Below, piece by piece: positions 1-64,000 of a stretch of DNA of 64,000 nt (positions are counted from its first letter, which is position 1; every line of letters starts with the position of its first letter). The DNA is from Herbaspirillum autotrophicum (GTDB lineage Bacteria; Pseudomonadota; Gammaproteobacteria; Burkholderiales; Burkholderiaceae_D), in the NCBI RefSeq assembly GCF_001189915.1, contig NZ_LFLS01000011.1, forward strand, positions 1 through 64,000, written 5' to 3'. A program made the translations under genes and the position numbers. The notes beneath the pieces are model-generated. The model did no database searches and was not told the DNA's origin. It saw nothing but the letters and a program-made list of their open reading frames with translations.

Positions 1-27
1 TTTGTTTGTCATCAGCAGAGAAGCGAG

Positions 28-56
28 ATTATGTAGTCATTTTCGATTCGCGTCAA
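28..56 (-). promoter_or_regulatory. downstream rRNA-operon-type promoter (P2), reading left
   Basis: On the minus strand the -35 box TTGACG (51-56) and -10 box CATAAT (28-33) have a 17-base spacer. The sequence just upstream (57-92) is A/T-rich on the transcribed side, like an UP element. The discriminator after the -10 reads CTCGCTTCTC, a form I associate with betaproteobacterial 16S promoters. Transcription would start near position 21 and leave the window. Confidence 0.7.
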
Positions 57-179
57 CTTCTTTTTTAACGCTTTTCTTAAATTTCTTACTGCTAAATCCG
101 CACTTCTGAAACCTTCCCCACCACACTTGCTTCGTCACTCGCTACTGCTTGTTTCGTCGCTGCTTCAGCGGGGAGGCGA

Positions 180-208
180 ACTATAGCAAGACATCCCCTG
201 CACTGCAA
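180..208 (-). promoter_or_regulatory. upstream rRNA-operon-type promoter (P1), reading left
   Basis: On the minus strand a -35 box TTGCAG (203-208) and a -10 box TATAGT (180-185) are separated by exactly 17 bases, followed by a G+C-rich discriminator. Together with the second promoter at 28-56 this is the tandem layout found upstream of rRNA operons. The 16S gene itself would lie beyond the left edge, so the assignment to an rrn operon is inference. Confidence 0.65.
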
Positions 209-294
209 CACTTTATCGCAAATAATTTACTCTTTTTATACCATCTCCCCGCAAACCCACGTCCAGACTCACTTCCCTCAAATTCAACATCACA

Positions 295-330
295 AACAAA
301 AAGCCCGTCCCTGGCGGGACGGGCTTTTAT
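295..330 (-). terminator. intrinsic terminator after the enoyl-CoA hydratase gene
   Basis: An 11-bp perfect stem (301-311 with 316-326) with a TGGC loop is followed on the minus strand by a T-run (296-300). It lies just past the stop codon of the hydratase. A short T-run also follows on the plus strand, so it could work in both directions. Confidence 0.85.
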
Positions 331-362
331 CTGGCGGAGATGAACGATCAATCCTGCGACAA

Positions 363-1139
363 TCAGCGATTCTTGAAGTTAGGCACCCGCTTTTCGAGGA
401 ACGCACTCATGCCTTCCGTCTGATCTTCCGTGGCAAAACAGCTATAGAACACTGCGCGCTCGTATTTGATACCTTCTGACAATGTGGTTTCATAAGCACG
501 ATTGACCGATTCCTTGACCAGCAATGCTACCGGCTGCGACATCCCGGCAATGGCATTGGCTGCCGACATGGCCTCATCCAGCAACTTGTCCGCCGGCACA
601 ATACGCGATACCAGTCCGGCCCGTTCCGCTTCCTGCGCATCCATCATGCGTGCCGTCAGGCACATGTCCATTGCCTTGGCCTTGGAAATTGCCCGCGGCA
701 AACGTTGCGTACCGCCGGCGCCCGGGACGATGCCGAGCTTGACCTCGGGCTGACCGAACTGCGCATTGTCGGCAGCGATGATGAAATCGCACATCATTGC
801 CAGCTCACAGCCACCGCCCAGCGCATAACCGGCTACCGCTGCGATCACTGGCTTGCGTACCCGGCGAATGGTTTCCCAGTTGCGGCCGATGAACTCGCCC
901 TTGAGGACATCCATATAGTTATAGCCGGCCATGACCGTAATATCAGCGCCCGCAGCGAATGCCTTCTCGCTGCCGGTAATGATGATGCAGGCAATACCTT
1001 CGTCGGCATCGAAGCCGAGCAGCGCATCGCCCAGCTCAATCATCAACTGTTCGTTGAGGGCATTGAGCGCTTTCGGGCGATTCAGGCGAATCAAGGCAAC
1101 CTTGCCTGTGACTTCGGTTATTAGTGTTTCGTAGCTCAT
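363..1139 (-). CDS. enoyl-CoA hydratase
   Basis: A 258-residue crotonase-family protein that hydrates trans-2-enoyl-CoA to 3-hydroxyacyl-CoA in fatty-acid or aromatic-acid beta-oxidation, in the cytosol. The two catalytic glutamates of true hydratases are present, Glu112 in GGGCELAM and Glu132 in GQPEVKLG, 20 residues apart as in the mitochondrial enzyme. The oxyanion-hole segment FAAGADI is near residue 64. The ATG at 1137-1139 is chosen because an AGGAG lies just upstream and the length matches the family. An upstream GTG at 1196 would add 19 residues with no homology. It is monocistronic, with its own terminator at 295-330. The closest named relatives are PaaF/FadB1-type hydratases, but the pathway cannot be told from context. 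Confidence 0.93.
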
Positions 1140-1247
1140 GCGGTCTCCTGGTCTGATTACATCTATATAGGTATGGTGCAAAATCGAATCACGCACGATT
1201 GTAACGTCATTAAAACTTGTGCGAAATCAAACCCGCGTCAGGAATTC

Positions 1248-1276
1248 TTACAGCAGATCATGGTCAGGACTATACT
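1248..1276 (+). promoter_or_regulatory. sigma-70 promoter for the universal stress gene
   Basis: TTACAG (1248-1253) and TATACT (1271-1276) are 17 bases apart. They lie 39 bases upstream of the start codon at 1316, in a non-coding gap. Both boxes match consensus at four or more positions. Confidence 0.6.
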
Positions 1277-1315
1277 GAGTCATACCCCCCTTCACCTCTA
1301 ACAAAGGAGGACCAT

Positions 1316-1753
1316 ATGTTCAAGACTATTCTTGTACCGACGGATGGATCCGATCGTTCGGACAAAGCGATCAACAACGCAATCGACTATGCCCGCCACT
1401 GCAACGCCAGAATTATCGGCATCTCGGTGGCCGAGCCGTACCCCTTCTCACCGCTGGCGGAAAGCTCGATGGCAATTGATCCCGGGATCTATGAAGATAA
1501 TGTGCGCTCACTGGCGGAACAGCATGTCAAGAAAATTGCCGATGCCGCCAGAGAAGCCAACGTCACCTGCGAAACCGTCACGGTCCTGTCATTCGCGCCG
1601 GATGAAGAAATCGTCAATGCCGCCAAGAAATTCAACTGCGATGTTATCTTTATGGCATCACATGGCCGCAGCGGATTAAGCCGACTGTTTCTCGGCAGCA
1701 AGACGCAAAAGGTATTGGCTCATTCGACAATCCCGGTACTGGTATTGCGCTAA
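1316..1753 (+). CDS. universal stress protein, UspA family
   Basis: A 145-residue single-domain Usp protein, a cytosolic ATP-binding or dimeric stress protein of the alpha/beta Rossmann-like fold. The start MFKTILVPTDGSD is typical. The C-terminal nucleotide-binding loop is present as ASHGRSGLSRLFLGSKT, giving the G-x2-G-x9-G-(S/T) pattern of ATP-binding members. The ATG at 1316 follows an almost perfect AAAGGAGG. The in-frame upstream extension to 1217 is rejected because it crosses the promoter. It stands alone between divergent and convergent neighbours and ends in a strong terminator. The specific stress it answers is unknown. Confidence 0.93.
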   Translation: MFKTILVPTDGSDRSDKAINNAIDYARHCNARIIGISVAEPYPFSPLAESSMAIDPGIYEDNVRSLAEQHVKKIADAAREANVTCETVTVLSFAPDEEIVNAAKKFNCDVIFMASHGRSGLSRLFLGSKTQKVLAHSTIPVLVLR

Positions 1754-1775
1754 ACCGCGCACGGTCTTGAAAGAC

Positions 1776-1818
1776 AGAAGCCTGTCCGTTTTCCAACGGG
1801 ACAGGCTTCTTTGTTTAC
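1776..1818 (+). terminator. intrinsic terminator after uspA-like gene
   Basis: The arms 1776-1790 and 1795-1810 form a long stem with one bulged base, closed by a TTCC loop and followed by a T-rich tail. It separates the stress gene from the convergent mltA. Confidence 0.8.
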
Positions 1819-1843
1819 CCCTATGTACAGAGCGCGCTGATTT

Positions 1844-3040
1844 TCAGCGTGGCGCCACGCCCGTTGGCAGCAACACCCACATCAAACCGCGCTGCTTCAT
1901 GCCGCCGGCCTTGTCGCCGGCTTCATCGCCAAAACCCCAGAAGTAATCTGCCCGCACCGGACCGCGAATCGCGCCACCGGTATCTTGCGCCAGCACCAGT
2001 CGTTGCAGCAACACATCGCTGTTGGGCTGCGTGGTTGCCAGAAAGACTGGCGCGCCCAGCGGAATGAATTGCGGGTCGACTGCAATCGAGCGCTGACCGG
2101 TCAACGGCACGCCCAATGCACCCTTGGGACCTTTGGACGGATCGAGCAGCTTTTCTTCCTTGAAGAAGATATAGCTCGGGTTCACATTCAGCAATTCTTG
2201 CTGGCGCGCCGGATTGGCGGCCACCCATGCCTTGATTCCCTGCGCCGAGGCTTGTGCCAGCGTCATTTCACCTTTGTCCACCAGATAGCGGCCAATCGAT
2301 TTGTAAGGGTGACCATTCTGATCAGCGTAAGCCAGACGCACCGTTTCATTGCTGTCCGGCATGAAAACCCGTCCCGAGCCCTGCACTTGCAGGAAAAATG
2401 CCTCGACCGGATCATCTACCCATACCAACTCCTTGCCACTCAGTGCATGCGACTGCAACAGCTCGGCCCGTGACGGATAAGGCACAACCTTGTTGCCGAC
2501 CACGCGGCCACGCAGACGCATGTTTTTGAGATCGGGATAGACGCTGGCCAGGTCAATCGTCAGCAAATCTTCCGGCGCGCGATACAGCGGTGTCTGATAG
2601 ACCCCACCGCGCTTGCGGGCGCCACGCAGCAATGGTTCGTAATAGCCCGTCACCAAACCGTTATCGGAGCCGTCCTGATTCAACACCTTATATGGCGTGA
2701 AATAGGTTTCAAAGAAAGCCCGTACCGCATTCTGATCACCGGCATTGACCTGACGCGCGGCGGTACAGACCGATTTCCATTCAGCGCGCTTTACCAACGT
2801 CGAACAGGAAGTCATGAATGCCGGCCATGCTTCGCGCACATCGTCGCGCGCCCATCCCGGCAATGCGGAAAAATTGCTGGGTTGCATGGTTTGCGTGGCG
2901 CCGGCAGGGGTTGCCGGTTGTGGTTTGGCGACCGGCGTTGTTCCGGGAACCACCGGCGCCGGGCCCGGCGTGGTACACGCGGCGAGGCAAACAACGACGA
3001 TGGCGGCTAATGCAGGTAAACTGATGCGGGTAAAAGACAT
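1844..3040 (-). CDS. mltA: membrane-bound lytic murein transglycosylase A
   Basis: A 398-residue outer-membrane lipoprotein that cleaves peptidoglycan glycan strands between MurNAc and GlcNAc, forming 1,6-anhydro ends. The N-terminus is a lipoprotein signal with lipobox LAAC near residue 22, followed by a Pro/Thr/Ala-rich linker. The MltA domain includes GYYEPLLRG. The C-terminal 3D domain has QDTGGAIRGPVRADYFWG, which holds the aspartates expected for catalysis. Length fits the family. It is single-gene and convergent with the stress gene. A small membrane-protein ORF starts 15 bases away on the other strand, so the two share a tiny divergent promoter region. Confidence 0.93.
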   Translation of the reverse strand: MSFTRISLPALAAIVVVCLAACTTPGPAPVVPGTTPVAKPQPATPAGATQTMQPSNFSALPGWARDDVREAWPAFMTSCSTLVKRAEWKSVCTAARQVNAGDQNAVRAFFETYFTPYKVLNQDGSDNGLVTGYYEPLLRGARKRGGVYQTPLYRAPEDLLTIDLASVYPDLKNMRLRGRVVGNKVVPYPSRAELLQSHALSGKELVWVDDPVEAFFLQVQGSGRVFMPDSNETVRLAYADQNGHPYKSIGRYLVDKGEMTLAQASAQGIKAWVAANPARQQELLNVNPSYIFFKEEKLLDPSKGPKGALGVPLTGQRSIAVDPQFIPLGAPVFLATTQPNSDVLLQRLVLAQDTGGAIRGPVRADYFWGFGDEAGDKAGGMKQRGLMWVLLPTGVAPR

Positions 3041-3055
3041 TGAGGAAAATTTAAA

Positions 3056-3205
3056 ATGTGGTGGTTAATACTGGAAGCGGCGGGAGCATTCTTTATATTC
3101 GTATTCATCGTCTGGTGGACCATGTTCTCCGGCCGGAAGCCTGACCGGCCGGCAGCGCAGAAAAAGCCGCAGCCGACATCCAGGGACAAGGAAACGAATT
3201 CTTAA
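3056..3205 (+). CDS. small single-pass membrane protein, 49 residues
   Basis: An ORF of 49 codons that starts MWWLILEAAGAFFIFVFIV: one hydrophobic helix (about residues 2-23) flanked by tryptophans, then a short basic and Pro/Lys-rich cytoplasmic tail (KPDRPAAQKKPQP). A GAGGA stands about 10 bases before the ATG. It is divergent from mltA and its stop overlaps the stop region of convergent apaG by 4 bases (3202-3205). I recognise no named family. The compact packing between two conserved genes, the ribosome site and the clean helix-plus-tail architecture argue that it is real. Function is unknown; an envelope role is only a guess from the mltA neighbour. Confidence 0.65.
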   Translation: MWWLILEAAGAFFIFVFIVWWTMFSGRKPDRPAAQKKPQPTSRDKETNS

Positions 3206-3576
3206 TGCAGCGTGCGCGGCAATGACAGGATGAATTCAGGAATTCTTACATCAAACTGCTCTCCATCTTCTGCGACACAAAAATACTCTCCGTGCATGGA
3301 GCCCTGCGGTGTCTGCAGGGCCGTGCCACTCGTATACTCAAATTGCTCTCCTGGCTGCAAGAACGGTTGATGACCGACCACGCCGAGTCCGCGCACCTCT
3401 TCCGTATGGTTATTCGCATCGGTAATCACCCAATGACGTGAAATCAGCTGGGCAGCCACTTTCCCGCTATTGACGATCGTGATCGCATAAGCGAATACAT
3501 AATGCGACCGCGACGGATCAGACTGTTCCTCCAGATACTGCGTCTTCACCGTCACCGTTAATTCATACGTTGCCAT
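3202..3576 (-). CDS. apaG: ApaG protein
   Basis: A 124-residue protein of the ApaG/DUF525 family, an all-beta Fn3-like fold. It shows the family segments GVVGHQPFLQPGEQFEYTSG and GSMHGEYFC. ApaG is linked to diadenosine tetraphosphate and Co/Mg resistance phenotypes in enterics, but its biochemical role is not settled. The ATG follows a GAGGAA. The gene is divergent from rpe across a gap of about 125 bases, the usual betaproteobacterial neighbourhood. Confidence 0.93.
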   Translation of the reverse strand: MATYELTVTVKTQYLEEQSDPSRSHYVFAYAITIVNSGKVAAQLISRHWVITDANNHTEEVRGLGVVGHQPFLQPGEQFEYTSGTALQTPQGSMHGEYFCVAEDGEQFDVRIPEFILSLPRTLH

Positions 3577-3702
3577 GCGGATTCCTCGATTTTATGGATT
3601 GCGTGAGCCATTCCACACGAAATTAACCGCAAGTGCAAGGCTTGCCCCAAACCGATCGGACTCAAACAGGTAAAATAGCGCATCTTTTTAAGCCATACCG
3701 CC

Positions 3703-4365
3703 ATGCCTACCTATCGTATTGCTCCAAGCATCCTGTCTGCCGATTTCGCCCGTCTGGGAGAAGAAGTCCGCAATGTCGTCGCCGCCGGCGCTGATTTCAT
3801 CCACTTCGACGTCATGGATAACCATTACGTTCCCAACCTGACCATCGGTCCGTTGGTATGCGAAGCAATTCGCCCCCACGTGCAGGTGCCGATTGACGTC
3901 CATCTGATGGTGAAACCGGTGGATCGCATCGTTCCCGACTTCGCCAAGGCCGGTGCCAACATCATCAGCTTTCATCCGGAAGGCTCCGAACATATCGACC
4001 GCACCTTGCAACTGATCCGCGACAACGGCTGCAAAGCCGGTCTGGTCTTCAATCCGGGGACGCCGCTGCATTACCTGGATCACGTCATGGATAAGCTCGA
4101 TCTGATTCTGATCATGTCGGTCAATCCGGGCTTCGGCGGTCAGTCCTTCATTCCTGAAGCACTCAACAAGATTGCCGCAGTACGCCGCCGCATCGATGAG
4201 AGCGGTCGCGACATCCTGTTGCAGGTTGACGGCGGCATCAAGATCGACAACATCGCGGCGGCGGCCAAGGCTGGTGCCGATACCTTTGTCGCTGGCTCTG
4301 CCATCTTCGGCAAACCCGACTACAAAGCCGTGATTGACGCCATGCGCGTACAACTGGCCGCATAA
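3703..4365 (+). CDS. rpe: ribulose-phosphate 3-epimerase
   Basis: A 220-residue TIM-barrel enzyme that interconverts D-ribulose 5-phosphate and D-xylulose 5-phosphate in the pentose phosphate pathway. Family motifs are present in order: [10 protein letters not shown] at the N-terminus, [33 protein letters not shown] and VDGGI, covering the metal-binding His/Asp residues and the phosphate loop. Length is standard. It is followed after 23 bases by gph and then the trp genes, so the three probably share upstream transcription. Confidence 0.97.
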
Positions 4366-4388
4366 AGACCAACAGAAAGTACGTTCCC

Positions 4389-5057
4389 ATGCTGCACGAT
4401 ATCAAAGCTGCCATCATCGACCTCGACGGCACCATGCTCGACACTGCGCCTGACTTTCATGTCGCGGTCAATCGCATGCGCGCCGATCTGGGTCTGACCC
4501 CGCTGGCGATGCAGACCATCGTGGATTTCGTCGGCAAGGGGACCGAAAATCTGATGCGACGCGTGCTGGCAGTCGACTATGACGAGCAGGAAGTGGAACA
4601 GCATTTCGCGCAGGCGCTGGAGTCTTACCAGTACCACTATCCGTTGATCAATGGCGATTACTCGACGTTGTACCCGGGCGTCATCGATGGCTTGAACGCC
4701 ATGAAACAAAAGGGATTGCGACTGGCATGCGTGACCAACAAGCCGCTCGCCTTTGCCTTGCCGCTGCTGGAGAAAAAGGGACTGCGTTCCTATTTCGAGA
4801 TTGTCTATGGCGGCGATTCGCTGCCACAGAAGAAACCGCATCCGGCGCCACTGCTGCAAGTCTGCAAGGATTTTGATCTGCAACCGGCACGGGTAGTCGC
4901 CATCGGGGACTCCTCCAATGACGCGCAAGCAGCGCGGGCAGCGGGTTGCCGGGTATTGAACGTACCGTATGGGTATAACCACGGCGAGCCTATACACGAC
5001 GTCGATTCCGATGGTATAGTTCAAACCTTGCTGGAAGCAGCAAACCTGATTTCGTAA
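4389..5057 (+). CDS. gph: phosphoglycolate phosphatase
   Basis: A 222-residue HAD-superfamily hydrolase that removes phosphate from 2-phosphoglycolate. Motif I is DLDGTMLDTAPD near residue 15, motif II is the Thr in CVTNKP, the motif III lysine is in KKPHPAPLL, and motif IV is GDSSNDAQAARAAG. The cap domain is the helical C1 type of Gph. It sits between rpe and the trp leader. This position upstream of trpE is common in betaproteobacteria. Other small phosphate esters cannot be ruled out as substrates. Confidence 0.93.
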   Translation: MLHDIKAAIIDLDGTMLDTAPDFHVAVNRMRADLGLTPLAMQTIVDFVGKGTENLMRRVLAVDYDEQEVEQHFAQALESYQYHYPLINGDYSTLYPGVIDGLNAMKQKGLRLACVTNKPLAFALPLLEKKGLRSYFEIVYGGDSLPQKKPHPAPLLQVCKDFDLQPARVVAIGDSSNDAQAARAAGCRVLNVPYGYNHGEPIHDVDSDGIVQTLLEAANLIS

Positions 5058-5111
5058 GCATCGGACTGAGTCACACAGATTTACCTGAAGATTACTTAAA
5101 CGCCACCACAA

Positions 5112-5198
5112 ATGTTTCTCGACAAAAAAACTACCGTCCAACAATCAGCCGCCCCTGAGGCCTGGCTGTGGCGACGCTGGCAATCCTGGGCTAACTGA
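5112..5198 (+). CDS. trpL: trp operon leader peptide
   Basis: A 28-codon ORF in the 315-base gap before trpE. Its C-terminal part reads EAWLWRRWQSWAN: four tryptophans within 9 residues (positions 18, 20, 23 and 26), which is far above chance. A terminator hairpin with a run of six T follows 12 bases after the stop. This is the architecture of ribosome-mediated trp attenuation: with charged tRNA-Trp the ribosome runs through and the terminator forms; with Trp shortage it stalls. No convincing Shine-Dalgarno precedes the ATG, which is the main weakness. The functional reading is inference from the well-known enteric mechanism. Confidence 0.8.
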   Translation: MFLDKKTTVQQSAAPEAWLWRRWQSWAN

Positions 5199-5209
5199 AC
5201 CCGAATGCC

Positions 5210-5241
5210 TCCGGCTGCTCCGCGCAACCGGAAAGTTTTTT
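5210..5241 (+). terminator. trp attenuator terminator
   Basis: Stem TCCGG-C-TGC (5210-5218), loop TCCGC, then GCA-A-CCGGA (5224-5232), with one C/A mismatch and a T6 run at 5236-5241. The 5' arm can alternatively pair with leader RNA: CGGCTG (5212-5217) with CAGCCG (5146-5151), and GCCTC (5207-5211) with GAGGC (5157-5161). That makes an 11-bp competing helix. Which form a stalled ribosome favours has not been modelled. Confidence 0.75.
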
Positions 5242-5372
5242 GCAACATCCCCCCTATATTAGTACCCGTAAGCAGTACCCCTGTTTAGATAGCGCTATTG
5301 CCCGGAACGGCTTCGTAAAGACGCATCTTGCGGATTTATAAACGTTCTACAATAGCGATCCTGGAGAGATAC

Positions 5373-6869
5373 ATGACTGAACTCGAATTCAAATCGCTGG
5401 CCGCAGAAGGCTATAACCGCATTCCCCTGATCGCTGAAGCCTTTGCCGATCTGGAGACGCCGCTGACGCTGTATCTCAAGCTGGCACAAACCCAGAATGC
5501 GGGGAAAAATACTTTCCTGCTGGAATCAGTCGTCGGTGGCGAACGCTTCGGCCGCTATTCCTTCATCGGCCTGCCGGCGTCTACCAAATTACGCAGCTAC
5601 GGCAACAAGATCGAAGTTCTGAAAAACGACAAGGTGATCGAAACCGCCGAAGGCAATGCGCTGGAATTCATCTCCGAATACCAGGCCCGATACAAAGTGG
5701 CGATTCGTCCGGGCATGCCGCGTTTCTGCGGTGGCCTCGCAGGTTACTTCGGCTACGATGCGGTACGTTATATCGAAAAGCGTCTGGCGCATTCGACCCC
5801 AAAAGATGATCTCGGCCTGCCCGACATTCAATTGCTGGTTACCGAAGAACTGGCCGTGATCGACAATCTGTCCGGCAAGTTGTATCTGATCGTGTACGCC
5901 GATCCGTCGCAGCCGGAAGCATTCTCGAAAGGCCGTCAGCGCCTCAAGGACTTGCGCGCCATGCTGCGTCGCGCCGCCGATGCGCCGGTCACCAGCGGCT
6001 CGGTCCGCACTGAAACAATCCGCGATTTCTCCAAGGAAGCGTATCTGAAGGCAGTCGCCAAAGCCAAGGAATACGTCATGGCCGGCGATCTGATGCAGGT
6101 GCAGATCGGTCAGCGCCTGCGCAAATCCTATGTCGATTCGCCGCTGATGCTGTATCGCGCACTGCGCTCGCTCAATCCTTCGCCCTATATGTACTTCTAC
6201 AATTTCGGCGATATGCAGATTGTCGGCGCGTCACCGGAAATTCTGGTGCGCAATGAAAGCCTCGGCGACGGTCAAAAGAAAATCACCATCCGGCCGCTGG
6301 CGGGAACCCGTCCACGCGGCTCGACCCCGGAACGCGATGCTCAACTGGCAACCGAGTTGCTGGCCGATCCCAAGGAAATTGCCGAACACGTCATGCTGAT
6401 CGATCTGGCGCGCAACGATATCGGCCGCATTGCCGCTACCGGCAGCGTGAAAGTAACCGATCAGATGGTGATCGAAAAATATTCGCACGTGCAACACATC
6501 GTTTCCAACGTCGAAGGCATTCTCAAGCCGGGCTTGTCGAATCTGGACGTGCTCAAGGCCACCTTCCCGGCCGGCACGCTGTCGGGCGCACCGAAGGTAC
6601 GGGCCATGGAAATCATTGATGAACTGGAACCGACCAAGCGCGGTATCTACGGCGGTGCCTGTGGTTATCTGTCGTTTGGCGGCGAAATGGATGTCGCCAT
6701 TGCGATCCGCACCGGGGTGATCAAGGATGGCACGCTGTATGTGCAAGCCGCTGCCGGCATCGTCGCCGATTCGGTGCCGGAAATGGAATGGGAAGAAACC
6801 GAAAACAAGGCACGTGCCGTATTGCGTGCTGCCGAACAAGTACAAGATGGCCTGGATGGAGAAATCTAA
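5373..6869 (+). CDS. trpE: anthranilate synthase component I
   Basis: A 498-residue enzyme that makes anthranilate from chorismate, using ammonia delivered by TrpG; the first committed step of tryptophan synthesis. The N-terminal domain carries LLESVVGGERFGRYSFIG, the LLES segment that binds tryptophan for feedback inhibition. The C-terminal chorismate-binding domain has IRPLAGTRPRG, LIDLARNDIG and GTLSGAPKVRAMEI. The ATG at 5373 is preceded by GGAGA. An in-frame extension back to 5328 has no support. The stop codon abuts the trpG start with no gap, so the two subunits are translationally linked. Confidence 0.97.
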   Translation: MTELEFKSLAAEGYNRIPLIAEAFADLETPLTLYLKLAQTQNAGKNTFLLESVVGGERFGRYSFIGLPASTKLRSYGNKIEVLKNDKVIETAEGNALEFISEYQARYKVAIRPGMPRFCGGLAGYFGYDAVRYIEKRLAHSTPKDDLGLPDIQLLVTEELAVIDNLSGKLYLIVYADPSQPEAFSKGRQRLKDLRAMLRRAADAPVTSGSVRTETIRDFSKEAYLKAVAKAKEYVMAGDLMQVQIGQRLRKSYVDSPLMLYRALRSLNPSPYMYFYNFGDMQIVGASPEILVRNESLGDGQKKITIRPLAGTRPRGSTPERDAQLATELLADPKEIAEHVMLIDLARNDIGRIAATGSVKVTDQMVIEKYSHVQHIVSNVEGILKPGLSNLDVLKATFPAGTLSGAPKVRAMEIIDELEPTKRGIYGGACGYLSFGGEMDVAIAIRTGVIKDGTLYVQAAAGIVADSVPEMEWEETENKARAVLRAAEQVQDGLDGEI

Positions 6870-7445
6870 ATGTTACTGATGATCGATAACTACGACTCCT
6901 TCACCTACAATCTGGTGCAGTACTTCGGTGAACTCGGTGAAGACGTGCTGACCATCCGCAATGATGAAATCACGCTCGATGACATCGCCAAGCTCAATCC
7001 GGAGCGGATTTGCCTGTCGCCCGGGCCATGCAGCCCGAAAGAAGCCGGTATCTGCGTCGATTTGCTCAAGCAATTTTCCGGCAAGCTGCCGATTCTCGGC
7101 GTCTGCCTCGGCCATCAGGCCATCGGCGAAGCGTTCGGCGGCAAGATTGTGCGCGCCAAACAGGTCATGCATGGCAAGACTTCGCGGATTGCCCATACCG
7201 GCGTTGGTGTGTTCAAGGATATTCCAAGTCCCTATACCGTGATCCGCTATCACTCACTGGCCATTGAACGGGCGTCCCTGCCGGACTGCCTCGAAGTCAC
7301 GGCCTGGACTGATGATGGTGAAATCATGGGTGTGCGCCACAAGGAGTTCGATCTGCAAGGAGTGCAATTCCACCCTGAATCGATTCTTTCGGAACACGGC
7401 CATGCCCTGCTGAAGAATTTCCTGACTGGTTCGGCCCGCGCCTGA
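6870..7445 (+). CDS. trpG: anthranilate synthase component II (glutamine amidotransferase)
   Basis: A 191-residue class I glutamine amidotransferase that supplies ammonia to TrpE. The catalytic triad is visible: Cys in [11 protein letters not shown] near residue 79, and His and Glu in VQFHPESIL. The N-terminal [20 protein letters not shown] is the family signature. The ATG starts on the base after the trpE stop. A dual role with PabB in folate synthesis is common when only one such subunit exists, but that cannot be judged here. Confidence 0.97.
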
Positions 7446-7483
7446 ACACCGTCATATCACTGAACCCGGATCGGAATCACATC

Positions 7484-8521
7484 ATGTCTATCACTCCGCA
7501 AGAAGCGCTGCTGCGCTGTATCGAGCACCGCGAAATCTTTCACGACGAAATGCTGTCGCTGTTTCGGCAAATCATGCGCGGCGAAATGTCGCCGGTCATG
7601 ATTGCCGCACTGACACTCGGTTTGCGCGTCAAGAAGGAAAGCATCGGCGAAATCGCCGCCGCCGCACAGGTCATGCGCGAATTCGCCACCAAAGTGCCGA
7701 TGGCGGAAACCGGCAACCTGCTCGATATCGTCGGCACCGGCGGTGACGGCGCGCATACGTTCAATATTTCCACCGCCTCGATGTTCGTCGCCGCCGCCGC
7801 CGGTGCCCGCATTGCCAAGCATGGCGGCCGCAGCGTGTCATCTTCGTCCGGCAGCGCCGACGTTCTGGAAGCACTCGGCGCCGATATCAACCTGCAACCG
7901 GAACAGGTCGCGCAATCCATTGCCCAGACCGGTATCGGCTTCATGTTCGCGCCCAATCATCACGCCGCCATGAAACACGCGGCGCCGGTACGCAAGGAAC
8001 TCGGCGTGCGCACCATTTTCAACATTCTCGGCCCGCTGACCAATCCGGCCGGCGCCCCCAATATCCTGATGGGAGTATTTCATCCGGATCTGGTCGGTAT
8101 CCAGGTGCGCGTCCTGCAACGCCTCGGCGCGCAGCATGCCATCGTGGTCTGGGGTCGCGACAATCTGGATGAAGTCACACTGGGCGGCGCCACCATGATC
8201 GGTGAACTGGTCAATGGCGAAATCCGGGAATATGAAATCCATCCGGAAGATTTCGGCATGAGCATGTTTGCCAGCCGCAATCTGCAAGTGGCCAATGCGG
8301 CCGAATCCAAGGAAAAAATCTTTGAAGCCCTGGCGGGCACGCCCGGTCCGGTGCACGACATCGTCGCGCTCAATGCCGGTACGGCGCTGTATGCCGCCGG
8401 CGTGGTTGAGTCGATCGAAGCCGGTTTGCAAAAAGCCCGTGCCTGTATTGCTTCCGGTGCCGCCCGCGCCAAGCTGGATCAATTTGTCGAAGTGACCCGG
8501 CAACTGGGCGGCAAACTCTGA
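7484..8521 (+). CDS. trpD: anthranilate phosphoribosyltransferase
   Basis: A 345-residue enzyme that transfers phosphoribosyl from PRPP to anthranilate, the second step of tryptophan synthesis. The PRPP-binding glycine loop [14 protein letters not shown] and the [21 protein letters not shown] segment are intact. It is a stand-alone TrpD, not fused to TrpG as in enterics. It lies 38 bases after trpG in the same operon; PRPP is supplied by prs, also in this window. Confidence 0.97.
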
Positions 8522-8549
8522 ACGATGACCTGACCAAGCCCTGTACATC

Positions 8550-9182
8550 ATGATTCCATTAAACGATTTGCTGCTGTTTTCACTCGCCGCTCTGGCGCTG
8601 GTTCTGACACCCGGCCCCAACATGGTGTATTGCGTATCGCGTTCGATTTGCCAGGGCCGCATGGCCGGCATGATTTCCCTGCTGGGAGTCGTGGCCGGCT
8701 TTGTGGTGCACATGCTGGCCGCCGCCTTCGGATTGACGGCCTTGTTCCTGGCGATTCCGCTGGCCTACGATATCGTCAAGTATGCCGGCGCCGCGTATCT
8801 GTTGTGGATGGCATGGAACACGCTCAAGCCGGGCGGTTCGTCGCCATTTCAAACCCGCGACCTGCCTCACGACAGCACCCGCACGCTTTTGCGCATGGGG
8901 TTTCTCACCAATCTGCTCAATCCCAAGGTGGCCGTGTTTTATATGTCGCTGTTTCCGCAATTCATTCACGCTGAACAAGGCCACGTACTGCTGCAAAGCG
9001 TGACGCTCGGCGTGACGCAGATCAGCATCAGCTTTACCGTCAATGCACTGATCATTCTCTCAGCCAGCGCCATCACCGGTTTTTTCTCGAACAACCCGGG
9101 ATGGCTGCGGGCGCAACGCTATGTGATGGGATTGACGCTGGGCGCACTCGCAGTTCGCGTGGCACTCGACCAGCGTAAATAA
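8550..9182 (+). CDS. LysE/RhtB-family amino-acid exporter
   Basis: A 210-residue inner-membrane protein of the LysE superfamily, with about six hydrophobic segments. The N-terminal [18 protein letters not shown] is the typical RhtB/LysE loop, and [22 protein letters not shown] is the second conserved motif. Family members export amino acids such as lysine, threonine, homoserine or cysteine. It lies between trpD and trpC with gaps of 28 and 11 bases, so it is co-transcribed with the tryptophan genes. Relief of excess tryptophan or an intermediate is a reasonable guess, but the substrate is not shown by sequence. Confidence 0.88.
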
Positions 9183-9193
9183 GGAAAATTCTC

Positions 9194-9994
9194 ATGTCCG
9201 ACATTCTCAATAAAATTCTCGACGTCAAGGCCGACGAAGTCAACGCTGCCAAAAAATACCGCGACTTCGCCAGTCTGCGCCGCGATGTCGAAAGCGATAC
9301 CGAAGCACGCGCGGATTTGCGCCATTTCGAAAACAGCCTGCGCGGGAAGATCGCCAACGGTCTGGCGGGCGTGATCGCCGAAGTCAAAAAGGCATCCCCA
9401 TCGAAAGGCGTGATCCGTGAAAACTTCAACCCGGCCGAGATCGCGCAAAGTTACGCCAGCAATGGTGCCGCCTGCCTGTCAGTACTGACCGACGTGCAAT
9501 TCTTTCAGGGTTCGCCGGAATACCTCAGACAGGCGCGTGCCGCCTGCGCCATTCCCGCCTTGCGCAAGGATTTCATGATCGATCCGTATCAGATCTATGA
9601 AGCGCGCTCCTGGGGTGCCGATGCGATCCTGCTGATCGTGGCGGCACTTGATCACGGCTTGATGGCCGAACTCGAAGCATGCGCACACGATCTGGGCATG
9701 AGTGTATTGGTGGAAGTGCACGACGGCGTCGAACTGGATGCCGCACTGAAATTGAAAACGCCCCTGCTCGGCATCAACAATCGCAATCTGCGCACTTTCG
9801 AGACCACACTGGAAACTACACTCAATCTGTTGCCGCGCATCCCATCCGACAAACTGGTGGTGACGGAATCGGCCATCGCCACGGCGGCGGATGTCAAACG
9901 CATGCGTGATGCCAATGTCCATGCATTTCTGGTCGGCGAAGCCTTCATGCGTGCACCGGAACCCGGTGTCGAACTGGCGCGCCTGTTTGCGTGA
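9194..9994 (+). CDS. trpC: indole-3-glycerol phosphate synthase
   Basis: A 266-residue TIM-barrel enzyme that closes the indole ring, converting CdRP to indole-3-glycerol phosphate. Motif [18 protein letters not shown] carries the substrate-binding lysines; [23 protein letters not shown] and VTESAI follow in the expected order. It is a monofunctional TrpC, so trpF must be elsewhere. AAGGAA precedes the ATG. It is the last gene of the trp block here; trpF, trpB and trpA are not in the window. Confidence 0.97.
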
Positions 9995-10010
9995 TCGCAG
10001 TTGCCAATGA

Positions 10011-10045
10011 AAAACCCCGAAAGTTGATGTCCAACTTTCGGGGTT
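10011..10045. terminator. bidirectional terminator between trpC and the SDR gene
   Basis: A perfect 14-bp stem (10013-10026 with 10032-10045) and a 5-base loop. On the minus strand it is followed by five T, so it most clearly ends the SDR transcript. On the plus strand it follows trpC without a long T-run. Confidence 0.85.
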
Positions 10046-10097
10046 CAGTTCACTGCAGTTCCGCTTTTTTTACGTCTGTTGCGTCAGTTTGACCGGC

Positions 10098-10859
10098 TCA
10101 GGCCGAGAAACCGCCGTCGATGGTCAGGCTGGCGCCGGTGATATAGCCGGCTTCCGGTCCGGCCAGATAGGCAACGAAACTGGCAATTTCCACATCCTTG
10201 CCATAGCGCGGCAAAGCCATCAAGCCCTTGAGCGTTTCAGCAAAATCGCCGCTGGCCGGATTCATGTCGGTGTCGACCGGTCCGGGCTGCACATTATTGA
10301 CTGTAATGCCACGCGGACCGAGGTCGCGTGCCAGCCCCTTGGTCAAACCGACGATGGCAGATTTGCTCATGGCATACACGGCGCCGCCGGCAAACGGCAT
10401 GCGGTCGGCATTGGTGCTGCCGATGGTGATCACGCGACCGCCATCGCCCATGAAGCGCACCGCCTCCTGCGTGGCAACGAATACGCTGCGCACATTGACG
10501 GCGAGAGTGCGATCCAGATCTTCCAATGTGAATTCCTCGACCGGTCCCATCGCCAGCACGCCGGTGTTATTGACCAGAATATCGAGGCGACCGAAGGTTT
10601 CGGCGGCAATCCGGATGGCTTGTTGCAGTGCTGCGGAATCGGCACTGTCGGCTTGAATCGCCAGCGCCCGGCCGCCTTTGGCGTCGACTTCATTGACCAG
10701 CGCTTGCGCCTTGTCGGCCGAACTGACATAGGTGAAGGCAACCAGCGCGCCTTCGCGTGCCAGACGTTTGACAATCGCGGCGCCGATGCCGCGTGAGCCA
10801 CCTTGCACAAAGGCAACTTTATCTTGCAGTGACAGATTGGTATTGAGGTTGGCAGTCAT
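10098..10859 (-). CDS. SDR-family oxidoreductase (FabG-like)
   Basis: A 253-residue classical short-chain dehydrogenase/reductase, NAD(P)-dependent, cytosolic. The cofactor loop is GGSRGIGAAIV near residue 18, the catalytic serine is in IGSTNAD, and YAMSKSA supplies the Tyr-x3-Lys pair. The structural motif usually written NNAG is NNTG here. FabG relatives reduce 3-oxoacyl chains, but many close homologues act on small ketones or sugars, so the substrate is open. AGGAG precedes the ATG. The gene is divergent from a LysR regulator at 11024, which probably controls it. Confidence 0.9.
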   Translation of the reverse strand: MTANLNTNLSLQDKVAFVQGGSRGIGAAIVKRLAREGALVAFTYVSSADKAQALVNEVDAKGGRALAIQADSADSAALQQAIRIAAETFGRLDILVNNTGVLAMGPVEEFTLEDLDRTLAVNVRSVFVATQEAVRFMGDGGRVITIGSTNADRMPFAGGAVYAMSKSAIVGLTKGLARDLGPRGITVNNVQPGPVDTDMNPASGDFAETLKGLMALPRYGKDVEIASFVAYLAGPEAGYITGASLTIDGGFSA

Positions 10860-10960
10860 GATACAGCTCCTGAATGACGATAGAGAGTGAATAAGATGGC
10901 CTGCGGTTTCGCGGATGGGGATTGGATTCCGTTTGGCTTGAAATGAAGTATGGAGCAGCG

Positions 10961-11008
10961 ATTATGTTTAAACCAGATAGCAATCACTCTGTTCTTTATA
11001 AACATAAT
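10961..11008. promoter_or_regulatory. candidate LysR operator between the SDR and regulator genes
   Basis: A perfect 10-bp inverted repeat, ATTATGTTTA at 10961-10970 and TAAACATAAT at 10999-11008, lies in the divergent intergenic region. The related string ATAATGTTTAAA overlaps the second arm. LysR regulators commonly bind such A/T-rich dyads next to their own start. Confidence 0.45.
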
Positions 11009-11023
11009 GTTTAAAATTAGCCT

Positions 11024-11947
11024 ATGGAATCCCTGACCAGCATTGAATGTTTTGTTACTGCCGCCGAATACGGCAGCTTCTCGGCTGCTGCGCGACGACT
11101 CGGACTGAGCTCTGCCGCAGTCGGCAAGAATGTCGCCCGGCTGGAATCCAATCTGGGAGTACGCCTGTTTCAGCGCAGCACGCGCAGCTTGCGTCTGACC
11201 GAGGCCGGTGAACGATTCCGGCAAGAAGTCAGCAGCGGTTTGTTCAGTATTCAACAGGCAGTCGCCAACCTGGCCAGCGCTGACGGACAACCGTCCGGAG
11301 TACTCAAAGTCAGCATGGGAACCGGTTTCGGGCGTGAATACATCGTCCCTTTGCTGGCGGATTTTCTGCAGCGCTATCCGGCCATCTCCCCTGACTGGCA
11401 TTTCGATAACCGCCCGGTAGATTTGATTACGGAAGGTTTCGATGCCGCCATCGGCGGTGGGATCGATCTGCCGCCCGGCATTGTCGCGCGTGAACTGGCG
11501 CCGGCGCACCGCGTGTTGCTGGCGTCACCGGACTATCTGGCGCGGCACCCGCCGATACGCTCGCCGGATGACCTGGAAGTGCATGACGGCATTCTGATCC
11601 GCTCACCGCAAACCGGCCGGGTTCGTTCCTGGACCTTGCGCAATCGCGAGGGCGCGCAAACGCCGATCAATCTGAAGGTGAAGATGACCATGAGCGACCC
11701 GAATGTGGCGTGTGAAATTGCGCAGATGGGATTGGGTATCACGCTGGCAGCCATGCCGCATGCCGTGGTGTATATCGACAGCGGAGCACTGGTGCGGGTG
11801 TTGCCGGATTGGCATGTCGATGGCGGCATGCTGGCGCTCTACTTCGCAGCGGCGCGCCTGTTGCCGGCGAAAACCCGTGTGTTTATCGATTATGTGGTCG
11901 AGCACTTTCGCCGCGAACAGCTGGCGCGGCGCTTTTCTGCTTTCTAG
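11024..11947 (+). CDS. LysR-family transcriptional regulator
   Basis: A 307-residue regulator. The N-terminal winged helix-turn-helix (about residues 1-60) has the LysR pattern [19 protein letters not shown], followed by a linker helix and a periplasmic-binding-protein-like effector domain with VSMGTGFGREYIVP. It is divergently transcribed from the SDR gene and so is likely its regulator. The MFS exporter gene at 11957-13396 converges on it from the other side. The closest type is the CrgA/DmlR-like subgroup that often sits beside SDR and MFS genes. The effector is unknown. Confidence 0.92.
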   Translation: MESLTSIECFVTAAEYGSFSAAARRLGLSSAAVGKNVARLESNLGVRLFQRSTRSLRLTEAGERFRQEVSSGLFSIQQAVANLASADGQPSGVLKVSMGTGFGREYIVPLLADFLQRYPAISPDWHFDNRPVDLITEGFDAAIGGGIDLPPGIVARELAPAHRVLLASPDYLARHPPIRSPDDLEVHDGILIRSPQTGRVRSWTLRNREGAQTPINLKVKMTMSDPNVACEIAQMGLGITLAAMPHAVVYIDSGALVRVLPDWHVDGGMLALYFAAARLLPAKTRVFIDYVVEHFRREQLARRFSAF

Positions 11948-11956
11948 TGCCAGCGC

Positions 11957-13396
11957 TCAGCGGCTCTTGGGGAGCGCGCGCGCACCACCGCCAAGATTAT
12001 TTCCCGCATCCTTTTCCAGTCGCCGGTATCCCAGCGCCGAGCACAATATCAATATGCCGGCCATGGCAAATGCCCAATGGAAGTCGGTCACCGAGAAGTG
12101 CGCGCCGGTATCGTCCGTGCCACCGCTGAAGTAAGACGCCACCCGCAAAGCCAGAGCGCCGAATGCGATGCCCATGCCGATGGTCATTTGCTGCGCCACG
12201 CTCCACAACGTGCTGGCGGCGCTTTTCTGCTCTTCGGTGACATCTGCATAGGCCAGTGTTGCCAGCGTGGAAAACTGCATTGAGCGCGACAATCCGTAGA
12301 TGAAAATCGTCAGCAACACCACCACCAGCGGCGTGTCCGGGGTTAACAATCCGCACGCCAGTACGAATACGCCGGCCAGCACCGCATTGTTGAGCGATAC
12401 GCGACGAAAGCCGAAACGCCGCAAGACGCGCGTGGTAAACATTTTCATCCCGAGATTGCCGAGCGCGCTGGCCAGCAGCAACATGCCGGAATGGAACGCC
12501 GACAAGCCGAAGCCGATCTGGAACAACAGCGGCAACAGATACGGCACGGCTTCGATGCCGATACGGGTGAAGGAACCGGTGACGATGGTGACATTGAAGG
12601 TCGGTATCTTCAGCGTCGAGTAGTCGAGCAAGGGATGGGCGCTGCGTATGCCATGGCGATAGGAAAACAGGCCGAGCACGATGCCGGCCACGATGAACAG
12701 TATCGATACCGTCAGATTGGTTTCGGTATGGCTGGCCAGCTCAGTGCCGTACAACAATGACGTCAGCGCCGTGCCGCTCAGGAAAAAACCCACCAGATCC
12801 AGCGGCCGGCGTTGCGTGCCGCGCTCATTCGGTACGATGCTCAGGACCGCAATCAACGCTGCGATGCCGAATGGCACATTGATCAGAAAAATCCAGTGCC
12901 AGGAAAAATAGGTAGTGATGAAGCCACCCAGCGCAGGCCCGACCACCGGCGCCGCAATCGCCGGCCAGGTAATGGTCGAAATCGCCTGCATCAGCTTGTC
13001 TTTGCTGGTATTGCGCACCACGATCAGGCGCCCCACCGGCACCATCAGCGCACCACCCATGCCTTGCAGGATACGCGCCGCAGTAAATTCAAATACGCTG
13101 CCGGAAATGCCGCACAGCACCGATGCCAGCGTAAAGATCACGATTGCCGTACCGAACACGGTGCGCGATCCAAGCCGGTCCGCGACCCAGCCGCTGATCG
13201 GGATGAATACCGCCAGCGTCAGCATGTATGCCGTCATGCCCAGACTCAGTTCATTGGGTCCGACGTGAAAGGTTTGCGCCATCTGCGGCAATGCCGTCGC
13301 GATGATGGTGGTATCCAGGTACTCCATGAAAAACGTGGCGGCGACGATATACGGCAGCCAGTGCAACCGTGACTTGGCATTGACAGCTGCCGTCAT
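11957..13396 (-). CDS. MFS transporter, DHA2 (EmrB/QacA) family
   Basis: A 479-residue proton-driven drug:H+ antiporter type with about 14 membrane segments. Motif A appears as SGWVADRLGSRTVFG, and the first helix begins with PYIVAATFFMEYLDTTIIATALPQMA, the DHA2 signature D/E-T-T. The start ATG has GAGAGG upstream. No membrane-fusion (EmrA) partner is adjacent, so it may act alone. Substrates are probably small hydrophobic or cationic compounds. Confidence 0.9.
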   Translation of the reverse strand: MTAAVNAKSRLHWLPYIVAATFFMEYLDTTIIATALPQMAQTFHVGPNELSLGMTAYMLTLAVFIPISGWVADRLGSRTVFGTAIVIFTLASVLCGISGSVFEFTAARILQGMGGALMVPVGRLIVVRNTSKDKLMQAISTITWPAIAAPVVGPALGGFITTYFSWHWIFLINVPFGIAALIAVLSIVPNERGTQRRPLDLVGFFLSGTALTSLLYGTELASHTETNLTVSILFIVAGIVLGLFSYRHGIRSAHPLLDYSTLKIPTFNVTIVTGSFTRIGIEAVPYLLPLLFQIGFGLSAFHSGMLLLASALGNLGMKMFTTRVLRRFGFRRVSLNNAVLAGVFVLACGLLTPDTPLVVVLLTIFIYGLSRSMQFSTLATLAYADVTEEQKSAASTLWSVAQQMTIGMGIAFGALALRVASYFSGGTDDTGAHFSVTDFHWAFAMAGILILCSALGYRRLEKDAGNNLGGGARALPKSR

Positions 13397-13454
13397 GACG
13401 ACCTCTCAGAAGGAAAGCGGGCCCGGGGCACGCGCAAAAGATCGCATGAGTATA

Positions 13455-13504
13455 CAAAAAATGCCGGATGCGGGTGCGGCCGGATGCAATATCCGGCGGC
13501 ACCC
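13455..13504 (-). terminator. probable terminator after ubiB
   Basis: Two overlapping hairpins can form on the minus strand from GCCGGAT/ATCCGGC repeats. One is GGGTGC-g-GCCGGAT/ATCCGGC-g-GCACCC (13472-13504). The other uses the distal ATCCGGCA (13462-13469) and is followed at once by six T (13456-13461). The second has the better terminator form. Confidence 0.5.
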
Positions 13505-13510
13505 GATCCA

Positions 13511-15082
13511 TCAGAAGAAATGGATGAAGCGCATGAACAACTGCAAGACGATAATGCCGCCGATCAGGCCGCCGCCAAAGTAGACGATCACACCAAGCAG
13601 CATATTGGTACGCCGCTGTTCGGCCACCAGTTTTTTCATCAGATCGGTATTCTGGTTTTGCCGGGATTCGGTCGCCATGGTCAGCGCCTGATGCGCCAAC
13701 CGCGGCAACTGTGGCAACAACCGGCTGTAGCGTGGGACTTCCACTTTCAATTGTTCAACAAAACCGCGCCATCCGATCTGTTCGCTCATCCAGCGTTCCA
13801 GATAAGGTTTGGCGGTTTTCCACAAATCGAGTTCGGGGTCGAGCTGGCGGCCGAGTCCTTCCACGTTGAGCAAGGTCTTTTGCAGCAATACCAGTTGCGG
13901 CTGCACTTCGACATTGAAGCGACGCGAAGTCTGGAACAGGCGCAACAAGACCTGGCCGAACGAAATATCTTTCAGCGGACGATCGAAAATCGGTTCGCAA
14001 CAAGCGCGTACTGCAGCTTCGAGTTCATCGACACGGGTTTCCTTTGGTGCCCATCCGGATTCGATATGCGCTTCCGCGACGCGTTTGTAATCGCGCTGAA
14101 AAAACGCCAGGAAATTCTGCGACAGGTAATCCTTGTCGAAATCATTGAGGGTGCCGACGATACCGAAATCGAGTGCGATATAACGACCGAAAGTGGCCGG
14201 ATCAACCGAGACCAAAATATTGCCGGGATGCATGTCGGCGTGAAAGAAACCGTCACGGAATACCTGTGTAAAGAAAATCTCGACCCCGTCACGCGACAGT
14301 TTTTTGAGATCGACCCCTTCCGCCAGCAAGCGCTCGGTTTGTGAAATCGGAATGCCGCGCATGCGCTCCATCACGATCACCGATGAGGAGCAGTAATCCC
14401 AGTGCATTTCCGGCACGATCAGCAAATCGGAGCCGGCAAAGTTGCGCCGCAACTGGCTGCCGTTGGCGGCCTCGCGCATCAGGTCCAGTTCATCGTGCAG
14501 ATATTTGTCGAACTCGCCGACCACCTCTTTGGCTTTGAGACGACGACCGTCGGCCCACAAGGTTTCCAGCCAGTCGGCCGCAATATGCATCAGGCCGATG
14601 TCGTTATCGATGGTGCTGCGCATGCCCGGTCGCAGAACTTTGACCGCCACTTCGGCGCCATTCTTGAGTGTCGCGAAATGCACCTGCGCAATCGAAGCCG
14701 AGGCTACCGGCACCCGTTCAAAATTGTTGAACAGTTCATCCGGATGGGCACCGAGCGATTTTTCGATCTGCGCGATTGCCAATGCCGAATCGAATGGCGG
14801 CACCCGATCCTGCAAGCGCGCCAGTTCATTGGCGATATCGAGCGGCAACAAGTCGCGCCGGGTCGACAGCACCTGACCGAACTTGACGAAAATCGGCCCC
14901 AGATCTTCCAGTGCCTTGCGCAGACGTTCGCCGCGCGGCGCCGACAGATCGCGCCAGAAAAATACCGCATTGGCAAATCTGGCGATACGGGGCGTATCGA
15001 AACCGGAAATGACGATTTCATCCAGACCGTACCGGATCGCCACACGCAAAATCTTGAATAATCGTAAAGAACGCAACAACAT
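13511..15082 (-). CDS. ubiB: UbiB, ubiquinone biosynthesis ABC1/ADCK-family protein
   Basis: A 523-residue atypical kinase-like membrane protein needed for ubiquinone synthesis. The family motif KxGQ is in [16 protein letters not shown], the Ala-rich loop is [12 protein letters not shown], and the catalytic-loop DMHPGNILV and the metal-binding DFG-like ALDFGIVG follow. Two C-terminal hydrophobic helices (residues ~495-520) anchor it in the inner membrane. Its ATG overlaps the ubiJ stop by one base (TGATG), so the two are coupled. Last gene of the ubi block. Confidence 0.96.
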
Positions 15083-15648
15083 CAGCGCTTCTCCAGTTTC
15101 TCGATGCGCTTGCCAAGGCGTTCGATATCATCACGCAACTTGATCACATCAGCCGAAAAATCGGTAACGGCATGAGGACGTATCAACATCGGTTGCTCTT
15201 CCAAAAAGTATTCGGCGACATTTTCTGCCAGTTTTCTGTGGGTCGTCTGTGCCACGTCGATTGCCGAGCGCGCTCCTGCGACGACGCGAGTGGCGGCGAT
15301 ATCGCCGACTACCTTGCTGAGGTCATCCTCGGCATCCCAGCGCAATGACCGGGTCAGTTGCGAAACCGCATTGGCGAAATCAGCATCGCCTTCAATCTTG
15401 ACGTAAGAAACTGCGCGTTCACGGTTGGCCGCAATCAGCGGCAAGTCGCTCAGTTTGATGCGAATGGTGACATTGGGCGTGGCCCCGGCATCCACTGTTT
15501 CGACCATGCCATCAGCCATTACCCGCAGGCGCAACTGAAACAGGCCGGTGTCGATACACGCCAATTTGCCGCCGTGCTCGGCCAACTGGCGTTGTGCCGC
15601 AGGTTCTTGCGCAAGTAAATGATTGATGACGGCAGCAGCAGGACGCAT
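15082..15648 (-). CDS. ubiJ: UbiJ, SCP2-domain ubiquinone biosynthesis accessory factor
   Basis: A 188-residue protein with a sterol-carrier SCP2-like domain (about residues 15-115) that binds polyprenyl intermediates and organises the soluble Ubi complex with UbiK. The C-terminal region ends in a coiled-coil-like [18 protein letters not shown]. The ATG at 15648 is chosen; a TTG five codons upstream (15663) is the only other option and has no ribosome site. It lies between a Tim44-like gene and ubiB, matching the ubiE-ubiJ-ubiB order of other proteobacteria. Confidence 0.9.
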
Positions 15649-15741
15649 GAAGAAAACACTCAAGGGTTAATAAGAAAACAGCGAGGACTACCGCAGGAAA
15701 AACAGCGGCAAGACAGATACCGGGCCGGAAACTGGTATAAA

Positions 15742-15771
15742 ACGAAACCGCCCGGCAATCTTGCGGGCGGT
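15742..15771 (-). terminator. terminator between the Tim44-like gene and ubiJ
   Basis: Stem ACCGCCC/GGGCGGT extended by an inner GCA/TGC pairing across a bulge (15747-15771), with a T-rich tail on the minus strand. It suggests that ubiJ-ubiB rely partly on their own promoter. Confidence 0.6.
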
Positions 15772-15806
15772 CTCAAGTTTAACAGTTTGCTGCAGCCTGC
15801 GGCACT

Positions 15807-16748
15807 TCAGGCGACCTGCTGAATGCCTGCCAGTACCCAGCCACCGTTGCCGCTCTGTGGTTTGGACAGATTCCAGAGTTCCGCAAATGGCTCGGCCGAG
15901 GCGTCCGGTGCTTCCTTGATCAGGCCAGTGAACTTGAGAGTGGCCAGATAATCGTCACCAACGGTATCAATGCCAAGCAGTTCGCCATCGATCTGGACCA
16001 CATCGGTCTGATTCGGTGCCGGGCCGCGTTCTTGCAATTGCAAGCGCAGTTCGGCGAACATTTCCGGCGTCGTGAATTCACGGATATCGTTGATATTGCC
16101 CTTGTCCCAGGCGTCCTGCAGACGAATGAAGTAAGCCTTGCCGTTGCGCACGAAGCCGGGCACATCAAAATCGGCAGGAATGCCCCATGGCGCCGCCTTG
16201 GCGGCACCTGCGCCGGCGCCGAAGTTGTCGGTCTGCAGCGAAAACGGTGTCTGGGCGCCGGTCGGCTCAATGCGCGAGCCGATTTCAGGCGTGTATGCCG
16301 CACCATAGCCCGGCTGGCTGCCGGCAGCGTATGCCGGTTGATTGTCATTGTTGCCATTCTTGCGGCTGAACATGCGAATCACGAACATGACCGCGAATGC
16401 CAGCACCGCAATCATCAGCAATGAACCGATCATGCTGCCGAAAGCACCGCCGAGACCGAAGTGGGACAGCAATGCGCCCATGCCGAGACCAAGCAACGCG
16501 CCGCCGAGGATACCCTTCCACGGACTGGCCGGTTTTGGCGGCACCGCGCCCGGTGCAGCGGCCGGTGCGGCAGGACGTGCCGGTGAGATATTGCCCGGTG
16601 CCGCTGGCTGCGAAGGCATTTGCCGCGAATAGCTTGGCGATTGCTTGCCGAATGAACCGCCGCCGCCCAGACGCTTGGCCTGTGCCGATGACATGCCAAC
16701 TGCCGCGGCAGTCAGTATCAACATCAAAACGATCAATAGCTTTTTCAT
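15807..16748 (-). CDS. Tim44-like domain membrane protein
   Basis: A 313-residue exported or membrane protein. A signal-like segment (MKKLLIVLMLILTAAAVGMS, with AQA before the mature part) is followed by a Gly/Ser/Pro/Ala-rich low-complexity stretch (about 30-85). Two hydrophobic segments come next (about 85-130), then a C-terminal Tim44-like domain (about 190-310) with FVRNGKAYFIRLQDAWDKGN and FTTPEMFAELRLQL. In mitochondria this domain mediates membrane recruitment at the import motor; bacterial function is not established. GGGAG precedes the chosen ATG; the GTG four codons upstream is less likely. Its place inside the ubi cluster is recurrent in Burkholderiales and hints at a link to quinone biosynthesis or the membrane. 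Confidence 0.85.
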   Translation of the reverse strand: MKKLLIVLMLILTAAAVGMSSAQAKRLGGGGSFGKQSPSYSRQMPSQPAAPGNISPARPAAPAAAPGAVPPKPASPWKGILGGALLGLGMGALLSHFGLGGAFGSMIGSLLMIAVLAFAVMFVIRMFSRKNGNNDNQPAYAAGSQPGYGAAYTPEIGSRIEPTGAQTPFSLQTDNFGAGAGAAKAAPWGIPADFDVPGFVRNGKAYFIRLQDAWDKGNINDIREFTTPEMFAELRLQLQERGPAPNQTDVVQIDGELLGIDTVGDDYLATLKFTGLIKEAPDASAEPFAELWNLSKPQSGNGGWVLAGIQQVA

Positions 16749-16781
16749 GCGAACTCCCACACAAGTTGTTCAGGCTGCAAT

Positions 16782-17516
16782 TTACAGCTTGATCCCGGTA
16801 TGCAATGCCGCCACACCGGCTGTCAGATTGAAATACTGGACCCGCTCCAGACCGGCGTCCTGCATCATTTGCTTCAAGGTTTCCTGATCCGGATGCATGC
16901 GGATCGATTCAGCCAGATAGCGGTAGCTTTCTGCATCACCGGCAATTTTCTGACCCAGCCATGGCAGCACCGAGAACGAATACACGTCATACGGTTTCTT
17001 GAGCGGCTCCCATACCTTGGAGAATTCCAGTACCAGCAATTTCCCGCCCGGCTTCAGCACCCGGCGCATTTCGGACAAGGCGACATCCTTGTGCGTCATG
17101 TTGCGCAAGCCAAACGCGACCGATACGCGGTCAAAGTAATTATCGGGAAATGGCAACTTCTCGGCGTCACACAGCAAGGTGGGGGTCGGAATACCTTTAT
17201 TCAATAAGCGATCGCGCCCGACCCGCAACATCGATTCATTGATATCGGTCAGCCAGACTTCGCCGTTTGGTCCGGCCTGACGTGCAAATTCCTTCGACAG
17301 ATCGCCGGTGCCACCGGCGATATCCAGCACTTTGAAGCCGGGACGCACGGCCGCCTGCGCAATCGTGAAAATCTTCCACGCCCGATGCAGGCCAGCCGAC
17401 ATCAGGTCGTTCATCACATCGTACTTGGAAGCGACGGAGTGAAAGACTTCAGCGACTTTATGAACTTTGTCTTCTTCTGAAACGGTCTGATAACCGAAGT
17501 GAGTGGTATTGGTCAT
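16782..17516 (-). CDS. ubiE: bifunctional demethylmenaquinone/ubiquinone C-methyltransferase
   Basis: A 244-residue SAM-dependent methyltransferase that adds the ring C-methyl group in ubiquinone (and menaquinone) synthesis. SAM-binding motif I is [12 protein letters not shown] near residue 62; the UbiE signatures [17 protein letters not shown] and [16 protein letters not shown] are present. Length is normal. It starts the ubi cluster, with the Tim44-like gene 33 bases downstream. Confidence 0.97.
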
Positions 17517-17631
17517 GGTGGCAAAGCGCGTTTATTGAATCGACATTATACAAGTGGGGGCAAGTGCGTCTCGCGCTGCCCCGCAAGGCCGGCTGTCGAC
17601 AGACCGGCGGCGGCCTGACTCCAGGCAGAAT

Positions 17632-18060
17632 TCAGTGCGAATGTCCGCAGGCGTGCCCGGTAGCAGCGGCCGGAGTAGTTTGCGGATCGCGCCCGCTGTC
17701 GCCGGCAAATCCGGCTGCATGCAGCTTCTGCAGATAGGTTTCCCACATTGCAGCCTGATCTTGTCCGAGCTGATACAAATAGTCCCAGGTATAAATACCG
17801 CTGGCATGACCATCCGAGAATATCGGTTTGATGCCGTAGTTGCCGACCGGTTCGACGCCGACAATTTCCACTTCGCGCTTGCCGACCTGCAAGGTTTCCT
17901 GACCCGGGCCATGGCCGCGTACTTCTGCCGACGGCGAATACACGCGCAGCAATTCAAACGACAACGAAAACATCGCACCATCGTCGAATTCGACTTCCAT
18001 CACCCTGGACTGTTTGCGTACTTTGAACGAGACCGGAACAGGTGCATTGGCAGAGCTCAT
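17632..18060 (-). CDS. DUF971 (GBBH-like N-terminal domain) protein
   Basis: A 142-residue protein with one DUF971 domain (about residues 8-115), the domain also found at the N-terminus of gamma-butyrobetaine hydroxylase. Typical pieces are VEFDDGAMFSLSFELLRVYSPSAEV and GIYTWDYLYQLG. The C-terminus is a His/Cys tail, GHACGHSH, which could bind a metal ion. The family is suspected to act in Fe-S or cofactor metabolism, but no activity is proven. It lies between the HIT gene and ubiE in the conserved block. Confidence 0.85.
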   Translation of the reverse strand: MSSANAPVPVSFKVRKQSRVMEVEFDDGAMFSLSFELLRVYSPSAEVRGHGPGQETLQVGKREVEIVGVEPVGNYGIKPIFSDGHASGIYTWDYLYQLGQDQAAMWETYLQKLHAAGFAGDSGRDPQTTPAAATGHACGHSH

Positions 18061-18099
18061 GGCTTGCGCTTTCTATAAGACTATAAGACGTGAAGCAGA

Positions 18100-18531
18100 T
18101 TAATCGAGCAGCGCAATATGGCGCACGATCGCCGCCGTCAATTCCGGCAAGCGGGCGCGCCGCGCCGCCAGCGTCCCGGCCGCTGCCTCGCGGCGGGCTT
18201 CTGCCCAGACCGGACTCGGAAAATGCGCATCATTCGTATAACGCGGGATGACATGCCAGTGCAGATGCGGCGTCATGTTGCCCAGCGTCGCCAGATTGAT
18301 TTTTTCCGGCTGCATGACTTCGCGCACCGCAGCTTCCACGGCCCAGACGACATTACTCAATGCAGTCCGGTCAGCGGCCGGCAAGTCACTCATCTCTTTG
18401 ACATGCGCATTCCAGATGACCCGGCAAAATCCCGGGTAAGCCGCATCGTCTACCAGCACCACACGATAGTGCGGGCTGCGGTAGACGATCTCACCGCCAT
18501 CACTGTCACACAGTTCGCAAGGTGCTGTCAT
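18100..18531 (-). CDS. HIT-family nucleotide-binding protein
   Basis: A 143-residue protein with the histidine-triad motif HLHWHVIPRY near residue 95, in which the second His of the HxHxH pattern acts as nucleophile in nucleotidyl hydrolases and transferases. The spacing follows the HinT/Fhit-like branch. The natural substrate is unknown; adenosine phosphoramidates or dinucleoside polyphosphates are usual for the family. It follows the large FAD oxidase with only 2 bases between stop and start, so the pair is one transcript. Confidence 0.9.
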   Translation of the reverse strand: MTAPCELCDSDGGEIVYRSPHYRVVLVDDAAYPGFCRVIWNAHVKEMSDLPAADRTALSNVVWAVEAAVREVMQPEKINLATLGNMTPHLHWHVIPRYTNDAHFPSPVWAEARREAAAGTLAARRARLPELTAAIVRHIALLD

Positions 18532-18533
18532 GG

Positions 18534-21500
18534 CTACACCAGAATCCGTTCGATGCCGCCGTTGTTGGCGCGGGCGACATAATCAGGCAACCAGTTTTCA
18601 CCGAGCAGATGCTTGGCCATTTCGACCACGATGTAGTCGGCAACGGTGCCGGAGTCTTCGTTATAACGCGACAAACCCTGATAGCAGGACGGGCACGAGG
18701 TCAGAATCTTGACTTCGCCTTCGAAGCCGTCAGCCCGTACCTTGTCCGCGCCCTTGCGCATTTCTTCTTCCTTGCGGAAGCGCACCTGCGTCGAGACATC
18801 CGGACGGGAAACACCGAAGGTGCCGGACTCGCCACAGCAGCGGTCATTCTTTTCGATCTTTTGCGCATCGGCCGTGGTGATCAGTGCATTCACCGTTTTC
18901 ATCGGATCTTGCAGTTTCATCGGGCTATGGCATGGATCGTGATACATGTAGCGGGTGCCGGTAACGCCTTCGAGTCGCACGCCCTTTTCCAGCAGGTATT
19001 CGTGGATGTCGATGATGCGGCAACCCGGGAATATCTTGTCGAACTGGTAGCCCTGCAACTGATCGTAGCAAGTACCGCACGACACGATCACGGTCTTGAT
19101 ATCCAGATAATTGAGGGTATTCGCCATGCGATGGAACAGCACGCGGTTATCCGTAATGATCTTTTCCGCCTTGTCGAAATCGCCCGAGCCGCGTTGCGGA
19201 TAGCCGCAGCACAGATAGCCCGGTGGCAATACGGTCTGCACGCCGACATTCCACAGCATGGCCTGCGTTGCCAGACCAACCTGCGAGAACAGACGTTCCG
19301 AACCGCAACCGGGGAAATAAAACACGGCTTCGGTATCGGCCGTGGTGGTCTTCGGATCGCGGATGATCGGCACGATCTTGTCATCCTCAATATCGAGCAA
19401 GGCACGTGCTGTTTTTTTCGGCAGGTTGCCAGGCATCTTCTTGTTGATGAAGTGGATCACCTGTTCCTTGATCGGCGCTTTGCCAACCGTCGCCGCCGGC
19501 TTTTGCGTCTGCTTTTTGGCAAACTTCTTCAATACGTCATGCCCCAGACGCTGCGCCTTGAAGCCCCAATCGGTCATCACTTTGCGCGTGGCATTGATGG
19601 TGGCCGGATCGGTGGCATTGAGGAAGAACATCGCCGCCGTGGTGCCGGGATTGAAGGACTTCTTGCCCATCTTGCGCAACAGGTTGCGCATGTTCATGGA
19701 GACATCGCCGAAGTCGATATCGACCGGGCACGGTGTCACGCACTTGTGGCAAACCGTGCAATGGTCGGCCACATCTTCAAATTCTTCCCAGTGCTTGATC
19801 GACACGCCGCGGCGCGTCTGCTCTTCATACAGGAAGGCTTCGACCAGCAACGATGTCGCCAAAATCTTGTTACGTGGCGAGTAAAGCAGATTGGCGCGCG
19901 GCACATGAGTGGCGCAAACCGGTTTGCATTTGCCGCAACGCAGACAATCCTTGACGCTGTTGGCAATGGCGCCGATATCGCTTTGCTGCATGATCAGCGA
20001 TTCATGCCCCATCAGACCGAACGATGGCGTATAGGCATTGCGCAGATCGGCTTCCATGCCCGGCAGGTTCAGCAACTTGCCTTTATTGAAGCGTCCTTCC
20101 GGGTCGATCCGCAACTTGTAGTCGCGGAAGTCGCCGATTTCTTCTTCCGTCAGGAATTCCAGTTTGGTGATGCCGATGCCATGCTCGCCGGAGATCACGC
20201 CATCCAGCGAACGTGCCAGCTTCATGATGCGCGCTACTGCTTCGTGCGCATCTTGCAGCATTTCATAGTGATCGGAATTGACCGGCAAATTGGTATGCAC
20301 GTTGCCGTCGCCGGCATGCATGTGCAACGCCACGAAGACGCGGCCGCGCAGGATTTTCTTGTGAATCGCGCTGCACTCTTCCAGGATCAGCTTGAAGGCG
20401 GCACCGCTGAAAATCTGGCGCAGTTGCGCCCGCACTTCCTGTTTCCAGGAAACCCGCACGGTGCGATCCTGCACCACGTCGAATACGGTGGCTTCGGGTT
20501 GCGCCTGCAAACGCTGTTCAAATACCAGCTCCAGCTTGTCCAGTCCGAGTGCCTGCAATTCGCTGCTGGCCGCGCGCAGCGGTTTATCCAGATTGCCGAG
20601 CAGATAGGTCCAGCGTGCCTGCGTGCGCGCAATCAGTTCTTGTGCCTGATGCACGCGGTCCTCCAGCATTTCCGCGGCCGGAATTTCTTCGCCTTCACCA
20701 TCGTCGCTTTTACCGAGCGGCAGATTGCCGGCGGCGAAGAAGCTATCGAGCTCGCCGAGCAACTGCAACTTGTTCTTGACCGACAATTCGATATTGATGC
20801 GTTCGATGCCGTCGGTGTACTCGCCCATGCGGTTGAGCGGAATCACGACGTCTTCGTTGATCTTGAAGGCGTTGGTATGTTTGGCAATGGCGGCAGTGCG
20901 CGAACGATCCAGCCAGAATTTCTTGCGTGCTTCCGGGCTGACCGCGATGAAGCCTTCGCCGACGCGGTTGTTGGCCATGCGGATCACTTCCGAAGCCGCC
21001 TGCGCTACCGCGTTTTCATCATCGCCGACGATATCGCCGAACAACGCCATCTTCGGCAACACGCCGCGCTTGGATTTGGTGGCATAGCCGACGGCACGCA
21101 AATAGCGCTCGTCCAGATGTTCCAGACCGGCCAGAATCGCGCCGCCCTTGCGGGTCTCGGCATCAAGGTAATCCTTGATTTCGACAATCGACGGAATCGC
21201 ATCGCGCGCCTGACCGAAAAACTCCAGGCAGACGGTACGCGTGTGCTTGGGCATCTTGTGCAAAATCCAGGTCGCCGATGTGATCAGACCATCGCAACCT
21301 TCTTTTTGCACGCCCGGCAATCCGGACAGGAATTTGTCGGTAACGTCCTTGCCCAAACCCTCTTTGCGGAAAGTACGGCCGGCAATTTCAAGAATCTCGG
21401 TCTTGAACGGCGCGTTCTTTTGTCCCTTGGGAGCCGGATGCGTCCACTGCAACTGGAAGCGGGCCAGCGCCACATCATGAATCTTTCCGAGGTTGTGATC

Positions 21501-22535
21501 GAGACGCGTGACATCCAGCCAGTCGCCGTTCGGATCCACCATGCGCCAGCTGGCGAGGTTATCCAGTGCGGTTCCCCACAACACGGCCTTTTTGCCGCCG
21601 GCATTCATGGCGACGTTGCCGCCGACGCATGACGCCTCTGCCGAGGTCGGATCGACCGCGAACACAAAGCCGGCTTTTTCGGCCGCATCGGAAACCCGCT
21701 TGGTGACCACGCCGGCGCCCGAATAAATCGTCGCATACGGTTTGTCCAGACCGGGCAAGACAGTCATCTCGACCGCGCCCAGCTGTTCCAGCTTTTCGGT
21801 ATTGATCACTGCCGACATCGGTGTCAGCGGAATCGCACCGCCGGTATAACCGGTGCCGCCGCCGCGCGGGATGATGGTCAGTCCCAGTTCGATACAGGCT
21901 TTGACCAGACCGGCCATCTCTTCTTCGCTGTCCGGCGTCAGCACCACGAACGGATATTCCACCCGCCAGTCGGTCGCGTCAGTGACATGCGACACCCGGG
22001 ACAGGCCGTCGAACTTGATATTGTCTTTGGCGGTATGACGGCCAAGCACCTTGTTGGCACGCTTGCGCAAGTCATATATTTGCCTGAATTCTTCGCCGAA
22101 ATCGGCAATCGCCTTTTTCGCCGCGCGCAGCAATGCTTCCACGTTGGTGCTGCGCCGCACGGCATCAGCGTCACCGGCTTCTGCCAGATCGGTCACGATA
22201 CGCCGCTTGTCCACTTCACCCAGACGATGATTGAGCGCATCAATCAATGCCGCCCGGCGTTTGGGGTTGTCCAGCATATCGTCCTGCAGATACGGATTGC
22301 GCCGCACCACCCAGATATCCCCCAACACTTCATACAGCATGCGTGCCGAACGTCCGGTCTGCCGCTTGCCGCGCAATTCATCGAGCAAATGCCAGGCATC
22401 TTCGCCCAACAGGCGAATCACGATTTCACGGTCGGAAAACGAGGTGTAGTTGTAGGGAATTTCGCGCAAGCGCGTGGGAACAGCACCGTGTGGTGCGTCA
22501 GTAAGCAATGCCTGAATTTTTGCGGGGGCGTTCAT
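18534..22535 (-). CDS. DUF3683 FAD-linked oxidase with Fe-S and CCG domains
   Basis: A 1333-residue multi-domain oxidoreductase. An N-terminal DUF3683 region (about 1-150) is followed by a PCMH-type FAD domain with [15 protein letters not shown] (~222), then a FAD-oxidase C domain, and two 4Fe-4S motifs [11 protein letters not shown] (~862) and [14 protein letters not shown] (~927). CCG cysteine-rich domains end it, with [10 protein letters not shown] and CCGESGTFG (~1235). This is a fusion of the parts that GlcD/GlcF or D-lactate/2-hydroxyglutarate dehydrogenases carry on separate proteins. It probably oxidises a D-2-hydroxyacid and passes electrons to the quinone pool; the substrate is not known. 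Single frame, no break. Confidence 0.88.
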
Positions 22536-22721
22536 TAATATGGAAGAAAATCTGCTGCCGGATGTGCATTTTATCTTATTGCTGATTCCCGCGAGGTAAT
22601 GCCCTTACTTTTAGAGGCCCCATCAGAAATGATTCTTGTTTATGGAGAAATAAGAAGCAGATTGCCGACATTTCAACGAACAAGATAGGCAAAAGCAATT
22701 GAATCAATAAAAACAATCAAA

Positions 22722-22751
22722 TTAACAGAATCGATAATTAAAAACTATAAT
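22722..22751 (+). promoter_or_regulatory. candidate promoter upstream of the ZIP transporter
   Basis: TTAACA (22722-22727) and a perfect TATAAT (22746-22751) are 18 bases apart in an A/T-rich stretch, about 47 bases before the small ORF at 22798. The rest of the gap 22536-22797 holds no other feature I can support. Confidence 0.5.
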
Positions 22752-22797
22752 CAATCAAAATTCAAAGCCAGTCCCCCTACCTTTTGCGGAGCGTGCT

Positions 22798-22875
22798 ATG
22801 TTTCAACAACTGATTATCGATTTTCTAGAGAATCTAGCCATCACCCTGGCCGACTATGCGGAATGCAAGGCATGA
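22798..22875 (+). CDS. 25-residue leader ORF coupled to the ZIP gene
   Basis: ATG at 22798, preceded by GGAG at good spacing, opens a 25-codon frame (MFQQLIIDFLENLAITLADY then AECKA). Its TGA overlaps the likely ATG of the ZIP transporter at 22872 (ATGA). The peptide is amphipathic or hydrophobic. The ribosome site and the overlap suggest translational coupling or a leader-peptide control. No homologue is recognised. It could also mean that the ZIP start lies further in. Confidence 0.45.
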   Translation: MFQQLIIDFLENLAITLADYAECKA

Positions 22876-23849
22876 AGACTTCTCTGTCTTCTACCCATCC
22901 ACTGACCAGGATGCCTGCCATGATCCCCACATTGAACCAAGATATACCGATTCCATCGACTGCCGCCAAGCGCCCGTGGTTGCAACTGCGTTTCCGTCAG
23001 ATTGCCATGCTGGCGGTTGCCGCAGTGTTTCTGCTGGCAAAGCTGGCTGATGCCGCCTCCGGCTTCTTCGTCGCCTATCCGCATGTGAAGCAGGCGTTGA
23101 TTGCCTCTTCTGCTGCGGCAGGCCTGACTGCGCTGGGTGCGCTGGGGGTTCTGTTCACGCGCCGCATTTCCTTGCGCATGCAGGACATACTGCTCGGCTA
23201 CGGCGGCGGCGTGATGCTGGCGGCCAGCGTGTTTTCACTGATCTTGCCGGCCATGCAACAGGCGCAGGCGCTCGGCTACGAAAAAACCGCAGCGGTCTTG
23301 CTGACGGCTACCGGCATCATGCTTGGCGGTTTGTTTGTGCTGGCGATCAATCATCTGGTGCCGCATGAACACTTCATCGCCCCCAATGCCGCCATTTCAT
23401 CGGCCCGCAGCAGCCGGATCTGGATGTTCGTGCTGGCAGTGACGATTCACAATTTCCCGGAAGGCCTGGCCATCGGCGTCGGCTTTGGCGGCGATGACTT
23501 CGGCAAGGCCGTCGCCCTGGCTACCGGCATCGGCATTCAAGATATCCCGGAAGGTCTGGTTGTCGCATTGGCCTTGCGCACGCTGGGCTACTCGCCGCTC
23601 AAAGCGGCCGGTGCCGGCATTCTGTCCGGACTGGTGGAACCGATTGGCGGCGTGCTGGGCGCGCTGGCAACCGGCATCTCGGCCACGGCCCTGCCATGGA
23701 CTCTGGCTGGCGCAGGCGGCGCAATGTTATTTGTGATCAGCCATGAAGTGATCCCCGAATCGCACCGTCAAGGCCACGAAACGCAAGCCACACTGGGCTT
23801 ATTGGCAGGTTTCGTGACGATGATGCTGCTCGATGTCTTGCTCGGATGA
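22872..23849 (+). CDS. ZIP-family metal transporter
   Basis: A 325-residue inner-membrane protein with eight probable helices that moves divalent metal ions such as Zn2+, Mn2+ or Fe2+ into the cytoplasm. The metal-site signatures of transmembrane helices 4 and 5 are HNFPEGLAIGVGFGG and IQDIPEGLVVALAL. The N-terminal ~35 residues before the first helix are unusually polar, so the start is uncertain; ATG codons at 22863, 22872, 22911 and 22920 all fit. It is preceded by a small coupled ORF and is convergent with yqaA. Confidence 0.85.
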   Translation: MKTSLSSTHPLTRMPAMIPTLNQDIPIPSTAAKRPWLQLRFRQIAMLAVAAVFLLAKLADAASGFFVAYPHVKQALIASSAAAGLTALGALGVLFTRRISLRMQDILLGYGGGVMLAASVFSLILPAMQQAQALGYEKTAAVLLTATGIMLGGLFVLAINHLVPHEHFIAPNAAISSARSSRIWMFVLAVTIHNFPEGLAIGVGFGGDDFGKAVALATGIGIQDIPEGLVVALALRTLGYSPLKAAGAGILSGLVEPIGGVLGALATGISATALPWTLAGAGGAMLFVISHEVIPESHRQGHETQATLGLLAGFVTMMLLDVLLG

Positions 23850-23870
23850 CGCGCTGACAGGCGACCGCGT

Positions 23871-24362
23871 TTACGCCAGCCAGTCAGCCACCGAACGCCA
23901 GAAACCGTCCGGCACATTCAGCAGCAGCCAGGTCATCAGGATATAGCGCAGGAATTTGCCGACCGCCATATAAAACACCGATGGCCAGAATGGCAAACGC
24001 AACCAGCCGGCCAGTGTACAAATCGGATCACCGATCCCGGGCAGCCAGCCGAGCAGCATGGTTTTGGCACCGAACCGCTCCAGCCAGCCAAACCATTTGC
24101 TGCTGCGCTCCTTGGCAAACGCCTGCTTGGCGCCATATCCCATCCAGTAATCCACCACCCCACCCAGAGTGTTGCCGACCGTAGCCACCAGAATGACTGA
24201 CCAGTACATGGCCGGATTGGCCTTGATCACGGCGAACACAGCGGGTTCCGAACCGAGCGGCAGCAGCGTGGCAGAAACGAAACTGATGATGAAGACGGAA
24301 GTCAGTCCGACGGTCGGTACGGCGAGTACATTCAACATCCATAAAACGGCGGATTCAATCAT
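23871..24362 (-). CDS. yqaA: YqaA-family inner-membrane protein
   Basis: A 163-residue protein of the YqaA/DedA-like (VTT domain) group with several hydrophobic helices. The segments SFVSATLLPLGSEP, GNTLGGVVDYWMGYGA and LPGIGDPICTLAGWLRLP are typical of YqaA. DedA relatives flip or move lipid carriers, but YqaA itself has no assigned activity. The ATG at 24362 is used because the in-frame extension to 24530 is basic, unconserved and crosses the ilvA promoter area. It is divergent from ilvA. Confidence 0.85.
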   Translation of the reverse strand: MIESAVLWMLNVLAVPTVGLTSVFIISFVSATLLPLGSEPAVFAVIKANPAMYWSVILVATVGNTLGGVVDYWMGYGAKQAFAKERSSKWFGWLERFGAKTMLLGWLPGIGDPICTLAGWLRLPFWPSVFYMAVGKFLRYILMTWLLLNVPDGFWRSVADWLA

Positions 24363-24528
24363 GCGTAGAGGGGAAAAGGTTAGAGAAAAACGACAAGCCC
24401 GGGGCGGTTTGCGCAATCGGACAGCGCCCGGCTTTGAGCGTCCATTATAATGACCAGTTCCTCGCAAGCGTCGCAATATTGCGGATTCGCGCCAAGGCGC
24501 GCTTGACAGACTCTGCCTAGACTGGACC

Positions 24529-26055
24529 ATGACTACCGATTATCTGCAAAAAATTCTGACCGCCCGGGTCTACGACGTCGCCATAGAAACACCTTTGGAG
24601 CTCGCCAACACTCTCTCGGAGCGGATGGAAAACCGCATTTATTTCAAGCGGGAAGACATGCAAAGCGTCTTCAGCTTCAAGCTGCGCGGCGCTTACAACA
24701 AAATGGCGCATCTGACGCCGGCCCAACTGAAGCGCGGCGTGATTTGTGCGTCGGCCGGCAATCATGCCCAGGGCGTGGCGCTGTCCGCCGCCAAACTCGG
24801 CTGTCGCGCCGTGATCGTGATGCCCACCACGACGCCGACCGTCAAGATTGAGGCAGTAAAGGCGCGCGGTGGTGAAGTCGTGTTGCACGGCGACTCCTTC
24901 ACAGATGCCTACAATCACGCACTGACGCTCGAAAAGAAGCTGAAGCTGACCTTTGTCCACCCGTTCGATGATCCGTATGTGATTGCCGGACAAGGCACCG
25001 TCGGCATGGAAATTCTGCGTCAGCATGCCGATCCGATCCATGCGATTTTTGTCGCCATCGGCGGCGGCGGTCTGATCTCGGGGATTGCCGCTTACGTCAA
25101 GGCCGTGCGTCCGGACATCAAGATCATCGGTGTGCAGACTGCTGATTCCGATGCCATGGCCCGCAGCCTGAAGGCCGGCCGTCGCATCACCTTGCCGGAT
25201 GTCGGTCTGTTCTCGGACGGCACTGCCGTCAAACTGGTCGGCGAAGAAACCTTCCGCATGGCCAAGTTGTATGTGGATGACATCATCATTGTTGATACCG
25301 ATGCCGTCTGTACCGCGATCAAGGATATTTTCCAGGACACCCGCAGCATTGTGGAACCGGCCGGCGCGCTCGCCGTCGCCGGCGCCAAGGCGTATATCGA
25401 ACGCGCCAAGAACAGCAAGAAACCGATCAAGAATGAAGCGCTGATCACGATTGCCTGCGGCGCCAACATGAACTTCGACCGTCTGCGCTTCGTCGCCGAG
25501 ATGGCAGATGTCGGCCAGTCGCGTGAAGCGGTTTTTGCCGTCACCATTCCGGAAGAACACGGCAGCTTCAAACGTTTTTGTGAAACCGTCGGTCCGCGCA
25601 ACGTTACCGAATTCAACTACCGCATCAGCGATGAAAAATCGGCGCACATTTTCGTTGGCATTCAGACCGATAGTCAGGACGAGTCGGCCAAAATCGCCCG
25701 CAATTTCGAAAAGCAGGGATTTGCCACGCTGGATCTGACGCACGACGAACTGGCCAAGGTTCACATTCGCCATCTGGTCGGCGGCAAGAGCCTGCTGGCG
25801 CAAAACGAATTGCTGTACCGGTTTGAATTCCCGGAACGTCCGGGTGCACTGATGCGCTTCCTGAACGCGATGAATCCGAACTGGAATATCAGCCTGTTCC
25901 ATTACCGCAATCAAGGCAGCGACGTCGGCCGCATTCTGGTCGGCTTGCAAGTGCCGAAAAAAGAAATGAAAACCTTCCGCCTGTTCCTCAGCAATCTGGG
26001 ATACCGGCACTGGGATGAAAGCAAAAATCCCTTGTACAAACTGTTCCTCGGCTAA
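24529..26055 (+). CDS. ilvA: threonine ammonia-lyase, biosynthetic
   Basis: A 508-residue PLP enzyme that deaminates threonine to 2-oxobutyrate for isoleucine synthesis. The PLP lysine is in [11 protein letters not shown] (~residue 50), the phosphate loop is IGGGGLISG, and [13 protein letters not shown] is conserved. The C-terminal third holds two ACT-like regulatory domains (about 330-500), typical of the feedback-inhibited biosynthetic form rather than catabolic TdcB. The stop overlaps the region of the queF start, so they are probably co-transcribed. Confidence 0.96.
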
Positions 26056-26078
26056 TGCCGATATCACGATCGTTCATC

Positions 26079-26915
26079 ATGCACGCCAATTCGCCTGACA
26101 CCTCGCCACTGGGAAAGGCATCCGAATACCCGGATGCCTACAACCCGTCCCTGCTGTTCCCGATCCCGCGCCAGGCCAAGCGCGACGAACTGGGACTGCA
26201 TGGCACGCTGCCGTTTTTCGGCGTCGATCTCTGGAACGCCTACGAGGTATCGTGGCTCAATCAGCGCGGCAAACCGTGCATCGCGATTGCCACATTCCTG
26301 GTGCCGGCCGACTCCGCTTTCATCATTGAATCGAAGTCATTCAAGCTGTACCTGAACTCCTTCAACCAGGCCCGGCTCGACGATGCGCAGGCACTCAGCG
26401 CCATCCTGCAAAAGGATTTGTCTGCCGCAGCAGGAGCACCGGTACAGGTAACCCTGACCGAAGCTGGCAATTTTCAGCAATTGAAAATGGGCGAACTGAG
26501 TGGATTGCTGCTCGACCGGCTTGATATCGAAGTTGTCGACCGTCACCCCGATCCTGATCTGCTCAAGGCGCGGCATGACGAAGCAGCGGTTGAAGAAACA
26601 CTGGTATCGCATTTGCTGAAATCAAATTGTCCGGTGACCGGCCAACCCGATTGGGGCAGCGTGCAAATTCGCTACGTCGGCGCACCGATTGAGCAAGAAG
26701 CATTATTGAAGTATCTGATCGGATTCCGCGAACACAACGAATTTCACGAGCAATGCGTGGAACGCATTTTTGTGGATATCCTGCGCCAGTGCAAACCGCA
26801 AAAGCTGGCCGTGTATGCGCGCTACACGCGACGCGGCGGACTCGACATCAATCCCTGGCGCAGTAACTTCTCGAGTGGCAGCCTGCCATCCAATTTGCGT
26901 AACGCCCGCCAGTAA
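26079..26915 (+). CDS. queF: NADPH-dependent 7-cyano-7-deazaguanine reductase
   Basis: A 278-residue enzyme of the long (E. coli-type, two-module) QueF class that reduces preQ0 to preQ1 in queuosine synthesis. The catalytic Cys and Asp are in [17 protein letters not shown]; the NADPH-side motif [13 protein letters not shown] lies in the first module, and the catalytic-domain [15 protein letters not shown] follows. The ATG at 26079 is preferred because its N-terminus matches family length; an ATG at 26055 overlapping the ilvA stop would add 8 residues. No clear ribosome site decides between them. Confidence 0.94.
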
Positions 26916-27251
26916 CTCCGGCGGCGCAAGCGTACTAAGAATCACTCCGTAAAATTTGTTGGCGCACAGAAAAATTTATTGTTTTTTTCGTTGCGCCACG
27001 CAAACACATCACGCAATCCTTCCGCAACAATTTGATACCATTTCGCTACGTCAGACGAAACTTCAGGCCACTACAATTGGTCTGAAGAACACGTTTCAAC
27101 GTCAGCGCAGTGTGCAATACGACGCGACGCTTCACGGCGGCCGTTTTTTGCCGATGCCCTTCCTGATTGAATGTTTTTTGCCTGAACATTGAATAAGCAA
27201 CACTTGCCGGGATGCGCTGTGCTCAAAAAAACCATGCCATTTAAGAAAAAC
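26916..27251. other. intergenic gap before pagP
   Basis: About 335 bases with no supported gene. GGCGCA (26961-26966) and TGCGCC (26992-26997) could form a weak hairpin around a T-run after queF. No clear promoter was recognised. A small TTG-started in-frame extension of pagP enters it but has no ribosome site. Confidence 0.4.
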
Positions 27252-27842
27252 ATGAAAAGCCTTACTCCCCTCAAAAGCCGCACAGCATTGCTGGCGGCAT
27301 CCGCTTTTGCATGCGCAGCCTTGAGCGCGCCGGCACTGGCACAACAAAGCGATGAATTCAGCTGGTGGGACAGCACCAAGAGCCATGCAGCAAATATCTG
27401 GGACAAGGGCGACGACGCCATTTATCTGTCCGGTTATGCCTATCATGGACGCAGTACCTATTCGGCAGAAAAACTGGCTGAACTCAATGAAAAGGCCTGG
27501 GGCCTGGGCTACGGAAAAACGCTGCGCAACGAAAGCGGCAACGATGAATCGCTGTACGGCTTCGTCATCCGGGATTCGCACAAGCATCCGCAGATCATGG
27601 CCGGCTACGCCTATGAATGGGTATGGTCGCTGGGTCATTCGCCACTCGAAGTCGGGCTCGGCGGTACCGCCATGCTGATGAGCCGCCAGGATTATTTCGG
27701 TGGCGTGCCGTTTCCGGTACCACTGCCGCTGGCATCGATTGGCACCAAAAAAGCAAAAATCATGTTTTCCTATGTGCCGCGTTTTTCAAAAAACAAAAAC
27801 AACGGCGATGTACTGTTGATTTTCGGTCGTATCGAGTTGTAA
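27252..27842 (+). CDS. pagP: lipid A palmitoyltransferase PagP
   Basis: A 196-residue outer-membrane beta-barrel enzyme that transfers palmitate from phospholipid to lipid A. After a signal peptide (ends near APALA) an amphipathic segment and eight strands follow. The catalytic residues correspond to His in GYAYHGRST and Asp-Ser in FVIRDSHKHP. The barrel segments GYAYEWVW and PLPLASIG match E. coli PagP closely. The start is uncertain: ATG codons at 27234 and 27252 both give a usable signal sequence, and neither has a strong ribosome site. A hairpin follows the stop. Modification of lipid A often adds resistance to cationic peptides. Confidence 0.9.
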   Translation: MKSLTPLKSRTALLAASAFACAALSAPALAQQSDEFSWWDSTKSHAANIWDKGDDAIYLSGYAYHGRSTYSAEKLAELNEKAWGLGYGKTLRNESGNDESLYGFVIRDSHKHPQIMAGYAYEWVWSLGHSPLEVGLGGTAMLMSRQDYFGGVPFPVPLPLASIGTKKAKIMFSYVPRFSKNKNNGDVLLIFGRIEL

Positions 27843-27862
27843 TTGCGCTCTCTGGCATCGAT

Positions 27863-27886
27863 GTTGCCCGGTTGAAACCGGGCAAC
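27863..27886. terminator. hairpin after pagP
   Basis: A perfect 10-bp stem, GTTGCCCGGT (27863-27872) and its complement (27877-27886), with a TGAA tetraloop. It is followed by ACTTTG rather than a true T-run, so termination may be partial. Confidence 0.55.
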
Positions 27887-27978
27887 ACTTTGCCGCACGG
27901 CAAATACGGAATGCGTTGCAGAACTCATAAAGAAGCCTATAATCCTGCACAAAAGTCCGCCTTGCTTCCCCTTGTGTC

Positions 27979-28452
27979 ATGACAAATCTTGCAAAAATCC
28001 TGTCGCCAGAAAACGTTGTTCTGGATCTAGAAGTTTCCAGTAAAAAACGAGCTTTCGAACAAGCTGGCCTGACCTTTGAAAACAACAGCGGCATTGCGCG
28101 CTCCACCGTATCCGAAAACCTGTTTGCCCGTGAACGACTGGGCTCGACCGGACTCGGCCACGGTGTTGCCGTACCGCATGGTCGCATCAAAGGTTTAAAA
28201 GCACCGCTGGCATTGTTCATGCGGCTGGCAGAGCCGATCCCGTTCGAATCGCCTGATGGTCAGCCCGTCAAACTGCTGATCTTCCTGCTGATTCCCGATC
28301 ACGTTACGCAACAACATCTGGAAATACTTTCAGAAATTGCTGAAATGTTTTCTGATGACGCGTTCCGCGCCGAGTTGTCTGCCGAAGCCGAACCGGCATT
28401 GGTTTATGCCCGTCTGGTCAGCTGGCAAGCATCGCTGGAAAAAAACAATTAA
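27979..28452 (+). CDS. ptsN: PTS IIA-like nitrogen-regulatory protein
   Basis: A 157-residue EIIA-Ntr protein that accepts phosphate from the nitrogen PTS and regulates metabolism by protein contact. The phosphorylated His is in GVAVPHGRIKGL near residue 73. The C-terminal LLIFLLIPDHVTQQHLEILS is characteristic. It is followed by hprK and rapZ, the betaproteobacterial regulatory-PTS cluster. PtsP and HPr (Npr) are not in the window. Confidence 0.95.
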   Translation: MTNLAKILSPENVVLDLEVSSKKRAFEQAGLTFENNSGIARSTVSENLFARERLGSTGLGHGVAVPHGRIKGLKAPLALFMRLAEPIPFESPDGQPVKLLIFLLIPDHVTQQHLEILSEIAEMFSDDAFRAELSAEAEPALVYARLVSWQASLEKNN

Positions 28453-28512
28453 TTCGCGCGTCCGGGGCACCAGCTCCGAGACAGTCTCGTTCGCTTGCCT
28501 CATCGGATTGCC

Positions 28513-29451
28513 ATGCCCGCCTATACCGCATTATCGATACAACAACTGTACGAAGAAAATCGCGAATCATTGCAACTGGGCTGGTTCGCCGGTTTTCCGG
28601 GCGGAGAACGCCTGATTTCAGGCGATGCGGCATCCGCCGCCGATCAGGTAGGTCACTTGAATCTGATTCACCCGGGACGGATTCAAGTCTTCGGCCATCA
28701 GGAAACCGAGTACTACCAGCGCTTATCCAACACTTCGCGCGCCTACCAGACTGCTGAGCTGGTGGCCGGCGAGCCACCGGCTTTCATCATCGCGCAGGGC
28801 CTGGCCACACCGCCTGACATTCTGGCGGTGTGCGACGAAAAGAATATTCCCTTGTTTTCGACGCCGTTGCCGGCAGCACAGGTAATTGATTACCTGCGCG
28901 TCTATCTGTCCAAGAAACTGGCGCAGCAAATCACCATGCACGGCGTTTTCATGGATGTATTGGGTGTCGGCGTGCTGATCACCGGCGAATCCGGCCTCGG
29001 TAAAAGCGAACTGGGGCTGGAATTGATTTCCCGCAGCCACGGCCTGGTCGCTGACGACGCTGTCGAATTTGCGCGCATCGCACCGAACATGATTGAAGGC
29101 CGTTGCCCGTCGCTGCTGCAAAATCTGCTGGAAGTGCGCGGCCTGGGCTTGCTCGACATCAAGGCCATCTTCGGCGAAACCGCAGTGCGACGCAAAATGC
29201 GCCTGAAATTGATTGTGCATCTGGTGCGACGCAGTACGCTGGAAGAAAACTACGAGCGCTTGCCGCTGGATGCGCAATTTGAAGATGTACTGGGATTGCC
29301 TATCCGCAAAGTAGTGATTCCGGTGGCAGCCGGCCGCAATATTGCGGTGCTGCTGGAAGCCGCAGTGCGCAACACCATTCTCCAACTGCGCGGTATCGAT
29401 ACCTTGAAAGAATTCATCGACCGCCAGCGCAAAGCCATGAACGGCGAATAG
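28513..29451 (+). CDS. hprK: HPr kinase/phosphorylase
   Basis: A 312-residue enzyme that phosphorylates or dephosphorylates HPr on a serine. The N-terminal domain is about 130 residues; the kinase domain starts with the Walker A loop [15 protein letters not shown] (~residue 158). The HprK signature [16 protein letters not shown] holds the bifunctional-site residues. The ATG at 28513 is preferred to an upstream TTG. It lies between ptsN and rapZ. In proteobacteria with no sugar PTS it is thought to tune the nitrogen PTS. Confidence 0.95.
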
Positions 29452-29515
29452 AAATCCGCATCGTCATTTTTCATGCCCGGCGAAAACAAATCGCAAGCTG
29501 CGTTATCATTGCGCC

Positions 29516-30391
29516 ATGCGTATCGTTCTCATCACTGGCATTTCCGGCTCCGGTAAATCAGTAGCACTCCACGTGCTCGAAGATGCCGGCTATTTCTGCG
29601 TCGACAATCTGCCGCCGACCTTGCTGCGCGATCTGGTCGGCACCCGTATCCGGGAAGGCGCCGAAATGCTGGCCGTCGCCACCGATGCCCGCAGTGCCGG
29701 CTCGCTGGCCAGTCTTGGAGCAGATATTCAGCAACTCAAGGACGAGGGGCATGACGTCAAGGTATTTTTCCTGACCGCCACCACTGAAGTCCTGGTAACC
29801 CGCTTTTCTGAAACCCGTCGCAGTCATCCCTTGTCGCATCGGCTGCTGCCGGATCACAATCCCGCCGACCGGTTGACGCTGACCGAATGCATTCACCTCG
29901 AACGCGAAATGCTCAGCGCCATTGAAGGTATCGGCCACGTGATCGACACCTCGGGCCTGAGCGCCAGCAAACTGCGCAGCTGGATCACCGATCTGATCGA
30001 CGTCGAGCGAGCTTCGCTGACACTGCTGTTCGAGTCATTCGCGTTCAAGTTCGGGGTGCCGCTCGACGCCGACATCGTGTTCGACGTCCGCATGCTGCCG
30101 AATCCGCATTACGACCTGCGACTGCGGCCGCTCACCGGACTCGATCAGCCGGTCATCGATTTTCTGGCGGCCTTGCCGGAAGTCGACGATCTGCTGAGCG
30201 ACATCCGCAATTTCATTGAGAAATGGTTACCGGCATTCAAGCGCGATAACCGCAGTTATCTGACAGTCGCTATCGGCTGTACGGGCGGCCAGCACCGCTC
30301 GGTGTATATCGCGGAACAATTGGCCATGCATTTTGCCGCCACCGAACATGTGGTGCGCCGGCATCGCCAGCAAAACTCATTTCACAAATGA
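29516..30391 (+). CDS. rapZ: RNase adapter protein RapZ
   Basis: A 291-residue P-loop protein (YvcJ/RapZ family). Walker A is GISGSGKS at residues 6-13; the C-terminal domain carries [11 protein letters not shown] and VVRRHRQQ, the conserved end of the family. In E. coli RapZ delivers GlmZ sRNA to RNase E to control glucosamine-6-phosphate synthase; whether the same RNAs exist here is unknown. GlcN-6-P feeds the UDP-GlcNAc used by the pga operon in this window. It ends in a strong hairpin shared with convergent mutY. Confidence 0.93.
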
Positions 30392-30393
30392 CA

Positions 30394-30423
30394 CTGCGGC
30401 GCTCTGCAATCAGAGCGCCGCAG
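30394..30423. terminator. hairpin between convergent rapZ and mutY
   Basis: A perfect 13-bp stem (30394-30406 with 30411-30423) and a CAAT loop. It overlaps the last codons and stop of mutY. Neither side has a proper T-run, so it could equally stabilise the 3' ends of both messages. Confidence 0.6.
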
Positions 30424-31549
30424 CTTCGCTCAGCAAATCTTCCGTCTGCAACACCGCCAGCAGCAATTTCTTGACCGGCGCCGGCAATGGCGCATCAGCC
30501 AGCCTGCTCACCGGATACCACACGTATTGGTGTTGCGCGGCATGCAGCAATCGGCTTTCGAGTGCGACCTGATATGGCGACACATGCAATTTGAAATGGG
30601 TGAATACGTGAGAAAACGGTGTCAGCTTGCGACACGCCGAGATCTCGCCGAATGGCGCCACGAGACCTCGTACCGACCTATCGAATTCCGCCGCATTGGG
30701 CATGAGCGGCAATTCCGGCAGTGACAGCAAGCCACCCCAGATACCGCTGTCAGGACGCTGCTCAAGCAAGACATCAGCACCATCATTGATTACCAGCATC
30801 ACGGTTTCGCGTTCCGGCACCGCCTTTTTAGGCTTGCGCACCGGCAGCACTGCAACACGATCAGTCGCCAGCGCCACACAACGCTGCGCCAGCGGACATT
30901 TTTCACAAGCCGGCTTGCCGCGCACACAAAGTGTCGCTCCCAGATCCATCAATCCCTGGGTATACGATTCCATGTCGGTTTGCGGCAACAAAGCCACGGC
31001 GCGTCGCCACAACTGATCTTCAACCGCCTTGGCGCCGGGATAGCCATCGACGCCGAAAACCCGTGCAAATACCCGCTTGACGTTGCCATCGAGAATCGCC
31101 GCGCGTGTACCGTAGGCAAATGCGGAAATGGCGGCGGCTGTGGAGCGGCCAATACCGGGCAGATCGGCCAGCAACTCAGGATCACTGGGGAAACGTCCGC
31201 CATATTCGGCGCTCACGCGCTGGGCACAGCGATGCAAATTGCGCGCGCGCGTGTAATAACCAAGTCCGCTCCAATGCGCCATCACCGCTTCGGACGGTGC
31301 CGCAGCCAGACTGCCGACATCCGGAAAGCTGTCCAGAAACCGCTGGTAATAGGGAATTACCGCAGTCACCTGCGTTTGCTGCAACATGATTTCGGACAAC
31401 CAGATGCGATAGGCATCGCGCGTGTTTTGCCACGGCAGTGCATGTCTGCCATGTTGTTTCTGCCAGCCGATGACGGCCGCGGAAAACGATGGATCGACGA
31501 ATTCAGAAGGCGCGGTCGACAGTGGCGCTTTGGCGATGACGCGTTTCAT
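30410..31549 (-). CDS. mutY: A/G-specific adenine DNA glycosylase
   Basis: A 379-residue base-excision enzyme that removes adenine mispaired with 8-oxoguanine. The catalytic Glu is in SEIMLQQTQV; the helix-hairpin-helix LPGIGRSTAAAI and catalytic Asp of AAILDGNVKRV follow; a 4Fe-4S cluster is bound by CVRGKPACEKCPLAQRC. A C-terminal NUDIX-like 8-oxoG recognition domain covers about 230-365. The ATG at 31549 overlaps the mutM stop (ATGA), so the two GO-repair genes are translationally coupled. The longer in-frame reading to 31627 lies inside mutM and is rejected. Confidence 0.96.
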   Translation of the reverse strand: MKRVIAKAPLSTAPSEFVDPSFSAAVIGWQKQHGRHALPWQNTRDAYRIWLSEIMLQQTQVTAVIPYYQRFLDSFPDVGSLAAAPSEAVMAHWSGLGYYTRARNLHRCAQRVSAEYGGRFPSDPELLADLPGIGRSTAAAISAFAYGTRAAILDGNVKRVFARVFGVDGYPGAKAVEDQLWRRAVALLPQTDMESYTQGLMDLGATLCVRGKPACEKCPLAQRCVALATDRVAVLPVRKPKKAVPERETVMLVINDGADVLLEQRPDSGIWGGLLSLPELPLMPNAAEFDRSVRGLVAPFGEISACRKLTPFSHVFTHFKLHVSPYQVALESRLLHAAQHQYVWYPVSRLADAPLPAPVKKLLLAVLQTEDLLSEAAAL

Positions 31550-32367
31550 CGTTGGCAGTTGACACAATAGAAGGTGGAGCGCTGACCTTGCTTGATCTGA
31601 CGGATCGGCGCCGTGCAGACACGGCACGCCATGCCGGTACGGTTATATACAAAATAGCTTTGCTGAAAATAGCCGGATTGACCATTGACGGCGATGAAGT
31701 CCTTGAGACTGCTGCCGCCCTGCTCGATTGCAGCAGCCAGAATTTCGCGGATCGCAATCACCAGTTTTTCGTAACGCGCCAGACTGATTTTGCGGGCCGG
31801 TGTCTTGGGATTGATTCCGGCCCGGAACAGACTTTCCGATGCATAAATATTGCCGACGCCAACCACGATGTCGCCGGCCAGCAGTACTTGCTTGATCGGC
31901 GCACTGCGGGTACGCGTCTGCCGGTGCAATTCGCGCGCCGAAAAGACTTCTTCCAGCGGTTCCAGCCCAAGACCACGCAATAACAGATGCTCCTCCACCG
32001 GCCCTTCGCTCGCCGGGTGCCACAATACCGCACCAAAGCGCCGCGGATCCGTCATGCGCATGACTTTGCCGCCAGCCACCAGATCGAAATGATCATGTTT
32101 TTGCGGCACAATCCCGGGCGGCAGAATCCGCAAGTGGCCGGACATTCCCAAATGCACGATCAGGGTGCCATGCGCAAAGTGAATCAGCAGGTACTTGCCG
32201 CGCCGCCCGGTCTTGATAATCCGCTTGCCTGCCAGCTCCTGCTCAAGATCGGCCGGAAACGGCCAGCGCAAACCGGTATGGCGCATGACGACCGCGCTGA
32301 CCGTCTTTCCTTCCAGATAAGGGGCAACACCGCGTCGGGTAACTTCAACTTCAGGCAATTCAGGCAT
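31546..32367 (-). CDS. mutM: formamidopyrimidine-DNA glycosylase
   Basis: A 273-residue bifunctional glycosylase/AP lyase that excises 8-oxoguanine. Mature Pro2-Glu3 (MPELPEVEV) are the catalytic residues; the catalytic lysine is in GRRGKYLL; the H2TH region and a C-terminal zinc finger (CRVC ... CVNC) are complete. It is transcribed with mutY and divergent from the TPR lipoprotein gene. Confidence 0.97.
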   Translation of the reverse strand: MPELPEVEVTRRGVAPYLEGKTVSAVVMRHTGLRWPFPADLEQELAGKRIIKTGRRGKYLLIHFAHGTLIVHLGMSGHLRILPPGIVPQKHDHFDLVAGGKVMRMTDPRRFGAVLWHPASEGPVEEHLLLRGLGLEPLEEVFSARELHRQTRTRSAPIKQVLLAGDIVVGVGNIYASESLFRAGINPKTPARKISLARYEKLVIAIREILAAAIEQGGSSLKDFIAVNGQSGYFQQSYFVYNRTGMACRVCTAPIRQIKQGQRSTFYCVNCQR

Positions 32368-32487
32368 GGGGGCAGGCGATATGGGTCAAGGCGGCTATGA
32401 TAAAGCAGATGGTTTGCACTCGCTTGCACCTATAAACGTGCGGTTGAGCGTAAAATCGAAGTTTGTCTGCACATTCAGGATTTTCCC

Positions 32488-34299
32488 TTGAAAAAACCTC
32501 TCGCCATTGTAACGCTCTCCGTCATGCTGTCCGCGTGCGCAAGCCTGCGACAACCCAGCGAGACAGAATCGGCTCCGACCGCTGCCGACAAGGCTGCGGC
32601 CAATACCAAGAAGGCCCCGGCCAATGCCCGCAGCAAGTCGCTGCTCAAGGCCAAGGTCCAGCAGACAGAGGATGTATTACCAGGCAACGAACTGAGCGAA
32701 GAAATCCTGTACAAGGTGCTCAGCTCGGAAATCGCCTTCCAGCGCGGACAATGGCAGGCCGCCTATGTCACCTTGCTCAGCACCGCACAACAGACCCGCG
32801 ATCCGCGCCTGGCACGGCGTGCCGCCGAGATTGCATTGTCGGCGCGACGCCCGCACGAAGCACTGACGGCAGTCCGGCTGTGGACCGAACTGGCGCCGCA
32901 TTCTGATGAGGCCCTGCAAAACTATCTCGGCCTGATCATGCTGAGCGAGAATATTTCGGAAATCCAGCCATTGCTGTCGCAGCGGCTGGCCGATGCCGCG
33001 CCGCAGGCACGCGGACCGATGATTCTTCAAATCCAGCGCCTGCTGGCACGCGCCAAGGACAAAGCATTGGCGCTGTCGATTCTGCGTGATGTGGTGGCGC
33101 CCTACTCCGACCTGCTGGAATCGCATCTGGCATTGGCGCAGGCGACCTATGCCAACGGCGACATCGCTACCGCCCGCAAGGAAGCAGATACCGCACTCAA
33201 GATCAAACCCGACTCCGAACTGGCAATTCTCACTGTCGCTCAGGTAACGCAAGACCCGGCCGAAGCCATGAAGCTGGTCGGCAATTTCCTGAAACGCTAT
33301 CCCGATGCGCGCGAAGTACGGATTGCCTATGCCCGCGGCCTGGTAGAGCAAAAACAATACGTCGACGCCCGCAATCAGTTTGAAACGCTGCTCAAGAGCG
33401 ACGCCGATGACCTGACCACCTTGTTTGCGCTCGGCATCCTGAGCGTCCAGACCGGCAAGTTGCAGGAAGCCGAAGGCTATCTCAAACGTTACCTGGCAGT
33501 ACTGGCAACGCAACCGGAAGATGAACGGGAACCGACTCAGGCCCTGCTCTTGCTGTCGCAGATCGCCGAAGAGCGCAACGATATCGATGGCGCATTGAAA
33601 TGGCTGGAACAGGTCGAACCGGGCGAGGCGTATGTCAATGCCCAGATCCGGCGTGGGCAGTTGCTGGCACGGCGCGGTGACATCGACGGCGCCCGCAAGG
33701 TGCTGGAGCAGGCACAACTGGAAGCCGGCAGTGAACGCGAACAACTGCAACTGATTCAGGGCGAAGCCCAAATTCTGCGCGACACCAACCGTCACGCCGA
33801 AGCTGCCGCAGTATTGCAGAGTGGCCTGAAGCGCTTCCCTGACAATACCGAGCTGCTGTATGACTACGCCATGGCCGCTGACAAGCTCGGCGACTATGTG
33901 TCGATGGAAGCGGCATTGCGCAAGATCATGGCAATCAACCCGGCCAATCAGCATGCCTACAACGCGCTGGGATACTCGCTGGCCGATCGCAATACCCGCC
34001 TGCCGGAAGCACTCACCCTGATCAAGAAGGCATCGGAACTGGCACCTGATGATGCCTTCATCACCGATAGCCTGGGCTGGATCCAGTTCCGCCTCGGCAA
34101 TCTCGATGAAGCGGAAAACCAATTGCGCCGCGCCTATGGGTTGCGGCCGGATCCGGAAATAGGCATGCATCTGGGCGAATTGCTCTGGGTACGCGGCAAA
34201 AAGGAAGAAGCCAAACAGCTCTGGCGTGACGCCCAAAGCAAGGATCCCGGCAATGAAGCGTTGAAAGCGACCCTGACCCGACTTAACGTGCAGCTATAA
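32488..34299 (+). CDS. TPR-repeat lipoprotein
   Basis: A 603-residue protein with a lipoprotein signal (MKKPLAIVTLSVMLSACASL, lipobox LSAC) followed by tandem tetratricopeptide repeats over nearly the whole length. These include YNALGYSLADRNTRLPEAL and DSLGWIQFRLGNLDEAENQL. It should be anchored in the outer membrane and act as a protein-binding scaffold. The start codon is TTG, preceded by AGGA at good spacing. It lies 17 bases upstream of lolB, the position of a conserved TPR protein in many betaproteobacteria. Its partner is unknown. Confidence 0.88.
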   Translation: MKKPLAIVTLSVMLSACASLRQPSETESAPTAADKAAANTKKAPANARSKSLLKAKVQQTEDVLPGNELSEEILYKVLSSEIAFQRGQWQAAYVTLLSTAQQTRDPRLARRAAEIALSARRPHEALTAVRLWTELAPHSDEALQNYLGLIMLSENISEIQPLLSQRLADAAPQARGPMILQIQRLLARAKDKALALSILRDVVAPYSDLLESHLALAQATYANGDIATARKEADTALKIKPDSELAILTVAQVTQDPAEAMKLVGNFLKRYPDAREVRIAYARGLVEQKQYVDARNQFETLLKSDADDLTTLFALGILSVQTGKLQEAEGYLKRYLAVLATQPEDEREPTQALLLLSQIAEERNDIDGALKWLEQVEPGEAYVNAQIRRGQLLARRGDIDGARKVLEQAQLEAGSEREQLQLIQGEAQILRDTNRHAEAAAVLQSGLKRFPDNTELLYDYAMAADKLGDYVSMEAALRKIMAINPANQHAYNALGYSLADRNTRLPEALTLIKKASELAPDDAFITDSLGWIQFRLGNLDEAENQLRRAYGLRPDPEIGMHLGELLWVRGKKEEAKQLWRDAQSKDPGNEALKATLTRLNVQL

Positions 34300-34316
34300 A
34301 CCTGGCCGATTACTGA

Positions 34317-34955
34317 ATGGATTTTCTTTTACCTATCCGGCGCCTTGGCGCCCCTGTCGCAACGCTGGCCTTCACCGCCATTCTCGCTGGCTGCTCCACG
34401 TTCCAAGGGCCGGCCACGCCGGCCGCCTCCAATGTGGCGCGCAACTACCAGCAAAGCATCAGCCTGAGCGGACGGATGTCGGTGCGCTATCAGCAAAATG
34501 ACAAGGAACAGGCAATCCATGGCAGTTTTACCTGGGATCAGCAGCAGCAGCAGACGGTAGTCGATTTGCTGTCGCCGCTGGGCCAGACGCTGGCGACGAT
34601 TACCATCAAGCCCGGTATGGCGTCACTGACGCAATCAGGCAAGCCGCCAAGAACGGCAGCCGATGTCGATACGCTCACCGAACTGGCGCTGGGATGGCCA
34701 TTGCCGGTATCCGGACTGCGCGACTGGCTGCAAGGATTCAGCCGCCATGACGCCGGCGGTCCTTATGTTGCGGTCCCCGCCGATACCGAATCGAGCTTGC
34801 AATCGCCCGATGGCTGGAAAATCAGCTACGACACCTGGCAACGTGAAGACGGCGCGAACAGCAGCCATCCAAAACGCATTGACCTGTCACGCAATACCGA
34901 ACAGGCGGGTCAGGTATCGATTCGCATCGTCATCGACACCTGGCAGCCACGTTAA
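34317..34955 (+). CDS. lolB: outer-membrane lipoprotein receptor LolB
   Basis: A 212-residue lipoprotein that receives lipoproteins from LolA and inserts them into the outer membrane. The N-terminus carries a lipobox (AILAGCST), and the LolB domain has [13 protein letters not shown] and [10 protein letters not shown] near the start, plus [17 protein letters not shown]. Divergence is normal for this family. It is immediately followed (4 bases) by ispE, the usual lolB-ispE pair. Confidence 0.92.
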
Positions 34956-34959
34956 TCTC

Positions 34960-35829
34960 ATGTCCGTCAGTCTGCTCAATTGCCCGGCGCCGGCAAAGCT
35001 CAATCTGTTTCTGCACGTGGTCGGCCGCCGTCCCGACGGTTATCACTTGCTGCAAACGCTGTTTCAACTGATCGATCGCAGTGACACGCTGGATTTCGTC
35101 ACCCGCGATGATGGCCAGATCCAGCGCTGCAACGACATTCCCGGCGTGCCGGCAGAAACCGATCTGGTGGTGCGTGCCGCCAAACTGTTGCAAACCGCTG
35201 CCGGACGCAGCGATCTTGGCGCCGACATCACCGTTCACAAGCGTCTGCCGATGGGTGGTGGTCTTGGGGGCGGCTCATCCGATGCAGCGACAACACTGAT
35301 GGTATTGAATCATTTGTGGCAGACCGGACTGACGCGTGAACAATTGATGGCCCTGGGGCTGCAATTGGGGGCCGATGTGCCGTTTTTTGTGTTCGGTCAA
35401 AACGCCTTCGCCGAAGGTGTCGGCGAAGCGCTGACGCCCCTCAAAACCCCTGATCGCTGGTACCTTGTCATTGAGCCGGGCGTCTCGATTCCGACTTCAA
35501 TAATATTTTCATCCAAAGAATTGACAAGGGATTCAAAAGTCGTCAGAATAACGGACTTTCCTGAAGCCAAAAATCTTTTCGATACGGGCTTCGGCAAAAA
35601 CGACTTGGAAATGGTGGTAACCAAACATTTCCCGCCTGTCGCAGCAGCAATACAGTGGCTGAAGACATACGGAGATGCAAGGATGACCGGATCAGGTGCA
35701 TGTGTATTCTGTTCTTTTGAACATGAGGCGCAAGCAGACGAAGCACTCAGCAAAGTGCCTTCGGAATGGACCGGTTGGAAAGCCCGGGGATTGCAGTATC
35801 ATCCTCTGCACCATTTATCAGGCTCGTAA
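34960..35829 (+). CDS. ispE: 4-diphosphocytidyl-2-C-methyl-D-erythritol kinase
   Basis: A 289-residue GHMP kinase of the MEP isoprenoid pathway. [20 protein letters not shown] is the N-terminal signature, [16 protein letters not shown] the ATP loop, and MTGSGACVF the C-terminal GHMP motif. The product feeds ubiquinone side-chain and undecaprenyl synthesis. The start ATG at 34960 follows the lolB stop by 4 bases; a much longer in-frame reading from 34663 overlaps lolB and is rejected. Confidence 0.96.
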
Positions 35830-35852
35830 CCAAGAATTGGTTTGACGAAGAA

Positions 35853-35882
35853 TTGCACCTGTTTCTGCAAAAGGTGTGATAA
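35853..35882 (+). promoter_or_regulatory. candidate promoter for tRNA-Gln
   Basis: TTGCAC (35853-35858) and TGATAA (35877-35882) are 18 bases apart, about 22 bases before the mature tRNA. Confidence 0.45.
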
Positions 35883-35904
35883 AACGGCAAACAGCAGATT
35901 GCGT

Positions 35905-35981
35905 AGGGGAATCGCCAAGTTGGTTAAGGCACCGGATTTTGATTCCGGCATTCCAAGGTTCGAATCCTTGTTCCCCTGCCA
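35905..35981 (+). tRNA. tRNA-Gln (anticodon TTG)
   Basis: A complete 77-base cloverleaf with encoded CCA. The acceptor stem is AGGGGAA with TTCCCCT; the D arm is GCC/GGC; the anticodon stem CCGGA/TCCGG holds the 7-base loop TTTTGAT with anticodon TTG; the T arm is CAAGG TTCGAAT CCTTG. It lies between ispE and prs, a common position. Confidence 0.97.
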
Positions 35982-36110
35982 TTGAATTTGGGCAATATCG
36001 TCCGATAGAGAAACGATTGAGTAAGAAACAAGCCGCCAACGCAAGACTAAGACCTAGTCGTGCATTGTCGGCTTTTCGACTTTATAACGATTGCATTCAG
36101 GGATACCCAC

Positions 36111-37061
36111 ATGGCATATGAAAACCTGATGGTTTTTACCGGCAACGCCTATCCGGAATTAGCGCGCGGAGTTGCCGAAAAGCTGGGGATTCCGCTCGGC
36201 AAGGCGAATGTTTCCAAGTTCTCCGACGGTGAAGTCATGGTCGAGATCAATGAAAACGTGCGCGGCAAAGACGTATTCGTGCTGCAATCGACATGCGCCC
36301 CCACCAATGACAACCTGATGGAAATCATGCTGATGGTCGATGCGCTCAAACGTGCATCCGCCGGTCGCATTACAGCAGCGATTCCCTACTACGGCTATGC
36401 CCGCCAAGACCGTCGTCCGCGTTCGGCGCGGGTTGCGATCTCGGCCAAGGTGGTCGCCAACATGCTGCAGGAAGCTGGCGTCGAACGCGTATTGATCATG
36501 GATCTGCACGCAGACCAGATTCAGGGCTTCTTCGACATTCCGGTCGACAATATTTATGCATCACCGATTTTGCTGGGCGATCTGGTCAGCAAGAACTACG
36601 ACGACCTGCTGGTGGTCTCGCCTGACGTCGGCGGCGTAGTACGCGCCCGCGCGCTGGCCAAACGCCTCAATTGCGATCTGGCAATCATCGACAAACGTCG
36701 TCCGAAGGCCAACGTCTCGGAAGTGATGAACATCATCGGTGAAGTCGAAGGCCGCAACTGCGTGATCATGGATGACATGGTCGATACCGCCGGTACGCTG
36801 ACCAAGGCTGCTGAAGTATTGAAAGAACGCGGCGCGAAAAAAGTCGTGGCCTACTGTACTCACCCGGTATTGTCGGGTCCGGCGATTGACCGCATTGTCA
36901 ATTCGCCGCTCGATGAGCTGGTGGTTACCGACACGATTCCGTTGTCCGATGCAGCCAAGGCTTGCGACAAGATTCGCCAGTTGTCCTGCGCATCGTTGCT
37001 GGCAGAAACCTTCAAACGTATCAGCAAGGGCGATTCTGTGATGTCCTTGTTTGCCGATTAA
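36111..37061 (+). CDS. prs: ribose-phosphate pyrophosphokinase
   Basis: A 316-residue enzyme that makes PRPP from ribose 5-phosphate and ATP. Signatures are the [17 protein letters not shown] loop and the PRPP-binding [16 protein letters not shown]. Length is standard for the class I enzyme. The ATG at 36111 has AGGGA at good spacing; the 17-residue upstream extension is not conserved. PRPP feeds TrpD and nucleotide synthesis. Confidence 0.97.
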
Positions 37062-37082
37062 ACCGGCACAGTAATTTTGCTT

Positions 37083-37153
37083 CTTCACGCAAGTGAAGGA
37101 GCTACTTGAATCCCCTGGTCGCGGGGGATTTTTAACGCGGGGCCTGGCCCCGC
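37083..37153. other. three tandem hairpins between prs and rplY
   Basis: CTTCAC/GTGAAG (37083-37098) with a GCAA tetraloop; then AATCCCC/GGGGATT (37109-37130) followed by a T-run (37129-37133), a terminator form; then GCGGGG/CCCCGC (37137-37153), ending 6 bases before the rplY ribosome site. The middle one probably ends prs in part. The last could affect L25 translation. Confidence 0.6.
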
Positions 37154-37169
37154 ATCAATGGAGCTTAAA

Positions 37170-37781
37170 ATGAAAGTAATCGCATTTCCACGCAAAGAGC
37201 AGGGGACCGGAGCGAGCCGCCGCCTGCGTATTGCTGGTCAAACGCCAGGTATCGTCTACGGCGGCACCAGCGCACCAGTATCTGTGACACTTGATCACAA
37301 CGCGCTGTACCATGCACTGAAAAAAGAAACATTCCACTCGTCGATTCTCGATCTGGAAATCGAAGGCAAGGTTGAACAAGTTCTGTTGCGCGACTTCCAG
37401 GTCCACGCATACAAACAACTGGTTCTGCACGTTGACTTCCAACGCGTTGATGCTTCCCAGAAGATTCACGTCAAGGTGCCACTGCACTTCGTGAACGCTG
37501 AAACATCGCCAGCAGTCAAGCTGTCGGCCGGTATCATCAGCCACGTGCTGTCCGAGCTGGATATCTCCTGCCTGCCAAAAGATCTGCCTGAATTCGTTGA
37601 AGTTGATCTGGCCAAGCTGGAAGTCGGTCACTCGATTCACCTGGCCGACATCAAGTTGCCAAACGGCGTGACTGCAGTGACTCAAGACAACCCAACCATC
37701 GCTACCGCTTCGGTACCGGCTGGCAAGGTTGAAGCTGAAGCACCGGCAGCACCAGCCGCAGGCGACGCAGCAGCGAAGTAA
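37170..37781 (+). CDS. rplY: 50S ribosomal protein L25/general stress protein Ctc
   Basis: A 203-residue long-form bL25 (Ctc type) that binds 5S rRNA through its N-terminal domain. The N-terminal [13 protein letters not shown] and GGTSAPVSV motif are typical; the C-terminal TL5-like domain fills about 95-185 and an Ala/Glu-rich tail ends it. ATG at 37170 is chosen because GGAGC precedes it; the ATG at 37158 lies too close to the upstream hairpin. It follows prs; pth, its usual neighbour, is absent. Confidence 0.94.
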
Positions 37782-37807
37782 TTCGACTCTGCATTGCAAG
37801 CGTCAAA

Positions 37808-37835
37808 TAAAAAACCCGCCTCGGCGGGTTTTTTA
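37808..37835. terminator. intrinsic terminator after rplY
   Basis: A stem AACCCGCC/GGCGGGTT (37813-37830), flanked by A and T runs on both sides, between convergent rplY and the M61 peptidase gene. It should work in both directions. Confidence 0.88.
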
Positions 37836-37855
37836 TTGCCTGTTGCTGCGGGAAA

Positions 37856-39646
37856 TCACTTTTCCAGCCAGGCAGTCCGTTTCCGCGTCGCTGCCACCGG
37901 CTTGGATTGCACGGTCAATGCGACCTGCGGTGCATCATCACGGCTGAGTTTGAATGTGAACGTCAGCAATTCATCGCGTCGGAACACATGCAAGGTCACT
38001 GCATCATTGACGTTGTAGCGATTCAGCAATTCATCCGGCCCGGCTGCCGGCACCCGCAATCCATCCAGCGCCACCAGCCGGTCACCCGCCGACAAACCGG
38101 CACGATGCGCCGCCCCGCCCTCGTACACACTGGCAATCTTTGAGTCACCATTGTCACGCGACAAACGCACGCCAAGGCTCGGCTTGGTATTTTTGGCAGT
38201 GTCCGCATACGTCACCGCAAACGGTGCCAGCAATTGTTCCAGCGGCAGGTCATCCGTGCCGCGAATATAGCGGTCAAAGAAGCGCTTCAGCTTCAACCCG
38301 GTGACTTCATTGAACAGTGTCTCAACTTCATCCTCGGCGATACCCTTGCCACCATCACGCGCATAAAAGCGACGGCCACAGGTCTGCCACAAGGCACGCA
38401 TGACATCGTCCAGCGACTTCTTGCCATTGGTTTCGCTGCGTATCGTCAAATCCAGCGCCAGCGCGACCAGCGAACCCTTGGTGTAATAGCTGACGATGGC
38501 ATTCGGCGCATTTTCATCCTGGCGATAATATTTGACCCAGGCATCGAAACTCGATTCCGCCACGCTCTGCTTGCGGCGGCCGGTTCCGCGCAGTACCCCG
38601 TTGACTGTTTTTGCTACCAGCTTGAGATAAGCATCAGTATCGATCACACCGCTGCGCACCAGAAACAGATCGTCGTAATAGCTGGTAAAGCCTTCGAACA
38701 ACCACAACAGCGAGGTGTAGTTCTCATTTTGCAGATCATATGGCGCAAACGCTGCCGGTTTGATGCGCTTGACGTTCCAGGTATGGAAGTACTCGTGGCT
38801 GCACAAACCCAGATAAGTCCGGTAGCCATCACTCAGCGCGGCCTTGCCTTTGACCGGCAAATCGCTGCGCGCGCAAATCAGGGCGGTCGATGCCCGATGT
38901 TCGAGTCCGCCATAGCCGTCGCCGACTGCCAGCGTCATGAATACATAACGCGACATCGGGGCACGCCGGCTTTTCGGTTCAAAAAAAGCGATCTGCGCTT
39001 CACATATTTTTTTCAGATCTGCACTCAGGCGATCCATATCGAGATTCGGCACCTGACCGGTAATCACGATGTCGTGTGCAACACCATGCGCAGAAAACGT
39101 TGCCAGCGCAAAATTGCCCTGTTCTACCGGATGATCAATCAGCTCGTCGTAATCGGCTGCGATGTAAGTGCCGAAGCCATAGCGCTTCGCCTTCAGCTCC
39201 GGCAATGCGGTAGCCACACGCCAGCGTTTGAATGCGTCACCGGCCGGGCGCACCATATCGACGATATGCGGCACATGCTCTTGCCCTTCCACCCGCAGAA
39301 ATACGCTGGTGCCATTGAAAAATGCATGGGTCTGATCAAGATGTGCCGTGCGAACCGATAAATCCCAGGCATACACCTGATAGCTCAGGGTCAGCGGACC
39401 GCTGCACGGGGCAGCTTGCCAGCTATGCTTGTCGCGTTTTTTGAGCGTGATTTTTTTGCCATTCGACCCGGCACGGATTTGAACGATATTGCGCGCAAAC
39501 TCGCGAATCATGTAACTGCCCGGAATCCAGGCCGGCAGACTGAACACCTGTCCGTCTGCAGCAGGATTGGCAACGGTGAGCGACACCTCGAACAAATGGG
39601 CGCCGGCATCAGTGGAAGTAATACGGTATTGGATCGCGTTAGACAT
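37856..39646 (-). CDS. M61-family metallopeptidase with PDZ domain
   Basis: A 596-residue zinc peptidase of the glycyl-aminopeptidase family. An N-terminal beta domain (1-~170) precedes the catalytic domain with CSHEYFHTWNVKRIKP: HExxH is HEYFH near residue 280, and the third ligand is likely in LLWLFEGFTSYYDD. A C-terminal PDZ domain follows (about 490-575). It has no signal peptide, so it is probably cytosolic. The third-codon ATG (39646) is chosen because CAGG then has better spacing than for 39652. Confidence 0.9.
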   Translation of the reverse strand: MSNAIQYRITSTDAGAHLFEVSLTVANPAADGQVFSLPAWIPGSYMIREFARNIVQIRAGSNGKKITLKKRDKHSWQAAPCSGPLTLSYQVYAWDLSVRTAHLDQTHAFFNGTSVFLRVEGQEHVPHIVDMVRPAGDAFKRWRVATALPELKAKRYGFGTYIAADYDELIDHPVEQGNFALATFSAHGVAHDIVITGQVPNLDMDRLSADLKKICEAQIAFFEPKSRRAPMSRYVFMTLAVGDGYGGLEHRASTALICARSDLPVKGKAALSDGYRTYLGLCSHEYFHTWNVKRIKPAAFAPYDLQNENYTSLLWLFEGFTSYYDDLFLVRSGVIDTDAYLKLVAKTVNGVLRGTGRRKQSVAESSFDAWVKYYRQDENAPNAIVSYYTKGSLVALALDLTIRSETNGKKSLDDVMRALWQTCGRRFYARDGGKGIAEDEVETLFNEVTGLKLKRFFDRYIRGTDDLPLEQLLAPFAVTYADTAKNTKPSLGVRLSRDNGDSKIASVYEGGAAHRAGLSAGDRLVALDGLRVPAAGPDELLNRYNVNDAVTLHVFRRDELLTFTFKLSRDDAPQVALTVQSKPVAATRKRTAWLEK

Positions 39647-39702
39647 GGTCATCCTGAATCAAGCACATGCCTGCCATTCTACTTGAGCCCGGCAAAATGC
39701 AA

Positions 39703-39740
39703 ACCGGGCCAGACGGAAATACGATTCCGACTGGCCCGGT
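39703..39740 (-). terminator. terminator after gltD
   Basis: A 10-bp stem ACCGGGCCAG/CTGGCCCGGT (39703-39712 with 39731-39740), extended by CGGAA/TTCCG across an A/A mismatch. A T-containing tail follows on the minus strand. It separates gltD from the downstream M61 gene. Confidence 0.7.
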
Positions 39741-39775
39741 CTGTTTTTATCGCCGGCAACGACTGCCGGTAATGC

Positions 39776-41239
39776 TTAGCGTGGCAACAGCGAAGAACCC
39801 ATCAGGAATTCATCGACTGCACGTGCGCACTGACGGCCTTCACGGATCGCCCACACGACCAGCGACTGACCGCGACGCATATCGCCTGCGGCAAATACCT
39901 TGTCGACCGAAGTTTTGTAGCAGCCGTCGCCATCGGTAGTTGCCTTGGCATTGCCGCGCGCATCCTTGTCAACACCGAACGCGTCCAGCACTTGCTGCAC
40001 CGGCGACACAAAACCCATCGCCAGCAAGACCAGATCGGCCTTCATTTCGAATTCCGAGTTCGGCACTTCCTGCATCTTGCCGTCTTTCCATTCGACGCGT
40101 GCGGCAACCAGTTTCTCGACCTTGCCATTTTTGCCTTCCAGGCGTTTGGTGGCAACTGCCCAGTCACGTTCGCAACCTTCTTCATGCGACGACGAAGTAC
40201 GCAGCTTGGTCGGCCAGTAAGGCCAGACCAGCGGCTTGTTCTCGGTTTCCGGCGGTTGCGGCATCAATTCGAATTGCGCCACCGAAGCTGCGCCATGACG
40301 GTTCGAGGTACCAACGCAATCGGAACCGGTATCACCACCACCGATCACCACCACATGCTTGTCGGTTGCCAGCAATTGGCCCTTGATCTTGTCGCCGGCG
40401 TTGACCTTGTTTTGCAGCGGCAGGAAATCCATCGCGAAATGGACGCCCTTCAGTTCGCGACCTGGCACCGGCAAGTCGCGCGGTTGCTCGGCACCGCCGG
40501 CAATCACGACGGCATCGAAGTCTTGCTTGAGCTGTTCCGGCGAAATGGTTTCTTTCGACCAGTTGGTGACATTGGCGGGAAAATCCTTGCCGACCAGCAC
40601 GCTGGTACGGAATACCACGCCTTCGGCTTCCATCTGTTGCACGCGCAGATCGATGTGTGTCTTTTCCATCTTGAAGTCAGGAATGCCATAACGCAGCAAA
40701 CCGCCGACGCGATCATTCTTTTCAAATACCGTCACATCATGGCCGGCACGCGCCAGTTGCTGTGCTGCCGCCATGCCGGCAGGACCGGAGCCGACCACGG
40801 CCACTTTCTTGCCGGTCTTGACTTGTGCCGGTTGCGGCACGACCCAACCGTTTTCCCAACCCTTGTCGATGATGAAATGCTCAATCGACTTGATGCCGAC
40901 GGCATCGCTGTTGATGCCCAATGTGCATGCGGATTCGCATGGCGCCGGGCAGATGCGGCCGGTGAACTCGGGGAAATTGTTGGTCGAGTGCAAGGTGTCG
41001 AGCGCTTGCTGGTAGTCGCCCTGATACACCAGATCATTCCAGTCAGGAATGATGTTGTTGACCGGGCAGCCGTTGTTGCAGAACGGGATGCCGCAATCCA
41101 TGCAGCGCGCGCCCTGAATCTTGGCTTCTTTGTCGCCCAGATGCAAAACGAATTCTTTGTAATGTTTGGTGCGCGACTGCGGCGCTTCACTCGCCTCTTT
41201 CAGACGCTCAAATTCCATGAAACCGGTTACTTTACCCAT
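39776..41239 (-). CDS. gltD: glutamate synthase small subunit (NADPH)
   Basis: A 487-residue FAD/Fe-S subunit that passes electrons from NADPH to GltB. The N-terminal 4Fe-4S motifs [15 protein letters not shown] and CPAPCESAC are followed by the FAD loop [15 protein letters not shown] and NADPH loop [13 protein letters not shown]. It sits 99 bases after gltB with an intervening 10-bp hairpin, forming the ammonia-assimilation operon. Confidence 0.97.
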
Positions 41240-41270
41240 TTTCCACTCACATTCTTCGCTAAGGATAATC

Positions 41271-41300
41271 GGCTGATGTCATTCACATGAGACATCAGCC
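41271..41300. repeat. perfect inverted repeat between gltB and gltD
   Basis: GGCTGATGTC (41271-41280) and its exact complement (41291-41300) with a 10-base loop. No T-run follows on the minus strand, so it is more likely an mRNA-stability or attenuation hairpin in the gltB-gltD message than a full terminator. Confidence 0.6.
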
Positions 41301-41338
41301 ATGCGTATCAGATAAATCGCTTGAGGCTGGCCGCCGGC

Positions 41339-46015
<4,677 letters not shown>

Positions 46016-46090
46016 AACGGTGCTCCACCACTTTGAAAGTAAGGATTCAAGAATAGTGCACTGCACCCAAATCTTCAACAAGAATAAAGA

Positions 46091-46100
46091 GGGTCAGAGT
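46091..46100 (+). repeat. left inverted repeat flanking the RAYT gene
   Basis: GGGTCAGAGT, inside a longer similar stretch 46082-46105. It matches the inverted copy at 46967-46976 in 9 of 10 bases. Probably the mobile-unit boundary. Confidence 0.5.
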
Positions 46101-46188
46101 AAAATTAAAAACCTTAGTTTTTTTGCCGATTTAAAATTAGGGACATAGTGATTGCCAATACAGTGCAAGCGCTTGTATTCATTCAGTA

Positions 46189-46926
46189 TTATTGCTCTTT
46201 TGGCGGGATATTTGCCCCATCATTGGGCACACTATTGTCTTGAATCTTGGCCGGCCGCCCTCTTTTTGCCGGACTGACGCGACGGCTGGCCTGTTTTTCC
46301 AGACTCAGCTTGAAATCATCCGCACCCAATGCCCAGCCTTTCAAGGTTGCCTGACTGACCAGCGCCACTTCTTCCGTACTGAGCGGCTGTTCTGCCTGCT
46401 GTTTGTAAGCAATTTCCCGGTCAAACGGCGTATTGCCGAGCGCCCAGTACACCGAATGATCAGTAATCAGCGGATCCGGCTTGGCGCCAATGTGATGCAT
46501 ATAACTGGACCAAGGGTATTCTGCCGCAACCATCGCCAATCCACTGCGTACCGGATTAAGCTCGATATAACGACTGCACACCAGCAGATAGCGCTCGGCA
46601 TCCACCACCGTCGCTTTGTAGCGTCCCTGCCACAACGTGCCGTTACGCGCATATTTATGATTGAAGTACGGTACATAGCAACGTCCGACCCACTGCATCA
46701 TTCGTGCCAGACCTTGCATGTCAGAGGGGGTTGCCAGCAAATGGATATGATCATCCATCAGCACATAGGCGTGAATAGCCAGCTTGAAGCGCTTGGCGCC
46801 TTCACGCAGCCACTCCAGAAAAGCCGTGTAATCGGCTGAATCGCGGAAGATTGTTTGTTTGTCATGCCCCCGCTGGATGATGTGATGCACTTGATTGGGG
46901 ACAACCAGACGGGGCAAACGGGCCAT
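46189..46926 (-). CDS. REP-associated tyrosine transposase (IS200-like, RAYT)
   Basis: A 245-residue single-stranded-DNA transposase of the Y1 (HuH) family. The metal-binding HuH motif is DDHIHLLATP near residue 59; the family signatures IIQRGHDKQTIF, GRCYVPYFNHKY, GTLWQGRYKATVV and RYIELNPVRSGL are in order. The C-terminal extension is basic (PAKRGRPAK). It is intact, so it may be active. RAYTs mobilise REP-like palindromes in trans rather than acting as full insertion sequences. It lies between gltB and terC, flanked by similar inverted repeats. Confidence 0.88.
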   Translation of the reverse strand: MARLPRLVVPNQVHHIIQRGHDKQTIFRDSADYTAFLEWLREGAKRFKLAIHAYVLMDDHIHLLATPSDMQGLARMMQWVGRCYVPYFNHKYARNGTLWQGRYKATVVDAERYLLVCSRYIELNPVRSGLAMVAAEYPWSSYMHHIGAKPDPLITDHSVYWALGNTPFDREIAYKQQAEQPLSTEEVALVSQATLKGWALGADDFKLSLEKQASRRVSPAKRGRPAKIQDNSVPNDGANIPPKEQ

Positions 46927-46966
46927 GGCAACACTCGGATCGGAGAAGATGAACTATTGTAAATCA

Positions 46967-46976
46967 ACTCCGACCC
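46967..46976 (-). repeat. right inverted repeat flanking the RAYT gene
   Basis: Reads GGGTCGGAGT on the minus strand, the inverted counterpart of the left repeat. It lies about 40 bases upstream of the RAYT start codon. Confidence 0.5.
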
Positions 46977-46992
46977 TATTTATCGCAACTGC

Positions 46993-47958
46993 TTAAGATG
47001 CAGCCTTGTTCCTGGTCAGCACCAGACTGAGGATGACGGATATCAACAAGATGCCCCCTACCACCAGCAACGATGCCAATACCGGAATGTGGAACCAGTA
47101 AGCCAGCAACATCTTTCCGCCCACGAATACCAGCACCAGTGCCAGGCCATACTTCAGCAAGTGGAAACGATCTGCCACGTCAGCCAGCAAGAAGTACAGT
47201 GCACGCAAACCCATGATCGCGAACATATTGGATGTGAACACGATAAACGGATCGGTCGTGATCGCGAAAATCGCCGGGATGCTATCCACCGCGAACACCA
47301 GATCGGTCAACTCGATCAAAATCAGTACCAGGAACAGGGGCGTCATGAAACGAACGCCATTGATCACGGTAAAGAACTTGGGACCATCGTATTCCTGACT
47401 GACCCGCAAATGCCGTCGCATGAACTTGAGCAGCGGGTTTTGTCCGAGATCAGTCTCCTTATCGGCAAAAATCAACATCTTGACGCCGGTCAGGATCAGG
47501 AAAGCACCAAACAGATACATGACCCAACTGAACTGCGCGATCAGCCATGCCCCGAGCAAGATCATCACTGCCCGCATCACAATCGCCCCGAGCACGCCGT
47601 ACAGCAAAACGCGTCGCTGCATTGCAGGCGGAACAGCGAAGTAACCAAAAATCACCAGAAAGACGAAGATGTTATCGACCGACAATGACTTCTCGATCAG
47701 ATAGCCGGACAAGAATTCCAGACTCTTTTGATTCGCGAACTCGCGTCCGATGTTCTGATCCAGATACCACCACAACAACACACTGAAGGCCAGCGCCAGT
47801 CCGACCCAGGCCACCGACCAGCCCAGCGCCTCCCTGACCGTTACCTTATGTTCATTGCGTCCGCCCAGCACCAGCATGTCGAATGCCAGCATGCCGAGCA
47901 CAAACACGATGAAACCGATCCACATGGGAGCGGTTGCAAAACTTTCGACACCGTTCAC
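46993..47958 (-). CDS. TerC-family integral membrane protein
   Basis: A 321-residue protein with about nine hydrophobic helices. The signatures FLSGYLIEKSLSVDNIFVF and ELTDLVFAVDSIPAIFAIT contain the acidic membrane residues of the TerC/Alx family. Alx relatives export Mn2+; others are linked to tellurite resistance or to loading metal onto secreted proteins. The start is GTG at 47958 (MNGVESF...), with GGGGGT upstream. It follows the zinc-ribbon gene by 24 bases, so the two form an operon. No riboswitch is seen before this operon. Confidence 0.9.
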   Translation of the reverse strand: MNGVESFATAPMWIGFIVFVLGMLAFDMLVLGGRNEHKVTVREALGWSVAWVGLALAFSVLLWWYLDQNIGREFANQKSLEFLSGYLIEKSLSVDNIFVFLVIFGYFAVPPAMQRRVLLYGVLGAIVMRAVMILLGAWLIAQFSWVMYLFGAFLILTGVKMLIFADKETDLGQNPLLKFMRRHLRVSQEYDGPKFFTVINGVRFMTPLFLVLILIELTDLVFAVDSIPAIFAITTDPFIVFTSNMFAIMGLRALYFLLADVADRFHLLKYGLALVLVFVGGKMLLAYWFHIPVLASLLVVGGILLISVILSLVLTRNKAAS

Positions 47959-47982
47959 GATTTACCCCCAATTTCTGTCTTA

Positions 47983-48285
47983 TCAATCGAAATCAAACAT
48001 TTCTCCCAGAAAGCTCTTCTTCTTGCGCGCCGGATAGGCTTGATGTTCATGACGGCTGCGCTCATCGCGCCGGTCTGAATCATCATAACGCCCCTGATTG
48101 CCGAAACGCACTGCCGGGTTATGGACCGGGCTGGCGGGTGCGGCAACCGCATTGCCGCGTTCAATCAGTTTGTCGAGTTCCCCTCGGTCAAGCCACACGC
48201 CGCGACATTGCGGACAATAATCGATTTCCACGCCTTGACGTTCCGACATGGCCAGCTCAGTGGTTGTGCATGCAGGACATTTCAT
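47983..48285 (-). CDS. zf-TFIIB zinc-ribbon protein
   Basis: A 100-residue protein with an N-terminal zinc ribbon: CPAC at residues 3-6 and CPQCRGVWLDRGELD at 24-38, the zf-TFIIB family signature. A polar, charged middle and a KKKSFLGEMFDFD tail end it. The function is unknown. The ATG at 48285 has an ideal GGAGG 5 bases upstream; the ATG at 48297 does not. It is the first gene of the terC operon. Confidence 0.85.
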   Translation of the reverse strand: MKCPACTTTELAMSERQGVEIDYCPQCRGVWLDRGELDKLIERGNAVAAPASPVHNPAVRFGNQGRYDDSDRRDERSRHEHQAYPARKKKSFLGEMFDFD

Positions 48286-48420
48286 CACTACCTCCATTTA
48301 TTGAAAACAGGCAACCGGGCTCCTGATTCGCCCGCATGACCGCACTGTAGTCTCAAATAAGGCATTTGAAAATTCGAATATAATCCAATTTCAATTCGGT
48401 TTTTACGAACAATTACCAGA

Positions 48421-49335
48421 ATGCCGGCCATGCTCAATTACAAACATCTCCACTATTTCTGGGTTGTCGCAAAAACCGGCGGCATCAATCACGCCAGCGA
48501 GCGGCTGCACCTGACTCCGCAAACAATCAGCGGCCAGATCAGTCTGTTCGAAGAGGGGCTCGGCTACAAATTATTCAATCGTATCGGCCGCCGGCTTGAA
48601 CTCAACGACGCCGGTCGCACCGTGTTCAGTTATGCCGATCAAATGTTTACGTTGGGAGAAGAACTGGAAGAAGTGTTGCGGTTTCGTCCTGGCGGGCGGC
48701 CGCTGCAATTCCGTGTCGGTGTGGCTGACGCGGTTCCCAAGACCATTGCTTACCTGCTACTGGAAACAGCATTGAAACTGCCGGAGCAGTTCCGCATCGT
48801 TTGTCGCGAAGGAAAATTGGATCGCCTGCTGGGTGATCTGGCAATTCATCGCCTGGATATCGTGATCGCCGACAGTCCGATGCCCACCAACATCGATGTG
48901 CGCGGATACAGCCATTTGCTGGGTGAATGCGACACCAGCTTCTTTGCCACACCGGCGTTGGCCAAACAATACAAAAAGGGATTTCCGCGCAGCCTCGATG
49001 GCGCTCCCTTCCTGATGCCGGGTGAAGACGCCGCCGTCAGGCCGCGCTTGCTGCGATGGTTTGACAAGGAAAAGATTCGCCCCAACATCACTGGCGAATT
49101 TGACGATGGCGCATTGCTCAATGCCTTCGGCGAAGCCGGCACCGGCATCTTCGCAGCACCTTCGGCAGTTGCCGCGCAGTTGGCAAAACAACTCGGCGTG
49201 GTTCAACTGGGACAAACCGATGCCGTCATCGAGCAGTTCTTCGCCATTTCGGTGGAACGCCGCCTTACGCATCCGGCGGTGCTGGCAATTCAGTCGGCGG
49301 CGCGCGAAAACCTGATCATCCAACCCGGCAATTAG
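48421..49335 (+). CDS. nhaR: NhaR-like LysR-family regulator
   Basis: A 304-residue regulator. The N-terminal winged helix (NYKHLHYFWVVAKTGGINHA, then ERLHLTPQTISGQISLFEE) matches NhaR of E. coli closely, and the effector domain starts near 95. In enterics NhaR senses Na+ and activates nhaA, and it also activates the pgaABCD operon. Here no nhaA is adjacent; a pga operon lies about 10 kb away. The start ATG at 48421 has no obvious ribosome site; the ATG at 48430 is an alternative. An inverted repeat follows directly after the stop. Confidence 0.88.
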   Translation: MPAMLNYKHLHYFWVVAKTGGINHASERLHLTPQTISGQISLFEEGLGYKLFNRIGRRLELNDAGRTVFSYADQMFTLGEELEEVLRFRPGGRPLQFRVGVADAVPKTIAYLLLETALKLPEQFRIVCREGKLDRLLGDLAIHRLDIVIADSPMPTNIDVRGYSHLLGECDTSFFATPALAKQYKKGFPRSLDGAPFLMPGEDAAVRPRLLRWFDKEKIRPNITGEFDDGALLNAFGEAGTGIFAAPSAVAAQLAKQLGVVQLGQTDAVIEQFFAISVERRLTHPAVLAIQSAARENLIIQPGN

Positions 49336-49374
49336 TTGACGTGCAGACATGTTGTTGTACAGCGAGCACGTCAA
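49336..49374. repeat. inverted repeat directly after nhaR
   Basis: TTGACGTGC (49336-49344) and its exact complement GCACGTCAA (49366-49374) start on the base after the nhaR stop, with a 21-base loop. No T-run follows. It may act as a 3'-end hairpin or a protein-binding site. Confidence 0.5.
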
Positions 49375-49401
49375 GATACCAATGATAAACTCTGCACAAC
49401 A

Positions 49402-49439
49402 CAAAAGAAAAACCCCACGCACCTTGCGGTACGTGGGGT
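49402..49439 (-). terminator. orphan minus-strand intrinsic terminator
   Basis: On the minus strand the stem ACCCCACG/CGTGGGGT (49412-49419 with 49432-49439) is extended by an inner ACC/GGT pair across a mismatch. It has a 4-base loop and is followed by TTTTTCTTTT. No minus-strand protein gene lies between here and 51165, so it most likely ends a non-coding transcript. Confidence 0.8.
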
Positions 49440-49474
49440 AAATCCCATTCTCGGGGGAGAGAATGGAGGGGGAA
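49402..49474 (-). ncRNA. candidate small RNA with C-rich loop
   Basis: About 70 nt read on the minus strand: a leader with GTTCCCCCTCC, a hairpin CCATTCTC/GAGAATGG (49445-49466) whose loop is TCCCCC, a short linker, then the terminator. The two C-rich stretches are single-stranded in this model and complementary to G-rich Shine-Dalgarno sequences. A TATATT (49479-49484) could be the -10 box, but its -35 region is poor. The orphan terminator is the firmest evidence; the exact 5' end and the function are inference. Confidence 0.5.
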
Positions 49475-49924
49475 CTTCAATATATAAAAAAAACTGCATC
49501 TGCTACAGGCCATTTACAAATTGTTACCTGAATTGCCCGCAAACACTGATGCCTGAAGGATATCTTTTATTCAAGAAATTTTGCGCGTGGTAAATTTCAG
49601 CGCTGACAGAGAGCAGAACCGCCGCAACTGATCGTCGCCCAAGCGGCATCTTTCATCGATGCCATGGCAAAACATTTCCGCTTCATGCAGAACATAAAGT
49701 CTGCCGGCCGCATTAGTCAATCGCAAATTATGATGGATACATTTTTATTATTCATTTTTTAGAATTTGCCAAACACGCTACCATGACGCCTTACAAGCTC
49801 ACTTAATCAGTCTTCATGTCTGGCCTTCCGTCGCGTAGCACTATTTTCCTCCCGCCGCAGTGTTTCGTCAGCGGGGTATCAATCCATCTCCAGCCATTTG
49901 CCAAGGCAGCCGCGAAAGCTCGCC
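49475..49924. other. non-coding gap before the MFS gene
   Basis: Apart from the candidate sRNA promoter at its left end, I see no supportable gene. Small ORFs on both strands lack ribosome sites and protein-like composition. An A/T-rich stretch at 49725-49765 may hold the promoter of the MFS gene. Confidence 0.4.
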
Positions 49925-51133
49925 ATGGATAAACTGCATGCCGATACGATGGCCCGCAAAAATGCCTGGCGTATCGCGTTTGCCGGCCTCATGACGCTGG
50001 CAACGGCGATGGGCATCGGACGCTTTGCTTTCACCCCGTTGCTGCCGATGATGCTGCATGACGGCAGCATCACCCTCAATTACGGCGGCTGGCTGGCCAC
50101 TGCCAACTATCTGGGTTACTTCGCCGGCGCCATGCTGTGCGCCATATGGCGCGGATTGCCCCCGATCGCCACGATTCGCGCCGGACTGCTCAGCACCATT
50201 GTGTTGACGCTCGGCATGGGCTTACTGGATATGCCATCGCTATGGCTGTTGATGCGTTTTCTGTCAGGCGTCGCCAGCGCGCTGGTATTCGTCTATGGCT
50301 CAAGCTGGTGTTTGCAGCAACTGACGCACCTCGGCTACCCGGCCATGGGCGGAATCATTTTTTGTGGTCCGGGAATCGGCATCATGCTGACCGGACTGGC
50401 GACCGGCAGCATGGTCAGCCACCACTGGAATTCAGCCTCCGGCTGGCTGGCCTTCGGCGCGCTGGCGATTGTGCTGACCTTGCTGGTTTGGCGGATTTAT
50501 CACGACGACCACAGCACCCAACCCGCAGCGTCGACCCGCCAGCCGACGGCCGCCATCAGTGAAACTGCCGGTCTCAAAAAAGAAATCCGCTTGCAGGTTC
50601 TGGCCTATGGGCTAGCCGGTTTCGGCTACATCATAACGGCCACGTTCCTGCCCGTCATCGCGCGCCAGGCATTGCCCAATTCAGTCTGGCCGGATTTTTT
50701 CTGGCCGTTGTTCGGTTTGTGTGTGGCGCTCGGCGCCTTTGGTGCGACCCGCTTTCCGGTGCATTACGATCAGCGCAAACTGTTGGCAGCCAGCTATCTG
50801 ACACAAGCCTGTGGCGTCCTCATCAGCGCGGTTTTTCCGAACGAAGCAGGATTTGCAGTGAGCAGCATCTTGCTCGGTTTGCCATTTACCGCAATCACGC
50901 TGTTTGCCATGCGTGAAGCGCGTCGTTTGCGACCGGAACACACCAGCAGTCTGATGGGATTGATGACCGCCTCTTACGGCCTAGGACAAATCGCCGGCCC
51001 GCCACTGGCAACACAACTGGTGCATCAGACCGGATCATTCACGGCGTCGCTGAGCATTGCCGCTGCAGCTCTGCTGCTGGGCGCGGTGTTCTATTACAAG
51101 ATGACCAGAACGACGCCGACCGCAGCCTCCTGA
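49925..51133 (+). CDS. MFS transporter, YbfB/YjiJ family
   Basis: A 402-residue inner-membrane protein with about 12 helices. The first helix motif ATAMGIGRFAFTPLLPMML is the hallmark of the YbfB/YjiJ group; later SLMGLMTASYGLGQIAGPPLA marks the second half. Substrates of this group are not established. The ATG at 49925 is used; a TTG at 49898 is the only longer option. It is not flanked by an obvious partner gene and is convergent with amn. Confidence 0.88.
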   Translation: MDKLHADTMARKNAWRIAFAGLMTLATAMGIGRFAFTPLLPMMLHDGSITLNYGGWLATANYLGYFAGAMLCAIWRGLPPIATIRAGLLSTIVLTLGMGLLDMPSLWLLMRFLSGVASALVFVYGSSWCLQQLTHLGYPAMGGIIFCGPGIGIMLTGLATGSMVSHHWNSASGWLAFGALAIVLTLLVWRIYHDDHSTQPAASTRQPTAAISETAGLKKEIRLQVLAYGLAGFGYIITATFLPVIARQALPNSVWPDFFWPLFGLCVALGAFGATRFPVHYDQRKLLAASYLTQACGVLISAVFPNEAGFAVSSILLGLPFTAITLFAMREARRLRPEHTSSLMGLMTASYGLGQIAGPPLATQLVHQTGSFTASLSIAAAALLLGAVFYYKMTRTTPTAAS

Positions 51134-51164
51134 CTGCGGTCGGCAAGCCAATGCCGGCAAGCGA

Positions 51165-52664
51165 TTAACGGAACGCCGGCTCGCTGAAACTGCGCAATTT
51201 TCGGCTATGCAATTGCTCGATGCCGTTATTGCGCAACAGTTCCAACGCTCTGATACCGATCTGCAAATGCTGCGCCACACGCTGTTCATAGAAACGGTTG
51301 GCCATCCCCGGCAACTTGATTTCACCGTGCAGCGGCTTGTCGGAAACACACAGCAGCGTACCGTAAGGAACCCGGAAGCGGAAACCGTTCGCCGCCACCG
51401 TGGCACTTTCCATATCAAGCGCAATCGCCCGGCTCTGACTGAAACGCAATAATGGCATCCGATGATCTCGCAACTCCCAGTTGCGATCATCGACCGACGC
51501 TACCGTGCCGGTTCGCATGATGCGCTTGAGCTCATACCCTTCCAATTGGGTGATGCCGGCAACCGCATCCTGCAACGCCAGCTGCACTTCAGCCAGCGCC
51601 GGGATCGGCACCCACAGCGGCAAGTCATCATCAAGCACATGATCATCACGCACATAGGCGTGCGCCAATACATAGTCGCCCATGCGTTGTGAAGCCGACA
51701 GGCCGGCGCAATGTCCGAGCATGATCCAGCCATGCGGACGCAGGACCGCGATGTGGTCTGTGATGGTTTTCGCATTGGATGGACCGACGCCGATGTTGAC
51801 CAGCGTAATGCCGGAACCGTCAGCACGCTGCAAATGATAGGCCGGCATTTGCGGTTGCCGCACCGGCGCCGTACCGGTGGTGGTTGCCAGCGGCGGATCC
51901 TGCAGATTGGCATTGACGGTAGTGACATTGCCCGGCTCGACGAATGCGACGTACTGGCTGCGATAGGCGCGCTCGGCCGGATCGTCGGTGGCTTGCATCA
52001 ATGACCGTCCGAGACGCACGAACTCATCGACATAAAACGCATAATTGGTGAACAGCACGTAACGCTGAAACTGATGCGGTGCAGTGGCGGTGTAATGCCG
52101 CAAGCGATGCAGCGAATAATCAATCCGCGGTCCGGTAAACAATGCCAGCGGATGCACCCCATCCCGCCACGCGCCGTTTTCCACTTCGTAAGTACCGTTG
52201 ACGATGCGGTCATCCATCTCGGCCAGATCCGGCAAATCGAAGACATCCGGCAACAGCCGCAAATGTTCCGGATCAAGGTCACCTTCGACGTGGATGCCAT
52301 CGGCAAACGCAAAATGCACCGGAATCGGCAACTCGCTGACGCCGACCTCCAGCGGCACTTGATGATTTTGCAGCAGCAGCTTGAACTGGCTCAGCAAGTA
52401 TTGAGAAAACAATACCGGCTGGGTCAGGGTAGTCTGATACGTGCCGGGACCGGCGACAAAACCGAAAGACTGACGGGTATCGGTATGGGTCACCTTGTCG
52501 GTCGTGATGCGGACAAACGGATAACAGGCGCGTACCCGCTGCGGTATTTCCTGGCCTTGCGTGAACTGCTTGAACGCGGCTCTCAGAATGGCCGTATTGC
52601 TGGCGTAGATTTCAATGACACGGTCAAGTGCCGCTTGCGGATCGGTAAATTTTTCACTCAACAC
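51165..52664 (-). CDS. amn: AMP nucleosidase
   Basis: A 499-residue enzyme that splits AMP into adenine and ribose 5-phosphate. An N-terminal Amn-specific domain (about 1-200) is followed by a phosphorylase-like catalytic domain with SGITLVNIGVGPSNAKTITDH, GHCAGLSASQRMGDYVLAHAY and ALDMESATVAANGFRFRVPYG. The start is the GTG at 52664 with GGGAG upstream; a TTG follows in the next codon and is an alternative. A reading from 52823 would run through the A/T-rich intergenic part and is rejected. The ribose 5-phosphate released can return to prs. Confidence 0.92.
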   Translation of the reverse strand: MLSEKFTDPQAALDRVIEIYASNTAILRAAFKQFTQGQEIPQRVRACYPFVRITTDKVTHTDTRQSFGFVAGPGTYQTTLTQPVLFSQYLLSQFKLLLQNHQVPLEVGVSELPIPVHFAFADGIHVEGDLDPEHLRLLPDVFDLPDLAEMDDRIVNGTYEVENGAWRDGVHPLALFTGPRIDYSLHRLRHYTATAPHQFQRYVLFTNYAFYVDEFVRLGRSLMQATDDPAERAYRSQYVAFVEPGNVTTVNANLQDPPLATTTGTAPVRQPQMPAYHLQRADGSGITLVNIGVGPSNAKTITDHIAVLRPHGWIMLGHCAGLSASQRMGDYVLAHAYVRDDHVLDDDLPLWVPIPALAEVQLALQDAVAGITQLEGYELKRIMRTGTVASVDDRNWELRDHRMPLLRFSQSRAIALDMESATVAANGFRFRVPYGTLLCVSDKPLHGEIKLPGMANRFYEQRVAQHLQIGIRALELLRNNGIEQLHSRKLRSFSEPAFR

Positions 52665-53195
52665 AATTTCTCCCGTTGCTCTCAAATCAAGACAAATCGA
52701 CAATATTGAAAAGTTGCCATGATTCATTTTACTCACATAAGTGCCGGCATGAATGCAAATCACGCAACTGTATTTTCGCACGTCACTGACGACCGAAAAG
52801 AATGCAATGCCGACCTCGTTCAATCACTGATTTTCTCTCACCAAGCCACTGCTGTTTCGCATGAAAAACGGCCATCGGCAAACCGCCGGCTGCCAGGTAC
52901 AAGCGCACATGAGCAATCAATAAAATCTTGCCAGAAAGCAATCACAGCAAGGCTTCCGTTTCGGTGCAAACATGCAAGGGCGCGCACTTTAACGATACTT
53001 TTATGCACAACCAGCGAGCAAAAAAATTATCCGAAAACGCGGCGTAAAAAATACCTTCGTTTTAGTCCCCGGGGCTATTCAAGGAAGTGAAAATGGGTGC
53101 TATCTTGATCGCTCTCCGGCACCACACAAAAAGTGGCGTACGCGATACCAACTGTACAGCCGGATACATCGCCACCCATCTTGAAGAGGAAAGAT
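52665..53195. other. non-coding gap between amn and ansB
   Basis: About 530 bases with divergent genes at each end, so it should hold both promoters, but no pair of boxes stands out. ORFs here lack ribosome sites and similarity. Nothing else was recognised. Confidence 0.4.
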
Positions 53196-54263
53196 ATGTA
53201 CTCTAAAAAAATTGCCGGCCAGTTTCTGATCCTGGCATGCGTCGCAGTATTTTCGGCAGCGCAGGCGCAAAAATTACCTAATGTCACCATCCTCGCAACT
53301 GGCGGCACCATCGCCGGCACTGGCGCTTCAAGCACCACCACCGTTGGCTATACCGCGGCCAAAATTGGTGTCGATGCATTGATCGATGCCGTTCCTGAAC
53401 TGAAGAAAGTCGCGAACGTCAAGGGCGAACAAGTTTTCCAGATCGCCAGCGAAAACATGAACAATGACTATTGGCTCAAGCTCGGCAAGCGCGTCAATAC
53501 TTTGCTGGCGCAGAGCGATGTCGATGGCATCGTGATCACGCACGGCACCGATACGATTGAAGAAACCGCCTACTTCCTCAACCTGGTTGTCAAAAGCAAG
53601 AAGCCGGTGGTGATTGTCGGTGCGATGCGTCCGGCCACAGCCATCAGCGCCGACGGCCCGATCAATCTGTACAACGCGGTATTGCTGGCGGGCAGCCAGG
53701 AAGCCATCGGCAAAGGTGTACTGGTATCACTCAACGACCAGATCAACGGCGCCCGCGAAGTTACCAAGACCAATACCTCCACGCTGGATACCTTCAAGAC
53801 GCCAGAGCTTGGTTTCCTTGGTTACATCCAGGGCAGCAAGCCTTACTTCTACCGCCAGTCGACGCGTCGCAATACCGCTGACAGCGAATTCGACATCAGC
53901 AATCTGAATTCCCTGCCGGCAGTCGATATCGTCTATGGCTACGCCAACATGAACCCGATTGCATTCAACGCCTTCGTGGCGTCCGGTGACAAGGGCATCA
54001 TCCATGCCGGCGTCGGTGACGGCAGCCTGGCCAGCACCGTCGTGCCATCGATTGTCGAAGCGCGTCAAAAAGGCGTGATCGTGGTGCGCAGCAGCCGCGT
54101 CGGTCAAGGCATCGTGGCGCGTAACGGCGAAGCCGACGATGACAAACTGGACCTGGTGGTATCTGATACATTGAATGCGCAAAAGGCCCGCATCCTGCTG
54201 ATGCTGGCATTGACCAAGACCAATGACACCAAGGAAATCCAAAAGATTTTCTACCAGTATTGA
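53196..54263 (+). CDS. ansB: type II (periplasmic) L-asparaginase
   Basis: A 355-residue periplasmic amidohydrolase that converts asparagine to aspartate and ammonia. A signal peptide with AQA at its end (near residue 25) is followed by the first catalytic Thr in ILATGGTIAGTG, and the second Thr and Asp in GIVITHGTDTIEETAYF. The catalytic Lys is expected in KPVVIVGAMRPATAI-region helices. ATG at 53196 with GAGGAAAGAT upstream is preferred to the longer 53133 reading. Single gene, ended by a strong terminator. Confidence 0.95.
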   Translation: MYSKKIAGQFLILACVAVFSAAQAQKLPNVTILATGGTIAGTGASSTTTVGYTAAKIGVDALIDAVPELKKVANVKGEQVFQIASENMNNDYWLKLGKRVNTLLAQSDVDGIVITHGTDTIEETAYFLNLVVKSKKPVVIVGAMRPATAISADGPINLYNAVLLAGSQEAIGKGVLVSLNDQINGAREVTKTNTSTLDTFKTPELGFLGYIQGSKPYFYRQSTRRNTADSEFDISNLNSLPAVDIVYGYANMNPIAFNAFVASGDKGIIHAGVGDGSLASTVVPSIVEARQKGVIVVRSSRVGQGIVARNGEADDDKLDLVVSDTLNAQKARILLMLALTKTNDTKEIQKIFYQY

Positions 54264-54299
54264 TCTGATTCAAACTGATCCGGAGTCGCAATGAAAAAT

Positions 54300-54328
54300 G
54301 GCCCGCAGTTCACAACTGCGGGCCGTTT
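54300..54328 (+). terminator. terminator after ansB
   Basis: An 11-bp perfect stem (54300-54310 with 54314-54324), CAC loop, then GTTTG. It lies 36 bases after the stop and also separates ansB from the convergent GDT1 gene. Confidence 0.8.
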
Positions 54329-54369
54329 GTATTACAGAGGCAAGAGTCTCGACATCGGCGGCGTCCCGG

Positions 54370-54945
54370 TCAGAAGCCGATCGACTTGCCGGCGCCGAGC
54401 AAGGTCGCAATACCAATGATGGCAAAGATCAGGGCTGCAATCGCATGCACCACGCGTACCGGAATCCGTCCCGCAATACGGTCACCAAGCAAGACTGCCG
54501 GCACGTTGGCGATCATCATGCCCAGCGTGGTACCTGCCACCACCGCGAAGAACGCGTGATATTGAGCGGCCAGTGCCACCGTGGCCACTTGTGTCTTGTC
54601 GCCCATCTCAGCCAGGAAGAAGGCCACCACCGTCGTTCCGAATACACCGAAGCGCACGAACTTGGCTTCCTCTTCGTCGAACTTGTCTGGAATCAGCGTC
54701 CAGATTGCCATTGCGATAAATGATACGCCAAGCACCCAGCGCATGATTTCAGGCGACGCGAGCGAGGTGATCCAGGCACCGAGAGCGCCGGCAAATGCAT
54801 GATTGGCGATGGTCGATACCAGAATGCCCAGAATGATGGGAATCGGTTTGCGGAATTTTGCAGCGAGAATGAAGGCGAGCAGTTGTGTCTTGTCGCCGAT
54901 TTCGGCCAGGGCAACTACGCCGGTAGAAACGAGAAATGCATCCAA
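54370..54945 (-). CDS. GDT1/UPF0016-family cation (Mn2+) exporter
   Basis: A 191-residue inner-membrane protein of the TMEM165/GDT1 family with six helices in two inverted halves. Each half carries the conserved acidic motif: VALAEIGDKTQLLAFI and FFLAEMGDKTQVATVA. Bacterial relatives export manganese (MneA-type). The start is TTG at 54945, with GGAG at good spacing; the in-frame ORF to 55071 runs back through the riboswitch and is not coding. Control by the manganese riboswitch upstream strongly supports Mn2+ as the substrate. Confidence 0.92.
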   Translation of the reverse strand: MDAFLVSTGVVALAEIGDKTQLLAFILAAKFRKPIPIILGILVSTIANHAFAGALGAWITSLASPEIMRWVLGVSFIAMAIWTLIPDKFDEEEAKFVRFGVFGTTVVAFFLAEMGDKTQVATVALAAQYHAFFAVVAGTTLGMMIANVPAVLLGDRIAGRIPVRVVHAIAALIFAIIGIATLLGAGKSIGF

Positions 54946-54966
54946 TTGGGGTCTCCATGGCCGGAC

Positions 54967-55019
54967 AAAAAAACGATGACCACACCTCTCCCCGGCCAAA
55001 TCCGAAGGCAGTATGGTCA
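54967..55019 (-). terminator. riboswitch-controlled terminator
   Basis: On the minus strand TGACCA (55019-55014) pairs with TGGTCA (54982-54977), followed within 3 bases by seven T (54973-54967). The same TGACC is also the 3' strand of riboswitch helix P1, so the two folds exclude each other. Metal binding should favour P1 and read-through. Confidence 0.75.
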
Positions 55020-55126
55020 AAGGTCTTGTCAAGCACAGGAACCGCTTGCACCATGGTCGTTTTTTGACCAAGTATGTTGATGCAAGCCCCTCCTCAGGGC
55101 GGAAGGCGACTACTCCCCAATGACCC
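55014..55126 (-). promoter_or_regulatory. yybP-ykoY manganese riboswitch aptamer
   Basis: Read on the minus strand, the 5' part has the conserved GGGGAGTAG (55118-55110) after P1 strand GGTCA. The middle has CAACATACTTG (55079-55069), and the 3' part has ACAAGACCTTTGACC closing P1. These are the core conserved elements of the yybP-ykoY class, which binds Mn2+ and usually activates exporter genes. It lies directly before the GDT1/UPF0016 gene. Confidence 0.92.
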
Positions 55127-55130
55127 GCGC

Positions 55131-55159
55131 ATTCTACTCAATTTATTTTTAACCGTCCA
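55131..55159 (-). promoter_or_regulatory. promoter of the riboswitch transcript
   Basis: On the minus strand TGGACG (55159-55154) and TAGAAT (55136-55131) have a 17-base spacer. Transcription would start within a few bases of the aptamer's 5' end. Confidence 0.65.
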
Positions 55160-55436
55160 TCAAAAAGCATCCCGCCAGGCAATCGCGGAACCATCTCCGG
55201 CACATCGTACTCAGTACCTGCAGAGCAAGTGCAAGCCGCTGTTCCCTGCGCTTGCGATTGCAGACAACATGTTATCTTTCTGTACTGCAAGCACATGGTT
55301 CAACGTGACATTGACAGACCGACATCATCCGGATGCCAATGACAATTGCCAATATCATCCAGTGCCAGCGACCTTTTTTCGCGTCGTTTAATGCCCGCCC
55401 ATTTCGACAACACACCATTCCCGACATCGCCTGCCC
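55160..55436. other. non-coding gap before opgD
   Basis: About 275 bases between the riboswitch promoter and opgD. Expected to hold the opgD promoter, but no convincing boxes were recognised, and there is no ribosome site of note before its ATG. Confidence 0.4.
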
Positions 55437-57050
55437 ATGATCAATCGCCGTGACTTTCTGACTTCTGCCACCGCCGCTGCCGCCCTTTCTGCACTCGGCA
55501 TCCCCCCCGCCGCCATTGCCGCTGACCGCATCAAACTTGGCAACGCCCGCGATTTTTCATTTGATGACTTGATCGCCCGCGCCCGTACGCTGGCGCAAAC
55601 TGCGTATAAAGCGCAAGCGGCAGCGCCGCGCGAGATACTGGAAAAAATCGATTACGAAGCGCACGGCAAGATCAAATTCGATACCGGCCATGCCTTGTTT
55701 GCCAACGGCCCGGGACAATTCGCGGTGACCTTCTTTCACCTCGGGCGCTTCTTCCAGTCACCGGTTCACATGCATGTTGTGACAGGGAACGGCGCTGCTG
55801 CCAAAGCGCGCGAAATCGTCTACGACGAAAGCTACTTCGACATGCCCGCCGATAGTCCCGCGCGCCAGTTGCCGAAAGGCAGCGGCTTCGCCGGCTTCCG
55901 TTTTCAGGAAAGCCGGAGCGGCGATCAAAGCAAACTGGACTGGCGCAAAAACGATTGGGTGGCGTTTCTCGGCGCCTCCTATTTCCGCGCCATCGGTGAT
56001 CTGTATCAATATGGTTTGTCGGCGCGCGGCATCGCCATTGATGTCGCACAAGCCGGCAAGGCAGAAGAATTTCCCAACTTCACGCACTTCTATTTCGAAA
56101 CCCCGGCCGAGGGCAGCAATACCGTCACCCTTTATGCGTTGCTCGACGGCCCCAGCATTGCCGGTGCCTACAAGTTCGTGATGACACGCAGCACCGGCGT
56201 CATCATGGATATCGACACCGCCTTGTTCCTGCGGCGCGACATCGCCCGTTTCGGAATTGCGCCGCTGACTTCCATGTACTGGTTTTCGGAAACGGTCAAA
56301 GGCACCGGTGCCGACTGGCGTCCCGAGGTGCATGACTCGGATGGACTAGCGATCTGGAATGGCGCCGGCGAACATCTCTGGCGGCCGCTCAACAATCCGC
56401 CGCGCACCACGGCATCGGCGTTCGGCGACAACAATCCGCGCGGCTTCGGCCTGTTGCAGCGTGACCGCAACTTCGACCACTATCAGGATGGCGTGCGCTA
56501 TGAAGACCGCCCGAGTCTGTGGGTCGAGCCGCAGCAAGGATGGGGCGAAGGTGCGGTGCAACTGATCGAAATTCCCACCGACGATGAAATTCACGACAAC
56601 GTGGTGGCAATGTGGGTACCGCATGCACCGGCGGTTGCCGGCAACAGCTACCGCCTGAGTTACCGGTTGCACTGGCTGCACGACGAGCCGTTCCCGACAC
56701 CATTGGCGCGCTGCGTCGCGACGCGGCTCGGCAACGGCGGCCAGCCGGGGCAGGCACGTCCGCAAAATGTGCGCAAATTCATGGTCGAATTCAAGGGCGC
56801 CCCGCTCGAACAACTTCCCTTTGGCGTCAAGCCGGAAGCGGTATTGTCGGCATCGCGCGGCAGCTTCTCTTATGTATTTACCGAAGCCGTTCCGAATGGC
56901 GTTGCCGGACACTGGCGCGCGCAATTCGATCTGACTGTCGACGGTGATGCACCAACAGAGATCCGGCTCTATCTGCGTCTCAAAGACAAGACCTTGTCGG
57001 AAACCTGGCTCTACCAGTACTTCCCGTTCAAGACCGGCAAACCCTATTGA
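55437..57050 (+). CDS. opgD: periplasmic glucan biosynthesis protein OpgD (MdoD)
   Basis: A 537-residue periplasmic protein that trims or shapes osmoregulated periplasmic glucan backbones. The N-terminus is a twin-arginine signal (NRRDFLTSA, ending near AIAAD), which separates OpgD from Sec-exported OpgG. The MdoG/OpgD domain fills the rest, with GQFAVTFFHLGRFFQ, SSYFRAIG-like GASYFRAIGDLYQYGLSARG and LTSMYWFSETVKG. No opgH or opgG is adjacent, so the glucan synthase must be elsewhere. Confidence 0.92.
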   Translation: MINRRDFLTSATAAAALSALGIPPAAIAADRIKLGNARDFSFDDLIARARTLAQTAYKAQAAAPREILEKIDYEAHGKIKFDTGHALFANGPGQFAVTFFHLGRFFQSPVHMHVVTGNGAAAKAREIVYDESYFDMPADSPARQLPKGSGFAGFRFQESRSGDQSKLDWRKNDWVAFLGASYFRAIGDLYQYGLSARGIAIDVAQAGKAEEFPNFTHFYFETPAEGSNTVTLYALLDGPSIAGAYKFVMTRSTGVIMDIDTALFLRRDIARFGIAPLTSMYWFSETVKGTGADWRPEVHDSDGLAIWNGAGEHLWRPLNNPPRTTASAFGDNNPRGFGLLQRDRNFDHYQDGVRYEDRPSLWVEPQQGWGEGAVQLIEIPTDDEIHDNVVAMWVPHAPAVAGNSYRLSYRLHWLHDEPFPTPLARCVATRLGNGGQPGQARPQNVRKFMVEFKGAPLEQLPFGVKPEAVLSASRGSFSYVFTEAVPNGVAGHWRAQFDLTVDGDAPTEIRLYLRLKDKTLSETWLYQYFPFKTGKPY

Positions 57051-57062
57051 TTTTGCGAACGT

Positions 57063-58352
57063 TCAGGAATGATTGCCGGCGCCCGTCTGCGGTGCCGGCA
57101 GCGTCCTCGTCCGCTTGCCGGCACGCGCGACAAAATCTGCCAGCAAAGAGGCCAGGCAAAATGCCGCGATGACCGCACACACGCCATGCCAGCCACCATG
57201 CGCCCAGGCCGCACCGGCAGCCACCGAGCCCAACGCTCCACCGATAAAAAAGATCGCCACAAACAAACCATTGATGCGACCGCGCGCAGCCGGATTCAAC
57301 AAGTTGATGGCGTGCCGGCCCAGGGTCTGGTCAGCAGTCACACCGGCATCCAGCGCAATCGCCGCCAGTGCCAGCAAACCAATCCCCAATGCACCGCCGA
57401 CGTTTGATCCGGCATACTGTGCCAGCAGACAAGCCAGCAACATCAGGCCATGCGCAGCGACGGTCAGCGGCCGGGTCCAGCCGCGATCGGCACACCGGCC
57501 AGCCAGCGGCGCCACGACGGCACCAGCCGCACCGGCCAGCGCAAACAGGGCAATCGATTTCTGGCTCAAATCAAACGGCGCTTGCGCCAGCCGCAAACCA
57601 ATCGACGTCCAGAACGCGCTGAACGCGCCCAAACCCAATGCCGCCGTCAATGCACGCTGACGCAGCACTGGCTCATCGCGCAGCAAATGCCACAAGGATT
57701 TCAGCAGGCCACTATAGGAATGCGCGTCGCGCTTGTTACCCGTCTGTGGATAACGCTGCGGCAACACCCGCGCCAGCAGCAACGCCAATAATCCAATCGC
57801 CACACCGAGTGCGGCGTACATGCTGCGCCAGCCGGCGAAATCCGTAATCAGGCTGGCCAGCGGACGTGCCAGCAAGATACCCACCATCAACCCCGACATG
57901 ACATTGCCAATGGTGCGTCCGCGATGTGCTTCGCTGGACATCATGGCGGCCATCGGCACCAGCATCTGGATCGCGCTGGAAGTGGCGCCGGCCAGGAAGA
58001 TTGCACTCAGGAACAATACTTTATCGGTAGCAAACATGGCACCCAACAAAAACAGGGCGCAACATCCGAGTATCCCCACAATCAAGCGCCGGTTCTCCAG
58101 CAGATCAACCAGCGGCACCAGCAACACCAGTCCGACGGCATAGCCCAATTGCGGCAGCATGGCGATGACGCCGGACCACGCCGGCGGCAAATCCAGCGCC
58201 TCCTGAATCACGCCGATCACCGGCTGCGGCGCCACCAGGTTCATGATGATGACGCCAACCGCGACTGCGAACAGCAGCGTCAAGGCAGTGGTCAGTGGCG
58301 GTACGGTGACAACGGGAGCAATTCCCGATGACTGCGGGCAAGTCTGGTTCAT
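57063..58352 (-). CDS. MFS transporter
   Basis: A 429-residue inner-membrane protein with about 12 helices, of the sugar-efflux/drug-resistance type. It has PLVDLLENRRLIVGI (motif A-like) after helix 2 and AMMSSEAHRGRTIGNVMSGLMVGILLARP split here only for description. The ATG at 58352 is used; a GTG four codons upstream lacks a ribosome site. It is divergent from a LysR gene with a dyad between them, so the LysR protein probably controls it. The substrate is unknown. Confidence 0.88.
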   Translation of the reverse strand: MNQTCPQSSGIAPVVTVPPLTTALTLLFAVAVGVIIMNLVAPQPVIGVIQEALDLPPAWSGVIAMLPQLGYAVGLVLLVPLVDLLENRRLIVGILGCCALFLLGAMFATDKVLFLSAIFLAGATSSAIQMLVPMAAMMSSEAHRGRTIGNVMSGLMVGILLARPLASLITDFAGWRSMYAALGVAIGLLALLLARVLPQRYPQTGNKRDAHSYSGLLKSLWHLLRDEPVLRQRALTAALGLGAFSAFWTSIGLRLAQAPFDLSQKSIALFALAGAAGAVVAPLAGRCADRGWTRPLTVAAHGLMLLACLLAQYAGSNVGGALGIGLLALAAIALDAGVTADQTLGRHAINLLNPAARGRINGLFVAIFFIGGALGSVAAGAAWAHGGWHGVCAVIAAFCLASLLADFVARAGKRTRTLPAPQTGAGNHS

Positions 58353-58388
58353 GTTGTTCTTCACGGAATATCAATGCCTTGCAGTGTA

Positions 58389-58407
58389 TGCACATTCACA
58401 ATATGCA
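58389..58407. promoter_or_regulatory. candidate LysR operator
   Basis: TGCACATT-cac-AATATGCA, an imperfect 8-bp dyad (7 of 8 pairs), lies between the divergent MFS and LysR starts. A related CACATTATGCA follows at 58429. Confidence 0.4.
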
Positions 58408-58455
58408 ACAATTGAATTATTATCATACACATTATGCAAATATATTTAGACAACC

Positions 58456-59349
58456 ATGAATACCCATGACATCCAGGCGTTTGTCGCCGTCGTTGAAACC
58501 GGCTCCATCAGCGGCGCTGCGACGCGCCTGCATTTGACGCAACCGGGAATCAGCCGGCGCATTCAAAGCCTGGAAGCCACTCTCGGCGTGACGCTGCTGG
58601 ATCGTCTGTCGAAGCCGTTGAAGCCGACCGTCGAGGGACGCGATGTCTACGCGCTCGGTCAGCGGGTCTTGCGCTCGGTGGATGAACTGGTCCGCAGCAC
58701 CGATGAAAAAAGGGAGTTTACCGGCTCGTTGCGGCTGGGCGTGCCATCGATATTGTCGGAACTGGTGCTGTCTGAACCCATCAACAATCTGTTGGCCGCC
58801 TATCCGCGGCTGGGCCTGAAAGTCAGCTCGGCGTGGTCGCCGGTGTTGCTGACGCAGGTGCAAGAGAATGTCGTCGATGCCGCCGTGGTGATCATGCAAG
58901 ATGATGCCCAACCGGGCGAACGGCTGGCCGGGCACAAGCTGGCCCAGCAAGCGTTGCTGGTGGTGGCATCCGAACAGCTGGACATTCCCGATCACGATAT
59001 CGGTCTGGATGCCTTGTCGCGCCATCCGTGGATCCTGAATCAGGATGGCTGTGCCATGCGCGGTGCGCTGCGCCGCAAATTTACTGACGCTGATTTACCG
59101 CTGGAGATTGCAGTGGAAGCATTCGGCGCCGAACTGCAAATGTCACTGGTCAGCCGCGGCCTCGGACTTGGCATCGTGACGGCCGGGGCATTTTCCCGCA
59201 GTGCATTCCGACGCCAGTTGAAAGTGGTCTCGGTGCCCGCCCTGCACGCCAGCTCAGCCTTGTGGCTGGTGCATGACTTGCAGCCGGGACGCTTGATCGG
59301 CCCGCTCGACAACCTGAAAAAATCGCTGGCCAGTATCAGCACGTATTAG
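58456..59349 (+). CDS. LysR-family transcriptional regulator
   Basis: A 297-residue regulator with N-terminal helix-turn-helix MNTHDIQAFVAVVETGSISG and LHLTQPGISRRIQSLEATLG, then the effector domain from about residue 90. It is divergent from the MFS gene, the standard pairing of a regulator with its exporter. Convergent with pgaD. No effector can be read from sequence. Confidence 0.92.
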   Translation: MNTHDIQAFVAVVETGSISGAATRLHLTQPGISRRIQSLEATLGVTLLDRLSKPLKPTVEGRDVYALGQRVLRSVDELVRSTDEKREFTGSLRLGVPSILSELVLSEPINNLLAAYPRLGLKVSSAWSPVLLTQVQENVVDAAVVIMQDDAQPGERLAGHKLAQQALLVVASEQLDIPDHDIGLDALSRHPWILNQDGCAMRGALRRKFTDADLPLEIAVEAFGAELQMSLVSRGLGLGIVTAGAFSRSAFRRQLKVVSVPALHASSALWLVHDLQPGRLIGPLDNLKKSLASISTY

Positions 59350-59375
59350 CAGCACGCGATCAGAAACGCGCCTTC

Positions 59376-59912
59376 TCAGATACGAATCGCCGCTGAACGG
59401 AAGTGTCCGTGTTCATCGTGATAGGCCACCAGGCTGCGGTCGTTTTGCCAGGTGGACAATAGCTGACGATCAAGTTCTGCGTATGCCGCGATCTCCATGA
59501 TGCTGTCCGGATCGGGAACCGTCGCCAGCAAATTCTTGCGGATGCTGACGATGTAATCCGGATCTTCGTCAGGCTGCGCCGGCGGCGTGTCGCGGCTATC
59601 GAAAATCAGTTGTGCACCCAGCAGCGCCAGCAGAATCAGAAACAAACCCAGGCCGACCTGACACACCACAACCAACAGGGAGACATGAATCGTCTCCAGC
59701 TTCAGGAAGCATCGATGAGCATACCCGCCCAGTACGGCCCAGGTCAGCAATACCAACAGCGGCCTGAGCAGACGAAACCAGAGCAGCTTCAATACCGCAG
59801 CGTTTCTCTTGCCGGCGCGCGCCGATATGTCGAAAGGCTGATAACTGATATCGATAATGTAAGCCGCCATCACCTGATCGGCTGATTGTCGTGCATTTGT
59901 CGTATTAGTCAT
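59376..59912 (-). CDS. pgaD: PgaD, poly-N-acetylglucosamine synthase auxiliary subunit
   Basis: A 178-residue inner-membrane protein with two central helices (about residues 48-70 and 78-102) and a cytosolic C-terminal tail. It helps the glycosyltransferase PgaC and, in E. coli, forms the c-di-GMP-binding interface with it. Sequence in this family is weakly conserved; the call relies on size, helices and position. Its start overlaps the pgaC stop by 8 bases. Confidence 0.85.
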   Translation of the reverse strand: MTNTTNARQSADQVMAAYIIDISYQPFDISARAGKRNAAVLKLLWFRLLRPLLVLLTWAVLGGYAHRCFLKLETIHVSLLVVVCQVGLGLFLILLALLGAQLIFDSRDTPPAQPDEDPDYIVSIRKNLLATVPDPDSIMEIAAYAELDRQLLSTWQNDRSLVAYHDEHGHFRSAAIRI

Positions 59913-61176
59913 GCTTTACTCCCCGATCCGGACTGACCCAAACAGCGCGTGCTCCGCGCCGACGCAACAACACCGATGGCACCGCCATGACGGTCGTGAT
60001 CAGATTGATCATCCAGAACGCCAGCGGATACCAGATGGTCCACAGAAAATAGCGCAGCAAATGACAGTCATAGCGGTAATCAATCAGCAACCCGATCATC
60101 AATTGCAGAAAACAGGTAAAGATCAACAGCAAGCCGCTCCATTCCGGAATCAGCGCGGTATCCAGCGTGTGCGGCACCAGCCCGAGGGATTTGAGCAAGG
60201 CCAGCACCAGTGCCAGCACCATCGAGTACGACCAGAACACGCTGAGGAGATACTCGCCATAAATCGGCCACATGCGACGCTGCGAAAGATGACGCATGTT
60301 TGACGAATATTTCAACAAGGTCTGAATCCCGCCCATGGCCCAGCGCAAGCGCTGCTTGTACAAACCTCTGATCGTTTCCGGCATCAGAATCCAGCACAGC
60401 GCATGCGGTTCGTAACGGATGCGCCATCCGGCAACCTGCAATTTCCAACTGATATCAATATCTTCAGTCAGCATGTCGGTACTCCAGAAGCCGACATCCA
60501 GCAACGCCTTGCGCCGGAACATGACGATCACGCCGGAGACACTGAACAGGCGTCCATACAATTGCTGGGTGCGTTTGATCAAACCGATGAATGAAGAAAA
60601 TTCTCCTACCTGCATGCGGCCCAGCAAGGTCGATCGCGTGCGGATGCGCGGATTGCCGGTGACCGCAGCAATGTCGTCATGCCGCAGAAAATGCCGCAGC
60701 ATCCAGCCGATGGCCTTCACATCAAGAATGGCATCGCCGTCAATACCCAGAATGAACTCGCCCTGCGCCAGAATGGTTGCCGTCGTCAGTCCTACCGCTT
60801 TACCCTGATTGACGTTCTGATGAATCACCCGCAGCAGGGGAAACCGGCGCGCCATCTCATCCAGTTGCGCGCCAGTGTCATCAGTACTGCCGTCGTTGAT
60901 CGCAATCACTTCATAATTGGGATATTCCAGTTGCATCAGATGACCGATGACTTCCCGGACATTGTCACCTTCATTGAAACAGGGAACCAGGATGCTGACC
61001 CGCGGTAAATCTGCCAGCAATTCCAGCGCATCGCGCGTATCCCTCTGACGCCACTCGAACAGGAAAAAGTGCACTACCCCTCCGGCCATCCATACATAAG
61101 CCATGAAAAACGGATAGAAAAAAACAAAGTCGAACAATATATCCAGGCATAGCAACCACCAGATGGCGAGCGTCAT
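59905..61176 (-). CDS. pgaC: PgaC, poly-beta-1,6-N-acetylglucosamine synthase
   Basis: A 423-residue membrane glycosyltransferase of family GT2 that polymerises GlcNAc from UDP-GlcNAc. The cytosolic catalytic part has VLVPCFNEGDNVREVI-type start, AINDGSTDDT, the DGDA box in ILGIDGDAILD, and the acceptor and QxxRW motifs in TEDIDISWKLQ and QRLRWAMGG. Helices at both ends form the membrane channel. Its ATG overlaps the pgaB stop by 4 bases. Confidence 0.95.
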   Translation of the reverse strand: MTLAIWWLLCLDILFDFVFFYPFFMAYVWMAGGVVHFFLFEWRQRDTRDALELLADLPRVSILVPCFNEGDNVREVIGHLMQLEYPNYEVIAINDGSTDDTGAQLDEMARRFPLLRVIHQNVNQGKAVGLTTATILAQGEFILGIDGDAILDVKAIGWMLRHFLRHDDIAAVTGNPRIRTRSTLLGRMQVGEFSSFIGLIKRTQQLYGRLFSVSGVIVMFRRKALLDVGFWSTDMLTEDIDISWKLQVAGWRIRYEPHALCWILMPETIRGLYKQRLRWAMGGIQTLLKYSSNMRHLSQRRMWPIYGEYLLSVFWSYSMVLALVLALLKSLGLVPHTLDTALIPEWSGLLLIFTCFLQLMIGLLIDYRYDCHLLRYFLWTIWYPLAFWMINLITTVMAVPSVLLRRRGARAVWVSPDRGVKHD

Positions 61177-63260
61177 TTTTCCACTCCCCGGGAGGGTTTG
61201 CGCCCCCTGACTTCAGTTCCCTCGACTTTGCCCGGGACTGATTCCAGAAAACTTTGCTTGGACAGCGTCCTTTTCACCAACCCCAGATCAGGCTGATTTT
61301 CCAGAAAGTCATCCGGGTAGTACGCCAGATGTCGCACGCCCATACTGCGCAACAGCGAAAACTGTTTTTCCAGAGTTGCATCGGCCACGGGCTTTCGGAC
61401 ATTCCAGTCGAATGCCTGCAGTTCGAAGATCGTGCCATCCAGTCCGCCGGGCGTTGCCGCCACCCGCCGCGCCAGTTCCCTGAGCCACGGCAGAGGCTCT
61501 GCAACCCGCTCCATATAGGGCATCGCCATCACCGCGGTATAGTCGTAGCTGTGCAGAAATTGCTGGTAATTCTGGGCGAACCAATGCTCCGATTCCGGTT
61601 CCATCAGCGGCGCCGCATACATGTTGCGGGCGGTCATCAGCGCTGGCTGGGCGGTTTTCAACACCGCGACCAGTTCATGCGTGAAATCGGTCAGATACCG
61701 CGTCTTCAGATCCGACCAGCGATCCGCCAGTACCGGCGACCGCCGGATCGCTTCGATATCGGATGGCAAACCCCATGACTGATAGACCTGCAACGCAGCG
61801 TGACTGGCATCTTCATAATCATTGAGCGTGGCATCGTCATGAAACAGAACGCCATTGAAGCGCGCATATTTGCCAAGGTCTTCGTAGATCTCCCGAATCA
61901 GGTCGCGTACCTGAGGATCGAATGGCGTGAGGCGATGGTAACGATCTGCATATGCCGCTGCCGGTGCGCCTGCACCCATCTTGACTACCGAGCCCGCCAG
62001 CGGATTTTTCGACGGCAAGCGGAATGCCATGACCGGCATCCATGCATACACCTTGACCCCTGAGCGCGTCATCAATTGCCAGGCGACCCGGCTGAACAGG
62101 TCTGCCCGCAGCGGCAAATGACGATTGGGAAAGTAGACCGAATCGGCGACGCCATCGCCATCCGGATCGGCATACGCTTGCAGGAATACGCTGGTGGGAC
62201 TGATCTTCTTGACCCGCTCCAGCAAGAGCGACAGATTTTCTTCCTGCTGCTTGGGGTCCGGATCATAAACATAATCCAGATCGACGTGCATCACGCGGTT
62301 GACCGGACGCACATCGCCATCAAAACCGGCCGGTGTGCGCAAATAATATAAATAATCGGGCGCCAGCGCGTCGAACGAAACCAATCCGCGCCGGATCCGG
62401 TTCAAGGGTACATCCGGCGAATTCGGCCCGCTCTCAAGCGACATGGCGAACGGCAGACCGACAGCATCAGCAGCCGCCAGCGCCGTATTGTTATACGCGC
62501 CGTAGGGCCAGACCACCGCGCGCACCGGCACGCCGGTGTGCTTCTCGATCAACTGCTTTCCCAGTTGCAAATCAGCAATCAGACGCTGCTGATACGCGGC
62601 GTCGCTTTCATAGGTGGCGGTGCGGGAATCATAGCGATGCGTCACGACTGCCGGTATTTCATTACCTTGTGGATTTGCCACCGTGCCTTTATGCAATGCA
62701 TGGGTATGCGTGGCAAATTCAGCCAGTCCGGAAGCAGACATTTCAGTGATCTCCGACCAGCTCAGGAATTTTTCGCGCGGCACGCCGGTCTTCCCGTATG
62801 ACATGACCCGCTGGCCGCCAGGCACCTCCAGCCACTCCGTCACCAGCGCGAAGATGGCCGGAAACCGAAACAGCTTCAGCAGAGGAAATACTTTGCTGTA
62901 AAAACTCTGATAACCGTCATCGAACACCAGCAACACCGGCTTTCCCGGCAACGGCGCGCCGCCGTTCCGGGAAGCCCGGATCTGATCCAGCGTAACCGGG
63001 TGATAGCCGTTGTCCCTGAGCCAGGAAAAGAAGTTCATCAACACGCTCTGATCGACCGCCAGTTCTTCCGGGTCAGTATCAAACGTGGCCCGTACATTTT
63101 CACGTATGTCATGAAACGCAAAAACGCGGAAGGTCTTGCCATCATCGGGATCAGCTTGCGGCAACGATGCTGCCTGCGCCGCCGACAGCATGCCGCCTAG
63201 GACCAGCATCCACACCGGCACCATGATGCAGCGCCTTATCAACCAGATCAATATCAGCAC
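61173..63260 (-). CDS. pgaB: PgaB, poly-GlcNAc N-deacetylase/glycoside hydrolase
   Basis: A 695-residue periplasmic or lipid-anchored protein that partly deacetylates the polymer for export. After the signal region the NodB-like deacetylase domain (about 40-310) carries FAFHDIRE, the metal Asp pair LVFDDGYQSFYS and the HTHALHKG histidines. The C-terminal glycoside-hydrolase (GHL13) domain covers about 320-660. The start is a GTG with AGGAG upstream; an ATG at 63224 is an alternative that also leaves a signal peptide. Confidence 0.93.
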   Translation of the reverse strand: MLILIWLIRRCIMVPVWMLVLGGMLSAAQAASLPQADPDDGKTFRVFAFHDIRENVRATFDTDPEELAVDQSVLMNFFSWLRDNGYHPVTLDQIRASRNGGAPLPGKPVLLVFDDGYQSFYSKVFPLLKLFRFPAIFALVTEWLEVPGGQRVMSYGKTGVPREKFLSWSEITEMSASGLAEFATHTHALHKGTVANPQGNEIPAVVTHRYDSRTATYESDAAYQQRLIADLQLGKQLIEKHTGVPVRAVVWPYGAYNNTALAAADAVGLPFAMSLESGPNSPDVPLNRIRRGLVSFDALAPDYLYYLRTPAGFDGDVRPVNRVMHVDLDYVYDPDPKQQEENLSLLLERVKKISPTSVFLQAYADPDGDGVADSVYFPNRHLPLRADLFSRVAWQLMTRSGVKVYAWMPVMAFRLPSKNPLAGSVVKMGAGAPAAAYADRYHRLTPFDPQVRDLIREIYEDLGKYARFNGVLFHDDATLNDYEDASHAALQVYQSWGLPSDIEAIRRSPVLADRWSDLKTRYLTDFTHELVAVLKTAQPALMTARNMYAAPLMEPESEHWFAQNYQQFLHSYDYTAVMAMPYMERVAEPLPWLRELARRVAATPGGLDGTIFELQAFDWNVRKPVADATLEKQFSLLRSMGVRHLAYYPDDFLENQPDLGLVKRTLSKQSFLESVPGKVEGTEVRGRKPSRGVEK

Positions 63261-63269
63261 AGCGTCTCC

Positions 63270-64000
63270 TTAGTCAAACGGAACAGACAAGTTCAAATAG
63301 CCATAGCTGCGGCGGTCGCTGACCCCATCGTAGGGATGCGCCGCGAGGCCGGCGCCATAGGTCAGCGCCAGTCGTTCACCGAGTTGCCATTCATGTTCGT
63401 AGCGGATGCCCCATAATGGCCGGCCATCCTGGCCGGCCTGCCGATACCAGCCAAGCGTGCCGTAAATGCGTTGTGTCAGACGTCGCTCATCCCGTTTCCA
63501 GGTCAGCCACTGAAAACGGCTGACCTGCTCCAGAGACGCATCTGTACGAGGATTGAAATAGGCCGCCGGGCGCTCGCCGTTGAGCGCCGCCGCCATGCTC
63601 AGCGTGGTTGCGAATTGCGCGCGCGGACTGCTGTACCAGCGCTCGCTCCAGCTCAGCGAAAGCGCGTGACGACGATTGCCATCTGAAAAACCGATATGCT
63701 GATAAAGGGTGTCAAACTGGCGACTTTCATTGACGACATAGACGATGCCGGTGTTGTACTCGCTGCCGCGGACGCCATCGGCATATGCCTTGGCAGAAAG
63801 ATTGATGCTGTTGCTGTCCGCAAAAGCACTCCAGCGCCACTGATCATCAATACGATAAGTGAGCGCGGCCGTGGCACCTGCGGCGAGACTGGCCTGCGCG
63901 GTATGGTGCAGACCAGCGCCGATTTTCCAGCGTTCGTTGAGCCATGATATGCCGGCTTCACTGCGCTGCCGGCTGATATTTCCCTGATCGGTGTTGGCAT
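63270..64000 (-). CDS. pgaA: PgaA, outer-membrane poly-GlcNAc export porin (partial, C-terminal part)
   Basis: An open frame of about 243 codons that runs off the right edge, so the N-terminal TPR part and start are missing. It encodes an outer-membrane beta-barrel: alternating Tyr/Trp-rich strands such as ALSLSWSERWYSSPRAQFA, ending with YLNLSVPFD and a C-terminal aromatic-acid pair. PgaA exports the deacetylated polymer. Its position 9 bases upstream of pgaB fits the pgaABCD order. Confidence 0.88.
   Translation of the reverse strand, partial: ANTDQGNISRQRSEAGISWLNERWKIGAGLHHTAQASLAAGATAALTYRIDDQWRWSAFADSNSINLSAKAYADGVRGSEYNTGIVYVVNESRQFDTLYQHIGFSDGNRRHALSLSWSERWYSSPRAQFATTLSMAAALNGERPAAYFNPRTDASLEQVSRFQWLTWKRDERRLTQRIYGTLGWYRQAGQDGRPLWGIRYEHEWQLGERLALTYGAGLAAHPYDGVSDRRSYGYLNLSVPFD

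Follow-up and report, generated by a model that had tools for sequence, protein, structure and literature searches.

A manganese riboswitch before a GDT1-type exporter gene in Herbaspirillum autotrophicum, and a covarying helix beside the start codon that may take part in switching

The window analysed here, 64,000 nucleotides of Herbaspirillum autotrophicum, carries on its minus strand a riboswitch unit in front of an exporter gene, and raises the question of how metal binding to such a leader would be passed on to the gene. The mode of action of yybP-ykoY riboswitches in Gram-negative bacteria, whether by termination, by translation or through Rho, is unsettled: the authors of the study on Vibrio mneA leave it open (PMC13274385), and the passages on Escherichia coli mntP in PMC11647493 join translation with Rho.

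The leader matches the Rfam model of the Mn2+ riboswitch (RF00080) over its full length (model positions 1–177, E 1.9e-25), and the core motifs GGGGAGUAG and UCAACAUACUUGG as well as the model helices are all present in the covariance model alignment (Table 1). An earlier note on this DNA had read a yybP-ykoY aptamer with its core motifs here and had named an Infernal search with this model as a check; the search, with a score above the gathering cut-off, bears the reading out. The promoter described in the same note was recovered at the same place by a promoter scan, which found one site between 54900 and 55200 (0.1 expected) and two promoter-like sites between 54000 and 56500 (1.2 expected). 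A -10-like hexamer occurs in 57 of 58 GDT1-type units, in 50 of these 12–14 nt 5' of GGGGAG, where shuffles lead one to expect 12.3. Given this conserved spacing of the -10 element among the GDT1-type relatives, transcription most probably starts at the P1.1 5' strand. The unit can be assigned to a known class of Mn2+ riboswitch, and binding of and response to Mn2+ are predicted.

Table 1. Features of the riboswitch unit and exporter gene, in window coordinates and in the order of transcription.
Feature	Position	Strand	Basis or remark
Sigma-70-type promoter: -35 TGGACG (55159-55154), 17 nt, -10 TAGAAT (55136-55131)	55131..55159	-	
RF00080 manganese (yybP-ykoY) riboswitch match	54950..55130	-	101 bits vs gathering 45
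P1.1 5' strand GGTCA; probable transcription start at or shortly before it	55121..55125	-	sequence
Aptamer core GGGGAGTAG	55110..55118	-	RF00080 alignment
P1.1 3' strand CCTTTGACC, common to P1.1 and S1	55015..55023	-	
S1 5' arm TGACCATACT, competes with P1.1	55010..55019	-	covariation
S2 5' strand TGGCCGGG, within S1 loop	54991..54998	-	covariation
S1 3' arm GGTGTGGTCA	54977..54986	-	covariation
T7 run, separated from S1 by 3 nt; may act as a weak intrinsic terminator	54967..54973	-	score -1.7
S2 3' strand TCCGGCCA, ends 12 nt 5' of start codon	54958..54965	-	covariation
Shine-Dalgarno-like GGAG	54953..54956	-	sequence
GDT1/UPF0016 cation exporter, 191 aa, TTG start	54370..54945	-	PF01169 150.2 bits

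The riboswitch sits upstream of a Mn2+-related gene and in the same direction. The encoded protein has two PF01169 matches and the motifs AEIGDKTQ and AEMGDKTQ (EIGDKT, EMGDKT), the signature of GDT1/UPF0016 being one or two E-x-G-D-K/R-S/T motifs (PMC7380456). By domain match and signature motifs it is a GDT1/UPF0016 exporter, as the earlier note had it; an NCBIfam search with the protein assigned no family, and its closest named relative is that of a Herbaspirillum frisingense MAG (87%). The TTG start proposed in the note is likewise backed by the relatives, since the exporters of 58 GDT1 units align at residue 1, where ATG stands in 46, TTG in 11 and a mis-set TTA in one. The divergent neighbour (55437–57050) encodes MdoG (PF04349), a protein of periplasmic glucan biosynthesis in which a TAT signal matches weakly. 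On the other side of the exporter gene, a strong hairpin with T-runs on both sides (54300–54324) is likely a terminator shared with a convergent asparaginase gene on the plus strand.

Relatives were sought in 145 genomes of the family, 93 of which contain RF00080, and 107 RF00080 places, two from the window's own genome included, were analysed. The next gene, assigned by tblastn, is GDT1 at 58 places, MntP at 24, a Na/Ca exchanger at 18, TerC at five and none of these at two; Pfam confirmation covered one representative each of the Na/Ca exchangers (PF01699) and TerC (PF03741). The five TerC units were excluded from all counts of helix S2, described below; the two places without any of the four genes are L105 and L106. 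Dropping of duplicates removed three of 82 rows from the GDT1/MntP alignment (A1, 79 left) and three of 100 rows from the alignment of all three classes (97 left). Several observations were made in passing. The second unit of the window's own genome (L002, contig C1 13654–13776, minus strand) lies before mntP; its RF00080 match of 30.6 bits is below the cut-off, and GGGGAGTAG and the S1 and S2 strands are recognisable. Among the eight genus members listed with a match, a GDT1-linked unit is found in the window's genome and in G142; G026, G059, G082, G101, G116 and G129 have an MntP-linked match only. The TerC units (L103, L107–L110) come from five genomes of one genus and have weak matches (22–30 bits) and a divergent aptamer. 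The aptamer of L024 holds about 100 extra nucleotides with inverted-repeat-like ends 5' of the GGCAAGACC strand, which by eye resemble the insertion of a small mobile element, and at the same place longer hairpins are seen by eye in L030, L039 and L052.

The aptamer is joined to what follows it by a shared strand. P1.1 pairs GGTCA with TGACC (55019–55015), and the hairpin S1 downstream uses the same TGACC in its 5' arm; P1.1 and S1 are mutually exclusive. The earlier note had claimed that one strand both closes the aptamer and forms the first arm of a terminator; the sharing of the strand with the hairpin S1 is confirmed, and the S1 pairs covary. The bare duplex energies are -7.6 kcal/mol for P1.1 and -13.7 kcal/mol for the lower part of S1, and S1 should therefore win without metal docking. 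In the Xanthomonas oryzae (Xory) riboswitch, which belongs to the same aptamer class, Mn2+ stabilises P1.1, according to passages that treat the aptamer (PMC6754395); the word 'pseudoknot' occurs nowhere in the text of that paper.

A third helix, S2, would be formed by pairing of the S1-loop bases 54998–54991 with the pre-start bases 54965–54958, giving with S1 the topology of an H-type pseudoknot. Its 3' strand ends 1 nt short of GGAG, so that GGAG itself is uncovered; the predicted structure reaches the ribosome-binding site, as in mntP, and is accompanied by covariation. In the window alone S2 does not exceed chance (shuffle p 0.07), and the case for it rests on the relatives. A helix of at least six pairs (G-U allowed) between the S1 loop and the stretch from S1 to the start is found in 58/58 GDT1, 22/24 MntP and 16/18 Na/Ca-exchanger units, and single-unit shuffles give p<0.05 in 43 of the 58, 13 of the 24 and 15 of the 18 units, respectively. 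The first test of S2, with gapped duplex energies, was weak (means of -25.2 kcal/mol for cognate pairs, -20.7 for non-cognate pairs and -18.2 for shuffled tails); in many units the true partner did not come out on top, GGCCGG/CCGGCC being frequent and almost a palindrome. The test was replaced by ungapped helices and counts over columns, and the cognate ungapped helix beats the non-cognate one in 7032 of 8864 comparisons, with 357 equal. The best-helix search miscalls S1 in some units (e.g. L025, L036, L040, L042), and some S2 calls are extended by G-U pairing with the T-rich linker.

Compensatory changes support the pairing. On alignment A1, S1 and S2 together show 154 cells in which both sides of a pair have changed, against a shuffle mean of 56.1 (sd 5.6); none of 500 shuffles reached the observed number, and slid controls yield at most 45 such cells. 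Written as a pseudoknot, the two helices pair in 84.9% of cells (shuffles 72.8). The changes fall in 5/8 S1 pairs and 6/8 S2 pairs; this number of pairs, 11, is unexceptional, being reached by 70 of the 500 shuffles. For S2 alone, 75 both-side cells were counted over the 97 distinct units (shuffle mean 26.5, maximum 40), in columns chosen as the best-pairing ladder, a choice that the shuffles did not repeat. By class, the count is 34 in GDT1 (shuffle maximum 21), 9 in MntP (7) and 6 in Na/Ca-exchanger units (5), with 500 shuffles each. The helix can be built from quite different letters, as GGATTGAGCGGG/TTCGCTCAATCC in L022 and GAGATCGGGCG/CGCCCGATCTC in L036 illustrate. The consensus of RF00080 leaves the S2 positions unpaired.

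Helices of this type were also found beyond the family, in counts made without shuffle control. All 25 class-level loci, two of which (L111 and L134) are identical in sequence, give at least six pairs, by eye not at the S2 place in L121, L128 and L133. Of 80 named GDT1 loci, 46 are preceded by the aptamer core, and in 39 of the 46 at least six pairs are obtained, with Thiothrix, Thiolinea and Nevskiaceae represented; the remaining seven comprise L168 and six Burkholderia/Paraburkholderia loci, where the first aligned codon and not the true start was taken as the start.

The place of S2 follows start codons. The called helix ends 7–21 nt (median 12.5) 5' of the start codon in the 58 GDT1 units and 10–17 nt (median 14) 5' of it in the 24 MntP units, so that all 82 lie within 7–21 nt. 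In 17 of the 18 Na/Ca-exchanger units the exporter start is 87–151 nt away from S2; in the same 17, an ATG 10–16 nt past S2 opens a leader ORF of 27–46 codons, whose stop overlaps the exporter start as ATGA in 15 and which ends 10 nt into the exporter gene in two. As S2 lies shortly before the leader-ORF ATG there, its place tracks a start codon rather than a gene, and this spacing argues for action on translation initiation. The arrangement looks like translational coupling through a leader peptide. The leader ORFs (in L017, L038, L043, L051, L056, L061–L063, L065, L066, L068, L069, L073–L075, L079 and L087) seem unconserved in sequence.

Two alternative means by which the start region might be masked were tested and set aside. 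Pairing of the freed 5' strand of the aptamer with the start region (TTGGGG with CCCCAA) has a shuffle p of 0.04 in the window but lacks conservation: across 81 of the 82 GDT1 and MntP units the mean p is 0.55, with two under 0.1. An anti-Shine-Dalgarno role for the part of the S1 loop before S2 fares no better, with a mean p of 0.65 over 81 units and four under 0.1. With these two candidates, no second conserved contact with the start region was found in the 81 units.

The best explanation of the family match, the shared strand, the conserved S1/S2 pairing and the position of S2 at a start codon would include metal binding, coexistence of S1 and S2, an effect on the ribosome and, in part, termination. 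Excess Mn2+ would act on the yybP-ykoY riboswitch to turn on the GDT1/UPF0016 Mn2+ exporter. Without Mn2+, the downstream arm would capture the P1.1 3' strand CCTTTGACC to form the hairpin S1, the loop of S1 would pair with the bases before the ribosome-binding site, and the resulting pseudoknot would hinder 30S binding; in the window's unit some transcripts may, in addition, stop at the T7 run near 54970. In the presence of Mn2+, docking of the aptamer would lock P1.1, S1 would lose its lower half, the pseudoknot and any terminator would be weakened, and the exporter would be made. The probable arrangement, in our view, is an ON-switch for Mn2+ built on competition between P1.1 and a start-site pseudoknot of S1 and S2, perhaps with some weak termination in the window's unit. 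S2 could also persist as a plain hairpin in both states; its role in switching is what we infer.

The foremost alternative is a purely transcriptional on-switch, with S1 and T7 as an intrinsic terminator, P1.1 as the antiterminator and no part for S2. This is the mechanism published for the yybP-ykoY switch of Lactococcus lactis, where, as described in PMC11087558, the 3' strand of P1.1 is shared with a downstream terminator hairpin and Mn2+ turns the switch on; it is also what the earlier note had proposed. The strand common to P1.1 and S1 fits it, and the hairpin lies where the note had placed its terminator. The region 55030–54967, which holds S1 and T7, has a folding energy of -25.1 kcal/mol (z -3.3), better than each of 200 shuffles. 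A pattern scan of 54900–55200 reported no terminator, but a hairpin such as S1 exceeds the loop limit of that scan, 8, and would in any case have escaped it. Between the S1 stem and T7 lies a gap of 3 nt, and the terminator score is a borderline -1.7, rank 17 among the 58 GDT1 units; on the same scale the ordinary terminator at 54324–54300 scores 26.1 and 18.8 on its two strands. Scores above 0 are obtained in 16/58 GDT1, 5/24 MntP and 4/18 Na/Ca-exchanger units. Within 14 nt of the end of S1, a T-run of at least five is found in 7/58 GDT1 units (the window's and L010, L012, L015, L021, L023 and L027) and in 0/24 MntP and 0/18 Na/Ca-exchanger units. In GDT1 units, T makes up a mean fraction of 0.37 of the 15 nt of L3; this richness in T would be accounted for by a terminator and speaks against the pseudoknot reading. 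As T-runs and scores are not kept in the relatives, termination is possible in the window's unit but not a common feature. Since RNA polymerase reaches the 3' strand of S2 only once it has passed the T-run, S2 should be unable to contribute to termination there, and its conservation would be left unexplained. Control by termination only is therefore in our judgement unlikely, though it deserves more credence than the explanations that follow. Of the note's proposal, the riboswitch, the exporter target, the shared strand and the ON logic stand; the terminator, borderline in score, set off by its 3-nt gap and unconserved, is supported in part and is not a family trait. Set against the L. lactis switch, the window's unit has a borderline terminator and relatives that do not keep the T-run, and it shows S2 beside the start codon. 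Judged from the sequences, what the relatives conserve is S2 beside the start codon, with compensatory changes, rather than a terminator. This points to translation initiation as the step at which all these units are controlled; intrinsic termination would at most add to it in the window's unit.

A second alternative accepts S2 and reverses its role: a full-length S1 would be too long for the linker, and S2 would form only when Mn2+-held P1.1 opens the foot of S1, locking the ON state. The linker between S1 and S2 is commonly about 8–12 nt for an S1 of about 7–13 pairs. Two extra S1 pairs occur among the 79 units of alignment A1, C1-G63 in 61 and C2-G62 in 56; with these CC/GG pairs, or with the approximately 3 nt that the predicted full S1 of E. 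coli mntP leaves before the S2 3' strand, the linker looks too short for both helices, S1 and S2 may exclude each other there, and S2 might belong to the ON state. Without the extra pairs, however, 8–12 nt looks enough for a pseudoknot, and one would expect translation to be reduced rather than increased by a helix so close to the start site. We think it rather improbable that S2 is an ON-state helix; the pseudoknot of the OFF state is preferred.

The comparison with E. coli K-12 mntP introduces a further alternative. Its aptamer scores 41.6 bits with RF00080, just below the cut-off, and an S2-like pair (GCUGGGG/CCCCGGU, no control run) lies directly before CAGGA. It is thus like the window's unit in aptamer class, in having S1- and S2-like helices immediately 5' of the ribosome-binding site and in being turned on by Mn2+ (PMC11647493), but controls MntP instead of GDT1, has a 229-nt leader and lacks a T7 run after S1. 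The same paper reports that the leader hides the ribosome-binding site without Mn, which favours the start-site reading, and that Rho ends transcription; against that reading, mntP is described in a review as controlled at the level of transcription as well as of translation (PMC7838592). In the window's unit, too, the leader in its OFF state might be poorly translated and Rho might end transcription, S1 and S2 acting only through translation. This would be compatible with S2 at the start site; on the other side, it would have no need of the T7 run, and we hold it to be doubtful, to the same degree as an ON-state S2. In Vibrio, mneA (UPF0016) is a member of the same exporter family behind the same aptamer class and is Mn-induced; RNA-seq of V. 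parahaemolyticus gave no drop in coverage at the riboswitch, a point in favour of the start-site pseudoknot, and the terms 'secondary structure', 'terminator' and 'pseudoknot' each have 0 occurrences in the text of that report (PMC13274385). That the window's unit is a decayed, non-functional copy, as the finding of a GDT1-linked unit in two of the eight listed genus members with a match might suggest, is extremely improbable given the 101-bit match and the intact core, promoter, start site and exporter frame.

The start-site pseudoknot competing with P1.1 may have a wider reach. It is about an even question whether the Mn2+ riboswitches of beta- and gammaproteobacteria have one common platform, a three-helix switch of P1.1, S1 and S2 on translation initiation used for GDT1, MntP and leader-ORF-coupled Na/Ca exchangers, with the T-run of the window a late addition. 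Within the genus, Hsnc112 of Herbaspirillum seropedicae, one of 117 sRNAs from prediction and RNA-seq, belongs to the same RNA family and lies before MntP (PMC7011215); its counterpart is L002, the second unit of the window's genome, and not the GDT1 unit.

The aptamer, the exporter target and the competition for P1.1 are already known. S2 next to the start codon is apparently undescribed: it was not met in the accessible parts of the literature on yybP-ykoY, mntP, UPF0016 and Mn2+ riboswitch pseudoknots or platforms, and the founding papers of 2015 (Dambach 2015; Price 2015) may show it. The nearest published idea met is that, at lower pH, Mn binding might be hindered by a triple helix into which the part of the mntP leader past the aptamer folds back (PMC9603457). 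The sole pseudoknot mentioned in PMC7838592 belongs to preQ1, and the passages on the Mn2+ riboswitch in PMC9495176 show no S2. S2 would extend the Rfam model at positions that its consensus has unpaired, and a covarying start-codon helix common to three exporter families offers a precise target for mutation. Its presence in the relatives suggests control of protein synthesis, and not only of RNA termination, in the response of these bacteria to manganese.
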